Shown piece after piece: positions 1 through 64,000 of a stretch of DNA of 64,000 nucleotides (its first letter is position 1; each line of letters begins with the position of its first letter). The notes beneath the pieces were generated by a model that was given only the letters and a program-made list of their open reading frames with translations, was not told the origin of the DNA and made no database searches. The DNA is from Solidesulfovibrio carbinoliphilus subsp. oakridgensis (GTDB taxonomy: Bacteria; Desulfobacterota; Desulfovibrionia; Desulfovibrionales; Desulfovibrionaceae). The position numbers and the translations under genes are program-made. The stretch covers positions 1,550,001-1,614,000 of the forward strand of contig NZ_CM001368.1 in the NCBI RefSeq assembly GCF_000177215.2. The letters are read 5' to 3'.

Positions 1-419
1 CAAAGGCCTCCCTGTCCAAGGCACCGGCCTTTGGCCTCTGGCAGCCTGACGAAAAACGGTAGCGGGAGAGGCGGGTTTCTTGAGCCTCCCTCTCGGAAAT
101 CCACCTGGGCCGGCGACACGGCACTGCATCGCCTCCTTCCCGGGACGTGAAAATGCAGCGTACGGACAGGACAGCCGGAGCACGCACCCTTCTTCCTCTA
201 TAGAATAGAAAACAGGGCCGCTCAAGCCCCATTTGGAAAAATTGCGGTTTCTCGTTCCCCATTGCCTTTTCCTGGACCGGCTATCCGAAAAAAACGCATT
301 GCCTCTTTCGCCGGCCGGTGTATGCACGATACGAGTCCCTTCCCTCGTTGCCGGAGGAGGGACGGCATAGGCCGACGCGGATGCGGACCGGCCCGCCGCC
401 GGATGAGGAGGAACGCTTC
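1..419. other. Leader/intergenic region, no gene recognised
   Basis: No reading frame here has a credible ribosome-binding site or family resemblance. The end of the stretch (398-419) holds the GGAGGAA-type binding site that sets the start of the cytochrome gene. An AT-rich patch around 196-210 could be part of its promoter, but no paired -35/-10 is convincing. Confidence 0.5.
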
Positions 420-1802
420 ATGGACTTTCCGCAATGGCAGGCCTTCCTGACGGCCCACGGCCTGTTCGCCGGGCTCGATGCGGCCATCCACGCCTTTCTC
501 GGCCACGGCATCGCCACGGGGGTCTTCTTCTGCCTCGTCCTGACCGGACTGGCGGGTTCCCTGCGGGGCGACCCACGGTGGGAACGCTTCGCGGCCGACG
601 CCGCCTTGGCCACCGCCCTTGGCCTCGGCGGGTGCGGCGTGGTGGCCGGAGCCGGCATCTGGCTCGCCAGCGGAGCCGCCCCGCCCCGGCCACCGGCCGC
701 CATGCTGCGTCTTTATTTCTGGCCCTGGCTCCTTAACTGGATCGCCTTCGTGGCCGAGGCGGCCCTGCTCCTGGCCGGCTGCCTCGCGTGGCGGGCCGTG
801 CGCCACACGAAACGCCGGGTCCTCCCTGCCGCCTTTGCCCTCCTGGCCGTTCCGGCGGCCGGCCTGGTCCTGGCCTGGCTGCTTGCCGGCCCGCTTGGGC
901 CGCCGACGGAGCCGGGCCGGTGGCCTCGCGGCCAGGATCTCGGCCAGGCCCTTCTCGACCCCGGCCTGTGGCCCCGGATCCTTGTCCGTCTTTTCGGCGG
1001 TCTGGCCCTCGGGGCCGGCCTCGTCTCCGGGCTCCTTCTCTGGAACAGGGGGCGGGCTTCGGACGCGGGCCGGGACTTCCGGACGGATGCCCTGCGTCTC
1101 CACGGCCTGGGGCTCCTCCTTTCCACTGTGGCCGCGGCCCTGGCGGTACGCGCCTATTGCGGCAGTCTCCCTGCCCAGGCCCGGGCCGACGCCTTCTTCG
1201 CCGCCCTCGCCTTCCACCCTGCCTATGCCCGGGTCTTCTGGGCCACGGTCGCCACCGGGCTTGGCCTCATCCTTCTCCTGGCCCTGGCCAATCTCGCCGG
1301 CGACCGGGCCCTGGCCAGGGCCGTGGTCGTTCCGGCACTCATCGCGGCCTTCGCCCTGACCGCCGGATTCGAGCGCGCCCGGGAATTCCTGGCCGCGCCC
1401 GGCCGCCGGGCGCACGCCGTCTACGCCGCCCAACCGGCCGATACGCGCCCGGCGGCATGGGAGACCGCGGCCGGGGGCCGGCACCTTTTCTGGCCGGCGG
1501 TCCGGCCGGTCCCGGACCGCCGGCCCACCGAGGCCGAAGCGATTTTCGAACGGGCCTGCGGCCCCTGCCACGCCGTCGGCGGCCCGGACGACCTCCGCGC
1601 CGGCCTGGCCGGCCGCTCCCGGGCCGACATCGCGGCCATCGCCGGGCGCGCCCCGGAAGTGGCCCCCTGGCTGCCGTTTGCCGCCGGCAACGACCGGGAA
1701 CGGCTGCTCCTCGCCGGCCACCTCGTCTCCCTGGCCGGTCAGCCCCCGGCCCTGTCCTCGTCCCCATCCTTCCCGACCGCCGCCGTGGCCGCGAGCCGGT
1801 AA
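420..1802 (+). CDS. Polytopic membrane protein with C-terminal c-type heme domain (bd-oxidase-like cytochrome c)
   Basis: A 460-residue protein. The ATG at 420 is chosen because a GAGGAGGAA-like site lies just upstream. Residues 1 to about 330 form roughly eight hydrophobic segments. These contain conserved-looking pieces (GAGIWLASG followed by YFWPWLLNWIAF, and FERAREFL) that resemble membrane cytochromes distantly related to cytochrome bd subunit I. A single heme c motif, CGPCH, lies at residues 380-384 in a periplasm-type cytochrome c domain. The inferred role is electron transfer between the quinone pool and periplasmic acceptors. The fold and heme motif are visible; the partner and direction of electron flow are not. 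No partner gene is adjacent. Confidence 0.7.
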   Translation: MDFPQWQAFLTAHGLFAGLDAAIHAFLGHGIATGVFFCLVLTGLAGSLRGDPRWERFAADAALATALGLGGCGVVAGAGIWLASGAAPPRPPAAMLRLYFWPWLLNWIAFVAEAALLLAGCLAWRAVRHTKRRVLPAAFALLAVPAAGLVLAWLLAGPLGPPTEPGRWPRGQDLGQALLDPGLWPRILVRLFGGLALGAGLVSGLLLWNRGRASDAGRDFRTDALRLHGLGLLLSTVAAALAVRAYCGSLPAQARADAFFAALAFHPAYARVFWATVATGLGLILLLALANLAGDRALARAVVVPALIAAFALTAGFERAREFLAAPGRRAHAVYAAQPADTRPAAWETAAGGRHLFWPAVRPVPDRRPTEAEAIFERACGPCHAVGGPDDLRAGLAGRSRADIAAIAGRAPEVAPWLPFAAGNDRERLLLAGHLVSLAGQPPALSSSPSFPTAAVAASR

Positions 1803-2090
1803 GGGTCCCGGCGGGGCCCTGCCCCCATCCCCCCTGCGGGGAACTCCCCGCTTCCCAGCCCTCCCACCCCCGCCGACCGCCTCGCCCTGCGGGTCTTTCC
1901 CCGCTGTGGCCGGGGCCGAGCCCCCAGGAAGGCTTCAAGAGTGTAAAGGAAGGCAACCAGCCGTCGAGCGGCCTTACAAGAAAGGCGGCCGAAATTTTTA
2001 TTTTCAAATAAAGTCAATAAAAACAAACCAATAATCTCGGCACACTAGTTGCTAGGGGCCAAGAGAGCATCAACACGCAGGAGGTGGATC

Positions 2091-2912
2091 ATGCGGTACA
2101 TTTTCAAGTTTCTGGTAGCGGTGATGGTCCTTGCCATGGCGGCCCAGGCCCAGGCGAGCTTTATTCTGGACTTCAGCCAGTTCACGGGAGGATCGGTTGT
2201 CAACAGTGCCGACCCGCTCAGCAGCGTCTCCTTTGCGACATCCTCGACGATTTCGCAAAGTCTCGGCGCCGACGGCGTCCTGTCCGTGGGAGATCCGTTC
2301 ACCCAGGCCGCCCTGTCCGACTATTCGACGGGCTATACCGACGCCCTGACCAACATATTCACCGTCACCCTCGGCGGCGGGCAACTGCTCACCATCAAGG
2401 CTCCCGTTCTGACGGGTGTCCTGACCGCGAGCGGCGGGACCCCCGGTTCCTTCTACTATCTCTACAACGTCCCGGCTTCCGGCATTGAGATCATCTACTC
2501 CAACCCCTCTATCCCGCTCGGCACCCAGATCGGCACTGCCACCCTGATCGCCCCGAGCGGCGGCCTCAACAGCGACTCGATCAACGGCGTGTTCAACACC
2601 GGCACATTCCATCTTTTCGCGGACATAAACACCCTGACCTCCGGCATCTTCAAGTCCGCTGACGGAACCGACCTTGCCTCCTACCTGACCGACGGCTATA
2701 TCGTGCGGGCGGAGCTGGCCGGGCATATCAACCTGACCAGTTCCTCGATCAACGGCAGTGACCCGAACAATCCCATCATCAATGCGAACTTCACCAACGG
2801 CGGGGAATTCAGCATCGCCGCCACCCCGGAACCCGGTACCATGCTGCTCATGGGCCTTGGCACCCTGGGTGCCGCCGTCATGCGCCGGCGCAACCGTGCC
2901 CGCAGCTGCTAG
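2091..2912 (+). CDS. PEP-CTERM sorting-signal surface protein
   Basis: A 273-residue secreted protein. The start at 2091 follows a GGAGGTGG site at 2080-2087. It has an N-terminal signal peptide (hydrophobic stretch ending AQAQA) and a Ser/Thr/Gly/Asn-rich middle without recognised enzymatic motifs. The last 31 residues are a classic PEP-CTERM tail: PEPGTMLLMG, a hydrophobic helix, then the basic cluster MRRRNR. Known biology of the family: an exosortase (EpsH/XrtA type) removes the tail during export to the surface or matrix. No exosortase is in the window. An intrinsic terminator follows, so it is probably a single-gene unit. Confidence 0.85.
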   Translation: MRYIFKFLVAVMVLAMAAQAQASFILDFSQFTGGSVVNSADPLSSVSFATSSTISQSLGADGVLSVGDPFTQAALSDYSTGYTDALTNIFTVTLGGGQLLTIKAPVLTGVLTASGGTPGSFYYLYNVPASGIEIIYSNPSIPLGTQIGTATLIAPSGGLNSDSINGVFNTGTFHLFADINTLTSGIFKSADGTDLASYLTDGYIVRAELAGHINLTSSSINGSDPNNPIINANFTNGGEFSIAATPEPGTMLLMGLGTLGAAVMRRRNRARSC

Positions 2913-2934
2913 TTCCGGCCGACATCCTTTGACC

Positions 2935-2961
2935 GGGGCTGCCTCGCGCAGCCCCTTTTTT
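2935..2961 (+). terminator. Intrinsic terminator after the PEP-CTERM gene
   Basis: A perfect 8-bp stem (GGGGCTGC/GCAGCCCC) with a 5-nt loop is followed directly by six T residues, 22 bases after the stop codon. Confidence 0.9.
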
Positions 2962-3020
2962 ATTGCGGCGCGCCGCCTCCCCCGCTCCACCAGGCCGCCG
3001 CTTTCGCAAAAGGAGAAGCC

Positions 3021-4628
3021 ATGCGCGAAACGGTTTCCTCACCACCGGACCTGGCCGCCTTTTTCCGGGAAGCCCCGGGCATCGTCGGCCCCGGGCACGT
3101 CCTCGACGACGCGGCCGCGCTCGGGCCGCTTGCGGAAAACACCCTCGGCCTGCACCGTCCCCTGGCCGCGGCCGTCTTCCCGGCCACGGCCGAGGAGGTG
3201 ATGGCCCTCGTCCGGCTGGCCTGCGCGACCGGCACGCCGCTCTATCCCGTCAGCCGGGGCCGCAATGTCGGCTACGGCGACAGAAGTCCGGTTCTCCCCG
3301 GCCAGGTCCTCCTCGAGCTGTCGCGGATGCGCGCCATCCGCGACTACGACCCGAGGCTTGGGACCGTGGTGGTGGAGGCCGGCGTCTCCCAGCAGGATCT
3401 TTACGATTTTCTGGTGCGGGAGCACGCGCCCTACTGGATGGACGCCACCGGGGCCGGGCGCGAGGCCAGCATCGTCGGCAACGCCCTGGAGGGCGGATTC
3501 GGCCACACGCCCCTTGGCAACCACCGCGAGGAATTCACCGACGCCGAGGTGGTCCTCGGCAACGGCGACCGCATCCGCACCGGCCTGTTCCCGGGGTTCG
3601 GCCCCGACCTCAAGGGGCTTTTCGTGCAGTCGAACTTCGGCGTGGTGACGGCCGTGCGCATCCCGCTTTTGCCCAAGCCCGAGCGGTTCGAATCCTTTGT
3701 CCTGCGCTGCGACGCCCCGGACGGCCTCGGGCCCATGATCGAGATCCTGCGCCGTCTGCGCCAGGAGGGTGTGGTTCGAAGCTGCGTGCACGTGGCCAAC
3801 CCGGTCCGCTACCTCATGTCGTCGCGGCTTTGCCCGCCGGAGTTCCGGGACCGGGTCGTCGGAGATCTTGACGCCATGCGGATCATGTCCTCACGGCTCC
3901 TGCCCGTCGGCTACTGGAACGCGGCCGGCGGCCTCTATGGCCTCAAAAAAGTGGTCGCGGCCCACGGCAAGCGCCTGAAGGAAGCCTTCCGGGGCGTGGC
4001 CACGGTCAGGCGTTTCAGCGACGCCCGCCTGGCGCTCCTCGATCGGGCCATGGCCGGCCTTGGCGCACTGGGCCTGTCCGGGGCGGAAAAAATCCGCGAG
4101 TCCCTGGAGTCCTTTCGGCACATCCACGCCCTCATGCAGGGCGTGCCCTCGGACGAGGCCTACCGCAACATCCTGTGGCGGGTGGCCCGGCCCGAGGACC
4201 TGGGGCTCCTCTGGTTCGCGCCGACGGTTCCGGCCACAAACGGCGCGGCCGGGCGCCTGGCGGCCCTGGCCGGACCCCTTTTCGCGGCCCACGGCTTCGA
4301 GATGCCGCTCACCCTGACGCTGGTGACGGCCGAGCGGCTGGTCGGCATCCTCAATATCGTCTTCAACAGGCGCGACGAGGCCGAAAAGGCCCGGGCCCAC
4401 GCCCTCTACCAGGCCCTTCGCGCCGCTTTTGCCGCCAGCTCCATCCCCACCTACCGATCCTCGATCCTCGGCATGGAAGGCCTGCGCCACCCCGATCCGG
4501 CCATGGGCCGGACCCTGTCCCGGCTCAAGTCCGTTCTCGACCCGTGCGACATCCTGGCCCGGGGCCGCTACGGCATCGGCCTGCCCGGGGCGGCGGACGA
4601 GCGGGTGGGCAGGTCCAATCCGGGGTAG
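3021..4628 (+). CDS. FAD-linked oxidase of the VAO/p-cresol methylhydroxylase type
   Basis: A 535-residue flavoprotein; the start follows an AAAAGGAGA site. The N-terminal half looks like a PCMH-type FAD-binding domain: a FPATAEEV segment near residue 54, YPVSRGRNVGYGD where the pyrophosphate-binding loop sits, and WMDATGAGREASIVGNALEGG around 140-160. The C-terminal half is the substrate/cap domain. Family members oxidise phenolic or hydroxyalkyl substrates using covalent or non-covalent FAD. The substrate here cannot be read from sequence. The 3' end overlaps the convergent FeeM-like gene by 61 bp, an unusually long tail-to-tail overlap. Confidence 0.8.
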   Translation: MRETVSSPPDLAAFFREAPGIVGPGHVLDDAAALGPLAENTLGLHRPLAAAVFPATAEEVMALVRLACATGTPLYPVSRGRNVGYGDRSPVLPGQVLLELSRMRAIRDYDPRLGTVVVEAGVSQQDLYDFLVREHAPYWMDATGAGREASIVGNALEGGFGHTPLGNHREEFTDAEVVLGNGDRIRTGLFPGFGPDLKGLFVQSNFGVVTAVRIPLLPKPERFESFVLRCDAPDGLGPMIEILRRLRQEGVVRSCVHVANPVRYLMSSRLCPPEFRDRVVGDLDAMRIMSSRLLPVGYWNAAGGLYGLKKVVAAHGKRLKEAFRGVATVRRFSDARLALLDRAMAGLGALGLSGAEKIRESLESFRHIHALMQGVPSDEAYRNILWRVARPEDLGLLWFAPTVPATNGAAGRLAALAGPLFAAHGFEMPLTLTLVTAERLVGILNIVFNRRDEAEKARAHALYQALRAAFAASSIPTYRSSILGMEGLRHPDPAMGRTLSRLKSVLDPCDILARGRYGIGLPGAADERVGRSNPG

Positions 4629-5611
4629 GCGTAGCGCAGTACGGCGTACTGGGCCCGGGAAAGGCCGCGCAACAGGTCCGGCCGGGCCTCCAGAAGCTTT
4701 TGGAGAAGCTCGTCGGGAAGGGCGGCGGTCTTTTGGGCGCGCAGGCGGTGGAGGCCCGTGGCCTGGGAATGGAGGTTTCCCCGGGTGAAAAAGGCGTGCA
4801 GGTTGGTGTCGAAATCGGAGGCCCCGTAGATTTCCTGCAAGGCCGTACCGATGCGCCGCATGTCGACCTGCAGGGCCACGGCCGGTGCCCCGACCTTCTC
4901 GTAGAACCGCTCCTCCCCCAGGGAATCGAAAAGGAAGATGGAGCGGTAGAAGTTGACGTGCTTGGGATTGACCGTGATGCACAGGTCATCGATGTCGGCC
5001 AGGACCGCATACTGGAAGATGGCCTTGGCCAGGAACATGACGATGTTTTGTCCCCGCCGGTCCAGACGGGTGACCAGGGACCCGATCTCCGCTATCCTGC
5101 GCCCTTTTTTCCGCAAAGCCCGCAGCTCGGTCCCGTAGAGTTCGTCCATGGGCAGGCCGAACTCCGGCGAATCCGGAATGAACGTCATGGAGGCCAGGAC
5201 CTTCACGTAGGATTTGAAAATGAAGACGCAGGTCTTCGGCAGCAGGTTGTGGATGCCGAAATGGAGCCGCGACGGGTCTTCCCGGTCCAGATAGCCGGAT
5301 TTGAGGTAGACGTTGTGGAGCAGGGTGAAGGCCTGGACGTACTCGTCGGTCGTTTCGGCTATCTTGAGGCTCGGCCGGTCGAGCTTGTCGAGCTTGGCGT
5401 CGAGCAGGGTCGACCGCCGGATGCGGATGGTCTGCCGCAGTTCAATGCCGTCGCGAGGTCTTGCTACCATAGATTCCCACATCCGTTGCCGTCCGTCCAC
5501 CGGCCGGGCCGCTCGGGCCGGCTCCGCGTTCTTTGACGGAGTATTCGTGAAGCAATAATCATTCCAGGCTTCCGGGCGCGTCTGACGGTTTTCCGGTTTC
5601 GTTTCATTCAA
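4568..5611 (-). CDS. FeeM-like N-acyl amino acid synthase (GNAT superfamily)
   Basis: A 347-residue protein resembling the FeeM/PEP-CTERM-associated acyltransferase group, which transfers acyl chains from acyl carrier protein to amino acids in an autoinducer-synthase-like fold. The central part (RRIAEIGSLVTRLDRR, then NIVMFLAKAIFQYA and DDLCITVNPKH) matches what I know of that family. The start is a TTG at 5611, because AGGAGG lies nine bases upstream. An ATG closer to AGGAGG opens only a three-codon frame (ATG ACT GTT TGA) whose stop overlaps the TTG. It is convergent with the flavin oxidase. Having it 1.7 kb from a PEP-CTERM substrate fits the association known for this family. The acyl donor and product are unknown. 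Confidence 0.72.
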   Translation of the reverse strand: MNETKPENRQTRPEAWNDYCFTNTPSKNAEPARAARPVDGRQRMWESMVARPRDGIELRQTIRIRRSTLLDAKLDKLDRPSLKIAETTDEYVQAFTLLHNVYLKSGYLDREDPSRLHFGIHNLLPKTCVFIFKSYVKVLASMTFIPDSPEFGLPMDELYGTELRALRKKGRRIAEIGSLVTRLDRRGQNIVMFLAKAIFQYAVLADIDDLCITVNPKHVNFYRSIFLFDSLGEERFYEKVGAPAVALQVDMRRIGTALQEIYGASDFDTNLHAFFTRGNLHSQATGLHRLRAQKTAALPDELLQKLLEARPDLLRGLSRAQYAVLRYAYPGLDLPTRSSAAPGRPMP

Positions 5612-5785
5612 ACAGTCATGCCTCCTGTCCTTCTATACCAAAAAAAGAAAAAATAATTTCCACTGTAAATTCCAGAGAATTGACTCTTGCCTTTTCCACA
5701 AACTCTGGCACTATGCAATCGTCAGATTCTTATTCAACCCTTTAACCCTTCTTTTCATTGTTGTTTTACAAAAGGAGAACTGACT

Positions 5786-6232
5786 ATGCGCACCTACCCC
5801 ATTTCTTGCGCACTGGCGGCAGCAGCGCTTGGCCTCATCCTGGCCCTTCCCACAGCCGCGATAAGCGGTAGTGGCGACAATGCCAACCGTCCGTCCTTGA
5901 ACAGCGACAACCAGCCCGGCGGCTCCTGGAGCACCTCGGGCAGCGGCACGCAAGACACCACCGGCAGCGGCTCCGGCTACGGCGCTTCCCGCCAGCAGCC
6001 CGGCACGTCCGGCGTGCCCGGCGACATGCGCAACATGGACGGCAAGTCCAACCCCAACCGCACCCAGGGCGACAGCGGCGGCGGCTCCGGCACGGTCACC
6101 GGCACGGGTAACGCCGGCGGCGGTTCCGGGCAGCCTGTGACCGGCGACGGCAACATCGGCGGCAGCGTCGGCGGCGGCGGGGGCGGCACCACCTCCGGCT
6201 CCGGCGGCAGCTCGGGCGGCGCCGGCTCCTAG
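5786..6232 (+). CDS. Secreted Gly/Ser-rich low-complexity protein
   Basis: 148 residues. The start at 5786 follows AAAGGAG at 5771-5777. A signal peptide ends near residue 26 (ALPTAAISG), and the rest is Gly/Ser/Thr/Asn repeats such as SGGGSGTV and GGGGGG without cysteine. It resembles surface or matrix-associated filler proteins, but no family is recognised. An upstream TTGACT at about 5679 may belong to its promoter; no good -10 was found. Part of the translated composition may be GC-driven, but the signal peptide and binding site make the gene credible. Confidence 0.65.
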   Translation: MRTYPISCALAAAALGLILALPTAAISGSGDNANRPSLNSDNQPGGSWSTSGSGTQDTTGSGSGYGASRQQPGTSGVPGDMRNMDGKSNPNRTQGDSGGGSGTVTGTGNAGGGSGQPVTGDGNIGGSVGGGGGGTTSGSGGSSGGAGS

Positions 6233-6508
6233 AACCGGCCAGCGCCACCGCGTGTGGAAACGCGGCCCCACGCCCATGCCATGGCCCTGGCAACAGGCCA
6301 CTTCGGCCCGCCAGGGCCACGGGACTCGGACGCACAGGTCCGGCTCGGACATGGAGAGGAAGCGGCACAGGCAAAAAAAGGATGGAAATGGACCGCACTC
6401 TGGTGCAGGAATGGAGCATGGCCCCCGAGACAGGAGTTCCATCACCCTGCCCAACTCCAGCCGGGGGTCCGGCCCTGCGGCCGGGCCCCTCAACAAGGAG
6501 GAACGTCC

Positions 6509-7657
6509 ATGCGCAGCACCCTGGCCTACTGGCTGCTTTTGCTCCTGACCGGCGGTTGCGCCTGGCTCGTTGCGGCCAGGGCCTTTGCCGTCACGGCCGA
6601 AGACCTGAAACCCAGACAGGGGGAAGAGGTCGCCACCTTTGCCGGCGGCTGCTTCTGGTGCACGGAGGCCGATTTCGAGAAGGTCCCGGGCGTCATCCGG
6701 GCCATTTCGGGCTTTTCCGGCGGCAAGGAGGTCAACCCGACCTATGAGGAAAATTCCGCGGGCAAGACCGGCCACCAGGAGGCGGTACAGGTCTTTTTCG
6801 ACCCCAAAAAGGTCAGCTACGCCGACCTGGTCGAATATTTCTGGCGGCACATCGACCCGACCGACGCCGGCGGGCAGTTCGTGGACCGGGGCAGGCAGTA
6901 CCGCTCGGTCATCTTCTGCCACGGCGACGAGCAGTGCCGCATCGCCGAAGCCTCCAAAAAGCGGCTGGCCGCCTCCGGCGTCTTTGGCGCCAAGCCCATC
7001 GTCACCGAGATCCGGCCCTACGAGAGCTTCTATCCGGCCGAGGACTACCACCAGGACTATGCCGCCAAAAATCCGGTACGCTACCGCTATTACCGCTGGG
7101 GTTCGGGCCGGGACCAGTTCCTGAAAAAGACCTGGGGCGACAGCCCGGCCGCCGCGGCCGCCAAGTCCGACCCGGCCACGCCCACGCCGGCCGGGCCGTC
7201 CCCCGTGCCCCCGCCCAGAACCTTTGCCAAGCCGGGCCCGGCCGAACTCAAAAAACGGCTGACCCCCATGCAGTTCGAGGTCACCCAGCGCGAAGGGACC
7301 GAGCCGCCCTACAAGAACGCCTACTGGGACAACAAGGCCGACGGCATCTACGTGGACATCGTGTCCGGAGAGCCGCTCTTCAGCTCCAAGGACAAGTACG
7401 ACTCGGGCACGGGCTGGCCGAGCTTCACCAGGCCCCTTGAGCCGGGCAACATCGTCGAGCGCGAGGACCGCCACCTCTTTTCCCAGCGGACCGAAATCCG
7501 AAGCCGGTACGCCGATTCCCACCTGGGCCACGTCTTCCCGGACGGCCCCCCGCCGACCGGCATGCGCTACTGCATGAACTCCGCCGCCCTGCGCTTCGTG
7601 CCCAAGGCGGACCTGGAAAAGGAAGGCTACGGCCAGTACGCCAAGCTGTTCCAGTAG
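6509..7657 (+). CDS. msrAB: Exported bifunctional methionine sulfoxide reductase MsrA-MsrB
   Basis: A 382-residue fusion; the start at 6509 follows CAAGGAGGAA. A signal peptide (residues 1-27, ending ARAFA) sends it to the periplasm. The MsrA domain, about 40-190, has the active-site motif GGCFWCTE with catalytic Cys48 and reduces methionine-S-sulfoxide. A Pro/Ala linker of about 40 residues leads to the MsrB domain (about 245-382), with GTGWPSF and [11 protein letters not shown] (catalytic Cys355), for the R epimer. The two CxxC pairs that bind structural zinc in many MsrB proteins are absent, as in the zinc-free subgroup. The electron donor (thioredoxin-like or CcdA/TlpA type) is not nearby. 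Confidence 0.93.
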
Positions 7658-7669
7658 GGGAGAAGAATC

Positions 7670-7830
7670 GGGGCGCTGCCCCGAACCCCGCTGGGGGGAA
7701 TGATTCCCCCCAGGCCCCCCCGACTTGGAAACGCGAACGGCCGGTCCTTGTTAGGACCGGCCGTTCGCGTTTCCAGGACAGGGGGTTCGGGGGGGATGAT
7801 CCCCCCCGACGGGGTCTGGGGCAGCGCCCC
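7670..7830. repeat. Paired GC-rich palindromic repeats enclosing a perfect 21-bp hairpin
   Basis: Two inverted copies of an intergenic repeat whose core reads GGGGGGAATGATTCCCCCC or GGGGGGGATGATCCCCCCC (about 7670-7722 and 7780-7830) surround a perfect 21-bp inverted repeat with a 6-nt loop (arms 7727-7747 and 7754-7774). The whole block lies between the convergent msrAB and uppS genes, so it may also act as a two-way terminator, although no T-tract follows the hairpin. Related modules occur at 17.6 kb and 59 kb. Confidence 0.8.
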
Positions 7831-7843
7831 AGTCTTCCTCCCC

Positions 7844-8566
7844 CTAGCGGCCGGCGGCGACTTGGTCGCCGGTGAGGCCGAAGCGGCGGGAGCGGGTCTG
7901 GTAGTCGGCCAGCACGGCGTCGAGTTCCGCGGGCGTGAAGTCGGGCCAGAGGGTGTCGGGAAAGGCGAATTCGCTGTAGGCCGACTGCCACAGCAGGTAG
8001 CCGGACAGGCGCATTTCGCCGCTGGTGCGGATGATGAGGTCGGGATCGGGCTGGCCGGCGGTGTAGAGGGCGGCCGCAAGCCGCTCCTCGGTCACGTCGC
8101 CCGGGGCCACGCCCTGGGCCACGAGGTTGCGGCAGGCCCGCAGGATCTCCTCGCGGCCGGAATAGTTGAGCGCGAGATTGAGGGTCATCTCGGTGCAGTG
8201 GGCCGTCTTGGCGATGACGTGGGCCAGCACCTTGCGGGTGGCCAGCGGCAGGTCGGCCATTTCGCCAAGGACCTGGAACCGGATGGATTGGGTCAGGAGC
8301 GTGTCCAGTTCCCGGGTCAGAAACCGCACGAGCAGGTCGAAGAGGAACTTGACCTCGTCGGCCGGCCGGCCCCAGTTCTCCTTGGAGAAGGTGTACAGGG
8401 TCAGGTGCCGGATGCCGAGTTCCCGGCAGCGGGTGACCACGCCGCGCGCGGCCTCGGTGCCGGCCCGGTGCCCTTCGCTGCGGGGCAGCCCGCGCATGGT
8501 GGCCCACCTCCCGTTGCCATCCATGATGATGGCCACGTGGCGGGGAAGCGTCTGGCTGTCTGCCAC
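7844..8566 (-). CDS. uppS: Undecaprenyl diphosphate synthase (isoprenyl transferase)
   Basis: 240 residues, full length. It condenses isopentenyl diphosphate with farnesyl diphosphate in cis to make the C55 carrier lipid for peptidoglycan and surface glycans. Signatures: HVAIIMDGNGRWA near the N-terminus (catalytic Asp), GHRAGTEA, the TLYTFSKENW segment, NLALNYSGREEI, and the C-terminal DLIIRTSGEMRLSGYLLWQ with SEFAF. The start is a GTG whose first base is shared with the frr stop (TAGTG), which suggests translational coupling. It is the last gene of rpsB-tsf-pyrH-frr-uppS. Confidence 0.96.
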   Translation of the reverse strand: MADSQTLPRHVAIIMDGNGRWATMRGLPRSEGHRAGTEAARGVVTRCRELGIRHLTLYTFSKENWGRPADEVKFLFDLLVRFLTRELDTLLTQSIRFQVLGEMADLPLATRKVLAHVIAKTAHCTEMTLNLALNYSGREEILRACRNLVAQGVAPGDVTEERLAAALYTAGQPDPDLIIRTSGEMRLSGYLLWQSAYSEFAFPDTLWPDFTPAELDAVLADYQTRSRRFGLTGDQVAAGR

Positions 8567-9120
8567 TAGATCTCCATGATTTCCTTTTCTTTTTTCGAAA
8601 AGGCCTCATCGGTCTTGGCGATGTAGCCATCGGTCAGCTTCTGCACGTCTTCCTGGCCCTTGTGCTGGTCGTCCTCGCTGATCGCCTTGTCGTTCTTCTT
8701 TTTCTTGAGGGCCTCGTTGGCGTCGCGGCGGACGTTTCTGATGGCGACCTTGGCCTCTTCGGCGTACTTCTTGGCCACCTTGGCCAGGTCCTTGCGGCGG
8801 TCCTCGGTCAGCGGCGGAATCGAGATGCGGATGATCTTGCCGTCGTTGACCGGGGTGAGGCCGAGGTCGGACTTGAGGATGGCCCGCTCCACGTCGTTGA
8901 AGGCCTTGCGGTCCCAGGGCTGGATGGTGATGGTCCGGCTGTCCGGGGTCGAGACCGACGCGATCTGCTCGAGCGGGGTGACCGAGCCGTAATATTCCAC
9001 GCGCACGCCGTCGAGCAGGCTGGTGGTGGCCCGGCCGGTGCGCAGGCGCGCGAATTCCTTGTCGAGGACCGACAAGGCCTTTTTCATCCGGTCCTCGGCT
9101 TCGGTAAGTACTTCACGCAT
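8566..9120 (-). CDS. frr: Ribosome recycling factor
   Basis: 184 residues, the normal length. It splits post-termination ribosomes together with EF-G. Family segments visible: [41 protein letters not shown], and [34 protein letters not shown]. It starts one base after the pyrH stop and its TAG overlaps the uppS GTG, so all three are tightly coupled on the minus strand. Confidence 0.97.
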
Positions 9121-9121
9121 G

Positions 9122-9844
9122 TCATTCGCCTCCTTTGACCACGGTGCCGACCGGTTCGCCGGCCAGCACCCGGGTAAGGTTGCCCGGGGTGAACATGTTA
9201 AAGACCACGATGGGCAGGTTGTTGTCCATGGCCAGGGTGATGGCCGTGGCGTCCATGACCCGAAGCCGCTTCCCGAGGACGTCCATGTAGGTCAGTTCGT
9301 CGAATTTGACGGCATCGGCGTGCTTGACCGGGTCCTTGTCGTAGACGCCGTCGACCTTGGTTCCCTTGAGGATGGCCTCGGTTTTGAGTTCCATGGCCCG
9401 AAGCGCCGCGGCCGTGTCCGTGGTGAAGTACGGATTGCCGGTGCCGGCGGCGCAGATGACCACCCGTCCCTTTTCCAGGTGCCGCAATGCCCGGCGGCGG
9501 ATGTAGGGCTCGCAGACCTCCTGCATGGTGATGGCCGACATGACCCGGGTGGACATGCCCTGCTTCTCCAGGGCCTCCTGCACGGCCAGGGCGTTTAGGA
9601 CCGTGGCCAGCATGCCCATGTAGTCGGCCGAGGCCCGGTCCATGCCGGCGGCCTGGTCCGAGACGCCCCGGAAGATGTTGCCGCCGCCGATGACCAGGGA
9701 GATCCTGGCCCCGGCCGCGGCCGCCTGGGCGATCTCCCGGGCGAAATTGGTGATGGTCTGGTTGTCGATCCCGAAAGGACGCCCCCCGGCCAACGCCTCG
9801 CCGCTTATCTTAAGCAAAACCTGGGAAAACCGCAAATTCGACAT
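9122..9844 (-). CDS. pyrH: UMP kinase
   Basis: 240 residues. It phosphorylates UMP to UDP in pyrimidine synthesis (amino acid kinase family, hexameric, allosteric). Motifs: LLKISGEAL at the N-terminus, [24 protein letters not shown], and [17 protein letters not shown]. The ATG at 9844 follows a GAGGTG site. A strong terminator lies between tsf and this gene, so it may have its own promoter as well as read-through. Confidence 0.97.
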
Positions 9845-9910
9845 GGAGCACCTCGTGAGAAGGAGTGGACGGAAACCAGGGGGAACGCCGGCGGGCCGAC
9901 ACCGTACCCC

Positions 9911-9938
9911 AAAAAAAACGGGCCTTTCGGCCCGTTTT
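9911..9938 (-). terminator. Intrinsic terminator downstream of tsf
   Basis: On the minus strand AAAACGGGCC-GAAA-GGCCCGTTTT forms a 10-bp stem with a GAAA tetraloop and a T-rich tail. It sits between tsf (stop at 9958) and pyrH (start at 9844) and should separate rpsB-tsf from pyrH-frr-uppS, at least partly. Confidence 0.9.
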
Positions 9939-9957
9939 CCGGTCGGTGCGCGACGGC

Positions 9958-10560
9958 CTAGGCGTCCTCGCCCAGGGCCATGCGCGTAAAGCGCCCGATC
10001 TGGACGTTCTCGCCGAGAACGCCCACGAGCTCGTTTAACAGATCCCTGATCGAGACCTTGTCGTCCTTGATGAACGGCTGGTCGAGCAGGCAGATTTCCT
10101 TGTAGAACTTTTTGACGCGGCCATCGACGATCTTCTCGGCAATGGCTTCGGGCTTGCCCTCTTCCATGGCCTGGTGCTTGAAGATCTCTTTTTCCTTGGC
10201 CAGCATGTCGGCCGGGACTTCTTCCGGGCCGAGGCAGACGGGATTGGCGGCCGCGATCTGCATGGCCACGTTTTTCGCGAACTCCTGGAACCGCTCGGAC
10301 CGGGCCACGAAGTCGGTCTCGCACTTGATCTCGACCATCACCCCGATCTTGCCGGTGGAGTGGATATAGGAGCCAATGACGCCCTCGCTCGTGGCGCGGC
10401 CGGCCCGCTTCTGGGCCTTGGACAGGCCCTTCTCGCGCAGCCAGGCGACGGCTTTTTCCTCGTCGCAGCCGCACTCGGCCAGGGCCTTCTTGCAATCCAT
10501 CATGCCCGCGCCGGTCTTGTCGCGCAGGGCTTTCACGGAACTGGCGGTAATATCGGCCAT
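9958..10560 (-). CDS. tsf: Elongation factor Ts (short form)
   Basis: 200 residues, shorter than the roughly 280 of E. coli, as in the short EF-Ts type found in several phyla. It is the nucleotide exchange factor for EF-Tu. The N-terminal UBA-like domain carries [18 protein letters not shown], and the core signature is [14 protein letters not shown]. The C-terminal part ends MALGEDA. The start at 10560 follows GGAGGACCTCCCC-like sequence 12 bases after the rpsB stop. Confidence 0.97.
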
Positions 10561-10572
10561 GGGGAGGTCCTC

Positions 10573-11394
10573 CTAGTCTTCGGTGGTTTCGGAAGCGGTT
10601 TCAGGAGCGGCCGGCGCAGGGGCGGGCGCGGCAGGGGCTTCAGCGGCGGTCGCGGCCTCAGGCTCGGACTCGGGCAGCTGGTCCTTGTCGAAATCCGGCT
10701 CCGCATCCTTGTTCTGGGCAGCACCCTCGAGGCAGGCCTCGGCGATGCTGGTGGCGAAAAGCTTGATGGCCCGGATGGCGTCGTCGTTGCCCGGGATGAC
10801 GTGGTCGATGACGTCCGGATCGCAGTTGGTGTCGACCACGGCCACGATGGGGATGCCGAGCTTGCGGCATTCCTGGACCGCGATCTCCTCGCGCTTGGGG
10901 TCGATGATGAACGCGGCCTGGGGCAGGCGGTCCATGTTCTTGATGCCGCCAAGCGTGGCGTTGAGCTTCTCCACCTCGCGGCCCATCATGACGATTTCCT
11001 TTTTGGGGAACTTCTTGATGGAGCCGTCCTCGAACATGCGCTCGAGGTTTTTCAGGCGGTCGATGCTCTTCTTGATGGTCTGAAAGTTGGTGAGCATGCC
11101 GCCCATCCAACGGTTGGTGACGAAAAACTGTCCGGCGCGCTCGGCTTCCTTTTTCACCGACTCCTGGGCTTGGCGCTTGGTGCCGACGAAGATCACGCGG
11201 CCGCCGCCGGCCACGATGTCGGCCACGTAGTCGTGGGCCTTCTGGTAGAGTTTGACGGTCTGCTGGAGGTCGATGATATGGATGCCGTTTCTGGCGCCGA
11301 AAATGAACGGGCGCATCTTGGGGTTCCAACGGCGGGTCTGGTGCCCGAAGTGGACGCCGGTCTCCAGAAGCTGTTTCATGGTCACGTAAGGCAT
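10573..11394 (-). CDS. rpsB: 30S ribosomal protein S2
   Basis: 273 residues. Family signatures include [33 protein letters not shown] and [20 protein letters not shown]-terminal tail of about 45 residues rich in Ala, Pro and Glu ([11 protein letters not shown]-like) extends beyond the conserved core; such tails are common in this lineage and probably disordered. The start at 11394 follows AAGGAGTC. It heads the operon with tsf. Confidence 0.97.
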
Positions 11395-11491
11395 GGGGAC
11401 TCCTTGGGTTTTCCCTCCGCTTCGCCGGCGAGCCACCGGACCGTCCGGCACCCAAGTCAGGGGCGAAGCGTGTGTGTTTGACGAACAGCGG

Positions 11492-11520
11492 CTTGTAGTC
11501 CGGTTCAGGGAAAAAGGCAA
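11492..11520 (-). promoter_or_regulatory. Possible sigma-70 promoter for rpsB-tsf
   Basis: On the minus strand TTGCCT (11520-11515) and TACAAG (11497-11492) are separated by exactly 17 bases. This would give a leader of about 90 nt before rpsB. Each box matches four of six consensus positions. No other candidate stands out in the 218-bp gap. Confidence 0.4.
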
Positions 11521-11612
11521 GCCCCGAACCTCGGAAAAATCCACCCGCCCGGCACCGGGCGGCAGCCGGCAAGGCGGGCGGCGTCGGGAGGAAACGGCCG
11601 GGAGGCGGCCCG

Positions 11613-12386
11613 CTATTGCAGGGGTGCGGCCTCGGCCTCGGCCAGGACGGCGTTGATGAGCACGCCCACCTCGTCGATTTCCACCCGGACCTCGTCGCCC
11701 GGGGAGAGGGCCCCGCCGCCGGCCGGGGAACCGGAGAGGACCACGTCGCCGGGCAAAAGCGTCATGATGGAGGAGACGAAGCTCACCAGGGCCAGGGGAC
11801 CGACCACCATGTCGCCGGTGCCCTCCTCCTGGACCAGACGGTCGTTGATGCGAAGGCGCAGGCCGAGGTCAGACGGGTCGGCCACGGTGGTCTCGATCCA
11901 GGGGCCGATGGGGGCAAAGGTGTCAAACCCCTTGGCCCGGCCAAGGGGCTCGTCCAGGCCGCGCAGGTCCCCGGCCGTGACGTCGTTGGCGCAGCTGTAG
12001 CCGAAAAGGCAGCGCAACACGTTTTCCGGGGCCACGTTACGACAGGTCCGGCCGATGACGATGGCCAGCTCGGCAAAGGCCTCGACCCGGCCGGCCGCCC
12101 GGGGCAGCACGATGCCCTGGCCGCTGCCGATGACGGCCGAGGGCGGCTTCAAAAAAAGCATGGGCGCGTCGGACGGGTCGCGGCCGAGTTCCCGCAACCG
12201 GCTGCGGAAATTGCCCGCCGCGCAGACCACCTTGGACGGCGACACCGGCGGCAGGACCTGGAGTTCGGCCAGGGGAATGGGGTCCGGCAGGCCGAGCGAC
12301 CGGTCCAGGCAGCGCACCGCGGCCTCCTCCAACAGGAGTTGTCCGTAAAACGTCGCCCCGCCCCGGCGCACACGCAGCACTTTCAT
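11613..12386 (-). CDS. Fumarylacetoacetate hydrolase (FAH) family protein
   Basis: 257 residues. FAH-fold enzymes cleave C-C bonds of beta-diketo acids or decarboxylate oxaloacetate-like compounds using a divalent metal. Visible: [15 protein letters not shown] (start of the catalytic domain), [18 protein letters not shown], the metal-binding [26 protein letters not shown] with [13 protein letters not shown], and [19 protein letters not shown]. The specific substrate cannot be named. It starts 144 bp after the rnj stop and may be co-transcribed with rnj on the minus strand. Confidence 0.88.
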
Positions 12387-12530
12387 GGTCCAGGGCCTCC
12401 TTGCGGCGGCCTCCGGGCCGCCCGCGAACCGCTCGAGCTTCGTGTTCCCAGCGTTCGCGCAGACATGTTTTCGCGAACCCGGGCAAGAACAACACCTATT
12501 CTCCCAAAACCCGGCGCATTTTCGAGGACG

Positions 12531-14186
12531 CTACAGGGTGATGACCAGGGGCACGACCACGGGATCGCGTTCCAGGACCTTGCGGAAAAAGCGGCGCAGG
12601 GCCGAGCGGATGCGTTCCTTGAGCAGGTCGGACTGGCCCGGAGGCACGTTTTCGTAGATGTCGAGCACGATGCACTTGGCGTCTTCCAACACGTGGCTGT
12701 AGTGCTGCTCGAAGACGAAGCCCTTGGACAGGATGTTGGGGCCAAAGGTCAGTTCCCCGGACTTCTCGTCCACGACCATGACCACGATGACGAGCCCCTC
12801 GCCGGCCAGGAGCTGGCGTTCCTTGAGCACCGTCACCCCGACGTCGCCGACACCCTTGCCGTCCACGTAGATGTGCTCGACCGGGATCGGGTCTTCGAGC
12901 CGGATGAGCCCGTTTTTGAAGGTGACGGGCTGGCCGTCCTCGATGACCAGGGCCCGCTCCGGGGCCACGCCGCAGTCCACGGCGATGCGGGAGTGCTTGA
13001 CCAGGTGGCGGTATTCGCCGTGGACCGGGATGAAGAACTTGGGGGCCACGGTTTCGAGCATGAGCCGCAGTTCCGCGCCGTGGGCGTGGCCCGAGGCGTG
13101 GATGGCCTGGACCCGCTCGTAGAGGACCTCGGCCCCGAGCTTGTAGAGGCGGTTGATGAGCCTGGTTATGGCCCGGACGTTGCCCGGGATGAATCGCGAG
13201 GACAGGATGACCGTGTCGCCCTTGTGGACCTTGATCTGGCGGTGCTCGCCGTAGGCCAGGCGGGAGAGGGCCGAAAGCGGCTCGCCCTGGGAGCCGGTCA
13301 CGAGCAGGACCACCTGGTGGTCGGGCAGGCCCGGCAGGTCGTCGAGGCTGGCCTCGGTCCCTTCGGGCACGCGCAGGTGCCCCAGGTCGCGGGCGATCTC
13401 GATATTGGAAAAAAGGCTCTTGCCCGAGACCGCGACCTTGCGGCCCGTGGCGTGGGCCAGGTCGTAGACCTCCTGCATCCGCTGGATGTGGCTGGAAAAC
13501 AGCGTGACCACGATCCGCCCGGGGGCGTCGGTGAAGATGTCGGCCAGGGCGGATTTGATCTCGCGTTCGGTCAGCGCGAACCCGTCGCGCTCGGCATTGG
13601 TCGAGTCGGACATGAGGAGCAGGACGCCGGGCTCGGCAAAGGCCTTTATGGCCGGCAGGTCGGTGGCGTGGCCGTCCATGGGATTGCGGTCGATCTTGAA
13701 GTCCCCGGTGTGGACGATCCGGCCGGCCGGCGTCTCGATGCCCAGGGCATACCCGTGGACGATGGAGTGGCAGACCGGAAAGAAGGTGATCCTGAAATCG
13801 CCAAGCGTGAGGGTCTGCCCGCCGGAGACCGGCTCGAACCGGGTGAATTCCTTGAGGCTGTGCTCGTCGAGCTTCTTGGCGGCCAGGGCCAGCGTGAACT
13901 TCGAGCCGTAAAGCGGCGCGTCGCAGGACCGCATGAGCCACGGCAGGGCCCCGATGTGGTCCTCGTGGCCGTGGGTCAGGATGATGCCCTTGAGCTTGTC
14001 CTTGTTGGCCAGGATGAAGTCGAAGCGCGGAATGACCACATCGATGCCGAACAGGGAATCGTCCGGAAACATCAGGCCGCAGTCCACGACGATCATGGAA
14101 TCGCCGGACACCAGGGCCATGCAGTTGAGACCGATCTCTCCGAGGCCGCCGAGGGGATAGAGGGTCACGGCGGACGTTTGATTCAT
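12531..14186 (-). CDS. rnj: Ribonuclease J
   Basis: 551 residues: a metallo-beta-lactamase and beta-CASP ribonuclease for RNA decay and 5' processing. It has LGGLGEIGLNCMAL at the start, the zinc motif LTHGHEDHIGALPWL, HSIVHGYALGIETPAG with HTGDFKIDRNP, MSDSTNAERDG, the beta-CASP part VLLVTGSQGEPLSALSR with FIPGN, and FIPVHGEYRHLVKH. The ATG at 14186 is chosen over an in-frame one 39 bases upstream, because it follows CCAGGAGATG and overlaps the preceding stop as ATGA. It is coupled to the upstream acyltransferase gene. Confidence 0.95.
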   Translation of the reverse strand: MNQTSAVTLYPLGGLGEIGLNCMALVSGDSMIVVDCGLMFPDDSLFGIDVVIPRFDFILANKDKLKGIILTHGHEDHIGALPWLMRSCDAPLYGSKFTLALAAKKLDEHSLKEFTRFEPVSGGQTLTLGDFRITFFPVCHSIVHGYALGIETPAGRIVHTGDFKIDRNPMDGHATDLPAIKAFAEPGVLLLMSDSTNAERDGFALTEREIKSALADIFTDAPGRIVVTLFSSHIQRMQEVYDLAHATGRKVAVSGKSLFSNIEIARDLGHLRVPEGTEASLDDLPGLPDHQVVLLVTGSQGEPLSALSRLAYGEHRQIKVHKGDTVILSSRFIPGNVRAITRLINRLYKLGAEVLYERVQAIHASGHAHGAELRLMLETVAPKFFIPVHGEYRHLVKHSRIAVDCGVAPERALVIEDGQPVTFKNGLIRLEDPIPVEHIYVDGKGVGDVGVTVLKERQLLAGEGLVIVVMVVDEKSGELTFGPNILSKGFVFEQHYSHVLEDAKCIVLDIYENVPPGQSDLLKERIRSALRRFFRKVLERDPVVVPLVITL

Positions 14187-14899
14187 GGGCGCATCTCCTG
14201 GTAGGCCCCATCCATGCGGGCCCAAAGGTCGTTTTTAAAAGCTTCACGCTCCTTGAGCGTGTACGAGGCGTGAGGATCGAAGGGGGGCAGGGCCCGCACG
14301 GTCACGACACCCGGCCGGACCCGGCGGCCGTGCTTGGACAAAAGCGCTCCGGACCCGGTGACGATGACCGGGGCGACCTTGGCCCGGCACTTGAGGGCCA
14401 CGATCATGCCACCGGTCTTGAACTCGCCCAGGCGGGCATAATCGAGGGACCGCGTGCCTTCGGGAAAAACCAGCAGCCCGATGCCCCGGGAGACCAAATC
14501 CGCGGCCTCCTGGATCGACTCCATGGCCTTGCGCCGGTTTTGCCGGTCAATAGCCACGTGCCCCATGCGGCGCATGGCCGGGCCGAAGACGGGGATGGCG
14601 AAAAGGCTTTCCTTGGCCAGGAACCGGAAGTTGTACCGGGAAAGGGCGGCAAAGAGAATCGGAATATCCATGTGGCTCTGATGGTTGGCCATGAAAATAT
14701 ACACGCCCTCCGGGTCCAGGGCCGCAAGATCGGCCTCGACGCGCACCCCGGCGCACCACAGAAGCGCCCTGGCCCACTGGCACTCGCACCAGTGGGACAA
14801 ACGGCCGTCCGAGCCCACGCGGGCGAAAAGCCAGCACAGGGCGCTGAAAAAAAAGGTCAGGGGCACCACGCAGAGCGTAAAAAGAAGGGATCGGATCAT
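14183..14899 (-). CDS. 1-acyl-sn-glycerol-3-phosphate acyltransferase (PlsC-like)
   Basis: 238 residues. It acylates lysophosphatidic acid, or a related acceptor, at the membrane. One N-terminal membrane segment (MIRSLLFTLCVVPLTFFFSA) precedes the acyltransferase motifs: ANHQSHMDIP (the H-x4-D catalytic pair), the RFLAKESLFAIPVFGP region, VFPEGTRS, and VAPVIVTGSG. The chosen ATG is 14899, after GGAAGA; an in-frame ATG at 14923 would add eight residues. Its stop overlaps the rnj start (ATGA), an arrangement that couples their translation. Confidence 0.9.
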   Translation of the reverse strand: MIRSLLFTLCVVPLTFFFSALCWLFARVGSDGRLSHWCECQWARALLWCAGVRVEADLAALDPEGVYIFMANHQSHMDIPILFAALSRYNFRFLAKESLFAIPVFGPAMRRMGHVAIDRQNRRKAMESIQEAADLVSRGIGLLVFPEGTRSLDYARLGEFKTGGMIVALKCRAKVAPVIVTGSGALLSKHGRRVRPGVVTVRALPPFDPHASYTLKEREAFKNDLWARMDGAYQEMRP

Positions 14900-15405
14900 G
14901 CTGTCTTCTTCCGTGTCTTCCATGCTCCGGCCGGGGGAAAAGGCCGGGCGGCTTCGCATAGTAGTGGCGGCGGCTGAAAAAATCCAGCCTCGCGGCGGGC
15001 CTGGCGATCTTTCCGGCCCTGCCGCCAGCCTTGCATCGGTTTTTCTTTTTTGGCAACACCCGTTTCGGCGGCCCGGCTTCGCGGCCGGACGCAAAAGGGC
15101 GTGCCATGAAAAGAGGCCTCGTCGACGACGATCCTCGTGCACGCGTCACCCTGTCGCCACCCGGTCGCGTTACGGAGCATGCGCCTGGGAGGACAACGGC
15201 CACGACGGGTTGGAGCGTTTCCGGACAGCCCTGGACGCGGGACCTTCCTTTGACCTGGCCCTTGGGGTTGATCTGACACGGTTTCTCCTCCTTTTTTTTC
15301 AAAAAGGATTTTACAACGCCACAAAGAGCGGATACCCCTGGGCTATGGTCCCCTGTTGCGCCACGCGCCCCAAAGGCGCGAGGCCATTCCCAAAGGAGGG
15401 TTTTC
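14900..15405. other. Divergent intergenic region, nothing recognised
   Basis: This 506-bp gap between divergent genes has no credible coding frame. It should hold the promoters for the acyltransferase-rnj pair and for the CBM48 gene. A T-rich run at 15289-15302 and the strong AAAGGAGGG binding site at about 15390-15400 are the only features I see. Confidence 0.5.
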
Positions 15406-15714
15406 ATGTCGCTGAAAAAAAAGCTTCTGAAAAGCAAGCCCATCTGCAAAGTGACCTTCGTCCTGTCCAAGGAACAGGCCAGGGACGCGAGCAACGTCCA
15501 TCTGGTCGGCGAGTTCAACGGCTGGGAAGTGGGCGTCGCGGCCATGCGCAAGCAGAAAGACGGCTCCTTCACCGCCACCCTTGACCTGCCGACCGGCCGC
15601 GAATACCAGTTTCGGTACCTGATCGATGGGGAGATCTGGATCAGCGACCCCGAGGCGGACAAGTACGCCTTCAGCCCGTTTGGCGACTGCGAGAATTCCG
15701 TGATCACGGTCTGA
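15406..15714 (+). CDS. Stand-alone CBM48 (isoamylase N-terminal/AMPK-beta-like) glycogen-binding domain protein
   Basis: 102 residues, essentially one domain. VTFVLSKEQARDASNVHLVGEFNGWE, then GSFTATLDLPTGREYQFRYLIDGE and NPEADKYA-like (SDPEADKYAFSPFGD), are the hallmarks of the early-set alpha-glucan binding domain. The Trp and Phe in EFNGW and YQFRYLIDG match sugar-contact positions of the family. No catalytic domain is attached, so it is likely a binding or regulatory protein for a glucan or sugar nucleotide. It is a single gene with a strong AAAGGAGGG site; the neighbours are a PlsC-like gene and a glycosyltransferase. Confidence 0.85.
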   Translation: MSLKKKLLKSKPICKVTFVLSKEQARDASNVHLVGEFNGWEVGVAAMRKQKDGSFTATLDLPTGREYQFRYLIDGEIWISDPEADKYAFSPFGDCENSVITV

Positions 15715-15918
15715 ACCGCGCCTTCGCGAAAAACGCCCGTTTTTCGCGGCAAGCGAGAAGTCCCTTCGCGTGCCCGCGCACGGCAAGAGGAGGGAATCTT
15801 CCCGGGCGCACGGCCGGCCGACCCTCGCGGACGGCCGCGTCAGCGGATTTCGGGGGCGTTTGCGGCGGTTTCCGCCGACGCGGAGCCTTGGCCTCGCGGC
15901 CCTTCCCCGGACCCGCGC

Positions 15919-17589
15919 ATGGCCCCCCGGATACCCACCGTCTGCTGCATCCACTCCGGCCTCGGGCCGGCCTTCGAGCGCCTCGGCGCCCGGGTCATGC
16001 ACCTCTCCCCGCCCCAGGGCGCGGCCAGCCTGCCCGAACTCCTGGCCACGCTCCCCGAACCGCCGGACCTGGTCCTCCACCAGGAAAACCTGGGCTGCCG
16101 GCTGGTCCTGACCGATCTCGACGCCGCGCCCTGCCCCACCCTGTTCTGGGCCCTGGACCCGCACCTCAATTTCTTCTGGCAACGCCCGTATGCCCGGCTT
16201 TTTTCCGCCGTGGCCACCACCCAACCCCACCTGGCCGAAGCCTTTGCCCAGGCCTGCCCGGGCCGGACCGCCTGGGTGCCCTGGCATGGCCGGGCCCGGC
16301 CCCTGGCCCCCTTTTCCGGCCGGACCACTCCCCTGGCCTTCGTCGGCCGGCTCAGCCGACAGCGCCCGCGCCGGCGCTGGTTTGCCGACCACCTGGCCCG
16401 CTTCGGCCTGACGGTGCGCCAGGACGCCTTTGGCGAAGCCCTGGCCGCGGTCTACGACGCCGCCCGCCTGGGGCCCAACGAATCCATCGCCGGCGAGATC
16501 AACCTGCGGCTCTTCGAGGCGGCCTCCAGCGGCTGCCTGCCCGTGTCCGAACGCCAGCCCGAGGCCGTGGCCGAACTCTTCGTCCCGGACCGGGAGGCCC
16601 TCTACTACGACGATGTGCTGGAACTCGACGACCGCCTCCGCTTCGCCCTGGCCCACCCCGGGCTGACCGAAAAAATGGGCCGGGCCGCCCATGCCGCCAT
16701 AAACGCCCGCCACCTGCCCGAACACCGGGCGGAGAGCCTCTGGGCCCTGGCCGAAACCGCCACCACGGGGGCGCGCGGCCCCGAGGCCCGGGCGGCCGAA
16801 GCCCTGACCCTCTACCACCTGCGCCGGGCCGGCCACCTGGCCCTGCCCCGGGACATGGTCTGGCGGCGGCTGTCAGCCGCGCCGGACACGCCGGAGATCA
16901 TGGCCGCCCGCATCCAGATGGGACTCACCGGCGGCGACCGCGAGGCCGTGCTGCGGCTGGCCGGGCTGTGCCTGTCCCGGCCGGAGCTGGCCCGGGACCC
17001 GGTCGTGGGCGCGGCCTGCGCCCTGGCCGCCTGCCGCCTGGGCGAAGTCGAGGTAGCCAAGCGGGCCTATGTGGCCGTGATCGGGGCCACGGGCCGGCGC
17101 GATGCCCCCCGGCTGGCCGGCGAACGCGACTACCTGCTCTTTTTCGCCGACACCCTGGCCGCCGCCGGCTTCCTGGCCGCGCCAGGCATGGTCTTTGACC
17201 CGAAAATCCACCTGCCGGACAATGCGGCCCAGTGCCTGTTCGCGGCCCGGGACCTCTGTCCCGGGGATCTCGAGATCGAACGGCGCCTGGAAGCGCTCCT
17301 GCGCCGCCTGCCCGGCACGTCCGTTACGCGGGTGGGGCTTCTCTCCCGTTTGACGCTCCACAAGCCCGACGACTGGTCGCTCGGCCTGGAACTGGGGCTG
17401 GCCAATTTGCAGGCTTTCCGGCTGGAGGCGGGCCTGGAGGAAATCCGTCTGGCCGGGGCCACGGCCGCGCGCCAGGGCCAGGACGCCCGCTTCGCCCGCC
17501 GCCTGGCCCTGGCCGACCCGGCAGGCAGAATACGCAAGGCCTTCGCCCAGGAAACCGGGACTCCACCCCGGACCCCGCCAGGGGAATGA
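15919..17589 (+). CDS. Glycosyltransferase, CgeB/GT4-like
   Basis: 556 residues. The N-terminal half lacks an obvious Rossmann signature but reads like the CgeB-type family (LFWALDPHLNFFW, then FVGRLSRQRPRRRWF). The donor-binding part follows: LGPNESIAGEINLRLFEAASSGCLPVSE with EALYYDD, the Glyco_trans_1_2 pattern. The last 250 residues are helical, TPR-like Ala/Leu-rich sequence of unknown role. The final codons and the stop lie inside an intergenic palindromic repeat (from 17562), so the last residues (TPPRTPPGE) are repeat-encoded. It heads a three-gene glycan locus. Confidence 0.72.
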   Translation: MAPRIPTVCCIHSGLGPAFERLGARVMHLSPPQGAASLPELLATLPEPPDLVLHQENLGCRLVLTDLDAAPCPTLFWALDPHLNFFWQRPYARLFSAVATTQPHLAEAFAQACPGRTAWVPWHGRARPLAPFSGRTTPLAFVGRLSRQRPRRRWFADHLARFGLTVRQDAFGEALAAVYDAARLGPNESIAGEINLRLFEAASSGCLPVSERQPEAVAELFVPDREALYYDDVLELDDRLRFALAHPGLTEKMGRAAHAAINARHLPEHRAESLWALAETATTGARGPEARAAEALTLYHLRRAGHLALPRDMVWRRLSAAPDTPEIMAARIQMGLTGGDREAVLRLAGLCLSRPELARDPVVGAACALAACRLGEVEVAKRAYVAVIGATGRRDAPRLAGERDYLLFFADTLAAAGFLAAPGMVFDPKIHLPDNAAQCLFAARDLCPGDLEIERRLEALLRRLPGTSVTRVGLLSRLTLHKPDDWSLGLELGLANLQAFRLEAGLEEIRLAGATAARQGQDARFARRLALADPAGRIRKAFAQETGTPPRTPPGE

Positions 17590-17740
17590 TTCCCCCGGGC
17601 CCCTCCACGGTTTACAAACGTCCCCCTCTCCCAAGGCGGCAAAAGTGCGATCGGTCCCATGAACAGAAAACGTGTCCCATCCCCACCACGCCCGGGGGGT
17701 CCGGGGGGGGTGGAAAATCCCCCCCGGCCGCCGGAGGCAT
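17562..17740. repeat. Head-to-head pair of GC-rich palindromic repeats
   Basis: Two repeat modules with palindromic cores (AGGGGAATGATTCCCCC at about 17579-17595, and GGGGGTGGAAAATCCCCCC at 17704-17725) face each other across about 80 bp of plain sequence. The left module contains the stop codon of the upstream glycosyltransferase. The right module ends CCGCCGGAGGCAT, whose GGAGG serves as ribosome-binding site of the next gene. No long hairpin lies between them here. Confidence 0.75.
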
Positions 17741-17747
17741 GTTCCCC

Positions 17748-20375
17748 ATGCGCATCGTCCACTTTTCCCTGACCCCCCTGGCCGGGATGCCGGTCCGGCT
17801 GGCGGCGGCCCTGCGGCGGCACGGGGGCCTGGACGCCCGGCTCGTGGACGCCACCCGGTTCGGGCTTTTCGGCCAGGACGTGGTCTTTGACGAGACCCCC
17901 GACCTGGCCGTGGCCCTGGCCGAGGCGGCGGACGTCATCTGCCTGCACAACTACCTGGGGCTGGCCTCGACCGCGTTTGCGCCCATCGACTTCGCCGCCC
18001 TGGCCCGGCGCGGCGCGGCGGTCCTCCGCCAGTTCCACAGCACGCCGGAGCTGGTGGCCGGGACCATGGGCATCCCCACGGCCGCACTGCTCGCCGATCC
18101 CTTGCCGTCCCTGGTCATTGCCCAGTACCCGGAGCGGCTGTACCCCCGGGCCATGGTGGTGCCCAATTTCGTGCCCGAGGACGAGGACGCCTACCGGCCG
18201 GCCGCCGGGCCGCCGGATGTGGACGTCTTTTTCAGCCACACCAAGACGGTCGGGGCCTTCGAGGACCGGTGGAACACCAAGGCCGCGCCCGAGGTGACGG
18301 CCCTGCTCGCCGACCTCCACCGGCGCCAGGGGGTCACGGCCGACATCGCGACCGGCGTGCCCCTGGCCGAGGCCCTTGGCCGCAAACGCCGGGCCAGGCT
18401 CGTAGTCGACGACCTGGTTTCCGGCAGCTACCACCTGACGGGCCTGGAAGGCCTGTCCATGGCCAAGCCGGTCCTGTCTTACCTCGACGGCCGGTGCCTG
18501 GAGCTTTTGGCCGCCTTTGCCGGCACGGCCAAGTGCCCGTTCGTCAACGTCCGGCTGGAGGACGCCGGCCCGGCCCTCCTGGCCCTGCACGCCGATCCTC
18601 TTGCCGCGACGGACATCGGGGCCCTGGGCCGGGAGTGGCTGGTCGAACACTGGAGCGCCGCCAGCCGGGTGGCGTATTATGTGGACGCCTATGAACGGCT
18701 CCTGCGCGACCCGGCGCTTGTTTCCCGGCAGCCGGAATTCTCCCTGGACGGGCCGGGCCGGCGATTTTTCGCCGTTGCCCTGCCCGAGGCCATGCACGAG
18801 GCCCGAAAGACGGCCGCCCTCCGGGCCGCCCTCCTGCCGCCGCCCTATGCCTCGGGCCGGAACTTTTTCCCCTGGCGCATCTCCCGCAAGAGCCACTTCG
18901 CCGCCTTCACCCCGCCGCCGGAGCTGGCCTTTCGCGACGCCGGCCTGGCCGACCTCAAATATTACCAGCACCTGCTCGCCTGGCATGTCCTCTCCGCCAG
19001 CCTGCCCGAGGGCGCCCGGGTTCTTGAAATCGGCGGCGGGGACTCGCCCCTTGGCCGGGTGCTGGCCAAGCGGTTCGACTACACCAACCTCGATCCCCTG
19101 GCCGGGGCCGGCAATGGCCCGACCGGCCCGGCGGCCGCGCCGCCGGGCCGGCTGGTCCGGGCGGCGCTCGGCGACTTTTCCCCGCAGTTGGCCGACCGGT
19201 CCTTTGACGCGGTCGTTTCCGTCTCGGCCCTGGAGCATGTGCCCGAAGACCCGGCCGTCTGGCGCGGGCTGGCCGACGACCTGTCCCGTCTCGGCCGGCC
19301 GGGCTCCTTCCACCTGCACCTTTTCGACGTGGTGGCCCGGCCGGACGGTCCCTGGACCAGCGGCTTCCTGCCCTATCTTCTGTCGCTGCTCGGCCGCCGC
19401 GACGAGCTGACCCCCTTTGCCGGCCTGGAGGGCGACCCGGACTGGCATTTCCTGGGAAAGGCCGCCTACGACCGCAACTGGCGGCCCGTGACCGGCCAGC
19501 CCTTTGACGCCTTTGGCCGGGCCTTTTCCTGGAACCTCTTTTTCACGGCCGAAGAGCTGCCGCCCCCTTGCGAGGACGCGGCCCACGCCACGGTCACGCT
19601 TCTCGGCGCGGACGCCGCCGCCTCCCTGGCCCTGCCGATCATCCTGGTACGGAAAAAGCTTCCCGCCATCCGGCTGGTCACGCCGTCTCTCGACCAGGCC
19701 GCCTTCCTGCCGGCCGCCCTGGACAGCGTGCTGTCCCAAGGCTACCCGGCGCTCGAATACGTGGTCCACGACGGCGGCAGCACCGACGGCTCGGCCGCCA
19801 TCGTCCGCCGGGCCTCCCGGCATCTGCACTCTTGGCGGTCCGGTCCGGACGGCGGCCACTACCCGGCCGTGGCCGCAGGTTTTGCCGGGACCGGCGCGCC
19901 CATCCTCGGCTGGCTCAATGCCGACGACCTGCTCCACCCCCTGGCCCTCATGAAGGTCGCCGACACCTTTCTCGCAGACCCGGGCAGCCAGTGGATCACC
20001 GGCCGGCCCACGGCCTTTGACGCCTCAGGCCGGGTCACCTGGGTCCGGCCCGACCTGCCGGACTGGTCCCCGGACGTCTTTTACAAGGGCGATTTCCGGG
20101 CCTTCATCCAGCAGGAGTCCACCTTTTTCAGGCGCGAGCTGTGGGAAGCGGCCGGGGCCGGATTTTGCAACGACTTCCGGCTCGCCGGCGACTTCGACCT
20201 GTGGCTGCGGTTTTTCAAGCTGGCGCGCCTTCGCACCGTGGACCGGCTCCTCGGCGGCTACCGGCGCCACGGAAGCAACCGGGCCGTTCTGGGCCGCGAC
20301 CGGTATCTGGCCGAGGTCCGGGCCAGCCTCGACCGGCACCAACCCTTTTTTGACGCAAGGAAGAAACACCCATGA
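17748..20375 (+). CDS. Three-domain surface-glycan enzyme: GT-like, SAM methyltransferase, GT2 glycosyltransferase
   Basis: 875 residues. ATG 17748 is preferred to the ATG at 17739 because GGAGG at 17733-17737 is only one base from the latter. Residues 1 to about 330 look like a GT4-type domain (MRIVHFSLTPLAGMPVRLA, FHSTPELVAG, VVPNFVPEDED, LEGLSMAKPVLSYLDG). Residues about 400-620 are a class I SAM methyltransferase (ARVLEIGGGDSPLGRVL, FDAVVSVSALEHVPEDP). Residues about 640-875 are a GT2 domain (TPSLDQAAFLPAALDSVLSQ, EYVVHDGGSTDGSA, LGWLNADDLLHP with DD as metal ligands, FRLAGDFDLWLRF). Such fusions build and cap polysaccharide chains. The acceptor is unknown. It overlaps the next gene by ATGA. 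Confidence 0.85.
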   Translation: MRIVHFSLTPLAGMPVRLAAALRRHGGLDARLVDATRFGLFGQDVVFDETPDLAVALAEAADVICLHNYLGLASTAFAPIDFAALARRGAAVLRQFHSTPELVAGTMGIPTAALLADPLPSLVIAQYPERLYPRAMVVPNFVPEDEDAYRPAAGPPDVDVFFSHTKTVGAFEDRWNTKAAPEVTALLADLHRRQGVTADIATGVPLAEALGRKRRARLVVDDLVSGSYHLTGLEGLSMAKPVLSYLDGRCLELLAAFAGTAKCPFVNVRLEDAGPALLALHADPLAATDIGALGREWLVEHWSAASRVAYYVDAYERLLRDPALVSRQPEFSLDGPGRRFFAVALPEAMHEARKTAALRAALLPPPYASGRNFFPWRISRKSHFAAFTPPPELAFRDAGLADLKYYQHLLAWHVLSASLPEGARVLEIGGGDSPLGRVLAKRFDYTNLDPLAGAGNGPTGPAAAPPGRLVRAALGDFSPQLADRSFDAVVSVSALEHVPEDPAVWRGLADDLSRLGRPGSFHLHLFDVVARPDGPWTSGFLPYLLSLLGRRDELTPFAGLEGDPDWHFLGKAAYDRNWRPVTGQPFDAFGRAFSWNLFFTAEELPPPCEDAAHATVTLLGADAAASLALPIILVRKKLPAIRLVTPSLDQAAFLPAALDSVLSQGYPALEYVVHDGGSTDGSAAIVRRASRHLHSWRSGPDGGHYPAVAAGFAGTGAPILGWLNADDLLHPLALMKVADTFLADPGSQWITGRPTAFDASGRVTWVRPDLPDWSPDVFYKGDFRAFIQQESTFFRRELWEAAGAGFCNDFRLAGDFDLWLRFFKLARLRTVDRLLGGYRRHGSNRAVLGRDRYLAEVRASLDRHQPFFDARKKHP

Positions 20376-21523
20376 ACATCGGCGCCCTGGTGCCGGCCCG
20401 GCTGGGGTCCCGGCGGCTGCCGCGCAAGAACATCCTGCCCTTTCACGGCCGGCCGCTCCTGTGCCGCACCCTGGACGTGCTGCTTGATAGCAACGTCTTT
20501 TGCGACGTCACGGTCTCCACCGAAAGCGAGGAGGTGGCCGCCGTCGTCCGCGAGCACTACCCGGCCGGCGACGTTGCCGTCCTCATCCGGCCAGACAGCC
20601 TCGCCGGCGACGACGCGCCGCTGGCCCGGGTCGCGGACCACTACATGGAAGCCCGGCCCCGGCTCCACTGGGGCGGCCTTTTCATGCCGACCTTCCCCTT
20701 CCGCCGGGCCGGCCGCCTGGTCGAAGCCGCCGCCGCCATCCACACCGGCTATCCCCTGCGCGTCCAGGCCGTGCGCCCGGAACAGCATTGGGACCAGGAC
20801 TACTTTTTCCCCCACGGGGGCGGCTTCGCCCCGGTCTTCGCCGGCTTTCCCACCCTCCTTCGCTTCTCCTCCACCAGCTACATGCTCTGGCGGCGCGAGA
20901 CGCCCCAGTGCACGGCCATGCGCCTGGGCTACCGCCTGAGCGAACGCGAGCACCGCCTCCGTATCGACCTAGAGGAGACCGTGGACATCGATACCCCGGC
21001 CGACCTCGACCTGGCTCTCCGCTTGGCCGCCGGGGCCCGCCTCACCCAGACGCCCGTCGCCACCCGGACCCACGGCCCCTGGTTCGTCCAGGCCCCGGCC
21101 ACGGCCACCGACGCCGATGTCGCCGCTTTCCTCGACTGGCTCGGCCCCGACCTCCTGGCCGATCCGACCGCCCCCCTGCTCCTCCTCCAAAAACCCGAAC
21201 CGCCGCTCTTCACCGCCCGCCTGGCCATCGATCTGGCCGAGCTCCATTTCTTGAACCCCACCGCCCAGGACCACACCTGGTCGCCCCGCTACGTGACCAC
21301 GGCCAATACCGCCCACTGCCTGCCCGTGTACCAGCAAAGCCCGATCTGGCGGCTCGTCGCCCGGGATACGCCACTTCTGGCCCCGCCCTGCCCCGTCAGC
21401 CGCGCCGGCCTCGGCCAGCCCATCGCGGCCGAGGAACGCCTCGTCCCGGCAGGCCGGGTCCGGTTCGTCGAGGACATGGCCGGGCTGCCGTTCTACCAGG
21501 GAGCGTACACGGTCGCAGGGTAA
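20372..21523 (+). CDS. Acylneuraminate/KDO cytidylyltransferase-like protein
   Basis: 383 residues. The first 230 match the CMP-sugar synthetase fold: LVPARLGSRRLPRKNILPF is the nucleotide-binding loop, followed by LLCRTLDVLLDS and TVSTESEEVAAV, and late in the domain RIDLEETVDIDTPADLDLAL. It would activate a nonulosonic or similar sugar with CTP. The last 150 residues are an extra region (TWSPRYVTTANTAHCLPV) not typical of NeuA or KdsB; perhaps an acceptor-linked domain. Start overlaps the upstream stop (ATGA), so it forms one unit with the two glycosyltransferase genes. Confidence 0.75.
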   Translation: MNIGALVPARLGSRRLPRKNILPFHGRPLLCRTLDVLLDSNVFCDVTVSTESEEVAAVVREHYPAGDVAVLIRPDSLAGDDAPLARVADHYMEARPRLHWGGLFMPTFPFRRAGRLVEAAAAIHTGYPLRVQAVRPEQHWDQDYFFPHGGGFAPVFAGFPTLLRFSSTSYMLWRRETPQCTAMRLGYRLSEREHRLRIDLEETVDIDTPADLDLALRLAAGARLTQTPVATRTHGPWFVQAPATATDADVAAFLDWLGPDLLADPTAPLLLLQKPEPPLFTARLAIDLAELHFLNPTAQDHTWSPRYVTTANTAHCLPVYQQSPIWRLVARDTPLLAPPCPVSRAGLGQPIAAEERLVPAGRVRFVEDMAGLPFYQGAYTVAG

Positions 21524-21572
21524 AACGAGGCCCCCGGCTGCCGGAGGCATCTTAAAAAACTCCCACTCGCTC

Positions 21573-22688
21573 CTACGGCCGATACGCCGGCAATGTCGCT
21601 TCGCTGTCTTCGCCGAGCAGGATGAACACGTCCATGCGCAGCCCCACGGGCAGCTCGGCGGGCGGATCGATGTCGATCAGGGTTTCGAGGATGCGGGTGT
21701 CGTTTTTCTCGGCCGGATCGTCGGTGCGGATGTTCTTGCGGCCAAGGATCTTGGCGATGCGGCTGACGGTGCCGGTAAACGTGCGATCGCCGTAGGCTTC
21801 GGCCATGAGGCGGACCTTCTGGCCCACGGCCACGCGGCCGATGTCGCGTTCGTCGACGTCGGCGCGGATGCGCAGCCGGCTGATGTCGCCGACGGTGACG
21901 ACCGGGGTGTCGAAGGAGACGGACACCATTTCGCCGGCCCGGCGGTGCTTGCGCAGGACCACGCCGTCGATGGGCGAGCGGATGGAGGCTTTTTCGGCCA
22001 GGGCCTGGGCTTCGGCCAGCCTTGCCCGGGCTTCGGCTTCCTCGGCCATGGCCCGCTTGATGTCTTCCTCGCGGGCCGGATCGTCGACCAGGCGGAAGTG
22101 TTGGCGCGAGGCGTCGAGGCGTTCGGTGGCCACCTTGTATTCGCGTTCGGCCCGGTCGGCTTCTTCCTTGGACAGGACCTCCTTGGAAAGGAGTTGGCGG
22201 CGGCGTTCGTGTTCCACCTTGGCCACGTCGAGGACGGCTCGGGCCTCTTCCACGGCGGCTTGCGCCTCCTTGCGCTCCATGTCGCGGGCTCCGGCCAGGA
22301 CCTTGGCCAGGGCGGCCTGGCGGGCGGCCAGCGTCTGTTCGGCGGCGTCGACCCGGGCGGTCAGTTCGTCGGCGGAAAGCCGGGCCAGGACCTGTCCCTG
22401 GCGCACGGCGTCGCCCTCCTCGACCGTGACTTCGCGGATCTTGCCGGCGATGTCGAAGCCAAGGCGCATCTCCTCGGACACGGGTTCGACCCGGCCGGGC
22501 GCGGCGATCCAGTCCGGACCGGCGGGTGGGACGGGCGGGGGCGGGGCCGCGGGCCGGGTCACGGCAGACGGGGCCGATCGTGTCGATGGGGCCGGGTCAT
22601 GGCCCTTGGTGCCGCTACGAAGCAGCATGAATATGCCGCCAAGGACCATGACCAGGGCCACGGCCAAGACGCCCAGGCGCAGCATCAT
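21573..22688 (-). CDS. HlyD-family periplasmic adaptor of an ABC exporter (DevB-like)
   Basis: 371 residues: an N-terminal membrane anchor (LAVALVMVLGGIFMLL), a Pro-rich stretch, the lipoyl half-motif (AAPGRVEPVSEEMRLGF) and a coiled-coil hairpin of about 150 residues rich in Ala, Glu and Arg. The second lipoyl half is IRSPIDGVVLRKHRRAGEMVS, with a beta-barrel ending VGLRMDVFILLGE. With the adjacent ATPase and FtsX-like permease it matches the DevBCA/MacAB-type tripartite exporter. ATG 22688 overlaps the ATPase stop (ATGA). The cargo is unknown; no outer-membrane TolC gene is near. Confidence 0.88.
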   Translation of the reverse strand: MMLRLGVLAVALVMVLGGIFMLLRSGTKGHDPAPSTRSAPSAVTRPAAPPPPVPPAGPDWIAAPGRVEPVSEEMRLGFDIAGKIREVTVEEGDAVRQGQVLARLSADELTARVDAAEQTLAARQAALAKVLAGARDMERKEAQAAVEEARAVLDVAKVEHERRRQLLSKEVLSKEEADRAEREYKVATERLDASRQHFRLVDDPAREEDIKRAMAEEAEARARLAEAQALAEKASIRSPIDGVVLRKHRRAGEMVSVSFDTPVVTVGDISRLRIRADVDERDIGRVAVGQKVRLMAEAYGDRTFTGTVSRIAKILGRKNIRTDDPAEKNDTRILETLIDIDPPAELPVGLRMDVFILLGEDSEATLPAYRP

Positions 22689-23404
22689 GTCTTTTTCTCT
22701 CCGTTGGCCCCATTTCCCCCATTGGGAACGATGTGGCCGTCTTCGATGCGGATGACCCGGTCCGCGAAGGCGGCAATGCGGGCGTCGTGGGTGACGATGA
22801 CCACGCACCGGCCGTGGGTCACGGCCAGATCGCGCAAAAGCCCGATGACGGACCGGCCGGTTTCGGAATCAAGGGCGGCCGTCGGTTCGTCGGCAAGAAG
22901 GATTTCCGGTTCGGCGACCAGGGCCCGGGCAATGGCCACGCGCTGCTTCTGGCCGCCGGACAGGTCCCGGGGCAGGACACGGTATTTGTCGGACAACCCC
23001 ACGGCGTCCAGGGCGGCCCGGGACCGGTCCCTGGCCTCGTGGCCGGTTATGCCGCGCAGGTCCAGGGCCACCCGGATGTTCTCCTCGGCATAAAGCGTGG
23101 GAAAAAGGTTGTAGCCCTGGAAAATAAACCCGATATGGGCCAGCCGCACCCCGGCCAGTTCGCGCTCGGGCAGTCCGGCCGTCTGGCGGCCCATGACCGT
23201 GACCGTGCCGCCGGACGGGGCCAGGATGCAGCCGAGGATGGAAAGGAGCGTGGTCTTGCCGCTGCCGGAGGGGCCCATGAGAAGCGCCACCTCGCCGGCG
23301 GCCACGGCCACGTCCACGCCGCGCAGGGCCGGCACCGCGACCTTGCCCAGGGTGAAGGTCTTGGTGATGCCCTCGGCGTGGAGCAGGATGTCGGGTGCGG
23401 CCAC
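22685..23404 (-). CDS. ABC exporter ATP-binding protein (DevA/LolD-like)
   Basis: 239 residues, a complete nucleotide-binding domain: Walker A GPSGSGKTT, Q-loop in GFIFQGYNLFPT, signature LSGGQKQRVAIARAL, Walker B EILLADEPTAALD, and H-loop VIVTHDARIA. Loop sequences are of the LolD/MacB/DevA export branch. It is the middle gene, between the permease (3-bp gap) and the adaptor (4-bp overlap). Confidence 0.95.
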   Translation of the reverse strand: MAAPDILLHAEGITKTFTLGKVAVPALRGVDVAVAAGEVALLMGPSGSGKTTLLSILGCILAPSGGTVTVMGRQTAGLPERELAGVRLAHIGFIFQGYNLFPTLYAEENIRVALDLRGITGHEARDRSRAALDAVGLSDKYRVLPRDLSGGQKQRVAIARALVAEPEILLADEPTAALDSETGRSVIGLLRDLAVTHGRCVVIVTHDARIAAFADRVIRIEDGHIVPNGGNGANGEKKT

Positions 23405-23407
23405 AGG

Positions 23408-24538
23408 TTACGCTCCCCGGAAGACCATGGCCGGATCGATGGTCGTGACCTTGCGGATGGAGACAAGGCCGGCGGCCACGCACATGACCACGGTCAGGAA
23501 AAAAAGGCCCACGGCCATGGGCGTCGTCAGGACGATGGACGCCCCGCCGCGCGCGGCCAGATCGACCAGGAAATAGCTGATGACGATGCCGCAGCCATAG
23601 CCGACCAGGGCCGCGGCCACGGCCTGGGTGACGATGATGCGATGGATGTAGCTGCCCGGCGCGCCCATGGCCCGAAGCGTGCCGAATTCCGGCAGGTGGT
23701 CCATGGTGGTGGCGTAAAGGGTCTGGGCCACCACCACGCCGCCGACCACCAGCCCCAGACAGGCGGCGATGAGCAAGGCCATGCCGGCCCCGGTGGTGAA
23801 CATCCAATAATACTGGGTCTTGCCCGCGAACTCCTCCCGGGTGAACACATCGACATCCGGCACCCGGGCCCGGATGGCGTCGCGAAGGGCCTCGGCGGCA
23901 AGGCCGGGCACGGGCCGCACCAGGATATAGGCCCCCTCGCCGTCCAGAAGATTGGTGTATTTGAGCGCGTTCTCGAAGGAGGCGAAGACGTAGGGCGAGG
24001 TGGTGAAGGACCGGATGCCGGAAGTGAGCGCCACGATCCGGGCCCGACGGTCGCCGATTTCGACGGACTGGCCCAGGCCGGCGACGCCGAGCTTGGAAAG
24101 GTAGAGCTCGTCCACGGCCACGGTATCGGGCAGGCGCAGGGCGGCAAGGCTCCCGGCCACCAGGCCCCATGGCCGCCCGAGGCCCGAGCCGATGTCAAAG
24201 CCGACCATTTCCACGGATTCCTGGCCGCCGGCCGGTTTTTTCCAGTTGGCGAACCGGACGATGAACCGCTCGGCCCGGGCGACGCCCGGAACGCCGAGGA
24301 TCTGGTGGAATTTCCGGGCCGGCAGCGGATAGGTGACGTCAAAGTTCCGGACCCCGCGCGAACCGACCCAGACCTCGGCCTCGGTGTTTTCGATGACGCA
24401 GGAGGTGGCCTGGGTGAAGCCGACGAAAAGACCGCTCTGGACGGCGATCAACACCACGGCAAAGACCACGCCGGTCAGGGTGACGGCCAGTCGCACGCGG
24501 TCGTGCAGGAGGTTTCGCAGGGCGATGCGGATGATCAT
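23408..24538 (-). CDS. FtsX/DevC-like ABC exporter permease
   Basis: 376 residues with one N-terminal membrane helix (about 17-40), a large extracytoplasmic domain (about 45-250) and three C-terminal helices (about 255-370), the FtsX/MacB-type topology. The N-terminal MIIRIALRNLLHDRVRLAVTL and the QTLYATTMDHLPEFGTLRAMG segment are typical of DevC-like permeases. It is the first gene of the exporter operon. Confidence 0.88.
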   Translation of the reverse strand: MIIRIALRNLLHDRVRLAVTLTGVVFAVVLIAVQSGLFVGFTQATSCVIENTEAEVWVGSRGVRNFDVTYPLPARKFHQILGVPGVARAERFIVRFANWKKPAGGQESVEMVGFDIGSGLGRPWGLVAGSLAALRLPDTVAVDELYLSKLGVAGLGQSVEIGDRRARIVALTSGIRSFTTSPYVFASFENALKYTNLLDGEGAYILVRPVPGLAAEALRDAIRARVPDVDVFTREEFAGKTQYYWMFTTGAGMALLIAACLGLVVGGVVVAQTLYATTMDHLPEFGTLRAMGAPGSYIHRIIVTQAVAAALVGYGCGIVISYFLVDLAARGGASIVLTTPMAVGLFFLTVVMCVAAGLVSIRKVTTIDPAMVFRGA

Positions 24539-24617
24539 GCGGGCACGCCGGCTGGCCCAAGGCTCCCGGCCCTACGGCCGCTACCTCATCCGGCGGCGTC
24601 GGTAAAGGGGGAAGGTG

Positions 24618-24660
24618 CCGGCTCCCGGTCCCGGGCGCCGCGGCCGGGGCCGGGAGCCGG
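24618..24660. repeat. 11-bp perfect inverted repeat between SGNH gene and exporter operon
   Basis: CCGGCTCCCGG and CCGGGAGCCGG are separated by 21 GC-rich bases. It may be a weak terminator for the SGNH gene upstream, but no T-tract follows on either side. Confidence 0.45.
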
Positions 24661-24667
24661 CCGGGGA

Positions 24668-25957
24668 TCACTGGGCCGGGCAGCCGGCCACGACGGCGTC
24701 GGCCATGGCCTTGGCGGCGGCCACCGGCAGGAGCCGGCCGGCCGGGACCGGCTCCCGGGCCGGCGTCTGGACAGCCTGGCAAGCGGCGTCCCCGGGCCGG
24801 CCGAACCACCGGGCCGCAAGCTGGCCGGCCAGGATGTCGGCCACCCAGGCGTTGCCTTCCGGGCTCCAGTGGGTGTCCCGGCCGGAATAGGTCCCGTGGC
24901 CGTCCGGGGTCGTCTCGGCCAGGCACGGGGTGAGGTCCAGGATGTCGTCGTCCGGGAGTCCCACGGACGCGGCCAGTTCCCGGGTGACCCGGCCGGGCAG
25001 GCCCTTGTCCAGCTTTGCCGGGTCCTGGCCGAGGGCCTTGGCCGCTTCGGCCCCCACGGCCGGGGAGACGGCGCAAAGGGGCGGGGAGACCATGACCAGG
25101 ACCGGCTTGCCAGATTGCGCCACCCGGGCGGCCGTGGCCAGGAAGAGCTGGTACCAGGGCAGGGCGTTTTCGTAGGCGAACATGGTGTCCTTGAAATAGG
25201 GCTTCAGGTGCGAGCGCATCTCGGAAGCCATCTGGTCGGGGGAGAGCGGCAAAAGCGAGCGGTAGCGCTGGTCCGCCTTGTCCGGCAGGACGCCGAGGCT
25301 GTCGAGGTCCGGCAGGCCGAGCAGCTTTCGCAGGGACTTGTCGCTTTGGAGCCTGAAAAGGGCCTGCGCCTTGACGAAGTCCAGGAACCGGAACGGATAC
25401 TGGTGGGGCAGCAGGGTGTAGGGGCCAAAGGCCAGGCCGTGCGAACAGACGCGGGCCAGGGTTTCGGCCAGGGCCTTCGGGTCGTAGGGCGTCTTGCGCA
25501 CGTCGTTGAAGTCGTTGCCGGCGTAGACGTTGAAAATGACGGCGTCGTAGTCCAGGGCCTGGTTCCAGAAATAGAACCGCTCCAGGTACTCGGGAAAGGA
25601 GATGGAGGGAAAGCCCAGGTTGACCACCCGCACCGGCCGGTCGAGGCCAAGGGCGTTCAGGCGCTGCTCCAACACGGCGCAAAAGCCGTACTCGGGCCTG
25701 GTCACGGCATAGGTGAAGGAATCGCCGAAGACCAGGATGCGGTACTCTTTTCCCGGCTTTTGGGCGGCCACCTGGCCGTGGACGTCGTTGAGGAGCATGG
25801 CCTCCAGGGAAAAGGACGGCGCGCCCCGGGTGGCGTAGGAATAGACGTGGTTTTTCTCGTAGCGGCGAAAGAAGAAGTCCACGAGGTAGCAGACGGCCAC
25901 GATCTGGACAGCCACGAGGAGGACAATGCCGAAAAGGCGTAGCAGGCGTTTCATCAT
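24668..25957 (-). CDS. SGNH/GDSL hydrolase-like membrane-anchored protein (AlgX/AlgJ-type)
   Basis: 429 residues. One N-terminal membrane anchor (LFGIVLLVAVQIVAVCYLV) leaves the rest in the periplasm. RILVFGDSFTYAVTRPEYGF carries the nucleophile Ser block, and GRDTHWSPEGN supplies the D-x2-H catalytic pair. The insertion between them is large. Known relatives acetylate or deacetylate exopolysaccharides or lipids. Substrate is unknown, though the nearby glycan genes make carbohydrate acyl transfer plausible. Apparently monocistronic. Confidence 0.75.
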   Translation of the reverse strand: MMKRLLRLFGIVLLVAVQIVAVCYLVDFFFRRYEKNHVYSYATRGAPSFSLEAMLLNDVHGQVAAQKPGKEYRILVFGDSFTYAVTRPEYGFCAVLEQRLNALGLDRPVRVVNLGFPSISFPEYLERFYFWNQALDYDAVIFNVYAGNDFNDVRKTPYDPKALAETLARVCSHGLAFGPYTLLPHQYPFRFLDFVKAQALFRLQSDKSLRKLLGLPDLDSLGVLPDKADQRYRSLLPLSPDQMASEMRSHLKPYFKDTMFAYENALPWYQLFLATAARVAQSGKPVLVMVSPPLCAVSPAVGAEAAKALGQDPAKLDKGLPGRVTRELAASVGLPDDDILDLTPCLAETTPDGHGTYSGRDTHWSPEGNAWVADILAGQLAARWFGRPGDAACQAVQTPAREPVPAGRLLPVAAAKAMADAVVAGCPAQ

Positions 25958-26091
25958 GGTGGTGTCGAAGGTTTCCCGCAGCCGGTGACACGGGGCGTCG
26001 CTGCAAGAGGATTGGAGGAGTGGCGGGCCGGAGCGCGGGCTTGGGATTGCACCCGCGCCCCGGCCGGTTCACGGCGCATGACCGGGCGGCC

Positions 26092-26628
26092 TCAGTGCTT
26101 GAGCACCGCGCCCTCGCCGGCGAAAAAGACCGCGCCGGCCGGAGGCGGCCCCTTGGCGTCCAGGGCGGCCCGGACCTTGGACGAGCCGTAGACGGCCTTG
26201 TAGCCGAACGAGATCCCGTAGTCGCCGGCGGCCTGGCCGGCCGGGGACAGGTTGCATTCAAAGGGAATGGCCGCGCCCGGCGTGAGTGGCATGCCCTTGT
26301 AGGTCTTTTCCGACGAGGCCAGGACATGGCCGGCCGGATCGCGCAAATAGGCGGTCAGGGTCAGGGATTCCAGGCGATCGACCCAGGGCGGCAGGTCGTC
26401 GGTCACGGGCGTGGCCCGGCCCCGGATGCGGTAGGCGCCGCCGGAGCGGACGCCCGAAAATTCGAAGCGCCAGAACTGCATGGCCAGCGTGGTCGGCGGG
26501 CCGGTGTGGATCGGCCGCGATTCGAGGTGGGCGACGGTCATGCTGGCGCAGCCCGCGGCCAGGGCCAGCGCGAAAACGGCCACCGACACGGCCCCCAGAC
26601 GGATCGCCACAGCGCGCGTCACGGTCAT
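26092..26628 (-). CDS. Putative lipoprotein of unknown function
   Basis: 178 residues. A signal sequence ends in ALALAAGC, with Cys27 as the likely lipidated residue. The remainder is mostly beta-type sequence (LTLTAYLRDPAGHVLASSEKTY, then GDYGISFGYKAVYGSS) without recognised motifs. It lies 28 bp before the Cys-cluster gene's stop on the same strand, so it may be the last gene of a small minus-strand unit with it. Confidence 0.7.
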   Translation of the reverse strand: MTVTRAVAIRLGAVSVAVFALALAAGCASMTVAHLESRPIHTGPPTTLAMQFWRFEFSGVRSGGAYRIRGRATPVTDDLPPWVDRLESLTLTAYLRDPAGHVLASSEKTYKGMPLTPGAAIPFECNLSPAGQAAGDYGISFGYKAVYGSSKVRAALDAKGPPPAGAVFFAGEGAVLKH

Positions 26629-26656
26629 ACCCCCTCCTTCCGGCGGCCCCGGGGCG

Positions 26657-27253
26657 TCATTTGCCCGGAGGCCCGGCCACGATCATTTCCGCCAGGGTCA
26701 GGTCGACCTTGGGCGGCCGGCCGGGCTTGCTGCCCCACAGTTCCATCTCCAGGCCCGCCAGCCGCCGCAAGAGCGGCGTGCGGTCCATGGCCTTGAGCTC
26801 CCGGCCGTCGGCCAGCCGTTGGCACGGCCCGCAGCCCGGGAATTCGCGGACGCCCATGGAGCCGAGGAGCACGTTTGGCACGCCGTGGAGCCGGCAGATC
26901 ATGAGCCGGTGTTCGTACAGGCCGCACAGGCCGTCGTCGTTGACCGGGCACATGAGCCGCGGCGTCTCGCCGCGCGAGGCGGCCTCCCGGGCGGCGTCCA
27001 CATACTCCCTGGCCCGCCGCTCGTACCCGGTCCGGCGGTCTTCGGGCAGGGCGGCCAGGCCCTTTTGCAGGTAGAGCCACTCGACCAGGGTGTGGTGCTG
27101 GAAAAAACTCAGGCAGCAGTTCTCGGCGCAGCCCGCGCAGTCGAGCCCGGCGGCCGAGGCCGCGGCCGTGTAGGCCTTGTCCATGTCCGCATAGAGCGCG
27201 GCCAGCTTCTTGAGGGTCGCCCGCAGGCGCGAGGCCGGAAACGATAGGGTCAC
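26657..27253 (-). CDS. YkgJ-like Cys-cluster protein
   Basis: 198 residues. The start is the GTG at 27253, whose GTGA overlaps the stop of the kinase gene upstream. Two cysteine groups, CAGCAENCC (about residues 40-48) and MCPVNDDGLCGLYEHRLMICR, plus GCGPC, match the pattern of the YkgJ zinc/iron-chelating family. The role of the family is poorly known. A metal site is inferred from Cys spacing only. Confidence 0.72.
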   Translation of the reverse strand: MTLSFPASRLRATLKKLAALYADMDKAYTAAASAAGLDCAGCAENCCLSFFQHHTLVEWLYLQKGLAALPEDRRTGYERRAREYVDAAREAASRGETPRLMCPVNDDGLCGLYEHRLMICRLHGVPNVLLGSMGVREFPGCGPCQRLADGRELKAMDRTPLLRRLAGLEMELWGSKPGRPPKVDLTLAEMIVAGPPGK

Positions 27254-27780
27254 GGCTTGATTCCTTGCAGTATTTGTTCGACGCAGGCGTCCGGCGGCAC
27301 GCCGCAGCTGACCACCGTCAGGTCGGCGGCGGCGGCGTAGAGCGGCTGCCGTTCGGCGTAGACGCCGGCCAGCGTGAGCCCCTTTGGCACCACGAAGGCC
27401 CGCTCCCCGGGGTCGCCCACCCGGGCCAGGAACGTCGGCAGGTCGATGTCCAAGTGGACCACCGGCCCGCTGGCCTTGAGCCTGGCCACGGCCCGGGGCC
27501 CGTAGATGACCGACCCGCCGGTCGCCACCACGCAACGCCTGACGGAGAGCCCGGCCACCACGTCCTCTTCCAGGCGCAAAAACGCCTCCAGCCCGAGCCG
27601 GGCCAGCAGATCGGCCAGCCGCGCCCCGCAGGTGGCTTCGATCAGCCGGTCGGTGTCCAGGCAGGCCCAGCCGAGCCGCCGGGCGAGCAGGGCGGCCAGG
27701 GTCGATTTCCCGGCTCCGGCCATGCCGATCAGGCTGACGCAGCGTTCGTCGGAAGTCCGGCCAAGTAAGGATGGTTGCAT
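27250..27780 (-). CDS. Shikimate kinase-like P-loop kinase
   Basis: 176 residues. Walker A is GMAGAGKST, followed by LDTDRLIEATCGARLADLLARLGLEAFLRLEEDVV, which has the DxD and the FR-x-x-E region of shikimate kinases, and ATGGSVIYGPRAV (GG-S motif). The lid arginine in PLYAAAADLTV is in the expected area. Desulfovibrio-type genomes use a shikimate-kinase-fold enzyme also discussed as a homoserine kinase, so aromatic-pathway function is likely but not certain. Coupled to the Cys-cluster gene by GTGA. Confidence 0.8.
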   Translation of the reverse strand: MQPSLLGRTSDERCVSLIGMAGAGKSTLAALLARRLGWACLDTDRLIEATCGARLADLLARLGLEAFLRLEEDVVAGLSVRRCVVATGGSVIYGPRAVARLKASGPVVHLDIDLPTFLARVGDPGERAFVVPKGLTLAGVYAERQPLYAAAADLTVVSCGVPPDACVEQILQGIKP

Positions 27781-27940
27781 GTGCCCGCGCCTTGCCGCCG
27801 TGGCGGTGAGGCGCACCCTAGCCTTTTTCGCCCGGAATTCAAACCCGGCCTTACGCGTTGTCAGCGGGCCGGCCTTTGGCTAGAAGAGGGAAGACACGCG
27901 ATCGCAAGGCCGCGCCAACGAACCACCGGACGGGGGGATC

Positions 27941-28555
27941 ATGTCGGAAAGCACCATGCGGCTCATTGCCGCCTACACCGAGGAAGCCTGCGCCCTGCGT
28001 TCCCGGTTTTTCACGGAAAACGCGGCCCTGGTCGACACGGTGGCCCGGACCATGGCCGTGGCCCTGGCCCGGGGCGGCAAGATCCTTTTTTGCGGCAACG
28101 GCGGCTCGGCCGCCGACGCCCAGCACCTGGCCGCCGAATTCGTCAACCGCTTCGAACTCGAACGGCCGCCGCTCCCCGCCCTGGCCTTGACCACCGACTC
28201 TTCCATCCTTACCGCTATCGGCAACGACTACGGATTCGACCTGATCTTCGCCAAACAGGTCCAGGCCCTTGGCCAGCCGGGCGACGTGGTGGTCGGGCTT
28301 TCGACCTCGGGCAACAGCCCCAACGTCCTGGCCGCCCTGGCCGCGGCCCGGGAAAAAGGCTGCGCCACGGTCGGCCTTGCCGGCAGAAACGGCGCCATCG
28401 TGCCCCTTTGCGACATGGCCCTTCTCGTGCCCCACGACCGCACCGCCTTCATCCAGGAAGTGCACATCGCCATCGGCCATCTGCTGTGCAAGCTGACCGA
28501 CCACTACCTGTTCGAAGCCGTGATGGAGCTTGGCCCGGACCTCGAAGAACGGTAA
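27941..28555 (+). CDS. gmhA: D-sedoheptulose 7-phosphate isomerase (SIS domain)
   Basis: 204 residues. GKILFCGNGGSAADAQHLAAEFVNRF is the GmhA/DiaA signature. GLSTSGNSPNVLAAL is the phosphosugar-binding loop, and AFIQEVHIAIGHLLC carries the metal/catalytic His and Glu. The enzyme starts ADP-heptose synthesis for lipopolysaccharide core. DiaA-like proteins share the fold, but the active-site pattern favours GmhA. Confidence 0.92.
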   Translation: MSESTMRLIAAYTEEACALRSRFFTENAALVDTVARTMAVALARGGKILFCGNGGSAADAQHLAAEFVNRFELERPPLPALALTTDSSILTAIGNDYGFDLIFAKQVQALGQPGDVVVGLSTSGNSPNVLAALAAAREKGCATVGLAGRNGAIVPLCDMALLVPHDRTAFIQEVHIAIGHLLCKLTDHYLFEAVMELGPDLEER

Positions 28556-28603
28556 GGACCCCGGTCGGCGTCCGTCCCTTATTCCAGCTAGGAGTCTTCA
28601 CCC

Positions 28604-28840
28604 ATGCCCATGTACGAATACACCTGCCAGCAGTGCGGGGAATGCTTTGAAGAGATCGTTTCGAGCACCGCGACCACCACGCCGCCCTGCCCCAAATGCG
28701 CCTCGCCGGACACCAGGAAGCTGATGTCCGCCTGCCGCACCCGCACCGGGCCCGGCCAGACCGGGGCCCGTACGGCCGCGTCGTCCTCGGGCGGCGGCTG
28801 TTCCGGCTGCGCCGGCGGCAACTGCGCCTCCTGCCACTGA
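28604..28840 (+). CDS. FmdB-type zinc-ribbon protein
   Basis: 78 residues. [19 protein letters not shown] with [14 protein letters not shown] gives the two CxxC knuckles of the FmdB/CxxC_CxxC_SSSS family. The C-terminus is Ser/Gly- and Cys-rich ([16 protein letters not shown]), offering a second possible metal site. Function of the family is largely unknown. TAGGAGTC precedes the start; it lies between gmhA and hemC on the same strand. Confidence 0.88.
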
Positions 28841-28937
28841 GGCATTCTCCCGTTCCAACGCCAACCGGCCCGGCCGTCGGCCCAAGGCCGACCACCGGGC
28901 CGGGGCCAACCAAAGCCCCTTGGGCCCCGGATATTTC

Positions 28938-29870
28938 ATGCGCGAAAAGCTCGTCATCGCCACCCGAAGCAGCAAGCTGGCCCTGTGGCAGGCCAACCAC
29001 GTCTCGGCCAGGCTGCGGGAAACCTATCCCGGCCTTGTGGTCGATCTCTTGCCGATCAAAACCAAGGGCGACAAGATCCTGGACGTGCCCCTGGCCAAGG
29101 TCGGCGGCAAGGGCCTGTTCGTCAAGGAGATCGAGGAAGCCCTCCTCGACGGCCGGGCCGACCTGGCCGTCCACTCCATGAAGGACGTGCCGGCCGAGCA
29201 GCCGCAGGGGCTTGTGGTCGGCATCGTGCCCGAGCGCGAGGACCCGTGCGACACGCTCCTGTCCGTGGCCTACGCGGGCTTCGCCGCCCTGCCGGCCGGG
29301 GCCAGGGTCGGCACCAGCAGCCTGCGCCGCAAGGCCCAGCTCATGGCCCTTAGGCCCGATCTTTCCATCATCGACCTGCGCGGCAACCTGGACACCCGGG
29401 TCGGCAAGCTCCTGGACGGCCTCTTCGACGCCATCGTCGTGGCCACGGCCGGGCTCAACCGCCTTGGGCTGACCGCCCCCCAGGCCGTGCGCCTGGGGCC
29501 GCCGGAATTCCTGCCCGCCGCCGCCCAGGGGGCCCTTGGCCTCGAATACCGGACCGATGACCCGGAAACCGCCGCCATGCTGGCCTTTTTCGACCACCCG
29601 GAAAGCCGCGACGCCGTGGCCGCCGAACGCGGGTTCCTGGCCCGGCTGGAAGGCGGCTGCCAGGTGCCCATCGCCGCCCACGCCACCATAGACGGCGACG
29701 CCCTCGCCCTCGACGGACTGGTGGCCGACCCGGAAACCGGCCAGACCTTTCGCGGCAACGTCACCGGCAAGCGGTCCGAGGCCCGGGCCCTGGGACAGGG
29801 CCTGGCCGAGTCCGTCCTGGCCATGGGAGCCAAGGCCGTGCTCGAGGCCGTGTACAAAACCGTTTCCTGA
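28938..29870 (+). CDS. hemC: Hydroxymethylbilane synthase (porphobilinogen deaminase)
   Basis: 310 residues. It polymerises four porphobilinogens for heme, siroheme and corrinoid synthesis. Motifs: [68 protein letters not shown] and the cofactor site [13 protein letters not shown] (Cys for dipyrromethane). The start 28938 is taken from family length; an in-frame ATG 18 bases upstream adds six residues. Confidence 0.96.
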
Positions 29871-29873
29871 CGC

Positions 29874-31181
29874 ATGTCCAAAACCGCGCTCAAAAATCTC
29901 GTGCTCGGCCTCGTGGCCGCCGCCATCCTGGCGGCCATGAGCGCCATGGCCGTAACGAGCCGCCTAAACGTCCACCCGGACGAACTCGACCACATCAACG
30001 CCGGCCGGTACTTCATGCGGTACTGGGATTTTCCGGCCATGGACGACCCGCGGCTGGCCCATACCTTCAGCAACTACGGCGTCACCTACCTGCAACAGCT
30101 CGATGTGGTCTATTTCTTTGCCGGCAAATTCGCCCGGCTCGTCCTGCCCCTGGCCGGACAGGACTACCTGGCCCTGCGCTTTTTCAACGTCTTTCTCTTC
30201 GCCATCCTGATGGTCCTCTTCCTGCGTCTGCCGGACGAGAAAAAAATCGCCTTTCTGCCGCTTTTCATCACGCCCCAGGTCTGGTACGTCTTCAGCTATT
30301 TCAACGGCGACGCCTTCCCCTTCTTCCTCACCTTCTGCATGGTCTACTGCGTCGCCCGCCTTGATCCACCGGTCTGCCCACTGCCCTTGTCCCTGCACAA
30401 CCGCGACATGCGCCGCCTGCTTTGGCTCGGCGTCCTCCTTGGGCTGGTCTGCATTTCCAAGCAGAACTACTACGTGTTTGCGGGCTTTTTGCTGGCCTTT
30501 TTCTGGGTCTGCGGCCGGGCCGCCCACGACCTGCGGGCCGCGGCCAAAAACGCGGCCGTGGTCTTCCTCCTGGCCGGGGTCCTTTTTGCCGGCCGCTGGA
30601 GCTACAACGTCTACGTCAACCGAACGGTCAGGCCCGAAGTGCCGACGCAAAACGCCGAAAAATACGCCCAGGAAGACTACAAACCCTCGGCCCAGGAGGC
30701 CGGCACCCAGTTCTGGGGCCTTCGGATGCGCGAGCAAGGCCTCACCTATCCCCAGCTTTTCAGCCTCTGGACCTGGCACATCTGGAGCTTTCGCACCTCC
30801 TTTGGCGTCTACGACTACCTGAAAATCTACGCGCCCTTCGTCTACTACCGTTACATCGGCTACCTGCTGTGGACGGTCATGGGGGCCCTGGCCGTGTCCC
30901 TGGTCCTCCAGGGCGGTCCGGGCGGCCTGTCCGCGGTGCTGGCCTTTCTCCTGTTCGCCGGGCTGACCGTCTTCCAGTCCACCTGGCACTCCTGGGTCAA
31001 CGACTTCCAGGCCCAGGGCCGCTACCTCTTCCCCATCGGGGCCATGGCCGGCATGGTGCTGGCCCGGTTCTCCAAGGGAGCCAACCGCAGCCTGCCCTTC
31101 ATCCTTCCCCTGGCCGTGGGCATGCTCGTGTTGTCGTTTTATTCCTTCGTCTTCGTCGGCCTCACAAACATCCCGAAATAG
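29874..31181 (+). CDS. Polytopic GT-C-like membrane protein (DUF2142/ArnT-like)
   Basis: 435 residues with about 10 hydrophobic segments. The early loop VHPDELDHINAGRYF has the acidic motif after the first helix expected of GT-C lipid-linked sugar transferases. NYGVTYLQQLDVVYFFAG follows, and the C-terminus is helix-rich. Likely a glycosyltransferase or related transporter for surface lipids. Starts only 3 bp after hemC, so it may be co-transcribed. Its acceptor and donor are not visible. Confidence 0.65.
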   Translation: MSKTALKNLVLGLVAAAILAAMSAMAVTSRLNVHPDELDHINAGRYFMRYWDFPAMDDPRLAHTFSNYGVTYLQQLDVVYFFAGKFARLVLPLAGQDYLALRFFNVFLFAILMVLFLRLPDEKKIAFLPLFITPQVWYVFSYFNGDAFPFFLTFCMVYCVARLDPPVCPLPLSLHNRDMRRLLWLGVLLGLVCISKQNYYVFAGFLLAFFWVCGRAAHDLRAAAKNAAVVFLLAGVLFAGRWSYNVYVNRTVRPEVPTQNAEKYAQEDYKPSAQEAGTQFWGLRMREQGLTYPQLFSLWTWHIWSFRTSFGVYDYLKIYAPFVYYRYIGYLLWTVMGALAVSLVLQGGPGGLSAVLAFLLFAGLTVFQSTWHSWVNDFQAQGRYLFPIGAMAGMVLARFSKGANRSLPFILPLAVGMLVLSFYSFVFVGLTNIPK

Positions 31182-31463
31182 CTGGCATGCCCCCGGACCG
31201 GTACGGCCGGGGACCTGCGGGCAGCCCCGAGGGGACACCAGGCAACCCTTCCCAAGCGAACGGCAAACCCGTCGCGGCCTTGCCGCACCGGTGCATGGGC
31301 GGCCCTGGTCCTGAGGCACAGGGACCGCGTTGCGCCCCTTCATTTTTTTGCGGACAGGCATCGTCATCATGGCTATTCTGGAAAAAATGCTTATATCAAA
31401 ACACTGGGCCTTCACAGGAGGGCCACCATCCAACCTGATCGGATACGGTTCGAGGACCGCTCT

Positions 31464-31760
31464 ATGCAGAAGAAAATTTTAGCTTTGTGTCTGTGCAGCC
31501 TGCTGCTGTCGGCCAGCGCGGCTTTTGCCCAACCGCGCTGGGGGCCAAGGCCTTACGGCCCGGGTCCCGGTGTCGGCGTGGCCCTCGGTGCCGGCATCGT
31601 GGGCGGAGTGGTCGGCGGCCTGCTGGCCGCTCCGTATTACGCTCCCCCGCCGCCGGTTTACGTGGCACCGCCGCCGGCGTACTACCCGCCGCCGCCCGCA
31701 TATTATTATCCGCCACCGCCTCCCGGGTATTATTATCCGCCGCCACCGCCGCGGTGGTAG
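31464..31760 (+). CDS. Small secreted Pro/Tyr-rich protein
   Basis: 98 residues. A signal peptide ends ASAAFA; GVGVALGAGIVGGVVGGLL forms a glycine-zipper-like hydrophobic segment; then repeats of PPPPAYY/PPPPPGYYYPP. Similar small proteins are common in proteobacterial envelopes (glycine-zipper plus Pro-rich tail). The repeats make family assignment by sequence unreliable. A terminator-like hairpin follows at 31777-31805. Confidence 0.7.
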   Translation: MQKKILALCLCSLLLSASAAFAQPRWGPRPYGPGPGVGVALGAGIVGGVVGGLLAAPYYAPPPPVYVAPPPAYYPPPPAYYYPPPPPGYYYPPPPPRW

Positions 31761-31776
31761 GGAACAGCTTCCTTTT

Positions 31777-31805
31777 GAAACGGCCCTCGATTCGGGGGCC
31801 GTTTC
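31777..31805 (+). terminator. Terminator-like hairpin after the Pro/Tyr-rich gene
   Basis: GAAACGGCCC pairs with GGGCCGTTTC across a 9-base loop. Only a short T-containing run follows, so it is a moderate candidate. Confidence 0.6.
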
Positions 31806-31911
31806 TTGCGTCTGGCAGAAATCGCTTCGCTCTCCCCCGGGCTTCAAGAGGCGGGCCGGCAGGGCGGCCGGGACGATGTCCGCTCCGTTCTCCATCAAGT
31901 GCACAAAGAAA

Positions 31912-31946
31912 GACCTCGCCGGGCCTTTTTACAGCCAAGCGAGGTC
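31912..31946 (-). terminator. Minus-strand intrinsic terminator in the gene-poor stretch
   Basis: GACCTCGC/GCGAGGTC form an 8-bp stem with a 19-base loop; read on the minus strand the stem is followed by TTTCTTTG. It implies a minus-strand transcript coming from the right, although no gene lies there. Confidence 0.6.
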
Positions 31947-32483
31947 GTTATTCTGTCATTTTCCAGCGTTTCCGCAGTCTGTTCCAGCTACTCTCTACAG
32001 TGTCTGCGTCGGTTCGTTCCGACAGTTCGCCGGTTCTTCCCGCATGGTCAGCGACAGGGAAAGCCGTATCGCTTTTCGGCCTTGGTGCGTCCACCGTACA
32101 GGCCTTCCTGCTGGGCGACTCATTTCGCCTGATATGGAGTTTCGTTGCACATCGGCTTCAACCCTCCATCTGGAGTTGCGGCGTCGGCTCCCTCCTTCGA
32201 GGTCACCTTCCACTCTACAGTTAAGGCCTCCTGCCTCCTTGTAAAGCTCGAGGAGACAAATATTCCATGCCGGGGCTGTAGCGGAAAGGCCTGGATTGCG
32301 GGGCAAGGCTCGGCCGGGGGGGCCTGCCTGCCAGGCCTGTACAGGATTTTATACCGGACCAGGAAGAGCGGGACGGGCCAGGGGAAAAAGCATGGCCGCC
32401 GTCCGGGAGCAGCAGCGCCGGCGACACGCTCCGGAAAAGGGCGGAAACAGCCGCCCGGCACCGGCGTTGGCAAGCACCAAATG

Positions 32484-32520
32484 AAAAAGGCTTTCTGGGA
32501 GCCACCCAAAAAGCCTTTTT
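32484..32520. terminator. Long bidirectional terminator-like hairpin
   Basis: Sixteen-base arms (32484-32499 and 32505-32520) pair with one mismatch around a 5-base loop, beginning with five A and ending with five T. It can work on either strand. Confidence 0.7.
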
Positions 32521-32963
32521 CGAAAATGTTCGATTCAGAGGAAGGATATTTTCTATAAAGCAGGAGTCGTGCCAAAGGGACTTCGGCCGTTATATATATT
32601 TTTTTAGATGCTATGACAGGATGTTAGACATCAACACCTCCCTGTTCCACCGGGAAGGAGGCGCTTGCTGCCGTACAGAATTCTTTACTGGCAAAGGAAG
32701 GGGCGCAAACGGGGACAAGGATTTGTACCCGGCCATAGCCGAGTCGACCGGGCCCGGCACGGTCACCATCCCGGAGCCGGCCGTGAGGACAAATGGCGAG
32801 AGGGGGAGCCGGACTGACCTGCGGCCGTGGCCGCCGCACGAGGCGATCCCCGTGGCGGCGACGGCTGGCCCCGAAGCCCACGCAGTTCATGACGTCGCAA
32901 ACGAGGCGTGGTATCAAAAAATTGCCCATGGTTTGCAAGTGCCGTTGGGCACAGGGAGGCCCC

Positions 32964-33275
32964 ATGTACATTTTCAAAGTGACCACCGATATCGGGGTTT
33001 GCACCATCACGCACCACGGTGAGGACTGGAACGCCTTTGCCAACGCCGTGTTGACCGGGGGAGAAATTGCCGTTTCCACCTGCACGCGTCTGCTTGATCG
33101 GGTCAAGGGCGGCTTTGGGCACGCGCTGCGCCTGAAGTCATGCACGCCGGCCGATATCCTTTCCGCCCTGACAACCATCGCGGAACTGCGCCCTCGCGAA
33201 GGGTTCATCGGTTTCGAGTTGGTCCAGGCGCAACCCACCGCCCTTCAGACGCCTGCCGGCCCGCCGGAGCCTTGA
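32964..33275 (+). CDS. Small hypothetical protein
   Basis: 103 residues. ATG 32964 follows ACAGGGAGG. The sequence MYIFKVTTDIGVCTITHHGEDW then a mixed alpha/beta region ending FELVQAQ, with a Pro-rich tail, gives no family I recognise. Codon use is ordinary for this genome, and the binding site is good, so it is probably real. It is convergent with the methyltransferase gene at 33387. Confidence 0.55.
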   Translation: MYIFKVTTDIGVCTITHHGEDWNAFANAVLTGGEIAVSTCTRLLDRVKGGFGHALRLKSCTPADILSALTTIAELRPREGFIGFELVQAQPTALQTPAGPPEP

Positions 33276-33386
33276 CCAGCGCGCCTCGCGGCGCGGCCAT
33301 GGCCCCCATCGCACCCTGGGGCCGGAGGCGGTTGCCGCCGCCAAGCGACCGCGCCGGCCGGGAGTTCGGCGCCCGGCAACGACCGA

Positions 33387-34133
33387 TCACCGCGGCATCA
33401 GCGCGAACACACCCCAGCCCAGGTATTCACGCGTGTACGTGGCGTAGCGCTCGGGCTCCGAGGCCAGCTTGGCTCGAACCTCTTTCGCCAACTCGTCGTC
33501 GGGATTGGCTTCAAGCCATCGGCGCATGGTGAGCCATTTGGCCGCCTCGTATCTGTCCCAGCCGTCCTGGTCAGCCAGAACCATTTCCACGACGTCGTAG
33601 CCAAGGCGGCCGAAAGACGCGAGAAGTTCCGGAAGCAGGAAAAAGTCGGAGCTTGCGCCGGCAAGACATCCCTTGGCGACCTCTTCCGTCGGCGGCAACT
33701 GCCGCCAATAGGGTTCGCCGATGAGGATGCTCCCTCCGGTGCGCAGGCTCCGCGCCAGAAGCGCGGTAGTGCCGGCAACTCCCCCGCCGATCCACGTGGC
33801 GCCGACACAGGCTGCCACACCGGCCTTCTCGTCAGAGACATAGCCGGCAGCATCGCCATGGATGAACTGGACTTGATCGGCGACGCCGAGTTCCACAGCA
33901 CGGCGCTTCGCCTGCTCGGTGAACAACCGGCTCATGTCGATACCGGTGCCGATGACGCCGTAATCGCGTGCCCAGGTGCACAGCATCTCCCCCGAACCGC
34001 TGCCGAGGTCGAGCACCCGGTCCCCCGATTCCAGACGCAGCGCCGCGCCAAGAGTGGCAAGCTTTTCTGGGGTGAACGGGTTGTGGATACGGTGCGCGCT
34101 TTCCGTGATGGTGAATATCCGTGGAATGTCCAC
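33387..34133 (-). CDS. Class I SAM-dependent methyltransferase
   Basis: 248 residues from the GTG at 34133, chosen because AAGGAG lies ten bases upstream and because relatives begin DIPRIFTITESAHRIHNPF. Motif I is VLDLGSGSGEMLCTWA, the acidic post-I position is GIDMS, and FIHGDAAGY and GGSILIGEPYW follow. The substrate is unknown. It has lower GC and different codon choice from the neighbours and sits directly outside the island border, so it may itself be an older acquisition. Confidence 0.8.
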   Translation of the reverse strand: MDIPRIFTITESAHRIHNPFTPEKLATLGAALRLESGDRVLDLGSGSGEMLCTWARDYGVIGTGIDMSRLFTEQAKRRAVELGVADQVQFIHGDAAGYVSDEKAGVAACVGATWIGGGVAGTTALLARSLRTGGSILIGEPYWRQLPPTEEVAKGCLAGASSDFFLLPELLASFGRLGYDVVEMVLADQDGWDRYEAAKWLTMRRWLEANPDDELAKEVRAKLASEPERYATYTREYLGWGVFALMPR

Positions 34134-34257
34134 TGTGGAAAATCTCCTTATGGGCGTGAAGAGATTCGAAACGCGCCAGAGTGGCAACCATGGGCCTCAA
34201 GGCGCCGATGCGTTAGAGCTCTCGGCTCCACTACAGCACACCGGTACAAAAAGCATC

Positions 34258-34288
34258 CGCAGGGAGGACGGTCCTGATTTTCCCGAAG
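34258..34288 (-). pseudogene. Remnant of an mqsA-like 3' end outside the island
   Basis: About 31 bases match the end of the intact mqsA at 39808-39838: 23 are identical and the remainder carry two differences. In the matching frame they read LRENQDRPPC, as LRENQDRPSC does in mqsA. It is in the minus sense, with no upstream coding part, so a piece of a second mqsA-type gene was left at this border. Confidence 0.6.
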
Positions 34289-34366
34289 TGGTGGACCTAA
34301 ATTGGTGGAACCAGTGAAAAGGGAGGAAGACAGGAAAAATAAACCGGAGCTATACCGGGGCAGAAG

Positions 34367-34376
34367 TGGAGCAAAA
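34367..34376 (+). repeat. Single TGGAGCAAAA motif outside the left att site
   Basis: The decamer recurs as a pair, 11 bases apart, inside both ends of the island (34597-34617 and 49731-49751). Its place beside att sites suggests integrase arm-type binding sites or conserved 3' ends of integrase genes. Confidence 0.4.
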
Positions 34377-34432
34377 AGAAAATCAGCTAGTTCTGCCTGC
34401 CCCCTTGAGCAGCTAGAACTAGCTGATTTTCT
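34377..34432 (-). terminator. Original tRNA-Leu terminator, now displaced from its gene
   Basis: A perfect 18-bp inverted repeat (34377-34394 with 34415-34432) is followed on the minus strand by a T-run. It directly abuts the duplicated tRNA 3' end, where the terminator of an unoccupied tRNA-Leu gene would be. The intact tRNA is now 15 kb away and has a different hairpin next to it. Confidence 0.8.
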
Positions 34433-34489
34433 TGGTGCCCGAGGCCGGAATCGAACCGGCACGTCCCGAAGAACAAGGGATTTTAAGTC
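34432..34489 (-). repeat. attL: duplicated 3' part of tRNA-Leu
   Basis: The first copy of the 58-bp direct repeat. It reads as T-arm, variable arm and the anticodon-stem 3' side of tRNA-Leu on the minus strand, then diverges (CAAAAATCG) where the intact tRNA continues. Confidence 0.92.
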
Positions 34490-34596
34490 TCAAAAATCGC
34501 TCAACTCTAACCACATGTTACCACAAATATTCAAATAATATCAGATAGATGAGCACTCAAGAATTTTCATAAAAATGCACGATTTCCCAGACCGAG

Positions 34597-34617
34597 TGGA
34601 GCAAAATTGGAGCAAAA
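34597..34617 (+). repeat. Tandem TGGAGCAAAA motif near the left island end
   Basis: Two copies of TGGAGCAAAA start 11 bases apart. The same doublet with the same spacing is found near the right end at 49731-49751. The surrounding 34490-34691 otherwise has no gene. Confidence 0.5.
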
Positions 34618-34691
34618 ATTTCCCTCTCCACGCTTCCGCCAGCCTTAAACAAATCTCTGGTCGTGTCAAAGTCCTCGGTCATAATTATTCT

Positions 34692-36019
34692 GGTCCTTCC
34701 GACTTTTCCGTGGGTAGGTGACCGGATATGGTCCGCCCCGGGAGGGTGACCATGAAGGACACGGACCTGTATTCTCGGATTCTGGGGCTGAGTGACCCGT
34801 GGTTTGTTGCCGACGTCGAGTTGGACACGGCGGGAGGCCGGGTGGACGTCCATGTTGATCATGTTGCCGGTGTCCGCTGGCGCTGTCCGACCTGTGGTCG
34901 CGAACTGGCTTGTCGGGATCATGCCGAGCCTCGGGTATGGCGTCACCTCGACACCTGCCAGTTCAAGACCTTCCTTCATGCCCGGATTCCGCGCGTCGAG
35001 TGCCCCGAGCACGGCGTGCTTCAGGTGAGAGTGCCTTGGGCCGAGGCTAAAGGGCGTTTTACCTTGCTCATGGAGCGCTTGATCATCGATGTGTTGCGCG
35101 AGTGCGCCACCGTGTCCGGCACCTGCCGGCTCATGCGGATCAGCTGGGATGAGGCCTGGAACGTCATGGATCGAGCCGTCCGGCGAGGGCAAACCAGGAA
35201 GAAGACCACCCCCGCACGCTATCTTGGTATCGATGAGAAGGCCTTCCGCAAAGGTCACGACTACATGACCGTGGTCTGCGACCTGCTTGGCGGAACAGTG
35301 GAGTTTGTGGCCCAGGATCGCAAGACCGAGAGCCTCGAGGACTATTACCGGCAGTTCACGGCGCAGCAACTCGAGCGCATCCGGGCCGTGGCCATGGACA
35401 TGTGGGAACCGTACTTCAAGGCCACGATCAAGCACGTGCCCGATGCGGCGCACAAGATCGTCCATGACCGCTTTCACATCATGCAGCACGTGGGCCAGGC
35501 CGTGGACAAGGTCCGCCGGCAGGAACATCGCGAACTGCTCCGCCAGGAAGACGAACGCCTCAAGGGCACCAAGTACATCTGGCTTTACCGGGAAGAGAAT
35601 CTGCCGGACAAGCACCGACCGACCTTGGAAGCCCTGAAGGCCACGAACCTGAAGGTGGCCAAGGCCTGGGCGATGAAAGAAAGCCTGGCCGGATTGTGGA
35701 ACTACCTCAGCGTCGGCTGGGCAAAGCGGTTCATGAAACGCTGGCTGACCTGGGTGAGGAAGTCAGACTTGCCCCCGATGCGCAAGGTCGGGGAGATGCT
35801 CTCTCGGCATCTGGACAACATCCTGACCTTTTGCCGGCATCGGATCACCAACGGCGCGGCCGAGGGACTCAACAGCAAGATCATGGCCATCAAGCGCAGG
35901 GCGTGCGGGTACCGCAATCGGGAGCACTTCAAGACCGCTATCTACTTCTTCTGCGGCGGCCTGGACCTCTATCCTAGACAGGCCTGAACCCGGGTACCCA
36001 CGGAAAATCCGGAAGGACC
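34692..36019 (+). mobile_element. ISL3-family insertion sequence, copy 1
   Basis: 1,328 bp with 25-bp terminal inverted repeats (start GGTCCTTCCGACTTTTCCG; the other end, inverted, GGTCCTTCCGGATTTTCCG; two mismatches). The flanks do not match each other: left ATTATTCT, right CCGCACTG. They match, inverted, the flanks of copy 3, showing that recombination between copies 1 and 3 flipped the DNA between them. Confidence 0.95.
34728..35987 (+). CDS. ISL3-family transposase (copy 1)
   Basis: 419 residues, full length. An N-terminal zinc-finger region (WRCPTCGRELACRDHAE, then ECPEHG) and helix-turn-helix precede the ISL3 DDE domain: YLGIDEKAFRKGHDY (first Asp), AVAMDMWEPY (second Asp) and the late AAEGLNSKIMAIKRRACGYRN (Glu). 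A second in-frame start, ATG at 34752, is possible. The three encoded proteins at 34728, 37980 and 44189 are identical, which suggests recent spread. Confidence 0.95.
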   Translation: MVRPGRVTMKDTDLYSRILGLSDPWFVADVELDTAGGRVDVHVDHVAGVRWRCPTCGRELACRDHAEPRVWRHLDTCQFKTFLHARIPRVECPEHGVLQVRVPWAEAKGRFTLLMERLIIDVLRECATVSGTCRLMRISWDEAWNVMDRAVRRGQTRKKTTPARYLGIDEKAFRKGHDYMTVVCDLLGGTVEFVAQDRKTESLEDYYRQFTAQQLERIRAVAMDMWEPYFKATIKHVPDAAHKIVHDRFHIMQHVGQAVDKVRRQEHRELLRQEDERLKGTKYIWLYREENLPDKHRPTLEALKATNLKVAKAWAMKESLAGLWNYLSVGWAKRFMKRWLTWVRKSDLPPMRKVGEMLSRHLDNILTFCRHRITNGAAEGLNSKIMAIKRRACGYRNREHFKTAIYFFCGGLDLYPRQA

Positions 36020-37431
36020 CCGCACTGATTGCCGGGAGTGAGGATGCAGTTGTTGTTTTGAACAGTTATTTTCATAGCATAAGCATAATATTTACTTGCA
36101 TCCATACCACCACACCAGAAATGAGGGGAATTGCCTGCAAAGACTTTGTCAAAAGCCATATTGTAACAATTTGATGTAAATATGCCTACATTTAAGGTAA
36201 AAAGTCCTTGAGAAAAATCAATGAAGTGTAATCCAAGAATACCGTTAATTCTGCCCGAGGAAAAACTATGCTTTCCCTCGGGTGTAAAATCTTCACTGAC
36301 AGCGACAGGACTTATTTCCATATTGGAAATTGTTCCGCCGATTCTTTTCATAAGACAATGCTTGTCAGAAAAAAGAAGATCTCCTGTCGTTGGGTTCGCC
36401 GCTAATCTGCCAAAAGTGGTGTAGTGTTCAGAATTTACATAAGAGCCTTGCCTGCTTAAAGATGCAACAAGAGTCGAGGCGGCTTGAATGGATGTGCCAC
36501 TCTTGATTAGAATAGAGACTGAATCAGTCGTCTTTTGGGCGACGTAGTATAGCCCGTTATCATAAACAGCATCAATATATCGATATGTTGGCAGCTGAGA
36601 CCATGATACACCGTCAGCTGAAAAAACAGAAAAGTAATACGTACCGTCTTGGTTGTCTGACGAGCAGAATACATAATCTTTGACTCGCCGCATTTTGTAA
36701 AAAGATGATCCATATGTTGAGTTTATTGCGGTAGATTCAGAAAATGTTATCCCATCTGTCCCGTATAAAAAGCACCCGGTTTGCGTTGAACCTATATTTG
36801 TTGAAATAATCCACCTTGAAGAGAGGGAAAAGTATATGATCGCTGTTTTTGTATATGAAAATGCCGTAGAAGCTGTCAAATTGGCAAGATCATCCGAATA
36901 GTAATCGCCTGTTCCAGATACTTTGACCCAACGAGAGCCGTTAAAGTCAACATCTGTCAAAGTTGTTGCACATGTTTGCCACGAATTGCCATCGGATGAA
37001 TATTGAAAATAATCAGTGCAAACAACAATCAACTTTGTGTTGTCGCCAGATATTTTGAATTTAGTGAAGCTTTTGCCCGAAGACGGCCTTAGCACAACTT
37101 GCCAGTTAACCCCATCAGCACTCTTTGAAAGGGCATAAGGATTGAGCATCCAATAGAAGTTATTAAAAAACTCCAATCCTATGGGATATAAAAAAGGAAA
37201 AATCTTTTGGGGGTCAGTCGGAGAAAGGGAAGATACGCTGGTAAACGGCGGAACATAATTCTCAAGTTCCGGCCAATCGGCCTTGTTCACGACGCCGCCG
37301 GCGCAAAGCAGGTAGGTGTCCTCGACCAGGGGACTGGAGGATGCCAATTCCACAATGGAGCCAATGGGCAGCGACATGGCTGCGCCCAAGGAACCGCCGA
37401 GGTTTTGGATGTCGGAGTTGTTGCGGCCCAT
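36020..37431 (-). pseudogene. Phage tail-fibre gene, N-terminal half (separated by IS inversion)
   Basis: 470 codons plus two bases of a tail-fibre/tail-collar protein. Start 37431 follows TAGGAGGAAATT. The N-terminus (MGRNNSDIQNLGGSLGAAMS, then LPIGSIVELASSSPLVEDTYLLCAGG) is typical of phage tail proteins; a beta-propeller-like array of YSSDGNSWQ/SADGVSWSQ repeats follows. The frame runs into IS copy 1 at codons for Gln-Cys-Gly. The other half is at 45485-46189 on the opposite strand; joining them at the shared 8 bp restores one frame of 702 residues. Its GC is much lower than the host's. Confidence 0.88.
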
Positions 37432-37443
37432 GCGAATTTCCTC

Positions 37444-37509
37444 CTATGCGGCGGCGCGGACGCCGTTGACGTTAATGCTGACGCTGTCGGAGGAGGCGTA
37501 GGCGTAGAT
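37444..37509 (-). pseudogene. C-terminal stub of a phage tail-region gene
   Basis: The last 21 codons (IYAYASSDSVSINVNGVRAAA) of a gene that ended 12 bp before the tail-fibre start. Everything before it has been replaced by the DUF3987-like fragment in another frame, so a deletion joined the two around 37505. Confidence 0.55.
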
Positions 37510-37777
37510 GGATGGTTTCGTCCACAAAGGTGTGCGGGCCTCGGTTGGGCGCGTAGCCGTAAACTTCCGCCCCGAAGCGCACCAACGCGGTGATGCAGAC
37601 CGCCGCCGGGTCGGCTTCGCTGTTGCGCGTCGCCAGCCGCACAAATTCACCCAGGATGCCCGGGCAGGCGTCAAACGAGAATTGGGGCCACTCCTTGAGG
37701 TTGAGGCCAATGGGATCATCCGGAGGGACCTCTTGATGCGCACAGGGTAGCGAGGAGACTGAGGGCCTGCCGCTCAT
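37510..37777 (-). pseudogene. DUF3987 (YfjI-like) primase-type gene, N-terminal fragment
   Basis: About 89 codons from ATG 37777. IGLNLKEWPQFSFDACPG and FVRLATRNSEADPAAVCITALVRFGAEVYG resemble the N-terminus of phage/satellite DUF3987 proteins, usually 500 residues or more. The frame then runs into unrelated tail-gene sequence, so the catalytic part is gone. Its ATG overlaps the stop of the AlpA-like fragment (ATGA), as in satellite operons. Confidence 0.65.
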
Positions 37778-37947
37778 TTGCCACCTCTGTCGCTCTGTTC
37801 CGCCTTTGTTGGTCTGCCGCGTCGCCTGGCAGGAGGCAGAGCATGACCGAGGCTATTCTTAGCCTTGATATCGGCCTGGGCGGCTTTGTCGTCGATCCAA
37901 GCGTCGACGGACTCCACCTGCCAGGCTAGGCGGCGACCCAACTTTAT
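37774..37947 (-). pseudogene. AlpA-like phage regulator, C-terminal fragment cut by IS copy 2
   Basis: 57 codons. IKLGRRLAWQVESVDAWIDD is the end of the MerR-like/AlpA helix-turn-helix (the usual PIKLGRR-x-AWR motif), followed by a basic tail (PPARRRGRPTKAE). The DNA-recognition helix and start are missing; IS copy 2 begins exactly before the Ile codon. Confidence 0.7.
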
Positions 37948-39275
37948 GGTCCTTCCGGATTTTCCGTGGGTACCCGGGTTCAGGCCTGTCTAGGATAGAG
38001 GTCCAGGCCGCCGCAGAAGAAGTAGATAGCGGTCTTGAAGTGCTCCCGATTGCGGTACCCGCACGCCCTGCGCTTGATGGCCATGATCTTGCTGTTGAGT
38101 CCCTCGGCCGCGCCGTTGGTGATCCGATGCCGGCAAAAGGTCAGGATGTTGTCCAGATGCCGAGAGAGCATCTCCCCGACCTTGCGCATCGGGGGCAAGT
38201 CTGACTTCCTCACCCAGGTCAGCCAGCGTTTCATGAACCGCTTTGCCCAGCCGACGCTGAGGTAGTTCCACAATCCGGCCAGGCTTTCTTTCATCGCCCA
38301 GGCCTTGGCCACCTTCAGGTTCGTGGCCTTCAGGGCTTCCAAGGTCGGTCGGTGCTTGTCCGGCAGATTCTCTTCCCGGTAAAGCCAGATGTACTTGGTG
38401 CCCTTGAGGCGTTCGTCTTCCTGGCGGAGCAGTTCGCGATGTTCCTGCCGGCGGACCTTGTCCACGGCCTGGCCCACGTGCTGCATGATGTGAAAGCGGT
38501 CATGGACGATCTTGTGCGCCGCATCGGGCACGTGCTTGATCGTGGCCTTGAAGTACGGTTCCCACATGTCCATGGCCACGGCCCGGATGCGCTCGAGTTG
38601 CTGCGCCGTGAACTGCCGGTAATAGTCCTCGAGGCTCTCGGTCTTGCGATCCTGGGCCACAAACTCCACTGTTCCGCCAAGCAGGTCGCAGACCACGGTC
38701 ATGTAGTCGTGACCTTTGCGGAAGGCCTTCTCATCGATACCAAGATAGCGTGCGGGGGTGGTCTTCTTCCTGGTTTGCCCTCGCCGGACGGCTCGATCCA
38801 TGACGTTCCAGGCCTCATCCCAGCTGATCCGCATGAGCCGGCAGGTGCCGGACACGGTGGCGCACTCGCGCAACACATCGATGATCAAGCGCTCCATGAG
38901 CAAGGTAAAACGCCCTTTAGCCTCGGCCCAAGGCACTCTCACCTGAAGCACGCCGTGCTCGGGGCACTCGACGCGCGGAATCCGGGCATGAAGGAAGGTC
39001 TTGAACTGGCAGGTGTCGAGGTGACGCCATACCCGAGGCTCGGCATGATCCCGACAAGCCAGTTCGCGACCACAGGTCGGACAGCGCCAGCGGACACCGG
39101 CAACATGATCAACATGGACGTCCACCCGGCCTCCCGCCGTGTCCAACTCGACGTCGGCAACAAACCACGGGTCACTCAGCCCCAGAATCCGAGAATACAG
39201 GTCCGTGTCCTTCATGGTCACCCTCCCGGGGCGGACCATATCCGGTCACCTACCCACGGAAAAGTCGGAAGGACC
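37948..39275 (-). mobile_element. ISL3-family insertion sequence, copy 2
   Basis: 1,328 bp with the same terminal repeats as copies 1 and 3, in minus orientation. Flanks are AACTTTAT on the left (inside an alpA-like gene) and TATAAATC on the right (inside mqsR). They do not match each other or the flanks of copies 1 and 3, so this copy is a recombinant of two insertions whose partner ends are lost. Confidence 0.95.
37980..39239 (-). CDS. ISL3-family transposase (copy 2)
   Basis: 419 residues, identical to the copy at 34728 and intact. Same zinc-finger, helix-turn-helix and DDE features; catalytic residues appear to be present. Confidence 0.95.
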   Translation of the reverse strand: MVRPGRVTMKDTDLYSRILGLSDPWFVADVELDTAGGRVDVHVDHVAGVRWRCPTCGRELACRDHAEPRVWRHLDTCQFKTFLHARIPRVECPEHGVLQVRVPWAEAKGRFTLLMERLIIDVLRECATVSGTCRLMRISWDEAWNVMDRAVRRGQTRKKTTPARYLGIDEKAFRKGHDYMTVVCDLLGGTVEFVAQDRKTESLEDYYRQFTAQQLERIRAVAMDMWEPYFKATIKHVPDAAHKIVHDRFHIMQHVGQAVDKVRRQEHRELLRQEDERLKGTKYIWLYREENLPDKHRPTLEALKATNLKVAKAWAMKESLAGLWNYLSVGWAKRFMKRWLTWVRKSDLPPMRKVGEMLSRHLDNILTFCRHRITNGAAEGLNSKIMAIKRRACGYRNREHFKTAIYFFCGGLDLYPRQA

Positions 39276-39416
39276 TATAAATCCATGACCGCCTACGCGG
39301 ACAACGCGGCTTGGCAGGATGTGTATCATGTGCCGACATCCGCTGGGATTTTGTACGTGAAATTTATGGCTGGAAGGATTTCGGCCTTTGATCTGCTCTC
39401 TTTCAAGGAGAAATAG
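39276..39416 (+). pseudogene. mqsR: mqsR toxin, C-terminal fragment
   Basis: 46 codons of MqsR, the mRNA interferase that cuts at GCU/GCA-type sites. YKSMTAYADNAAWQDVYHV and LLSFKEK align with the end of E. coli MqsR (98 residues). The N-terminal half was removed by IS copy 2, which joins in at the Tyr codon. No start or promoter remains. The stop lies one base before the mqsA ATG, the usual toxin-antitoxin spacing. Confidence 0.85.
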
Positions 39417-39417
39417 C

Positions 39418-39840
39418 ATGGAAACACATCCCATGTGCCACGAAGACGGAACCGAAATGGTTCGTGACGTGAGGCCGGTGGAATTTTCCTACAAGGGACA
39501 GACGATGACTGTCGCCATGCCCGGATGGTATTGCCCGAAATGCGGGGAAGGTCTCTATACCCGTGCGGACATGAAGGTCTCCGACCGGGCACTAAACGCC
39601 ATGAAGGCGAGGTGCGAGGGGCTGTTGGACGGCCCGCAGATCAAGCGCATCCGCAAAAAGCTCGGGCTGACCCAGGCGGCGGCCGGCGACCTCATCGGCG
39701 GCGGCCCGAAGGCGTTCACCAAGTACGAGAAGGGGGACGCCCTGACCAGTCGGGCCGTGACCAACCTTTTGAAGGTGCTTGATGCATTGCCTGACGCGCT
39801 GACCATCCTTCGGGAAAATCAGGACCGTCCTTCCTGCTGA
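39418..39840 (+). CDS. mqsA: MqsA-type antitoxin/regulator
   Basis: 140 residues. An N-terminal zinc-binding domain has WYCPKCGEGLY as its second CxxC. The first pair, which in E. coli is CPVC, is HPMC here, so one ligand is His or lost. A C-terminal Xre-type helix-turn-helix follows, LTQAAAGDLIGGGPKAFTKYEKG, nearly as in MqsA. It would neutralise MqsR and repress its own operon. The start was chosen at 39418, directly after the mqsR stop. The toxin is broken and the native promoter gone, so the protein may be orphaned or read from the IS. Confidence 0.88.
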   Translation: METHPMCHEDGTEMVRDVRPVEFSYKGQTMTVAMPGWYCPKCGEGLYTRADMKVSDRALNAMKARCEGLLDGPQIKRIRKKLGLTQAAAGDLIGGGPKAFTKYEKGDALTSRAVTNLLKVLDALPDALTILRENQDRPSC

Positions 39841-39953
39841 ATCTTTTGGTGCCCTGGGCCACCAGAGTGCCCGGCGGACGCCTCGGAGACTTCTCGAGCA
39901 AGACCTCATCCGTTTTGGCGGCGGACGCCAATATGGAGCAACGCCGGAGCGGA

Positions 39954-40913
39954 TTAATGATGTTGCACCATGGGCGAACGAATGAAATCAGTCCAAAAAC
40001 TGGTTAATCGGGCCACCATCGTTTCCGTCTTTTGCTCGGACGCTGCACTGGCGTGATTGATTTCGACGGCCGCCGTCATCCCTGCCGCCAGTTCGATTCC
40101 TGGCGGCACCTGGTCGATATGGATATGGATCGGGATACGCTGAGCAAGTCGCACCCAACTAAATGTTGCTTCCACGTTTGGTAGACCAAGATGGCCGGGC
40201 GTCTCATTGCTATTTTCGATGCCGCGTCCAATGCTTTCGACATGACCTGTTACAGGTTGATCAAAACCCATCAGCATGATCTGCACCGTGCGGCCAATGT
40301 GGATTTGCCGGACCTTCGTCTCTTCGAAGTACCCGGTGATCCAAAAGCTGGCCGCGTCGAGAACAGCGATTTTCGTCACGCCGGCTGTCGCGTAGTCGCC
40401 GGGACGCAGATTCAGATTGGTGACATAGCCATCGACCGGCGAGCGGATGGTGGCGCGGGTGAGATTGAGCTTGGCGAGATCGAGAGCCGCCAACGCACCC
40501 TGATAGGTGGCGGCGGCCACAGCTGCCGCTCCAGTCGCTTGCTGGATCTGTTCCGGGGTTATGACCCCCGGAATCTGACTGCGACGCCGCGCGGCCGCTT
40601 CTAGGACAATCATATCTTGACGCTTGGCGTCGACATCGGCCTTTGCGGACGCCACGGCGAGCCGGAACCGTTCAGGGTCGATCACATAGAGAATGTCACC
40701 CCGATGGACATACTGATTGTCGACAACGGGCACGGTGCTGACTGTACCGGAAACTTCCGGCCCGACCTGTACGACATGTGCGCTTACTCGACCGTCGCGG
40801 GTCCAGGGCTTTATATCGTATCGCTCCCATGCCTGCAGAGCAACGAGAGAGGCGATTACGACAAGGCAAAGCGTCAGGGCGTAGCGGCCGAGCAGTGATA
40901 AAGTATACTTCAT
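39954..40913 (-). CDS. HlyD-family periplasmic adaptor (AaeA/FusE-like)
   Basis: 319 residues: one N-terminal membrane helix (YALTLCLVVIASLVALQAW), then TRDGRVSAHVVQVGPEVSG (lipoyl domain), an alpha-hairpin, IRSPVDGYVTNLNLRPGDYA and a beta-barrel with GRTVQIMLMGFDQPVTGHV. This is the AaeA/EmrA-like membrane-fusion protein of aromatic-acid efflux pumps. Start codon overlaps the stop of the DUF1656 gene (TAATG). Codon use is less GC-extreme than the host. Confidence 0.9.
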   Translation of the reverse strand: MKYTLSLLGRYALTLCLVVIASLVALQAWERYDIKPWTRDGRVSAHVVQVGPEVSGTVSTVPVVDNQYVHRGDILYVIDPERFRLAVASAKADVDAKRQDMIVLEAAARRRSQIPGVITPEQIQQATGAAAVAAATYQGALAALDLAKLNLTRATIRSPVDGYVTNLNLRPGDYATAGVTKIAVLDAASFWITGYFEETKVRQIHIGRTVQIMLMGFDQPVTGHVESIGRGIENSNETPGHLGLPNVEATFSWVRLAQRIPIHIHIDQVPPGIELAAGMTAAVEINHASAASEQKTETMVARLTSFWTDFIRSPMVQHH

Positions 40914-41128
40914 TAAAATGATCCTCTCGTTGATGGTATATGCTGCAAGAGAAGAGCATAGATGATGATAAATGTGGCGAGTTCGACGATCGGCCGGTAT
41001 GTGAATACGCGGCAGAGGCCTGAGAAGTAGAGGAGGCCAATCACCACGACAGTGGCGACAAGCGCGATGATCGCGAGCACCAGCAGACCGGGGATGAAGA
41101 CACCTCCGATGTTGAGATCGACAATCAT
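40913..41128 (-). CDS. DUF1656 (AaeX-like) small membrane protein
   Basis: 71 residues with two hydrophobic helices (LLVLAIIALVATVVVIGLLYF and ELATFIIIYALLL). It is the small inner-membrane partner found between FUSC permease and adaptor genes in AaeXAB-like operons. Overlaps the FUSC gene stop by ATGA. Confidence 0.9.
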   Translation of the reverse strand: MIVDLNIGGVFIPGLLVLAIIALVATVVVIGLLYFSGLCRVFTYRPIVELATFIIIYALLLQHIPSTRGSF

Positions 41129-43254
41129 AAACTGCCTGTCTCCTTTGAGATGCCACTCGGAGCGAGGGCGAACTGAAGATCGATGAGCAGGTCGAGCAAC
41201 TGCGAGCGGTCCTGGATGGAACTGTCGGCGATGAGCGCCATTAGCTTTCCAATGCGCTGGGTCAATTCAATGGGCGCGACAGGTTTCGTCCGACCCTTGG
41301 TGTCGAAGTGTGCGGCGATCGCCGAAAAAAGCTCGCGCGCTGTCTCGCCGATGTCGCCGCCGACGTGACGGATCGCATGGCGGAGTTGACCAACGGCGTG
41401 GCCGACGCGAAGATGGTGCAACGGATCATCGAGCGCGTCCGAATAAGAATTCTTGGACAACCGCATCTTTGGGAGCAGCAGTGCCATCCGATCGACCATG
41501 AGGTTTGTCCAGTGCGCTGCAGCATTTCCCTTGCCGAGGGCGTGCCGCCTGACATCCATCCGGCTTGGCCGAAGCAATCGATTGATCGCCGCGTCGACCG
41601 GCACGGTTTGCAGCATGGTCATGCTCACCAAGGCGAATATAAGTGAGGCGAACAGTGCGATGATGGTGTTGAGAGACCCGGCGAAGTCGCCGGCATAGGT
41701 GGTCCCAAGCCCTGCGAGGATCGGAATCGTGAGAGTGATGCCAAACCCCATCTGCATCGTCCGGCCGCGCGCCTGGAGGGAACCCGCGAACAGGAATGCC
41801 GGCGCGAGCACCGCGACCAAAACGGGAAAGTCCGTCACGCGGGGCAGAATAAGGAAACTGTAGGCAAGGCTCATCGCCACGCCGTAGACTGTGCCGACCG
41901 TATATTGGAGGACGTGTGGTGCCGGTTCGTCGGCTGTCCCGTACAAGGAGCAGCACACGCCGAGGACCGACACGGCCATTGCGCCGTCCGGCCAGGCCGA
42001 CCATATCCAGACGAGACAGCCGACCACGATGCCGACCGTGGCGCCCAGCGCAGCCCGGGCGGCCTTCCAGTGGTCGCGGTGATAGACATAGCCGCTGGCG
42101 CGGCTCAGCCATTGGTACGCAGCAGCACCGCGTGATCGACCGCCACGCGTGAGGTTTCGTTCGAGCCGATCGCAGTCGTGAAGCAGGCCGAGCATCTCGG
42201 CGAGGTGGCGAACAAGGTTGGCGGCGAGCCTCTCGTCAGGCGTTGCGGCGTTCGCGGCGATACGTGTCCGGAGCGATCGTGCGCGGTCGATCAGTTGTAT
42301 GGCAACACCGTCTTTTTCGATCGTGTCGCCGTCCCCGATCCACCGCTCAATCTCACACAGCAATGCGGCCAGTTCGTCGGGCACGGCGTGGTCTCCACTT
42401 TGGAGGGCCCTGCCCCGGTCCTCGATCCCCGGAGCGAGCAGAAGCAGTCGCGCAAGCCGGGCATGGAGCAACCGCCGATCCTTGGTGCGCGGCTTCACAG
42501 GGGCCAGATCGTACGGCAGATGTGTCGCGAACCCCTGAAGGCCGAGCAGGTCCACTGCGAGCTTCTTGCATGCGTGACGGACCTGTTGTCCCGATCCTCC
42601 GAGAAGCGCCTCGCCTGCCAGCCGTCGCGCATCCCTTAAGGTCGCCGACAGTTTACCGAGGAACTGGCCCGCCATGCGCTTTGGCAGGACGAAACGATGC
42701 ATGAGGATGGTGCAAAGGATTCCGAGCGAGATTTCCTGGACCCGCACCGACGCCGTCTCAAAGACCGCATGAGGGTTGAATACGCTGGGAAAGCCGATCA
42801 GGCTCGCGGTGTAGCCGGCGAGAACGAAGGCATAGGCTCGCGGTGTGCGGTCGAGCAGGGCGAAGTAGAGGCACAGACCGATCCAGCCCGCGATGGCCAC
42901 ACTGCATATGATCGGGTTGTTCACAAAATTCGGGACGATCGCCACTGTTGCCACAGCGCCGGCCATCGTCCCGGCAAGACGATAGACGCCGCGACCGAGC
43001 GACGCGCCGGCAGAGGGCTGCGAGACGAGATAGACGGTGAGGATGGCCCAATAAGGCTTGGGAAGCCCGATGCGTAGCGAAAGGTAGTAGGCCAACATCG
43101 CTGCGGCGAAACTTTTCACCGAGAAGAACAACGCGTCCGCGTCCGCTTGCAAGGCAGGGCTCTGGAAGAGGCGAGTCCCCGTGTGCGCGATGGTGGCCCA
43201 GGTTCTCGTCAACGCTCTCTTGGAAGAAAGTATGATGTTCACGCGAGGCATCAT
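41125..43254 (-). CDS. FUSC-family permease (AaeB/fusaric-acid resistance type)
   Basis: 709 residues in two similar halves, each with a set of membrane helices followed by a soluble region. LSLRIGLPKPYWAILTVYLVSQPSAG is the first-half signature and GCLVWIWSAWPDGAMAVSVL begins the second. These inner-membrane proteins expel aromatic carboxylic acids such as p-hydroxybenzoate or fusaric acid. With the DUF1656 protein and adaptor it forms an aaeXAB-like operon. Two adjacent ATG codons (43254, 43251) make the start uncertain by one residue; the ribosome-binding site is weak. Confidence 0.92.
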   Translation of the reverse strand: MMPRVNIILSSKRALTRTWATIAHTGTRLFQSPALQADADALFFSVKSFAAAMLAYYLSLRIGLPKPYWAILTVYLVSQPSAGASLGRGVYRLAGTMAGAVATVAIVPNFVNNPIICSVAIAGWIGLCLYFALLDRTPRAYAFVLAGYTASLIGFPSVFNPHAVFETASVRVQEISLGILCTILMHRFVLPKRMAGQFLGKLSATLRDARRLAGEALLGGSGQQVRHACKKLAVDLLGLQGFATHLPYDLAPVKPRTKDRRLLHARLARLLLLAPGIEDRGRALQSGDHAVPDELAALLCEIERWIGDGDTIEKDGVAIQLIDRARSLRTRIAANAATPDERLAANLVRHLAEMLGLLHDCDRLERNLTRGGRSRGAAAYQWLSRASGYVYHRDHWKAARAALGATVGIVVGCLVWIWSAWPDGAMAVSVLGVCCSLYGTADEPAPHVLQYTVGTVYGVAMSLAYSFLILPRVTDFPVLVAVLAPAFLFAGSLQARGRTMQMGFGITLTIPILAGLGTTYAGDFAGSLNTIIALFASLIFALVSMTMLQTVPVDAAINRLLRPSRMDVRRHALGKGNAAAHWTNLMVDRMALLLPKMRLSKNSYSDALDDPLHHLRVGHAVGQLRHAIRHVGGDIGETARELFSAIAAHFDTKGRTKPVAPIELTQRIGKLMALIADSSIQDRSQLLDLLIDLQFALAPSGISKETGSL

Positions 43255-43288
43255 TTCCGCTTTTCATCTTCAAAGGAACTCGATATTT

Positions 43289-43315
43289 TGCCAATAAATA
43301 CTTAAAAAATGCCAA
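43289..43315. promoter_or_regulatory. Putative regulator-binding direct repeat between araC-type gene and efflux operon
   Basis: TGCCAA occurs at 43289-43294 and at 43310-43315, 21 bp apart (two helix turns), inside the AT-rich 73-bp divergent gap. This spacing is usual for AraC-family operators, but the assignment rests on pattern only. Confidence 0.4.
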
Positions 43316-43327
43316 ACGAGGTCCTCA

Positions 43328-44155
43328 ATGTCCGTCTCACTCTCGGCTGTCTCTGCCTTCGACCCCGATCTGACGGATCGGCCGGCGGTCGCCCGACAAC
43401 TCGACTTTGCGGATCACGGGGCGGAGGTGCCGAGGCACGCGCATCGCAAGGGGCAGTTGATCCTCGCACTGCGCGGAGCGGTCACCTGCACTGCGGACAA
43501 CGAAATCTGGATCGTCCCCCCCAACTGTGGAGTCTGGATACCGGGCGGAGTGCCGCATAGCGCCCGGGCGACCGAAAACGCTCGGCTCAACTATCTTTTC
43601 GTGGAGCCAGGGGCGGCAACCCTGCCTGAGGAGTGTTGCACGCTGTCCGTCTCCCCGATGATTCAAGAAATCGTCGACCGATTGGCCCGGGAAGGGGCGG
43701 ACTACCCGCCGGACAGCCACGCCGCCCGATTGGCAAGGGTGGTCCTCGACGAGTTGGTCGAGATGCCACGTGAAAGATTTAACCTCCCCATCTCGAACGA
43801 TCCGAAAATCCGAGCGATAGCCGACGCCCTGGCGGCCAAACCGTTTGATAGGGGGACATTGGGAGATTGGGCGAAGCGTGTCGCCATGAGCGAAAGGTCG
43901 CTCGCCCGCTTGATGATCCGGGAGACGGGCTTGACGTTCGGACGCTGGCGGCAGCAGTTACGCCTTGTTGTCGCGCTTCGGGAACTGGCCAGCGGCGCGT
44001 CGGTGCAGAATGTGGCGGCCGAGTTGGGCTACGAGTCGGTCAATGCCTTCATCACAATGTTTAAGAATGCTCTTGGGAGCACGCCGGCACAATATTTTTC
44101 GCAACGCCGGTCGATGCCGCACATGTTTCCCAAAGAGGATGGAGCCATAGAATAA
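43328..44155 (+). CDS. AraC-family transcriptional regulator
   Basis: 275 residues. An N-terminal cupin sensor (RHAHRKGQLILALRGAVT, then PNCGVWIPGGVPHSAR) is followed by the two helix-turn-helix units: GDWAKRVAMSERSLARLMI (first) and VQNVAAELGYESVNAFITMFKNALGSTPAQYF (second). It is divergent from the AaeXAB-like operon 73 bp away, the usual arrangement for local control. The C-terminal end lies one base from IS copy 3. Confidence 0.9.
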   Translation: MSVSLSAVSAFDPDLTDRPAVARQLDFADHGAEVPRHAHRKGQLILALRGAVTCTADNEIWIVPPNCGVWIPGGVPHSARATENARLNYLFVEPGAATLPEECCTLSVSPMIQEIVDRLAREGADYPPDSHAARLARVVLDELVEMPRERFNLPISNDPKIRAIADALAAKPFDRGTLGDWAKRVAMSERSLARLMIRETGLTFGRWRQQLRLVVALRELASGASVQNVAAELGYESVNAFITMFKNALGSTPAQYFSQRRSMPHMFPKEDGAIE

Positions 44156-44156
44156 T

Positions 44157-45484
44157 GGTCCTTCCGGATTTTCCGTGGGTACCCGGGTTCAGGCCTGTCT
44201 AGGATAGAGGTCCAGGCCGCCGCAGAAGAAGTAGATAGCGGTCTTGAAGTGCTCCCGATTGCGGTACCCGCACGCCCTGCGCTTGATGGCCATGATCTTG
44301 CTGTTGAGTCCCTCGGCCGCGCCGTTGGTGATCCGATGCCGGCAAAAGGTCAGGATGTTGTCCAGATGCCGAGAGAGCATCTCCCCGACCTTGCGCATCG
44401 GGGGCAAGTCTGACTTCCTCACCCAGGTCAGCCAGCGTTTCATGAACCGCTTTGCCCAGCCGACGCTGAGGTAGTTCCACAATCCGGCCAGGCTTTCTTT
44501 CATCGCCCAGGCCTTGGCCACCTTCAGGTTCGTGGCCTTCAGGGCTTCCAAGGTCGGTCGGTGCTTGTCCGGCAGATTCTCTTCCCGGTAAAGCCAGATG
44601 TACTTGGTGCCCTTGAGGCGTTCGTCTTCCTGGCGGAGCAGTTCGCGATGTTCCTGCCGGCGGACCTTGTCCACGGCCTGGCCCACGTGCTGCATGATGT
44701 GAAAGCGGTCATGGACGATCTTGTGCGCCGCATCGGGCACGTGCTTGATCGTGGCCTTGAAGTACGGTTCCCACATGTCCATGGCCACGGCCCGGATGCG
44801 CTCGAGTTGCTGCGCCGTGAACTGCCGGTAATAGTCCTCGAGGCTCTCGGTCTTGCGATCCTGGGCCACAAACTCCACTGTTCCGCCAAGCAGGTCGCAG
44901 ACCACGGTCATGTAGTCGTGACCTTTGCGGAAGGCCTTCTCATCGATACCAAGATAGCGTGCGGGGGTGGTCTTCTTCCTGGTTTGCCCTCGCCGGACGG
45001 CTCGATCCATGACGTTCCAGGCCTCATCCCAGCTGATCCGCATGAGCCGGCAGGTGCCGGACACGGTGGCGCACTCGCGCAACACATCGATGATCAAGCG
45101 CTCCATGAGCAAGGTAAAACGCCCTTTAGCCTCGGCCCAAGGCACTCTCACCTGAAGCACGCCGTGCTCGGGGCACTCGACGCGCGGAATCCGGGCATGA
45201 AGGAAGGTCTTGAACTGGCAGGTGTCGAGGTGACGCCATACCCGAGGCTCGGCATGATCCCGACAAGCCAGTTCGCGACCACAGGTCGGACAGCGCCAGC
45301 GGACACCGGCAACATGATCAACATGGACGTCCACCCGGCCTCCCGCCGTGTCCAACTCGACGTCGGCAACAAACCACGGGTCACTCAGCCCCAGAATCCG
45401 AGAATACAGGTCCGTGTCCTTCATGGTCACCCTCCCGGGGCGGACCATATCCGGTCACCTACCCACGGAAAAGTCGGAAGGACC
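44157..45484 (-). mobile_element. ISL3-family insertion sequence, copy 3
   Basis: 1,328 bp, minus orientation, with the same inverted repeats. Flanks AGAATAAT (left) and CAGTGCGG (right) pair with those of copy 1 after inversion. It split the tail-fibre gene, whose C-terminal part begins with the CAGTGCGG duplicate. Confidence 0.95.
44189..45448 (-). CDS. ISL3-family transposase (copy 3)
   Basis: 419 residues, identical to the other two copies and intact, with the same DDE features. Confidence 0.95.
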   Translation of the reverse strand: MVRPGRVTMKDTDLYSRILGLSDPWFVADVELDTAGGRVDVHVDHVAGVRWRCPTCGRELACRDHAEPRVWRHLDTCQFKTFLHARIPRVECPEHGVLQVRVPWAEAKGRFTLLMERLIIDVLRECATVSGTCRLMRISWDEAWNVMDRAVRRGQTRKKTTPARYLGIDEKAFRKGHDYMTVVCDLLGGTVEFVAQDRKTESLEDYYRQFTAQQLERIRAVAMDMWEPYFKATIKHVPDAAHKIVHDRFHIMQHVGQAVDKVRRQEHRELLRQEDERLKGTKYIWLYREENLPDKHRPTLEALKATNLKVAKAWAMKESLAGLWNYLSVGWAKRFMKRWLTWVRKSDLPPMRKVGEMLSRHLDNILTFCRHRITNGAAEGLNSKIMAIKRRACGYRNREHFKTAIYFFCGGLDLYPRQA

Positions 45485-46189
45485 CAGTGCGGAGACACCA
45501 CCGCGGGATATTTGATGGGGATCAAGACGCCGGCTCCTGGAAGGTATGTTCTTGGGAAGTGTTTTGGCGCGAGCTCAATGGACTTTTATTGCGCAGATAC
45601 AGTAACGAATACGCAGATAGCCGCAGGGTCCAATTATGGCAGCGACCCTAGGCTGTCCATTGCGGATGGAATTTGTTCCGCCGGCCCATATCAATTGAAT
45701 GGGAGTACCCCAAGTCTTTTCTCGGGGCTTGGCACAACTAACAGATCCACAGGGGCCATAACAAATTTGTCCCAGACTATGGCTGTGCTCTCGACAATCG
45801 TTAATGGTACAGCGATTTATGCCACCACGTCTCTTCTTTATCGTCCTGGTGAGTGGGGACTCAGTGATATGACCTCAGCAGGCCCAGCTCCAGGAGCCAT
45901 GGCCGAATTAAACCAGTGCACTGCGGGATATTTTATCATCGGTCAATCTGGTTCTTTATTTTCTGCCGATGGTTACAACTGGATGCCCATCGCTTTTAAA
46001 AAGCCAGCATCGGACAATAACGCGGTGGCAATCCCTATATCGTATACCGATGGCAAACTTTTCATGTTCGACGGCGTGGGCACGATGTCGGTATTTACCG
46101 TGTCTGATTACGACCCCCAGACCCAGATTCAGCTGCCCAACATTAAAAGCACCAAACCCGGCGTCAACTGCTACCTCAAGGCCGCGTAA
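45485..46189 (+). pseudogene. Phage tail-fibre gene, C-terminal half
   Basis: 235 codons beginning with the shared QCG codons (target duplicate), then DTTAGYLMGIKTPAPGRYVLG and more YSADGYNW-like propeller repeats (SGSLFSADGYNWMPIAFK), ending QLPNIKSTKPGVNCYLKAA, a typical tail-fibre end. The N-terminal half is at 36020-37431. An internal ATG near 45515 might give a shorter product, but without a good binding site. Confidence 0.85.
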
Positions 46190-46199
46190 GGATACCCCC

Positions 46200-46763
46200 A
46201 TGATCATATACGACAAGCTCACAAAAGCAGCTCAGGAGTGGCCGAACAAGGCCCCCGTGCCCACGACCCATACCACCATCGCCCCACCGACATCGGACCA
46301 GCCCGTGACCTGGCTGGACGGCGGCTGGCGCGTGGGCGAGGTCCCGGCCGTGGAGCCGACGGAGGAGGAGGTGGCGGCGGCGTTGGCCCAGGCCAAGACC
46401 GTCAAGCTGGCCGAAATCCGCGCCGCCTGCGACATGGCCCTGGCCCCGCTGGCGGCGGCCTATCCCGAACGGGAGGTGCAGTCCTGGCCGCAGCAGATCG
46501 CCGAGGCGACCGCCTACGCGGCCGACGCGACGGCGGCCGTGCCGCTGCTGTCCTCCATGGCTGCCCAGCGGCCCAGCCTGGGGGACTCCGATGCGGAGCG
46601 GGTGGCCGAGCTGGCCCGGCGCATCCTGGCCAACGCCGCCGCGTGGTCGACCATCGCCGGGCCCATCATAGGCAAGCGGCAAGCCTTGGAAGACGCCGTG
46701 GTCGCGGCCGACACGCCCGAGGCCGTGGCCGACATCACGATCGATTTCGGAGGTGCCGCATGA
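46200..46763 (+). CDS. Phage tail-fibre assembly-like protein
   Basis: 187 residues. N-terminal MIIYDKLTKAAQEWPNKAP, a short WLDGGWRVGEVP segment, then a helical region (LAEIRAACDMALAPLAAAYPEREVQSWPQQ) characteristic of DUF4376/tail-assembly proteins that follow fibre genes. Starts 11 bp after the fibre gene; overlaps the patatin start by ATGA. GC content here returns towards that of the host. Confidence 0.78.
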   Translation: MIIYDKLTKAAQEWPNKAPVPTTHTTIAPPTSDQPVTWLDGGWRVGEVPAVEPTEEEVAAALAQAKTVKLAEIRAACDMALAPLAAAYPEREVQSWPQQIAEATAYAADATAAVPLLSSMAAQRPSLGDSDAERVAELARRILANAAAWSTIAGPIIGKRQALEDAVVAADTPEAVADITIDFGGAA

Positions 46764-47695
46764 CCCGCCGCATCCTGTGCATCGACGGCGGCGGCATCCT
46801 GGGCCTGATCCCCGCGCTCGTCCTGGCCGAGATCGAGGCCCGGGCCGGACGGCTGGCCGGATCGCTGTTTGACCTGGTCGCCGGGACCTCGACCGGCGGC
46901 ATCATCGCCTGCGCCGTGGCCGCCGGCATCCCGGCCGGCCGTGTGGTCGACCTCTACCGGCAGCGCGGCAAAGACATCTTCTCGCGCTCCTGGAGGCACC
47001 GGCTGGCTTCGGGCTTCGGTCTGCTTGGGCCACGGTACGGGGCCGAGGGCATCGAGGCAGCCCTGGACGATGTCTTCGGCGACCGCAAACTTTCGGACTG
47101 CGCCCTGGATCTGCTCATCCCGGCCTACGATATTGAGGCTCGGTGCTCGGTCTTGTTTAAGAGCGCAAAGGCCAGCGACAGCCGCCGGGACTACTACCTC
47201 CGCGACGTCTGCCGGGCCACGTCGGCCGCGCCGACCTATTTTCCGCCGGCCCGCATCAACAGCTTGGCCGGCGAGGAGGCCACATTGGTGGACGGTGGTA
47301 TCTACGCCAACAACCCGGCCGCCTGCGCCCTGGCCCAGGCGGCCAAGGCCGGCAGCATCGGCGACGTGGCCATGGTGTCGCTCGGCACAGGCCAGCTGAC
47401 GCGGCCCTATTTATATGAGGCGGCCCAAGGTTGGGGACTGGCGGCCTGGGTGCGGCCGCTACTCGATTGCATGTTCGACGGCCAGTCGGACACGGCCGCC
47501 CACCAGTGCCAGGCGCTCCTGGGAGACCGGGCCATCCGGCTCCAGCCGGCCCTGCCCCGGGATCTGGCCATGGACGATGCCGGCGAGTCGGCCCTGGCCA
47601 CCCTGGAGGCCATCGCCCGGGGACTGATCGCGGACCAGGATGCGCTGCTGGATAAGATTTGCGAGATGGCGCTGCCGAAGGCGGCAGCGGCCTAA
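46760..47695 (+). CDS. Patatin-like phospholipase (phage cargo)
   Basis: 311 residues. Oxyanion loop DGGGILGLIPALVL (residues 9-22), nucleophile elbow GTSTGG with Ser44, and catalytic DGGIYANNP with Asp178 give a complete Ser-Asp dyad. No signal peptide is present. The family hydrolyses membrane phospholipids; relatives serve as defence effectors (CapV type) or unknown phage functions. Here the gene is coupled (ATGA) to a tail-assembly gene and precedes com-methyltransferase, the position where prophages carry moron genes. The lack of a neighbouring cyclase argues against CBASS. Confidence 0.88.
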   Translation: MTRRILCIDGGGILGLIPALVLAEIEARAGRLAGSLFDLVAGTSTGGIIACAVAAGIPAGRVVDLYRQRGKDIFSRSWRHRLASGFGLLGPRYGAEGIEAALDDVFGDRKLSDCALDLLIPAYDIEARCSVLFKSAKASDSRRDYYLRDVCRATSAAPTYFPPARINSLAGEEATLVDGGIYANNPAACALAQAAKAGSIGDVAMVSLGTGQLTRPYLYEAAQGWGLAAWVRPLLDCMFDGQSDTAAHQCQALLGDRAIRLQPALPRDLAMDDAGESALATLEAIARGLIADQDALLDKICEMALPKAAAA

Positions 47696-47846
47696 AGTGG
47701 AGCAGGCGGGACGGGTGGAGCCGTCCCACTGGCCCGGCGCGCTAACGCCGGCCCACCAGCTTTCGCCGGCTGCTCCCTGCCCATGATCTGGCGACCAGGG
47801 GTACGGGGGGCGTAACAGCGGGAGCGCAACCTGTAAAGAGAAGGGA

Positions 47847-48023
47847 ATGAGGGAGATACGATGCGGAGCGTGTAACAGGTTGTTGGCTAAGGGAGAGGCT
47901 GTAAACCTCTCCATCAAATGCCCGCGATGCGGGACCATGAATCTCCTGAGGGCCACGAGCCCCGGATATGAGCCCAAAGAGGCCCCATCAGGAGATCAAA
48001 TTGTATGTCGGAAGTCTTTTTAG
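47847..48023 (+). CDS. com: Com-like zinc-finger translational regulator
   Basis: 58 residues, too short for most gene callers. MREIRCGACNRLLAKG and LSIKCPRCGTMNLLRA carry the two CxxC pairs of the Mu Com family, an RNA-binding activator of translation of a DNA-modification gene. Start 47847 follows GAGAAGGG. Its last 56 bp overlap the cytosine methyltransferase start, repeating the com-mom layout of phage Mu with a methyltransferase in place of mom. The preceding 150 bp have several hairpins that could be targets. Confidence 0.78.
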   Translation: MREIRCGACNRLLAKGEAVNLSIKCPRCGTMNLLRATSPGYEPKEAPSGDQIVCRKSF

Positions 48024-48762
48024 CGGGGCTGGCCTGGGCGACATCGCCGCCGAAGCGATCGGTCTTTCTCATGCCTGGTTTTGCGAGTGCGACCCGTTTG
48101 CCCGTTCCATCCTGGAAAGGCGCTGGCCGGGTGTCCCCGTTTTCCACGATGTGAGGGACATCCATGCGCAAAACGCCAAACGGGTTGATATCGTCATTGG
48201 AGGCTTCCCCTGCCAGGACATCAGCTGCGCCGGGGCAGGGGCCGGCATCACCGGCAAAAGGTCCGGCCTGTGGTCGGAATACGCAAGAATCCTTGGCGAG
48301 CTACGACCCCAATTCGCGGTCGTGGAAAACGTCAAGGCCCTCCTCGGACGGGGCATTGACCGCGTTCTTGGGGACTTGGCCGAGATCGGGTACGATGCGG
48401 AGTGGGACGTGTTTCCCGCGGCAGCCTTTGGCGCCCCGCACCTGCGTGAGAGGGTTATCCTTGTTGCCTACCCCGGCGGCGATCGAGGGGCAGCCCGTGC
48501 GCCAATACTTGCGCCGGGAGGAGACCTGGAAAACCACGGGCAATCTGACGGCCCGGCTCATTGGAATGGTCTACGGCTTGACGGACCGCGAGCCCCGGCC
48601 GCCATATCGGCTTATCGTGGCCCCGTCGTTTGTCGAGTGGATGATGGGGGTGCCCATTGGATGGACAGACTCCGCTGCCTCGGCAACGGCATCACGCCTC
48701 CTCTCATGCGGTGGGTGCTCGGGCGGATAATGGCGGCTGAGCTTGATCGGTCCCGCCCATGA
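47968..48762 (+). CDS. C5-cytosine DNA methyltransferase (short, phage type)
   Basis: 264 residues. Motif I LFSGAGLGD, motif IV GGFPCQD with catalytic Cys82, motif VI VVENV, motif VIII AAFGAPHLRERVILVA and motif X-like LRCLGNGITPPLMRWVLGRI. The target-recognition part is only about 60 residues and looks frame-disturbed: an alternative frame over 48400-48690 carries sequence more typical of phage methyltransferase C-termini. It may therefore be partly inactivated. Weak Shine-Dalgarno sequence at its ATG is consistent with translation dependent on Com. Confidence 0.75.
   Translation: MSPKRPHQEIKLYVGSLFSGAGLGDIAAEAIGLSHAWFCECDPFARSILERRWPGVPVFHDVRDIHAQNAKRVDIVIGGFPCQDISCAGAGAGITGKRSGLWSEYARILGELRPQFAVVENVKALLGRGIDRVLGDLAEIGYDAEWDVFPAAAFGAPHLRERVILVAYPGGDRGAARAPILAPGGDLENHGQSDGPAHWNGLRLDGPRAPAAISAYRGPVVCRVDDGGAHWMDRLRCLGNGITPPLMRWVLGRIMAAELDRSRP
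48164..48730 (+). other. Overlapping open frame inside the methyltransferase gene
   Basis: A 188-residue frame (+1 relative to the methyltransferase) reading SLEASPARTSAAPGQGPAS, then WPRSGTMRSG, SLLPTPAA and FVEWMMGVPIGWTD. These phrases recur in phage proteins annotated around methyltransferases, so the frame is either overprinted coding or the product of old frameshifts in the gene. ATG 48164 has GAGGGACA upstream. I do not claim it is translated. Confidence 0.35.
48540..48740 (+). repeat. Methyltransferase 3' end, first copy of a 0.2-kb direct duplication
   Basis: 201 bp here match 200 bp at 49391-49590 with few substitutions and one base missing in the second copy (at the CTCCGCTGC/CCCCGTGC position). 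The duplicate lies 850 bp downstream, across the hypothetical gene at 48800. Confidence 0.9.
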
Positions 48763-48799
48763 TGTCATTGATAGGCTAATAAACAGGAGGGGGACACCC

Positions 48800-49225
48800 A
48801 TGAGCATTGATCAGATCGCAGGCAAGCTGTCCCGGTTGGGGCTGCTCGGCGTGGATGGTGACGGGGTGTCCCCCGCCGCAGTCGGACCGTTCGTCCATTT
48901 CTCCGACGGATCATCGGGGTTTTATGCAGACCTCAAGGCCGCATGGCAGGGGCTTCGGTCCCTGCCCAAATGCACCTTGGAGGAGTTCTGGGAGCGCGAG
49001 TGGTTGGACGCCCCCACATATGAGTCCCTGGCCGAGGTATGGGAGTCCCTGGATACCCAGCAAATCGAGGCAGCGGACAAGCCGCCGCGTGCCTCGGACT
49101 ACGTCAGCATCGGTCGCCTGCGCCGCGTCGGGCCGAAAGAATTCCTCATCCAAACCGAGAATGGGGAGTATGGGATCGTCGACGAAAAACAGGCGAGTAA
49201 ATGGCGGCTCACGCCCCTCGATTAA
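48800..49225 (+). CDS. Hypothetical phage-associated protein
   Basis: 141 residues from the ATG at 48800, after CAGGAGGGGG. MSIDQIAGKLSRLGLLGVDG opens a protein with acidic and aromatic content (LEEFWEREWLDAPTYESL) and a C-terminal beta-type stretch (FLIQTENGEYGIVDEKQASKW). No family is recognised. It sits between the two copies of the methyltransferase 3' end, so it was probably inserted or brought by the duplication. Confidence 0.6.
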   Translation: MSIDQIAGKLSRLGLLGVDGDGVSPAAVGPFVHFSDGSSGFYADLKAAWQGLRSLPKCTLEEFWEREWLDAPTYESLAEVWESLDTQQIEAADKPPRASDYVSIGRLRRVGPKEFLIQTENGEYGIVDEKQASKWRLTPLD

Positions 49226-49390
49226 TTCCCCGCCAGGGGGGCGGGCCACCTTCAAAACTAAATGTCGTTGTGTACAAATCTACGCGTCGCGCTACAGCAA
49301 TATTTGCCCTCCCGAAGAAACCAAATGAGCGGCACCGCCCATATCCGTTCGTCCTCTCAGAGGGCAAGTCAGTTGGAAATCCATCTACAG

Positions 49391-49590
49391 GCAACCATAC
49401 GGCCCGGATCTTTGGAATGGTCTACGGCTTGACGGACCGCGAGCCCAGGCCGCCGTATCGGCTTATCGTGGCCCCGTCGTTTGTCGAGTGGATGATGGGG
49501 GTGCCCATTGGATGGACAGACCCCGTGCCTCGGCAACGGCATCACGCCTCCTCTCATGCGGTGGGTGCTCGGGCGGATAACGGCGGCTGA
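49391..49590 (+). pseudogene. Duplicated 3' end of the methyltransferase gene
   Basis: Second copy of the duplication. One frame reads GMVYGLTDREPRPPY and FVEWMMGVPIGWTD before going out of phase after a one-base deletion relative to the first copy. It has no start and no catalytic motifs. Confidence 0.85.
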
Positions 49591-49617
49591 AAACTGCGGG
49601 TAAAAAGGCAGATCAAA

Positions 49618-49658
49618 GAGAAGGGCCAGGGGGGGCACACCGCTGCCTGGTCCTTCTC
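49618..49658 (+). terminator. Intrinsic terminator at the right end of the prophage remnant
   Basis: GAGAAGGGCCAGG and CCTGGTCCTTCTC pair over 13 bases with one mismatch around a 15-base loop; CATTTTGCC follows. Confidence 0.7.
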
Positions 49659-49730
49659 ATTTTGCCTGAAACGATTTCTCATTTTGGTTGAGCGCTTACA
49701 GGAAGTTTCTGAGCCATTTTCTGGAGCGAG

Positions 49731-49751
49731 TGGAGCAAAATTGGAGCAAAA
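49731..49751 (+). repeat. Tandem TGGAGCAAAA motif near the right island end
   Basis: Two copies start 11 bases apart, as at 34597-34617. In one frame the surrounding sequence reads EVSEPFSGASGAKLEQKIK and ends 50 bases later, so an integrase C-terminus remnant is an alternative reading. Confidence 0.5.
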
Positions 49752-49767
49752 AATCAAGACAACGGAA

Positions 49768-49798
49768 AATGGGTTACTGGCATCGCCAGTAACCCATT
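49768..49798 (-). terminator. Island-borne replacement terminator for tRNA-Leu
   Basis: A perfect 13-bp inverted repeat (AATGGGTTACTGG/CCAGTAACCCATT, loop CATCG) lies 8 bases beyond the tRNA 3' end on the minus strand, with TTTTCC after it. It takes the place of the native terminator now at 34377-34432. Confidence 0.75.
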
Positions 49799-49805
49799 AA
49801 AATCA

Positions 49806-49863
49806 TTGGTGCCCGAGGCCGGAATCGAACCGGCACGTCCCGAAGAACAAGGGATTTTAAGTC
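49806..49863 (-). repeat. attR: 58-bp direct repeat within tRNA-Leu
   Basis: Second copy of the 58-bp repeat, covering the 3' part of the intact tRNA and one base beyond its CCA. Confidence 0.92.
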
Positions 49864-49893
49864 CCTGGCGTCTACCAGTTCCGCCACTCGGGC
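49807..49893 (-). tRNA. tRNA-Leu(UAA)
   Basis: 87 nt with encoded CCA. Acceptor stem GCCCGAG/CTCGGGC, D-arm TGGCGGAACTGGTAGACGC, anticodon loop CTTAAAA giving UAA, a long variable arm (TTGTTCTTCGGGACG) as in class II tRNAs, and T-loop GTTCGATTC. It decodes UUA, a rare codon in this GC-rich genome. Upstream (49930-49935, minus) TTGACG is a possible -35; the -10 is weak. Its 3' end is the integration site of the island. Confidence 0.95.
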
Positions 49894-49980
49894 ACCGAAC
49901 ACGTTCTCTTGCCTCATCTGCCCCCCTGGCGTCAATTCGCGCCGTAGCCTTCGCCCTATGATTCTGCTACACCCCCGCCC

Positions 49981-51306
49981 ATGCCAAACGACCGCAAACG
50001 ACTTGTCGTCCTCGGGCTCGACGGCCTGCCGCTTGGCCTCGCCCGCGATCTGGCCGCCACAGACAGGTTCCCGAACCTCGCCCGGCTCCTGGCCATGGGG
50101 GCCACGGAAATCGAGGCCGAGCTGCCGGAGCTGTCCCCGGTCAACTGGACCTCGTTTATCACCGCAACGAATCCCGGCCGCCACGGCGTGTTCGGCTTCG
50201 TCGGCATCGACCCGGCCGCCTACAGGCTCGGACCCATTGACGCCTCGGCCATCCGCGTGCCGACGCTCATGGACCGGATGACCGCCGCCGGCCTTGCCGC
50301 CAAAATCGTGAACCTGCCCTGCGCCGCGCCGGTCAGCCCCCTCAACGGGGCCATTGTGGCCGGATTCCCGGAAACGGACCTGGCCCGGGCCGCCTATCCG
50401 CCCCAGTTCGCCCAGAACCTGAAGCTGGCCGGCTATCGCATCGAGGCCGACACCAGCAAGGGAGCGTCGGATTTCGACGGTCTGGCCCGGGGGCTTCGGG
50501 CCACGCTGGCCTCGCGCAAGGCGGCCCTGGAAATGCTCTGGGCCGGCGGCGACTTCGACCTTTTCATGCTGGTTTTGACCGAGACCGACCGGCTCTTCCA
50601 CTTTTTCTTTCCGGCCGTGGCCCATGCCGGGCATGCCCTGCACGGCCCGGCCCTGGATCTCTTGGCCGACTGGGACCGGGCCATCGGGCTCGTCCTTGAC
50701 CGCTACGAGGCCCTGCCCGGAGAAAAGCGCCTGATCGCCCTGGCCGACCACGGGTTCACCGAACTGGTGACCGAAGTCGATCTCAACGTCTGGCTCATGC
50801 AAAAGGGGCTCCTCCAGCTCGCCCCGGGCGCCCAAAACGAGTGGGACGCCCGCATCATGCCCCACCAGAGCGCGGCCTTCGCCCTGGACCCGGGCCGGAT
50901 CTACATCAACATCAAGGAACGGTTCGCCCGGGGCGTTTTCCACGAGCACGTGGCCGAGAAGCTGGCCCGGGAGTTGCGAGACGAGCTTTTGACCCTCGCC
51001 TATGAAGGCGAGCCGGTCATGGAGGCCGTCTATCTGGCCGAGGAGATCTACGAAGGGCCGCTCCTTCGCCGGGCCCCGAACCTCGTCTGCCTCGGCCGGC
51101 CGGGCTTTTCGCTGACGGCAAAATTCGACCGCACCGGGATTTTCGGCCGCTTCGGCCGCACCGGCTGCCACACCGCCCACGGCGCGATCTTTTGCGACAC
51201 GGCCGGCGAAACTCCGGCCACGACCACCGAGGCCGGCCAGCTCGTCGCCCGCTTCCTGAACCTCCCCGAACCCAAAGAGCCGGCATGGATCTCGAACGCG
51301 ATCTGA
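49981..51306 (+). CDS. Alkaline phosphatase-superfamily phosphodiesterase/nucleotide pyrophosphatase
   Basis: 441 residues. VVLGLDGLPLGLA carries the first metal Asp; the nucleophile is in LSPVNWTSFITATNPGRHGVFGF (Thr or Ser); LTETDRLFHFFF gives the next metal Asp; ALADHGFTELV the Asp-His pair. This matches type I phosphodiesterase/nucleotide pyrophosphatase proteins. It has no signal peptide, so it acts in the cytoplasm. Substrate unknown. Overlaps the helicase start by 22 bp, so the two are probably cotranscribed. Confidence 0.82.
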   Translation: MPNDRKRLVVLGLDGLPLGLARDLAATDRFPNLARLLAMGATEIEAELPELSPVNWTSFITATNPGRHGVFGFVGIDPAAYRLGPIDASAIRVPTLMDRMTAAGLAAKIVNLPCAAPVSPLNGAIVAGFPETDLARAAYPPQFAQNLKLAGYRIEADTSKGASDFDGLARGLRATLASRKAALEMLWAGGDFDLFMLVLTETDRLFHFFFPAVAHAGHALHGPALDLLADWDRAIGLVLDRYEALPGEKRLIALADHGFTELVTEVDLNVWLMQKGLLQLAPGAQNEWDARIMPHQSAAFALDPGRIYINIKERFARGVFHEHVAEKLARELRDELLTLAYEGEPVMEAVYLAEEIYEGPLLRRAPNLVCLGRPGFSLTAKFDRTGIFGRFGRTGCHTAHGAIFCDTAGETPATTTEAGQLVARFLNLPEPKEPAWISNAI

Positions 51307-53486
51307 ACCCTGCCCAGCGGCAGGCGGTCCTGACCACCGAGGGGCCGGTCCTGGTCATCGCCGGCGCCGGCTCCGGCAAGACCCGGACCATTGTCTACAG
51401 GCTGGCCCGGCTCGTGGCCGGCGGCGTGGACCCGGCCTCCATCCTTCTTTTGACCTTCACCCGCAAGGCCGCCCAGGAGATGCTGTCCCGGGCCGGGCTC
51501 CTGTTGGCCATGGGCCCGGACGGCGTGTCCGGCGTTTCCGGCGGCACCTTTCACGCCTTCGCCTTTGCCACGCTTCGCCGCTACCACGCGGCCGCCGGCT
51601 ACCCGGACGGGTTCACCGTGCTCGACCAGGCCGACTCCGAGGACGTCCTCGGCCAGGCCAAGGACAAGCTCGGCATCGGCAAGGGCGACCGGTCCTTTCC
51701 CCGGCGCAGCGCCATCCTGGGGCTCCTGTCCAAGGCCCGCAACAAGGAGATGGCCGTGGCCGACGTCCTCTCCCGCGAGGCCTTCCATTTGCTCCCCTAC
51801 GCCGACGCCATCGGCCAGCTCGGCGAGGCCTACACGGCCTTTAAAACCGACCACAATCTGCTCGACTACGACGACCTGCTCTTTCGCCTGGAGCAAACGC
51901 TCCTTGGCAACCCGGATCTGGCCGATTATCTGCGCGTGCGCCACCGCTACATCATGGTGGACGAGTACCAGGACACCAACCGGGTCCAGGCGAGGCTGAC
52001 GCGCCTGCTCGCCCCGGCCTCGGGCAACGTCATGGCTGTCGGCGACGACGCCCAGTCCATCTACGCCTTTCGCGGGGCCACCGTGGACAACATCCTGGAT
52101 TTTCCGGACCTCTATCCCGGCACCACGGTCGTCAAGCTCGAGCAGAACTACCGGTCCACCCAGCCGATCCTGACCTTGACCAACGCCATTTTGGCCAACG
52201 CCGGCCGCAAGTTCGAAAAGCACCTTTTTACCACCCGCGAGGACGGCCCGGTGCCGGAACTCATGCGGCCCTTTTCCGACCTGACCCAGGCGGCCATGGT
52301 GGCGGCCAAGGTCCGGGAGCTGTCCCGCACCTACCCGCTCCACGAGATCGCGGTGCTCTTTCGGGCCGGCTACCAGTCCTACGCCCTGGAAGTGGAGCTC
52401 GGCAAAACCGGCATCCCGTTCCAGAAGTTCGGCGGGCTCAAGTTTTCCGACGCGGCCCACGTCAAAGACGTGCTGTCCTACCTGCGGCTGGTGCGCAACA
52501 CGGCCGACTTCCCGGCCTGGTCCCGGGTCCTGGCCTTTGTGCCGGGCATCGGCCCCAAGACCGCGACGAAAATCTTCGAGGCCATCCAGGCCGGGGACCG
52601 GGGGGTGCTTGGCAAGATGGCCGCCCGGACCGCGGAATTCAAGACGCTGATCGAGTTCCTCGACACCCTGCGCGGCCTGCCGCCGGTGCCTGCCGCCCTC
52701 CTCGAACGGGTGGTCGAGGCCTATGCCCCGCTTCTGGCCGAGAAGTTCCCGGACGACTACCCCCGCCGCCAGGCCGGCCTGGACCAACTCCAGCAGATCG
52801 CGGCCGCCTACCACGACCTCGACGCCTTCCTGGCCGATCTGGTCATCGAAAACCCGGGCGAGGACCGCAAAAAGACCCGCGAGGACCATGTGGTCCTGTC
52901 CACGGTCCACTCGTCGAAGGGCCTCGAATGGTCGGCCGTGCTGCTCATCGACCTCGTGGACGAGCGCTTCCCGTCGCGCCATGCCTTGTCCCGGCCCGAG
53001 GACCTGGAAGAGGAGCGCCGGCTCCTCTACGTGGCCTGCACCCGGGCCCGGGAGTACCTAGCCCTTTTCGCCCCCGAGACCGTGTACCAGCGGACGACGG
53101 GCGGCTGCTCGCCGGCCCTGCCGAGCATCTTTTTGCGCGAGCTTCCCCCGGGACCGCTGAAGGAACGCCGGGAGCGGCTCGGCGGGTCGAGCTCCGGCAC
53201 CTTTGCCGCCGGCTGCGCGCCCCCCCGGGCCGCGGCCGGATCGGCTTCCATGTCCGGCTCGCCCCGGCCCGGGGCCGGACCGCGCCCGGCTCCGGCCGGG
53301 GCGCCGGGAAATGGCGCCGGGCCGGCCAATGGTTCCGCCCGGGCCCTCGGCTACTGCCGCCACAAGATCTTCGGCCGGGGCAAGATCATCGCCACCCTGG
53401 ACGGCGGCAAGTACCGCGTCAATTTCCCGGACTTCGGCCCCAAGGTCATTCTTGCCGATTACCTGGAATTGGAGGATGCTTCCTAG
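51285..53486 (+). CDS. UvrD/PcrA-like SF1 DNA helicase
   Basis: 733 residues. Helicase motifs in order: Q-motif LNPAQRQAV, Walker A IAGAGSGKTRT, Ia LTFTRKAA, II MVDEYQDTN, III GDDAQSIYAFRGA, IV LEQNYRST, V STVHSSKGLEW, VI RRLLYVACTRAR. A Pro/Gly/Ser linker of about 60 residues leads to a Tudor-like C-terminal domain (HKIFGRGKIIATLDGGKYRVNF, FGPKVILADYLELE), as in PcrA/UvrD, where it may bind RNA polymerase. ATG 51285 begins inside the upstream gene. Likely role in repair or replication restart. Confidence 0.93.
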   Translation: MDLERDLNPAQRQAVLTTEGPVLVIAGAGSGKTRTIVYRLARLVAGGVDPASILLLTFTRKAAQEMLSRAGLLLAMGPDGVSGVSGGTFHAFAFATLRRYHAAAGYPDGFTVLDQADSEDVLGQAKDKLGIGKGDRSFPRRSAILGLLSKARNKEMAVADVLSREAFHLLPYADAIGQLGEAYTAFKTDHNLLDYDDLLFRLEQTLLGNPDLADYLRVRHRYIMVDEYQDTNRVQARLTRLLAPASGNVMAVGDDAQSIYAFRGATVDNILDFPDLYPGTTVVKLEQNYRSTQPILTLTNAILANAGRKFEKHLFTTREDGPVPELMRPFSDLTQAAMVAAKVRELSRTYPLHEIAVLFRAGYQSYALEVELGKTGIPFQKFGGLKFSDAAHVKDVLSYLRLVRNTADFPAWSRVLAFVPGIGPKTATKIFEAIQAGDRGVLGKMAARTAEFKTLIEFLDTLRGLPPVPAALLERVVEAYAPLLAEKFPDDYPRRQAGLDQLQQIAAAYHDLDAFLADLVIENPGEDRKKTREDHVVLSTVHSSKGLEWSAVLLIDLVDERFPSRHALSRPEDLEEERRLLYVACTRAREYLALFAPETVYQRTTGGCSPALPSIFLRELPPGPLKERRERLGGSSSGTFAAGCAPPRAAAGSASMSGSPRPGAGPRPAPAGAPGNGAGPANGSARALGYCRHKIFGRGKIIATLDGGKYRVNFPDFGPKVILADYLELEDAS

Positions 53487-53627
53487 GCGCTTGCTCCGTG
53501 CGGCCTGCCGCCGCCGGGCCTCGACCGGACGACGTTTGGGCGTTTTGCCCCTGGAAAATACAGGCTCCCGCCGAGAAAAGCCGGCACTCGATGCGGCGAG
53601 CGGGGCGCAACCCCAGAGAGAGCCGTC

Positions 53628-54944
53628 ATGGCCGACACAGGCAATCCAGGCACGTTTCTGCTTTTTTCCGACGTCCACTTCGATCCCTTCGCCGACCCGT
53701 CCCTGGTCCCGGCCCTGGCCGCCTCGGACGTGTCCGCCTGGACGGGCCTTCTCTCCTCGTCGAGCCAGACCGCCTACGCCGCCTACGGCAGCGACAGCAA
53801 TTATCCCCTCTTCGAATCGGCCCTGGACGACATGGCCGCCCGGGCCGCCGACGTCTCGACCATCCTCTACCCCGGCGACATCCTGGCCCACGATTTTCCC
53901 CAGGACTACGCCGCCCTGACCGGCGACACGAGCCAGGCCGGCCTTGACGCCTTCGCCCAGAAGACCGTGGCTTTTTTCGTCCAGGAGGTGGACAGCCGCT
54001 TTCCGGACGCCATGGTCCTCGTGGCCGACGGCAACTGCGACACCGACAACATGAGCGGCAGCATCGGGGCCCGGCCCGGCGACCCCTATCTGTCGGACAC
54101 GGCCCCCCTCCTCGCCCAGGCCTTTTTCAACAACGACACGGACCGCACGGCCTTTGCCTCGACCTACGCCGTGGGCGGCTATTACGCCGTGGAACCCGAC
54201 GGCCCCACGGGCCTCAAGTACATCGTCTTAAACGACAATCTCTGGATCACCGAGTACGACGATCCCGCCGCCGGAGCGGTGGAACTGTCCTGGTTCGCCT
54301 CGGAACTGGCCGAGTCGGCCCAGAATTTCCAGAAAGTCTGGGTGGTCGGCCACATCCCGGTCGGCGCCAACGCCTCGTCCGTGGTCGCTTCCTACGACCA
54401 GACCGGCCGGATCGCCTACTCGGGCAACCTGGACGACGGCTTCAACGCCGCTTTCGTCGGCCTGGAGCTGGCCTACGACGCGACCATCAAGGCCACCTTC
54501 ACCGGCCACACCCACAACGACGACTTCCGGCTCGTAACCGACGGTTCGGGCGCGGCCAACCTGCTGCGCATCGCCCCCTCGATCTCGCCGGTTTTCGACA
54601 ACAACCCCGGCTACCAGGTCTACAGTTTCGACACCCGGACCTCTTCCCTGCTGGACGAGACGACCTACACCCTCGACCTCCAATCGAGTTCGCCCGCCTG
54701 GAGCAAGGAATACGCCTACGCCGAAACCTACGGCCAGACCCTGGCCACGCCCCAGGAATGGCAGGCCGTGTACGGCGCCATCCTGACCAACCCGGCCACC
54801 CAGGCCGCCTACATCGATCACCTGGGCCAGGGCGCCGCCACCCAATTCCCGGTCACGGCAGCCAACCTGCCTGCCTATCTGGCCACGCCGGGCTTTGTCC
54901 TGCCCGCCACCTACAACGCCGCCGTGGCGGCATTGGCGGGCTAG
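53628..54944 (+). CDS. Calcineurin-like metallophosphoesterase (acid sphingomyelinase-like)
   Basis: 438 residues. Metal motifs: LLFSDVHFDPF (D-x-H), YPGDILAHDF (GD-x2-x-HD), VADGNCDTDN (GN), VVGHIPVG (GH) and FTGHTHNDDF (GH-x-H). The overall arrangement is like acid sphingomyelinase or cyclic nucleotide phosphodiesterases. It lacks a signal peptide, unusual for the sphingomyelinase-like group. Composition rich in Ala, Asp and Ser. Substrate unknown. Confidence 0.8.
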   Translation: MADTGNPGTFLLFSDVHFDPFADPSLVPALAASDVSAWTGLLSSSSQTAYAAYGSDSNYPLFESALDDMAARAADVSTILYPGDILAHDFPQDYAALTGDTSQAGLDAFAQKTVAFFVQEVDSRFPDAMVLVADGNCDTDNMSGSIGARPGDPYLSDTAPLLAQAFFNNDTDRTAFASTYAVGGYYAVEPDGPTGLKYIVLNDNLWITEYDDPAAGAVELSWFASELAESAQNFQKVWVVGHIPVGANASSVVASYDQTGRIAYSGNLDDGFNAAFVGLELAYDATIKATFTGHTHNDDFRLVTDGSGAANLLRIAPSISPVFDNNPGYQVYSFDTRTSSLLDETTYTLDLQSSSPAWSKEYAYAETYGQTLATPQEWQAVYGAILTNPATQAAYIDHLGQGAATQFPVTAANLPAYLATPGFVLPATYNAAVAALAG

Positions 54945-54985
54945 GGCCGCCGCCTCCCCAAGTAAAGCAAGGACCGGAAAACGCC

Positions 54986-57235
54986 GTGCGCATCCGCTGG
55001 AAACTCTTCTGGCTCCTGGCCGCCCTTTCGCTGGTTCCGCTTCTCCTTTTGCGGATCAACAGCCAGTTTGCGCTGAGCCGCCTGTCGGACAAGCTTTCCG
55101 CCCGCGTGGGCGCGCATCTGGTGGAAGAGGCCCGCATCCGCATGGGCCGGCTGGTCGAGGACCACGCCCGGCTGCTCCAGAGCCGCCGGCAGGCCCTGGG
55201 CCTCGCCGTGTCCATGCAGGCCATGGCCGTGGAAGAGGCCTTGCGCAATCCGTCCCCCCCGCCCCTGGACCCGGCCCGGGTCATCCTCCTGCCCGCCGGC
55301 CCGGGCACGGGCATGGGCCGGGGCCGGGGCATGATGGGCGGGGGCCCGGAGAGCGGCCTGGACGGGGAAGACGGCCGGCCCGGCCCGGACGGCGAAGGGC
55401 TCGTGGACACGCCCGGCTATTTCCGCGTCGCCCCGGACGGCACGGCCCTGCCGCTGCCCATCGACAAAAACCGCCTCACCCTGCACCTGCCCGTCCGCCT
55501 GGACCGTCAAAAGGCAGGGCCCCGCCTGGACGCCCTGGCCACGCTCCTTGGTCCCTGCCGCCGCATCGCCCGGGACATGGGACCGCTCGCCCACATCCAG
55601 GCCACGCTCCTGGCCGACGGCCTGGGCGCGCTCTATCCGGCCAAGGCCCTTGCCTCCGACGCGTTCGACCCTCGGCAGGCGCCCTGGTATCTGGCCGCCC
55701 TGGCCCTTCCCGGCCCGGTCTGGACCTCGCCCCAGCCCGAACCCGGCACCGGCCGCGTGTCGGTTGCGGTTTCAAGCCGCGTGATCGGCCCGGACAACAC
55801 GGCGGCCGGGGCCACGGCCATCTTCACGCCGCTCGACGACCTGCTCGCCTCGGTCACCATGCCCGGGCACATCGCCGGCGACGTACGCACCTACCTCGTG
55901 GTCACGGAACCGGACGGTGCGGGCCGGCCGGCGCTTTTGGTCGAAGCCGGCGAGGTCCGGCGCAGCCACGGGCACGGCCATGGCTGGCGCGCCTACGTCA
56001 CGCCCTCCCCGCTCGGCTCGCCCGACGCCGACGTCCTTCGCGCCGTGGCCGACGACGTGGCCGGCGGCGCCCCCGGCGTGCGCCGCCTGACCTACGAAGG
56101 CCAGGACTGTCTGGCCGCCTACGCCCGGACCGCGGACAACGAGGCCCTGCTCCAGATCGCGCCCGTGGCCGAAGTCCTGGCCGAGGCCCGGGCCGTGGCC
56201 GCCGACGTGGAGGCCAGCATCAAGCGGCTCTACGTCTTCGGCTCCCTGATCGCCGTCGCGGTCATGATCGCCCTGGCCTTTCTTTCCTTCTCCGCCTCCC
56301 GGGCCGTCACCCGGCCCATCCTGGCCCTGACGCGGGCGGCCAGGCGGCTGGCGGACGGCGATTTCTCCGTCCGGGTTTCCCAGCCGAGCCAGGACGAGAT
56401 CGGGGAACTCGGCCGGGTGTTCAACGAACTCGCCCCGCGCCTCGACGCCCACATGCGCCTTTGCGAGACGGTTTCGCTGGCCAGCGAAATCCAGCGCAGC
56501 CTGCTGCCGGCCGAGCCGCCGGACGTCCCCGGCCTGGCGCTCGCCGGCACGAGCCGCTACTGCGACGAGACCGGCGGCGACTACTTCGATTTCCTGCCCT
56601 TTGACGGCCCAAAGGCCGGCCTTCTCGGCGTGGCCCTGGGCGACGTGTCCGGACACGGCCTCGAAGCGGCGCTCCTCATGACCACGGCCCGGGCCCTCCT
56701 GCGCCCCCGGGCCGCCGCGCCGGGCTCCCCGGCCGCCATCATGGCCGACGTCAACCGGGAACTGACCCGGGACACTTACGGCACCGGCCGGTTCATGACG
56801 CTTTTCTACCTGGAGATCGACCGGGCCGCCGGCACCGCCGTCTATGCCCGGGCCGGCCACGACCCGGCCTTTCTCTTCGATCCCGCAACCGGCCGCGTCA
56901 CCGAGCTGACGGCCAAGGGCATGGCCCTTGGCGTGGCCGAGGGAGCCCGCTACGAAACCGGCACCGTTGCCGGCCTGACCCCGGGCCAGGTGGTCCTGAT
57001 CGGCTCCGACGGCCTGTGGGAAGCGGAAAACGAGGCCGGCGAAATGTTCGGCAAGGACCGCACCCGGGCCATCCTGGCCCAGGCCGCGCCCAAGGGCGCA
57101 CAGGCCGTGCTCGACGCCCTGTTCGCGGCCCTCGACGCCTTCCGGGGGCCCCGCCCCCTGGACGACGACGTCACCCTGGTGGTCATCGCCGTAACCGCCC
57201 CACCCCAACCCCGGAGGACCCATGCCGCTGCGTGA
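54986..57235 (+). CDS. Membrane HAMP-SpoIIE (PP2C-type) phosphatase
   Basis: 749 residues from a GTG. TM1 is about 5-25; a periplasmic sensor region (26 to about 415) has a Gly/Met-rich insertion and a dCache-like end; TM2 is about 417-437. HAMP follows (ASRAVTRPILALTRAARRLADGD), then the SpoIIE phosphatase from about 500: GGDYFDFLPF near 530, LGDVSGHGLEAALLM, GHDPAFLFDP, DGLWEAENEAGEMFG and DDDVTLVVI. Such RsbU-like enzymes dephosphorylate anti-sigma antagonists in response to external signals. No anti-sigma factor gene is adjacent. Confidence 0.9.
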   Translation: MRIRWKLFWLLAALSLVPLLLLRINSQFALSRLSDKLSARVGAHLVEEARIRMGRLVEDHARLLQSRRQALGLAVSMQAMAVEEALRNPSPPPLDPARVILLPAGPGTGMGRGRGMMGGGPESGLDGEDGRPGPDGEGLVDTPGYFRVAPDGTALPLPIDKNRLTLHLPVRLDRQKAGPRLDALATLLGPCRRIARDMGPLAHIQATLLADGLGALYPAKALASDAFDPRQAPWYLAALALPGPVWTSPQPEPGTGRVSVAVSSRVIGPDNTAAGATAIFTPLDDLLASVTMPGHIAGDVRTYLVVTEPDGAGRPALLVEAGEVRRSHGHGHGWRAYVTPSPLGSPDADVLRAVADDVAGGAPGVRRLTYEGQDCLAAYARTADNEALLQIAPVAEVLAEARAVAADVEASIKRLYVFGSLIAVAVMIALAFLSFSASRAVTRPILALTRAARRLADGDFSVRVSQPSQDEIGELGRVFNELAPRLDAHMRLCETVSLASEIQRSLLPAEPPDVPGLALAGTSRYCDETGGDYFDFLPFDGPKAGLLGVALGDVSGHGLEAALLMTTARALLRPRAAAPGSPAAIMADVNRELTRDTYGTGRFMTLFYLEIDRAAGTAVYARAGHDPAFLFDPATGRVTELTAKGMALGVAEGARYETGTVAGLTPGQVVLIGSDGLWEAENEAGEMFGKDRTRAILAQAAPKGAQAVLDALFAALDAFRGPRPLDDDVTLVVIAVTAPPQPRRTHAAA

Positions 57236-57392
57236 AAGCGAAGCCAAATTCAAATACTGTCCGCTGCTCACGACCCACGACGACAAGCTCAAATTCTGCC
57301 AGGGCTCCATGTGCATGATGTGGCGGGCCGACGGGCCGGGCACCGGCTACTGCGGCCTGGCCGGACGACCGGAACCGGAGGCGGCGCAATAG
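57222..57392 (+). CDS. Small four-cysteine protein
   Basis: 56 residues; the start at 57222 lies inside the end of the phosphatase gene and follows CGGAGGACC. Cys13, Cys26, Cys31 and Cys44 (in FKYCPLL, FCQGSMCMMW and YCGLAG) suggest a zinc or iron-sulfur site. Of the same kind as small CQGS-x-CMxW proteins I have seen in related bacteria, but I cannot name a function. Overlap and good binding site support coupled expression with the SpoIIE phosphatase. Confidence 0.65.
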   Translation: MPLRESEAKFKYCPLLTTHDDKLKFCQGSMCMMWRADGPGTGYCGLAGRPEPEAAQ

Positions 57393-57572
57393 GGCCCCGC
57401 CCCCGAACAGGCCGGGGGACGGCCCGCCCTGCTTTCCCTCCCCGGCCCTCCCCCGGCCCCGGCCGACGCCATGCCGGCCATTGCAGTGGAATCTGTTGAC
57501 GCAACGGGTTGTTGTGGTAGGGTCCGCCTGCGTCCAGGGCCTTCCGTCTTTGCCCGTGGAGCCGAGAACCGT

Positions 57573-58007
57573 ATGCTACGAGCACTCATCGTCGACGACG
57601 ACCCGATCAATACCCGTTTTCTGGTGGAAATCCTCACACCCTATGCCATTTGCGACACCGCCGCCAACGGCCACGCCGGGCTCGAGGCCTTTCGCCGCGC
57701 CCTGACCGTGGGGCCGGCCTACGACCTCATCCTGCTCGACGTCATGATGCCCGGGATGGACGGACACCGCGCCCTCGAAGGCATGCGGCACCTCGAACAC
57801 GTCCAGGGCGTGCCCTCCTCCGATGCCGCCAAGGTCATCATGATCTCCGCCCTCGACGACGCCCGCACCATGTACCGGGCGTTTTTCCAGGGGCAGGCCA
57901 TGTCGTTTCTCTCCAAACCCTTTTCCAGTGAAACCGTGCTCCAGGAACTTCGCAAATTCGATCTCATCGACTCCGCACAAGAACCGCCTCCAAGGAGCGA
58001 CCCATGA
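57573..58007 (+). CDS. Stand-alone response-regulator receiver protein
   Basis: 144 residues, one CheY-like domain. Acidic pocket Asp8/Asp9 in ALIVDDDPINTRFL, phospho-acceptor Asp56 in LILLDVMMPGMDG, switch Ser in VIMISALDD and Lys in FLSKPF. No output domain. It might work with the phosphatase upstream or a histidine kinase elsewhere. Stop overlaps the next gene by ATGA. Confidence 0.9.
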   Translation: MLRALIVDDDPINTRFLVEILTPYAICDTAANGHAGLEAFRRALTVGPAYDLILLDVMMPGMDGHRALEGMRHLEHVQGVPSSDAAKVIMISALDDARTMYRAFFQGQAMSFLSKPFSSETVLQELRKFDLIDSAQEPPPRSDP

Positions 58008-58741
58008 GCCAGACACCCGACAAACATTTCACCCCCCAGGAACTCGCCGCCTTCGACGGCACCGACGGCAAGCCCGTCTATCTGGCCCACAAAGGCGTGG
58101 TCTATGACGTCACCGGCAGCAAGCTCTGGAAAGCCGGCAAACACATGAACCGCCACCGCGCCGGCGGCGACATGGGCCTCGAACTGACCCAGGCCCCCCA
58201 CGCCCCGGACGTGCTCGAACGCTTCCCCCGCGTCGGCGTCCTCGATGCCCCGGCCCTCGCCCCCGACCCCGTGGCCGACCGCGTGCCGGCCTGGATCTCG
58301 CGGTACATGAAGCGCTTCCCCATGCTCAAGCGTCACCCGCATCCCATGACCGTCCACTTCCCCATCGCCTTCTGCGTCCTGGCCCCGCTGGTCCTCATCC
58401 TGGCCCTCGTCACCGGCTGGACCGGCTTCGACGCCGCCCTGCTCGTCATCCTCGGCGCGGCCGTCCTCTTCACCCCCGTCGCCATCGCCACCGGCCTTTT
58501 CACCTGGTGGCTCAACTACGCCGCCGCCCGCATCAAACCCGTGCTCATCAAACTGGCCGCCACCCCGGTTCTTTTTCTGGCCGTTTTGTGGGCCTTCATC
58601 GCCCGGCTCAAGACCCCCGACCTCCTCGCCCACCCCGGCGACCACCTCGGCTTCATCCTCGTCGTGCTGGCCCTCCTGCCGCTCATCTCCCTCATCGGCT
58701 GGTTCGGCGCGGCCCTGACCTTTCCGCCGCACGACGAGTAA
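58004..58741 (+). CDS. Cytochrome b5-like domain fused to DUF2231 membrane domain
   Basis: 245 residues. Residues 1-90 resemble a cytochrome b5-type heme/steroid-binding domain (FTPQELAAFDGTDGKPVYLAHKGVVYDVT, then NRHRAGGDMG in place of the HPGG heme loop). Residues 110-240 form four membrane helices, beginning HPHPMTVHFPIAFCVLAPLVL, the DUF2231 signature with conserved histidines. Probably a b-type redox protein in the inner membrane. Coupled to the receiver gene. Confidence 0.8.
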   Translation: MSQTPDKHFTPQELAAFDGTDGKPVYLAHKGVVYDVTGSKLWKAGKHMNRHRAGGDMGLELTQAPHAPDVLERFPRVGVLDAPALAPDPVADRVPAWISRYMKRFPMLKRHPHPMTVHFPIAFCVLAPLVLILALVTGWTGFDAALLVILGAAVLFTPVAIATGLFTWWLNYAAARIKPVLIKLAATPVLFLAVLWAFIARLKTPDLLAHPGDHLGFILVVLALLPLISLIGWFGAALTFPPHDE

Positions 58742-58754
58742 GCGAAAGGCGAAG

Positions 58755-59272
58755 AGGCCTCCGGCGGCCGGGGGGGATCATCCCCCCCGGACCCCCCGAA
58801 CGGGGCGTGCGGAAGTGCGGTCGGGAGGGGACGGGCGGCGGGGCATCGACGTTTGTTGGCGGATTTCGATCCGCGACACTGGCTGCAAAGCCAGCCAGCA
58901 CGCGAACCGAAATCCGCCAACAAGGTGCGCCAGCGGCTATCGCCGCAGGGTTCGCTGAAGAGCTTCCATGTAGCCTGAAGATCGAGTGGCACAGGGTAAT
59001 TCTTGGCGTTTCGTCAGAAGCACGCCACTTTTCATAAAAATCCTGTACGTCAAATTCCATTAAACTCGCCCGGTTCCTCCGGGCGACGGGCCTGTGTTGC
59101 CGGAATCGGTCCGGCGAGCTCGCCGGCTTTGCGGCGTGTATCGCCGGACCGATTCCGGCAACACGTCGCACACCCGCCAACGACCACACCCCCACCCGCT
59201 TCCCATTCCCCCGCCCATCCCGTTCGGGGGGTCCGGGGGGCGTGACGCCCCCCGGCCGCCGAAGGCATCTTC
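58755..59272. repeat. Inverted pair of palindromic repeats enclosing two long hairpins
   Basis: Modules at about 58755-58805 (core GGGGGGGATCATCCCCCCC) and 59216-59272 (core GGGGGGCGTGACGCCCCCC) face each other. Between them are a 16-bp inverted repeat (58853-58868 with 58908-58923) and a perfect 24-bp inverted repeat (59094-59117 with 59141-59164). About 170 bp of lower-GC sequence lies between the two hairpins; one minus-strand frame there begins MEFDVQDFYEKWRASDETPR, with no recognised family. The block lies between convergent genes. Confidence 0.75.
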
Positions 59273-59317
59273 CTCCCTCCCTCACTCCCCCTGCTCCCTC
59301 TCCCTCCCCCCCACGGC

Positions 59318-60283
59318 TCAGCGCACCAGCAGATGCACCACGAGCACGACCAACACCAGGGCCGGGTAGCAGCTGGCGCGGTTGAAGAGGGCGGCGGCAT
59401 CGGCGTCGCTCTGGCTGCGCACGAGCTTGGCGGCCGGGGGCAGGACCAGGATGGCGCCGAGGACGGCGGCGGCGAGCCACAGGGGAGCGGAGACGGCAAG
59501 CGGCGAAAGGGCGAGAAGCGGCATGGAGAGGAGGAGGCTGGCAATGAGACAGGCGACGGCCAGACGGCTGGCCTTGGCGTAGCCGAGGACCACGGGCATG
59601 GTGCGGGCGCCGAAAGCGGCGTCGCGGGAGGCGTCGTGCCAGTCGGCGGGGATGTTCTGGCCGCCGATTTCCCAGGCGAAGACCCAGGCGAAAAGGCCGG
59701 CCAGGAACCAGGGCGAGGGATGGGGGTTGACGGCGAAGCTGGCGGCCAGAGGGCCGAGGGCCTTGACCACGCCGTTAATGGCGGCGCGCAGATGGGTGAC
59801 GGTCAAGAGCAGGCAGTAGGCGGTTTCGAGGACGCAGCCAGCGATGAGAATCCAGGCGCAGACGGGATTCAGGGAATAGGCCCCGACAAAGGCGGCGATG
59901 GCCCAGAAGACGAACCAGAGAACGGCTTCGGGCAGGGTCAGGCAGCCGTGGGCCAGGGGATGGCGGATAAAGGCCGCGTCGAGGTAGTTGCAGCGGGCGT
60001 CTTCGCCGGAGTTCTCCATCTGCTTCTTGTCGGAGCGGTAGTCCACGATGTCGTTTAGGGCATAGACGGCGGTGTAGCCGGCAAACACGGTGACGCAGCC
60101 GAGGGCGATGATGCCGGCCGAGGGCAGGCCGCCGCCGCAAAGGAGGGCCGCGCAAAACGGCGTGGCCAGATCGAGCAGGCCGTGGGGCGTGCGCGACAGG
60201 GCCAGATAGACGGTCAGGGCGAAGCGGCCGGGCGTGGCCGGCTGGTGCGGGGAGCCGTGTGTTGCCAAATCAGTGGGTCTCAT
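59318..60283 (-). CDS. UbiA-family prenyltransferase
   Basis: 321 residues with about eight membrane helices. First Asp motif NDIVDYRSD and second DWHDASRD (polyprenyl diphosphate and Mg binding), plus a conserved GARTMPVVLG after it. It may attach a prenyl chain to an aromatic acceptor for quinone or heme O synthesis. Its place behind cydAB and near ubiE supports menaquinone-related function. Start overlaps the cydB stop by 14 bp. Confidence 0.82.
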   Translation of the reverse strand: MRPTDLATHGSPHQPATPGRFALTVYLALSRTPHGLLDLATPFCAALLCGGGLPSAGIIALGCVTVFAGYTAVYALNDIVDYRSDKKQMENSGEDARCNYLDAAFIRHPLAHGCLTLPEAVLWFVFWAIAAFVGAYSLNPVCAWILIAGCVLETAYCLLLTVTHLRAAINGVVKALGPLAASFAVNPHPSPWFLAGLFAWVFAWEIGGQNIPADWHDASRDAAFGARTMPVVLGYAKASRLAVACLIASLLLSMPLLALSPLAVSAPLWLAAAVLGAILVLPPAAKLVRSQSDADAAALFNRASCYPALVLVVLVVHLLVR

Positions 60284-61283
60284 CTTCCAGCCTGACTTTG
60301 CCGCGAACGAGCCGGAAGTGGTAGGCGTTGTAGAGAAAGATGACGGGCAGCATGCTGCCGACGGTCCAGAGCATGATCTTGAGCATGAGCGGCGGCGCGG
60401 CGGCCTGTTCGATGGTCAGGCGCGGCGGCACGATGAGCGGATAGAGACTGCCGCCAAAGGCCACGAACACGGCCACCAGCATAAGCGCGCACCAGACCAG
60501 CGGCAGGACCTCGCCGCCCTTGCCGATGGACCGGATGGAGAAAGCCGCGCAGAACACGGCCACCACGAGCGAGAGGATGAAAAACGCGCCAAGCCCGCCC
60601 TGCCCGGGCCGGCCGACCAGGAAGCCGAGCCGGCCGTCCAGGGCGATGTAGCCGGCGAGAAGCACCAGCATGCCGACGGTGGCCGCGCCGTAGCGCACGC
60701 TCCAGATCCGGGACTGGTGCTGGAGCGGGCCTTCGGTCTTCCAGACCAGCCAGGCCGCGCCGAGGAAGGCGTAGAGGCACAGGAACGTGGCCGCGACCAG
60801 GATGGTGAACGGCGAAAACCAGTCGAAGGCGCCGCCGGCGTGGTGCAGGCCGTCGAAGTCCATGCCTTGCAGGACCCCGCCGAGCAGAAAGCCGTGGGCC
60901 AGCGTCACGGCCACGCTGCCCCAGCCGAAGAGCCGGGACCAGGGGAGCTTGTTGTCGGCCTTCATCCGGTATTCGAGGCCGATGCCCCGGGCCATGATGG
61001 CGAAGAGGAGAAAGCCGGCCGGCAGGTAGAGCGCGGCCAGGACCGTGCCGTAAACCAGGGGAAAGGCGCCGAAGAGGACACCGCCGAGGAGAACCAGCCA
61101 GGTCTGGTTGGCGTGCCAGACCCCGTCGATGGACTCGGCCATGATTTCCCGATGCACGGGATCGGCTTCGTGCAGGCACAGGATGCCGGCGCCGAGGTCG
61201 TAGCCGTCGGTGAAAACGTAGAGCCACAGGAGCAGGGCGAGAATGCCGAACCAGGCGTCGGCGAGGCTTATCTGTCCGTCCAT
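60270..61283 (-). CDS. cydB: Cytochrome bd oxidase subunit II
   Basis: 337 residues, about eight helices. WFGILALLLWLYVFTDGYDLGAGIL is the family N-terminus; WHANQTWLVLLGGVLFGAFP and GFLLFAIMARGIGLEYR follow. Partner of CydA in a quinol oxidase with high O2 affinity that protects anaerobes from oxygen. The gap of 98 bp after cydA has no promoter-like pattern. ATG 61283. Confidence 0.95.
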   Translation of the reverse strand: MDGQISLADAWFGILALLLWLYVFTDGYDLGAGILCLHEADPVHREIMAESIDGVWHANQTWLVLLGGVLFGAFPLVYGTVLAALYLPAGFLLFAIMARGIGLEYRMKADNKLPWSRLFGWGSVAVTLAHGFLLGGVLQGMDFDGLHHAGGAFDWFSPFTILVAATFLCLYAFLGAAWLVWKTEGPLQHQSRIWSVRYGAATVGMLVLLAGYIALDGRLGFLVGRPGQGGLGAFFILSLVVAVFCAAFSIRSIGKGGEVLPLVWCALMLVAVFVAFGGSLYPLIVPPRLTIEQAAAPPLMLKIMLWTVGSMLPVIFLYNAYHFRLVRGKVRLEDETH

Positions 61284-61381
61284 GTCAGCCGCCTTTTTCG
61301 TCGTACCCGTTGACCCGTTGCCGGCCGCCGTCCCGTGGGCTCGCGGCCGGAAAGCCGCCCGCCCGGGCGGAGACGCGGGCG

Positions 61382-62770
61382 TTATGCCGCCGTCACCCTG
61401 CCACGCGCGTGGCCCGGCGGCGGCAGTTCCTCCATGTCCGGTCCCTTCTTGAAGAGCTTGGCCATGAAGATGACAAAGACGCAGCCGAGGATCGTGTAGG
61501 CCACGACAAAGCCGGCCAGGGAGGTCCACAGCTGGCCGACGGTCAGGTTCGAATGGCCGTCGGCCGTGCGGATGAGGCCGTAGAGCATCCAGGGCTGCCG
61601 TCCCACTTCCCGGGTGATCCAGCCGAGGATGACGGCCAGATAGCCGCCGAGGGCCATGGCGCCCCAGGCCCGGAACAGCCAGACGCGGCCGGGGGCGTTT
61701 TCGGGCCTAAGCCCGCCCTTGCGCCATTCCCAGACCGTCCACAGGGCCACGCCGACCATGGCGAAACCGATGCCGACCATGAACCGGAAGGAATAGAAGG
61801 GAATGATGATGGGCGGCCGGTCCTCCTTGGGAAATTCCTTGAGCCCGGGCACGGTGCCGGTCGGACTGTGGGTGACGAGCAGGCTCAGCATGTAGGGAAT
61901 GCGAATCGAAAAGCTGTTGCGCTCGTTTTCCGTGTCGGGCCAGGCGACCAGATTCCAGAAGGCCCCGGTGCCGGGGGGGTTGGTCTCCCAGTGGGCCTCG
62001 ATGCCGGCCACCTTGGCCGGTTGGAGGCGGGCGATCTCCAGGCCGTTCTGGTCGCCGACCAGGGCCTGGAGCGGTGCGCAGACCAGGGCGGCGATGGCTG
62101 CGATCCGAAACGACTTGAGGAAGAAAGCGACGTTCTTGCCCCACACGATCCACAGGCCCGAGACCGCACCGACCACGAAGAGGCTCACCTCCAGGCAGGC
62201 CAGGTGCATGTGCAGGAAGGCGAAGGGCAAATCCGGCGAGAAGATGGCGGCCAGGTAGTCGTCCACGATGAAGACGCCGTTTTCGATGTGCCCGCCGGTC
62301 GGGGTCTGCATCCAGGAATTGGCGGCCAGAATCCAGAAGGCGGACAGCGAGGCGGCAAAGGCCACCATGATGGTGGAGAAGAAATGCATTTTCGGGCCGA
62401 CCCGCTTCCAGCCGAAAAGCATGATGTAGAAAAAGGCCGCCTCCAGCATGAAGGCCATGGACCCTTCGAAACCGAGGACGTGGCCGAAGAAATTGCCGAT
62501 GGTGGCGGAAAAGGGGCCCCAGTTGGTGCCGAACTGGAATTCCAGCGGAATGCCGGTGACGATGCCGACGGCGAAGTTGATGGCAAAGGGCCCGGACCAG
62601 AACCGGAACTGCCGGTAGTAGTCGAGATCCCCGGTGCGCAGCCACAGCCACTCCACGATGACGAGGTAGAGGCCAAGACCGATGCTGAGCGTGGGGAAGG
62701 TGATGTGAAAGGCCGTGGTCAGCGCGAATTGCAGCCGGGACAGGAACACCGGGTCGGTCAAATATTCCAT
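61382..62770 (-). CDS. cydA: Cytochrome bd oxidase subunit I
   Basis: 462 residues with nine or so helices. Heme ligand regions: FALTTAFHITFPTLSIG (His22), the GFEGSMAFMLEAAFF helix with conserved Glu, LHMHLACLEVS (His), and the WITREVGRQPWMLYG end of the Q-loop region; Met ligand expected in FMVGIGFAMVG. The Q-loop is short, as in the cyanide-insensitive/short-loop group. It catalyses quinol oxidation and reduces O2 to water. Confidence 0.95.
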   Translation of the reverse strand: MEYLTDPVFLSRLQFALTTAFHITFPTLSIGLGLYLVIVEWLWLRTGDLDYYRQFRFWSGPFAINFAVGIVTGIPLEFQFGTNWGPFSATIGNFFGHVLGFEGSMAFMLEAAFFYIMLFGWKRVGPKMHFFSTIMVAFAASLSAFWILAANSWMQTPTGGHIENGVFIVDDYLAAIFSPDLPFAFLHMHLACLEVSLFVVGAVSGLWIVWGKNVAFFLKSFRIAAIAALVCAPLQALVGDQNGLEIARLQPAKVAGIEAHWETNPPGTGAFWNLVAWPDTENERNSFSIRIPYMLSLLVTHSPTGTVPGLKEFPKEDRPPIIIPFYSFRFMVGIGFAMVGVALWTVWEWRKGGLRPENAPGRVWLFRAWGAMALGGYLAVILGWITREVGRQPWMLYGLIRTADGHSNLTVGQLWTSLAGFVVAYTILGCVFVIFMAKLFKKGPDMEELPPPGHARGRVTAA

Positions 62771-62787
62771 GGCGGCTCCCGTACCCG

Positions 62788-63393
62788 TCAGGGACGGGCG
62801 GTTTTGACGGCCACGCCGAGAATGAACAGGTTGGACTCGTGAAATCCCGGCAAAAGGGTCAGGCCCTCCCGGACCAGCGCCTCCCGGAACTCCGGCCCGT
62901 GGAACCGGTCCTCCCGGGGATGGGCCAGCATGACCTTGAACACGGGATTGGCATAGAGCGGCGGGTAGATTTCCTCGAAATAAAAGGTGCCGCCGGGGCG
63001 CAGGACCCGGGCCACCTCGGCCACGCCCCGGCGCCAGTCGGGCAGGTGGTGGATGATGCCGAAGTTGACCGCCGCGTCAAAGGCGTTGTCGCGGTACGGC
63101 AGGCGTTCGGCGTCGGCCTGGAGGAAAAGGGCGTTTTGGTCGCGAAGTGCCCCCTTGCGCCGCCGGGCCGCCACCTTGACCATGGCCGGGTCCACGTCCA
63201 GGCCGTGGTACAGGCCCGGGGCGAAGGCCCGGGAAAAGATGCCCGCCCCGCCGCCGTCGCCGCAGCCGATCTCGAGGACCTTTGCCCCGGGCGGCAGGGG
63301 CCGGGTGGCCCGGAAATAACAGACTTCGCGCCACTGGGCGATTTTGCGGACCAGACTGCGACAATAAAAGCGTTCGGGCCAGTTGACCTGCAT
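62788..63393 (-). CDS. Class I SAM-dependent methyltransferase (UbiE/COQ5-like)
   Basis: 201 residues. Motif I VLEIGCGDGGGAGIFSRAF, GLDVDPAMV, DAERLPYRDNAFDAAVNFG (motif post-I and II), VARVLRPGGTFYFEEIYPP. It is 17 bp from cydA, likely in the same operon. Substrate unknown; proximity to ubiE and a UbiA protein suggests a quinone or lipid precursor. Confidence 0.85.
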   Translation of the reverse strand: MQVNWPERFYCRSLVRKIAQWREVCYFRATRPLPPGAKVLEIGCGDGGGAGIFSRAFAPGLYHGLDVDPAMVKVAARRRKGALRDQNALFLQADAERLPYRDNAFDAAVNFGIIHHLPDWRRGVAEVARVLRPGGTFYFEEIYPPLYANPVFKVMLAHPREDRFHGPEFREALVREGLTLLPGFHESNLFILGVAVKTARP

Positions 63394-63478
63394 GGATTCC
63401 TCTGTGCCGTTCGGTTGATCAGTCTGCCATGTTGCACCAGACAGGCGGGGGCCCTGTCAAGGATAATCTCTTTTCCGG

Positions 63479-64000
63479 CTACGGCTTGCGGCCGGTAAAA
63501 ATCCGGGCCAGCCCGAAGGTCAGGTCCGTCACCGTGCAGCCGGCGAACCCGGCCTCGGCCATCTGGGCCAGGAAATCGGCGTCTTTCGGGAAGGCGTCCA
63601 CGGACTCGACCAGATAGCTGTAGGCGTAGTCGGTGCGCGACAGGAAGTTGCCGACCGGCGGCAGGATGCGGTCGAAATAGAAGCGGTAGAGCGCGGCCCC
63701 GAGCCCGTTTCGGGGCAGGCCGAACTCCATCACGTGCATCTCCCCGCCCGGGACCAGGGCCCGGTGAAACTCCCGCATGACGGCCACCCGCTCGGCGATG
63801 TTGCGGATGCCAAACGCCATGGTCACGGCCGAGACGGTGTTGGCCGCAACCGGCAGGTCCCGGCAGTCGGCCACGGCCAGGTCGTAGCCCGCGACCTTGC
63901 GCTTGCGGATCTTCTCCCGGGCGACCGCCAGCATGGCCGGCGAGAAATCGACGCCAAGGACCTTGAGTCCCGGCCGGCGGCGGCGGATGGCCAGCCCCAC
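63479..64000 (-). CDS. ubiE: Demethylmenaquinone methyltransferase (partial, cut by window edge)
   Basis: 173 codons of the C-terminal part; the start and motif I lie beyond 64000. VLGVDFSPAMLAVAREKI, VTMAFGIRNIAERVAVMREFHRALVPGG and VMEFGLPRNG, then AYSYLVESVDAFPKDADF, are the UbiE/MenG hallmarks. It adds the methyl group to the menaquinone ring, feeding the quinol oxidase downstream. The 85-bp gap to the next methyltransferase holds nothing clear. Confidence 0.93.
   Translation of the reverse strand: MGLAIRRRRPGLKVLGVDFSPAMLAVAREKIRKRKVAGYDLAVADCRDLPVAANTVSAVTMAFGIRNIAERVAVMREFHRALVPGGEMHVMEFGLPRNGLGAALYRFYFDRILPPVGNFLSRTDYAYSYLVESVDAFPKDADFLAQMAEAGFAGCTVTDLTFGLARIFTGRKP

What the first reader, a model, noticed from the sequence alone, without database searches (positions are those of the whole stretch)
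34692..45484. 8.1-kb inversion between two IS copies, proved by swapped target duplications and a split phage gene
IS copies 1 and 3 have non-matching flanks: ATTATTCT/CCGCACTG and AGAATAAT/CAGTGCGG. Flipping 36020-44156 restores a perfect 8-bp duplication at each copy. It also joins 470 codons plus 2 bases of the tail fibre to its C-terminal part, in frame, giving 702 codons and a stop. Three independent coincidences (two duplications and a frame) agree. After the flip, alpA, DUF3987, tail fibre, assembly protein, patatin and com/methyltransferase all lie on one strand in normal phage order.
Basis: seen in the sequence. Interest (0 to 1): 0.72.

Follow-up and report, generated by a model that had tools for sequence, protein, structure and literature searches.

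The report
Ordinary inversion between two insertion sequences
Two identical copies of a mobile element facing opposite ways have apparently flipped the 8.1 kb of DNA between them in a groundwater bacterium, a well-known kind of genome rearrangement that here changes little, and which could still be a mistake of the genome assembly.

Summary
IS copies 1 (34692-36019, +) and 3 (44157-45484, -) are identical ISL3-family elements whose 8-bp flanks are swapped reciprocally: the only shared octets in 180 cross-copy comparisons among the genome's ten copies. Two relatives hold the IS-free site of copy 1, attL flank joined to the efflux cassette through one octet. The same genome holds an uninterrupted 702-residue homologue of the split gene, on which the window's two pieces, searched apart, overlap by exactly 8 bp. 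One inversion explains the present order.

Corrections: "normal phage order" is wrong, because the alpA/DUF3987 side comes from a mobilizable island and only the fibre side from a phage. Copy 2 also has unmatched flanks, with about 690 bp lost (by G109). The flip alone would not make the gene whole, since copy 3 would still sit in it.

The genome fits D. carbinoliphilus FW-101-2B, read with 454 and 2x35-bp Illumina. Reads of that kind are too short to cross the IS, so a mis-oriented assembly stays possible. IS-mediated inversion is well known; interest is low.

The parts
34432..34489 (+). attL-like 58-bp repeat of the island (copy of the tRNA-Leu 3' end)
   Evidence: 100% direct repeat of 49806-49863; tRNA-Leu at 49807-49893
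34684..34691 (+). octet ATTATTCT, left flank of IS copy 1; partner now at 44149-44156
34692..36019 (+). IS copy 1, ISL3 family, one arm of the inversion
   Evidence: 1328 bp, 100% identical to copies 2 and 3; DDE_Tnp_ISL3 8.5e-77, ISL3 family transposase NF033550
36020..44156 (.). inverted segment (minimum extent)
   Evidence: swapped 8-bp flanks; attL flank next to the araC end in G109 and G151
36020..36027 (+). octet CCGCACTG (reads CAGTGCGG on the - strand), right flank of copy 1; partner now at 45485-45492
36020..37431 (-). N-terminal piece (470 codons + 2 bases) of a phage gene called tail fibre by context
   Evidence: 16 of 470 residues differ from residues 1-470 of the intact homologue in the same genome; no Pfam or PHROGs match at E <= 0.01
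37493..37511 (.). fusion point between phage tail module and mobilizable-island module
   Evidence: similarity to the prophage ends at 37511; similarity to the islands starts at 37509 in five loci and 37493 in two; sequences
37509..37947 (-). remnants of the DUF3987-like gene and of the alpA-like gene (names not confirmed by family search)
   Evidence: matches in pieces at 79-96% identity to seven related islands; no curated family above cut-off for the window remnant or the G109 genes
37948..39275 (-). IS copy 2; flanks AACTTTAT / TATAAATC do not match; stands in place of about 690 bp in G109 (654 to 864 bp in the seven loci)
39276..39837 (+). 3' part of an mqsR-like toxin gene (label recalled) and intact mqsA antitoxin gene
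   Evidence: MqsA 3.6e-29, TIGR03830; block in 10 of the 13 other genus genomes and at a second place in this genome
39954..44155 (.). efflux cassette: HlyD-type, DUF1656 and FUSC genes (-), AraC-type regulator (+)
   Evidence: 94% identical in G109 and 95% in G151
44157..45484 (-). IS copy 3, other arm of the inversion, inserted in the fibre-like gene
45485..46186 (+). C-terminal piece of the fibre-like gene, stop at 46187-46189
   Evidence: 1 of 234 residues differs from the C-terminal 234 residues of the intact homologue
46200..48759 (+). phage genes downstream: 187-residue gene (best PHROGs match of unknown function, weak match to a tail fibre family), patatin, Com, cytosine methylase
   Evidence: 93% identical DNA to C1:357415-360665
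49806..49863 (-). attR-like repeat inside tRNA-Leu

Best explanation
A tRNA-Leu-integrated island, itself a fusion of a mobilizable-island end and a phage tail module, took up three copies of one recently active ISL3-family element. Copy 1 went in between attL and the araC/efflux cassette. Copy 3 went into the fibre-like gene in the opposite orientation. Homologous recombination between copies 1 and 3 then inverted the 8.1 kb between them, carrying along copy 2. The event is a by-product of repeats and has no evident function. Shown: the swapped 8-bp duplications, the IS-free junction in relatives, the uninterrupted homologue, and the derived order. Inferred: that RecA-type recombination did it, that copy 2 was already there, and that the inversion is present in the living strain.
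For: Reciprocal swap of two 8-bp flanks, unique among ten copies. G109 C1:147960-147998 and G151 C358:8491-8529 carry the IS-free junction attL flank - single octet (ATCATCCT against ATTATTCT, 6 of 8) - araC end; an IUPAC pattern for it matches 2 of 288 family genomes. In 7 of 7 loci compared (of 11 others with the mqsA block), the attL flank lies at the mqsA/araC end and the alpA-side block lies next to mqsR, as the window would read before the flip. The two gene pieces, searched apart, map to 360658-362069 and 359964-360665 on the intact homologue and overlap by the 8 bases 360658-360665. Recombination between inverted repeats giving inversions is standard (PMC8072062, passages). ISL3 elements are listed as copy-out-paste-in (PMC7986276, passages), which as I understand that pathway gives simple insertions and leaves the inversion to homologous recombination.
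Against: No read data were available, so the orientation in the living strain is untested. The sequencing reported for this strain is 454 Titanium plus 2x35-bp Illumina; reads of that kind (lengths of 454 reads recalled) cannot cross 1328 identical bases. Three of ten copies lack any matching flank, so flanks in this genome are not always clean. The sequence cannot tell homologous recombination from replicative intramolecular transposition. No second assembly of the strain with this island was found (0 matches in viral contigs). Only 2 relatives carry the full attL-araC junction, and their copies of it are identical to each other.
Confidence: 0.7

Rival explanations
1. Assembly mis-orientation: the strain still has the ancestral order, and the assembly joined the 8.1-kb segment the wrong way round between two identical inverted IS copies.
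For: G000 has 4,221,670 bases, equal to the 4,102,695-base contig plus 97,864 and 21,111, the two plasmids of D. carbinoliphilus FW-101-2B. Its paper, read whole, reports only 454 Titanium and Illumina 2x35 bp reads, assembled with Newbler and Velvet and finished in Consed. A wrong join would give exactly the swapped flanks. PMC11276467 (passages) states that misassembly at long repeats closely resembles genuine recombination.
Against: At other identical IS copies flanks are paired correctly: 4 of 10 with an exact 8-bp duplication and 1 with 7 bp. Copy 2 joins its ancestral neighbours. So some information spanning 1.3 kb (mate pairs or finishing PCR, not described in the paper) was probably used.
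Confidence: 0.2
2. Replicative intramolecular transposition: one resident copy attacked a second site in trans, making the second copy and the inversion in one step.
For: Such transposition gives deletions or inversions and loss of the flanking repeats (PMC7986276, passages on the IS6 family), so the same flank pattern is expected.
Against: The same paper lists ISL3 among copy-out-paste-in families. 4 of 10 copies in this genome show exact paired duplications, as in simple insertion.
Confidence: 0.06
3. A programmed invertible switch of a phage fibre, like the Gin/Cin/Hin systems.
For: An invertible segment ends inside a fibre-like gene.
Against: A whole-genome search finds resolvase/invertase domains at 3 places (C1:3250295, C2:84935, C1:1010292), none within the 64-kb window, and no tyrosine integrase in the window among 14 matches. 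The ends are whole IS copies, not short crossover sites. The gene is interrupted by copy 3 in either orientation, and the phage module is a fragment. An invertase acting from elsewhere in the genome is not formally excluded.
Confidence: 0.02

Closest known systems
IS-mediated inversions in bacterial chromosomes (e.g. Shigella, PMC8072062, passages read)
   Same: Inverted IS copies bound the inverted segment; the general mechanism is the same.
   Different: Small (8.1 kb), confined to one island, in an environmental sulfate reducer; the flanking duplications and outside homologues let the direction be read.
ISL3-family insertion sequences
   Same: ISL3 transposase, about 25-bp terminal inverted repeats (92% alike), 8-bp duplications at several copies.
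   Different: Nothing tested sets it apart from the family; its exact name was not looked up.
Invertible phage fibre switches (Gin/Cin type, recalled)
   Same: Inversion end in a fibre-like gene.
   Different: No invertase in the window, no short crossover sites seen; the gene is broken in both orientations.

Membership tests
IS-mediated inversion | Identical or near-identical repeats in inverted orientation at both ends | tested here: met
   100% over 1328 bp, inverted
IS-mediated inversion | Target duplications exchanged between the two copies | tested here: met
   Both octets swapped reciprocally
IS-mediated inversion | Uninverted order in relatives or homologues | tested here: met
   G109 and G151 junction; 7 of 7 compared loci for island order; intact homologue
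IS-mediated inversion | Orientation confirmed on DNA by spanning reads or PCR | not testable with these tools
   No reads held; paper reports short reads
ISL3 family | ISL3 transposase | tested here: met
   PF01610 8.5e-77; NF033550 331 bits against cut-off 180
ISL3 family | 8-bp target duplication | tested here: met
   Exact in 4 of 10 copies, crosswise in copies 1 and 3, 7 bp in one, none in three; that 8 bp is usual for ISL3 is recalled
Gin/Cin-type invertible fibre | Site-specific invertase in or near the segment | tested here: not met
   Resolvase domain PF00239 at 3 places in the genome, 0 in the window
Gin/Cin-type invertible fibre | Inversion gives a whole fibre gene in at least one orientation | tested here: not met
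   Copy 3 lies inside the gene in both orientations
Composite transposon (copies 2 and 3 around the efflux cassette) | Matching duplication at the outer flanks | tested here: not met
   AACTTTAT outside copy 2, CAGTGCGG outside copy 3

The most novel reading that the evidence does not exclude
The segment still inverts in growing cells, so that a culture holds both orientations. The present assembly shows the one that was commoner or was picked by chance.
Probability: 0.35. Interest if true: 0.25.

Novelty: new member of a known kind. Interest (0 to 1): 0.2.

Why it matters
It is a clean worked example: flank octets plus two kinds of outside homologue fix both the event and its direction. It also warns that in a genome read with short reads such a pattern can be an assembly error. 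For this strain it shows a recently active ISL3 element (ten copies, eight identical and two sharing one substitution) breaking and rearranging a mobile island. No function is evidently gained or lost by the flip.

Tried and rejected
Phage collection: 0 matches in 50,697 records for either gene piece. A relative of the fibre-like gene outside this genome was not found: 1 of 149 family genomes, the own one, for the N piece; none in genome contigs for the intact homologue (8 pattern matches, none confirmed). Viral contigs gave one contig, identical over 10,779 bases to the own prophage at C1:356291-367069, so no independent witness. The junction pattern gave 0 matches in viral contigs.

Rejected: composite transposon of copies 2 and 3 (outer flanks differ); programmed switch (no invertase in the window; gene broken in both orientations); pairing of copy 2 with another unmatched copy (no shared octets); the guess, from memory, that the genome is D. 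carbinolicus (PMC7808614 passages: other size and plasmid number). The extension of the copy 1/copy 2 repeat by 16 bases includes 7 identical bases CGGTCAT and looks like chance; not tested.

Literature: searches (listings). PMC10266640 and PMC3119063 (passages) had nothing decisive; PMC10264941 (passages) notes genome inversions by halophile IS elements. The genome paper PMC4357754 (whole text) does not mention this island or IS. That the inversion is not in print rests on these searches alone.
Full report
WHAT IS THERE. The window holds three identical 1328-bp IS copies: copy 1 at 34692-36019 (+), copy 2 at 37948-39275 (-), copy 3 at 44157-45484 (-). The transposase is ISL3 family (PF01610 8.5e-77; NF033550 331 bits, cut-off 180). 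The genome has ten full-length copies, eight identical and two with the same substitution at position 520, plus three partial matches. The three window copies stand in an island of about 15.4 kb bounded by a 58-bp repeat, 34432-34489 and 49806-49863, the 3' end of a tRNA-Leu gene. A whole-genome search finds no tyrosine integrase and no resolvase domain in the window (14 and 3 matches elsewhere).

FLANKS. Read in IS orientation, copy 1 is ATTATTCT|IS|CCGCACTG and copy 3 is CCGCACTG|IS|ATTATTCT. These are the only octets shared between different copies in 180 comparisons. Chance for two random octets with the pooled composition is about 1.4e-4, and for both named octets about 2e-11. Of the ten copies, 4 have an exact 8-bp duplication, 1 has 7 bp, copies 1 and 3 are swapped, and 3 have none, copy 2 among them.

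OUTSIDE TEST 1, THE EMPTY SITE OF COPY 1. In G109 (contig C1) window 34427-34676 matches 147722-147971 at 90%, and window 39282-44156 matches 152834-147979 on the other strand at 94%. The two window stretches, whose adjoining ends are today 9.5 kb apart, are thus neighbours there, with one octet (ATCATCCT against ATTATTCT, 6 of 8) between them. G151 shows the same. Its contig has the length (24,618) of DQED01000046.1, a MAG named UBA12339, which the same pattern found in the named collection. An IUPAC pattern of this junction matches 2 of 288 family genomes, G109 and G151, with the same letters in both.

OUTSIDE TEST 2, THE SITE OF COPY 3. The fibre-like gene has an uninterrupted homologue of 702 codons in the same genome at C1:359961-362069. 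The N piece (window 36020-37431) maps from 360658 up, with 16 of 470 residues different. The C piece (from 45485) maps from 360665 down, with 1 of 234 residues different. They overlap by exactly eight bases, a single CAGTGCGG in the homologue. The pieces were searched apart and not joined; their lengths add to 2106 nt, the coding length of the homologue.

ISLAND ORDER. Of the eleven other places with the mqsA block I compared seven: G109, G151, G080, G133, G152, G097 and the second island of this genome near 2.66 Mb. In 7 of 7 the alpA-side block (pieces of window 37493-37950) lies next to the mqsR block in the same relative direction as across copy 2, and the attL flank (or part of it) lies at the mqsA/araC end, not at the fibre end. 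The efflux cassette (HlyD type, DUF1656, FUSC, AraC type) is present in G109 and G151. In G080, G133, G152 and G097 mqsA ends about 160 bp from the attL flank; in the 2.66-Mb island 2.6 kb of other sequence lies between them. So the present order of the window is derived, and a single flip between copies 1 and 3 explains it. Four places (G025, G150, G121, G058) were not compared.

(a) 'Normal phage order' does not hold. The G109 island carries a relaxase and, next to its far att repeat, a tyrosine integrase, so the alpA/DUF3987 end belongs to a mobilizable island. The fibre-to-methylase block matches a prophage by a tRNA-Arg in this genome. The two meet at 37493-37511. The names alpA and DUF3987 were not confirmed by Pfam or NCBIfam; mqsR is a recalled label. 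'Tail fibre' rests on context: no PHROGs match for the pieces or the homologue, no Pfam match for the pieces, and for the homologue only a beta-propeller match below its cut-off. (b) Copy 2 stands where G109 has about 690 bp (654 to 864 bp in the seven loci) holding, in G109, the 5' parts of the alpA-like and mqsR-like genes. Both genes are broken here; the flanks do not match, so a deletion probably came with or after insertion. (c) Copy 3 interrupts the fibre-like gene in both orientations, so the flip neither breaks nor mends it.

MECHANISM. Shown: insertion of copies 1 and 3 (flanks, empty sites) and the derived order. Inferred: homologous recombination between identical inverted copies. 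Replicative intramolecular transposition would leave the same flanks (PMC7986276, passages), but that paper lists ISL3 among copy-out-paste-in families. The present data cannot decide.

THE ASSEMBLY QUESTION. That strain was read with 454 Titanium and Illumina 2x35 bp, which cannot cross 1328 identical bases (454 read length recalled). A wrong join would look the same, as PMC11276467 (passages) says of long repeats in general. Against it: flanks at five other copies are paired, so spanning information was probably used. I give 0.2 to a mis-oriented assembly.

VERDICT. A real and well-supported pattern; an ordinary IS-mediated inversion (new member of a known kind), provided that the assembly is right. 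No functional switch is apparent.

Noticed in passing
37948-39275 and flanks: IS copy 2 replaces about 690 bp (by G109) between an alpA-like and an mqsR-like gene; both lose their 5' parts while mqsA stays intact.
   Followed up: partly
37493-37511: Fusion of a mobilizable-island gene remnant with the 3' end of a phage tail gene, a chimeric island without integrase.
   Followed up: partly
48536-48740 and 49387-49590: The 3' end of the cytosine methylase gene is present twice (94-98% alike); the resident prophage near C1:355.9-357.6 kb has a similar repeat.
   Followed up: no
39954-44155: FUSC/HlyD/DUF1656/AraC efflux cassette, present between mqsA and attL in only some islands of the genus; 2 Azospirillum plasmids carry relatives at 73-75% DNA identity.
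   Followed up: partly
L010 (copy at C1:2236207) and L002 (copy at C1:3361389): Two further IS copies with unmatched flanks and no partner octets among the ten copies, suggesting deletions beside them.
   Followed up: no
L047 (G133 C2:790001-810000): Three copies of the att repeat in a row (near 791582, 802810, 808938), suggesting islands stacked at one tRNA-Leu.
   Followed up: no
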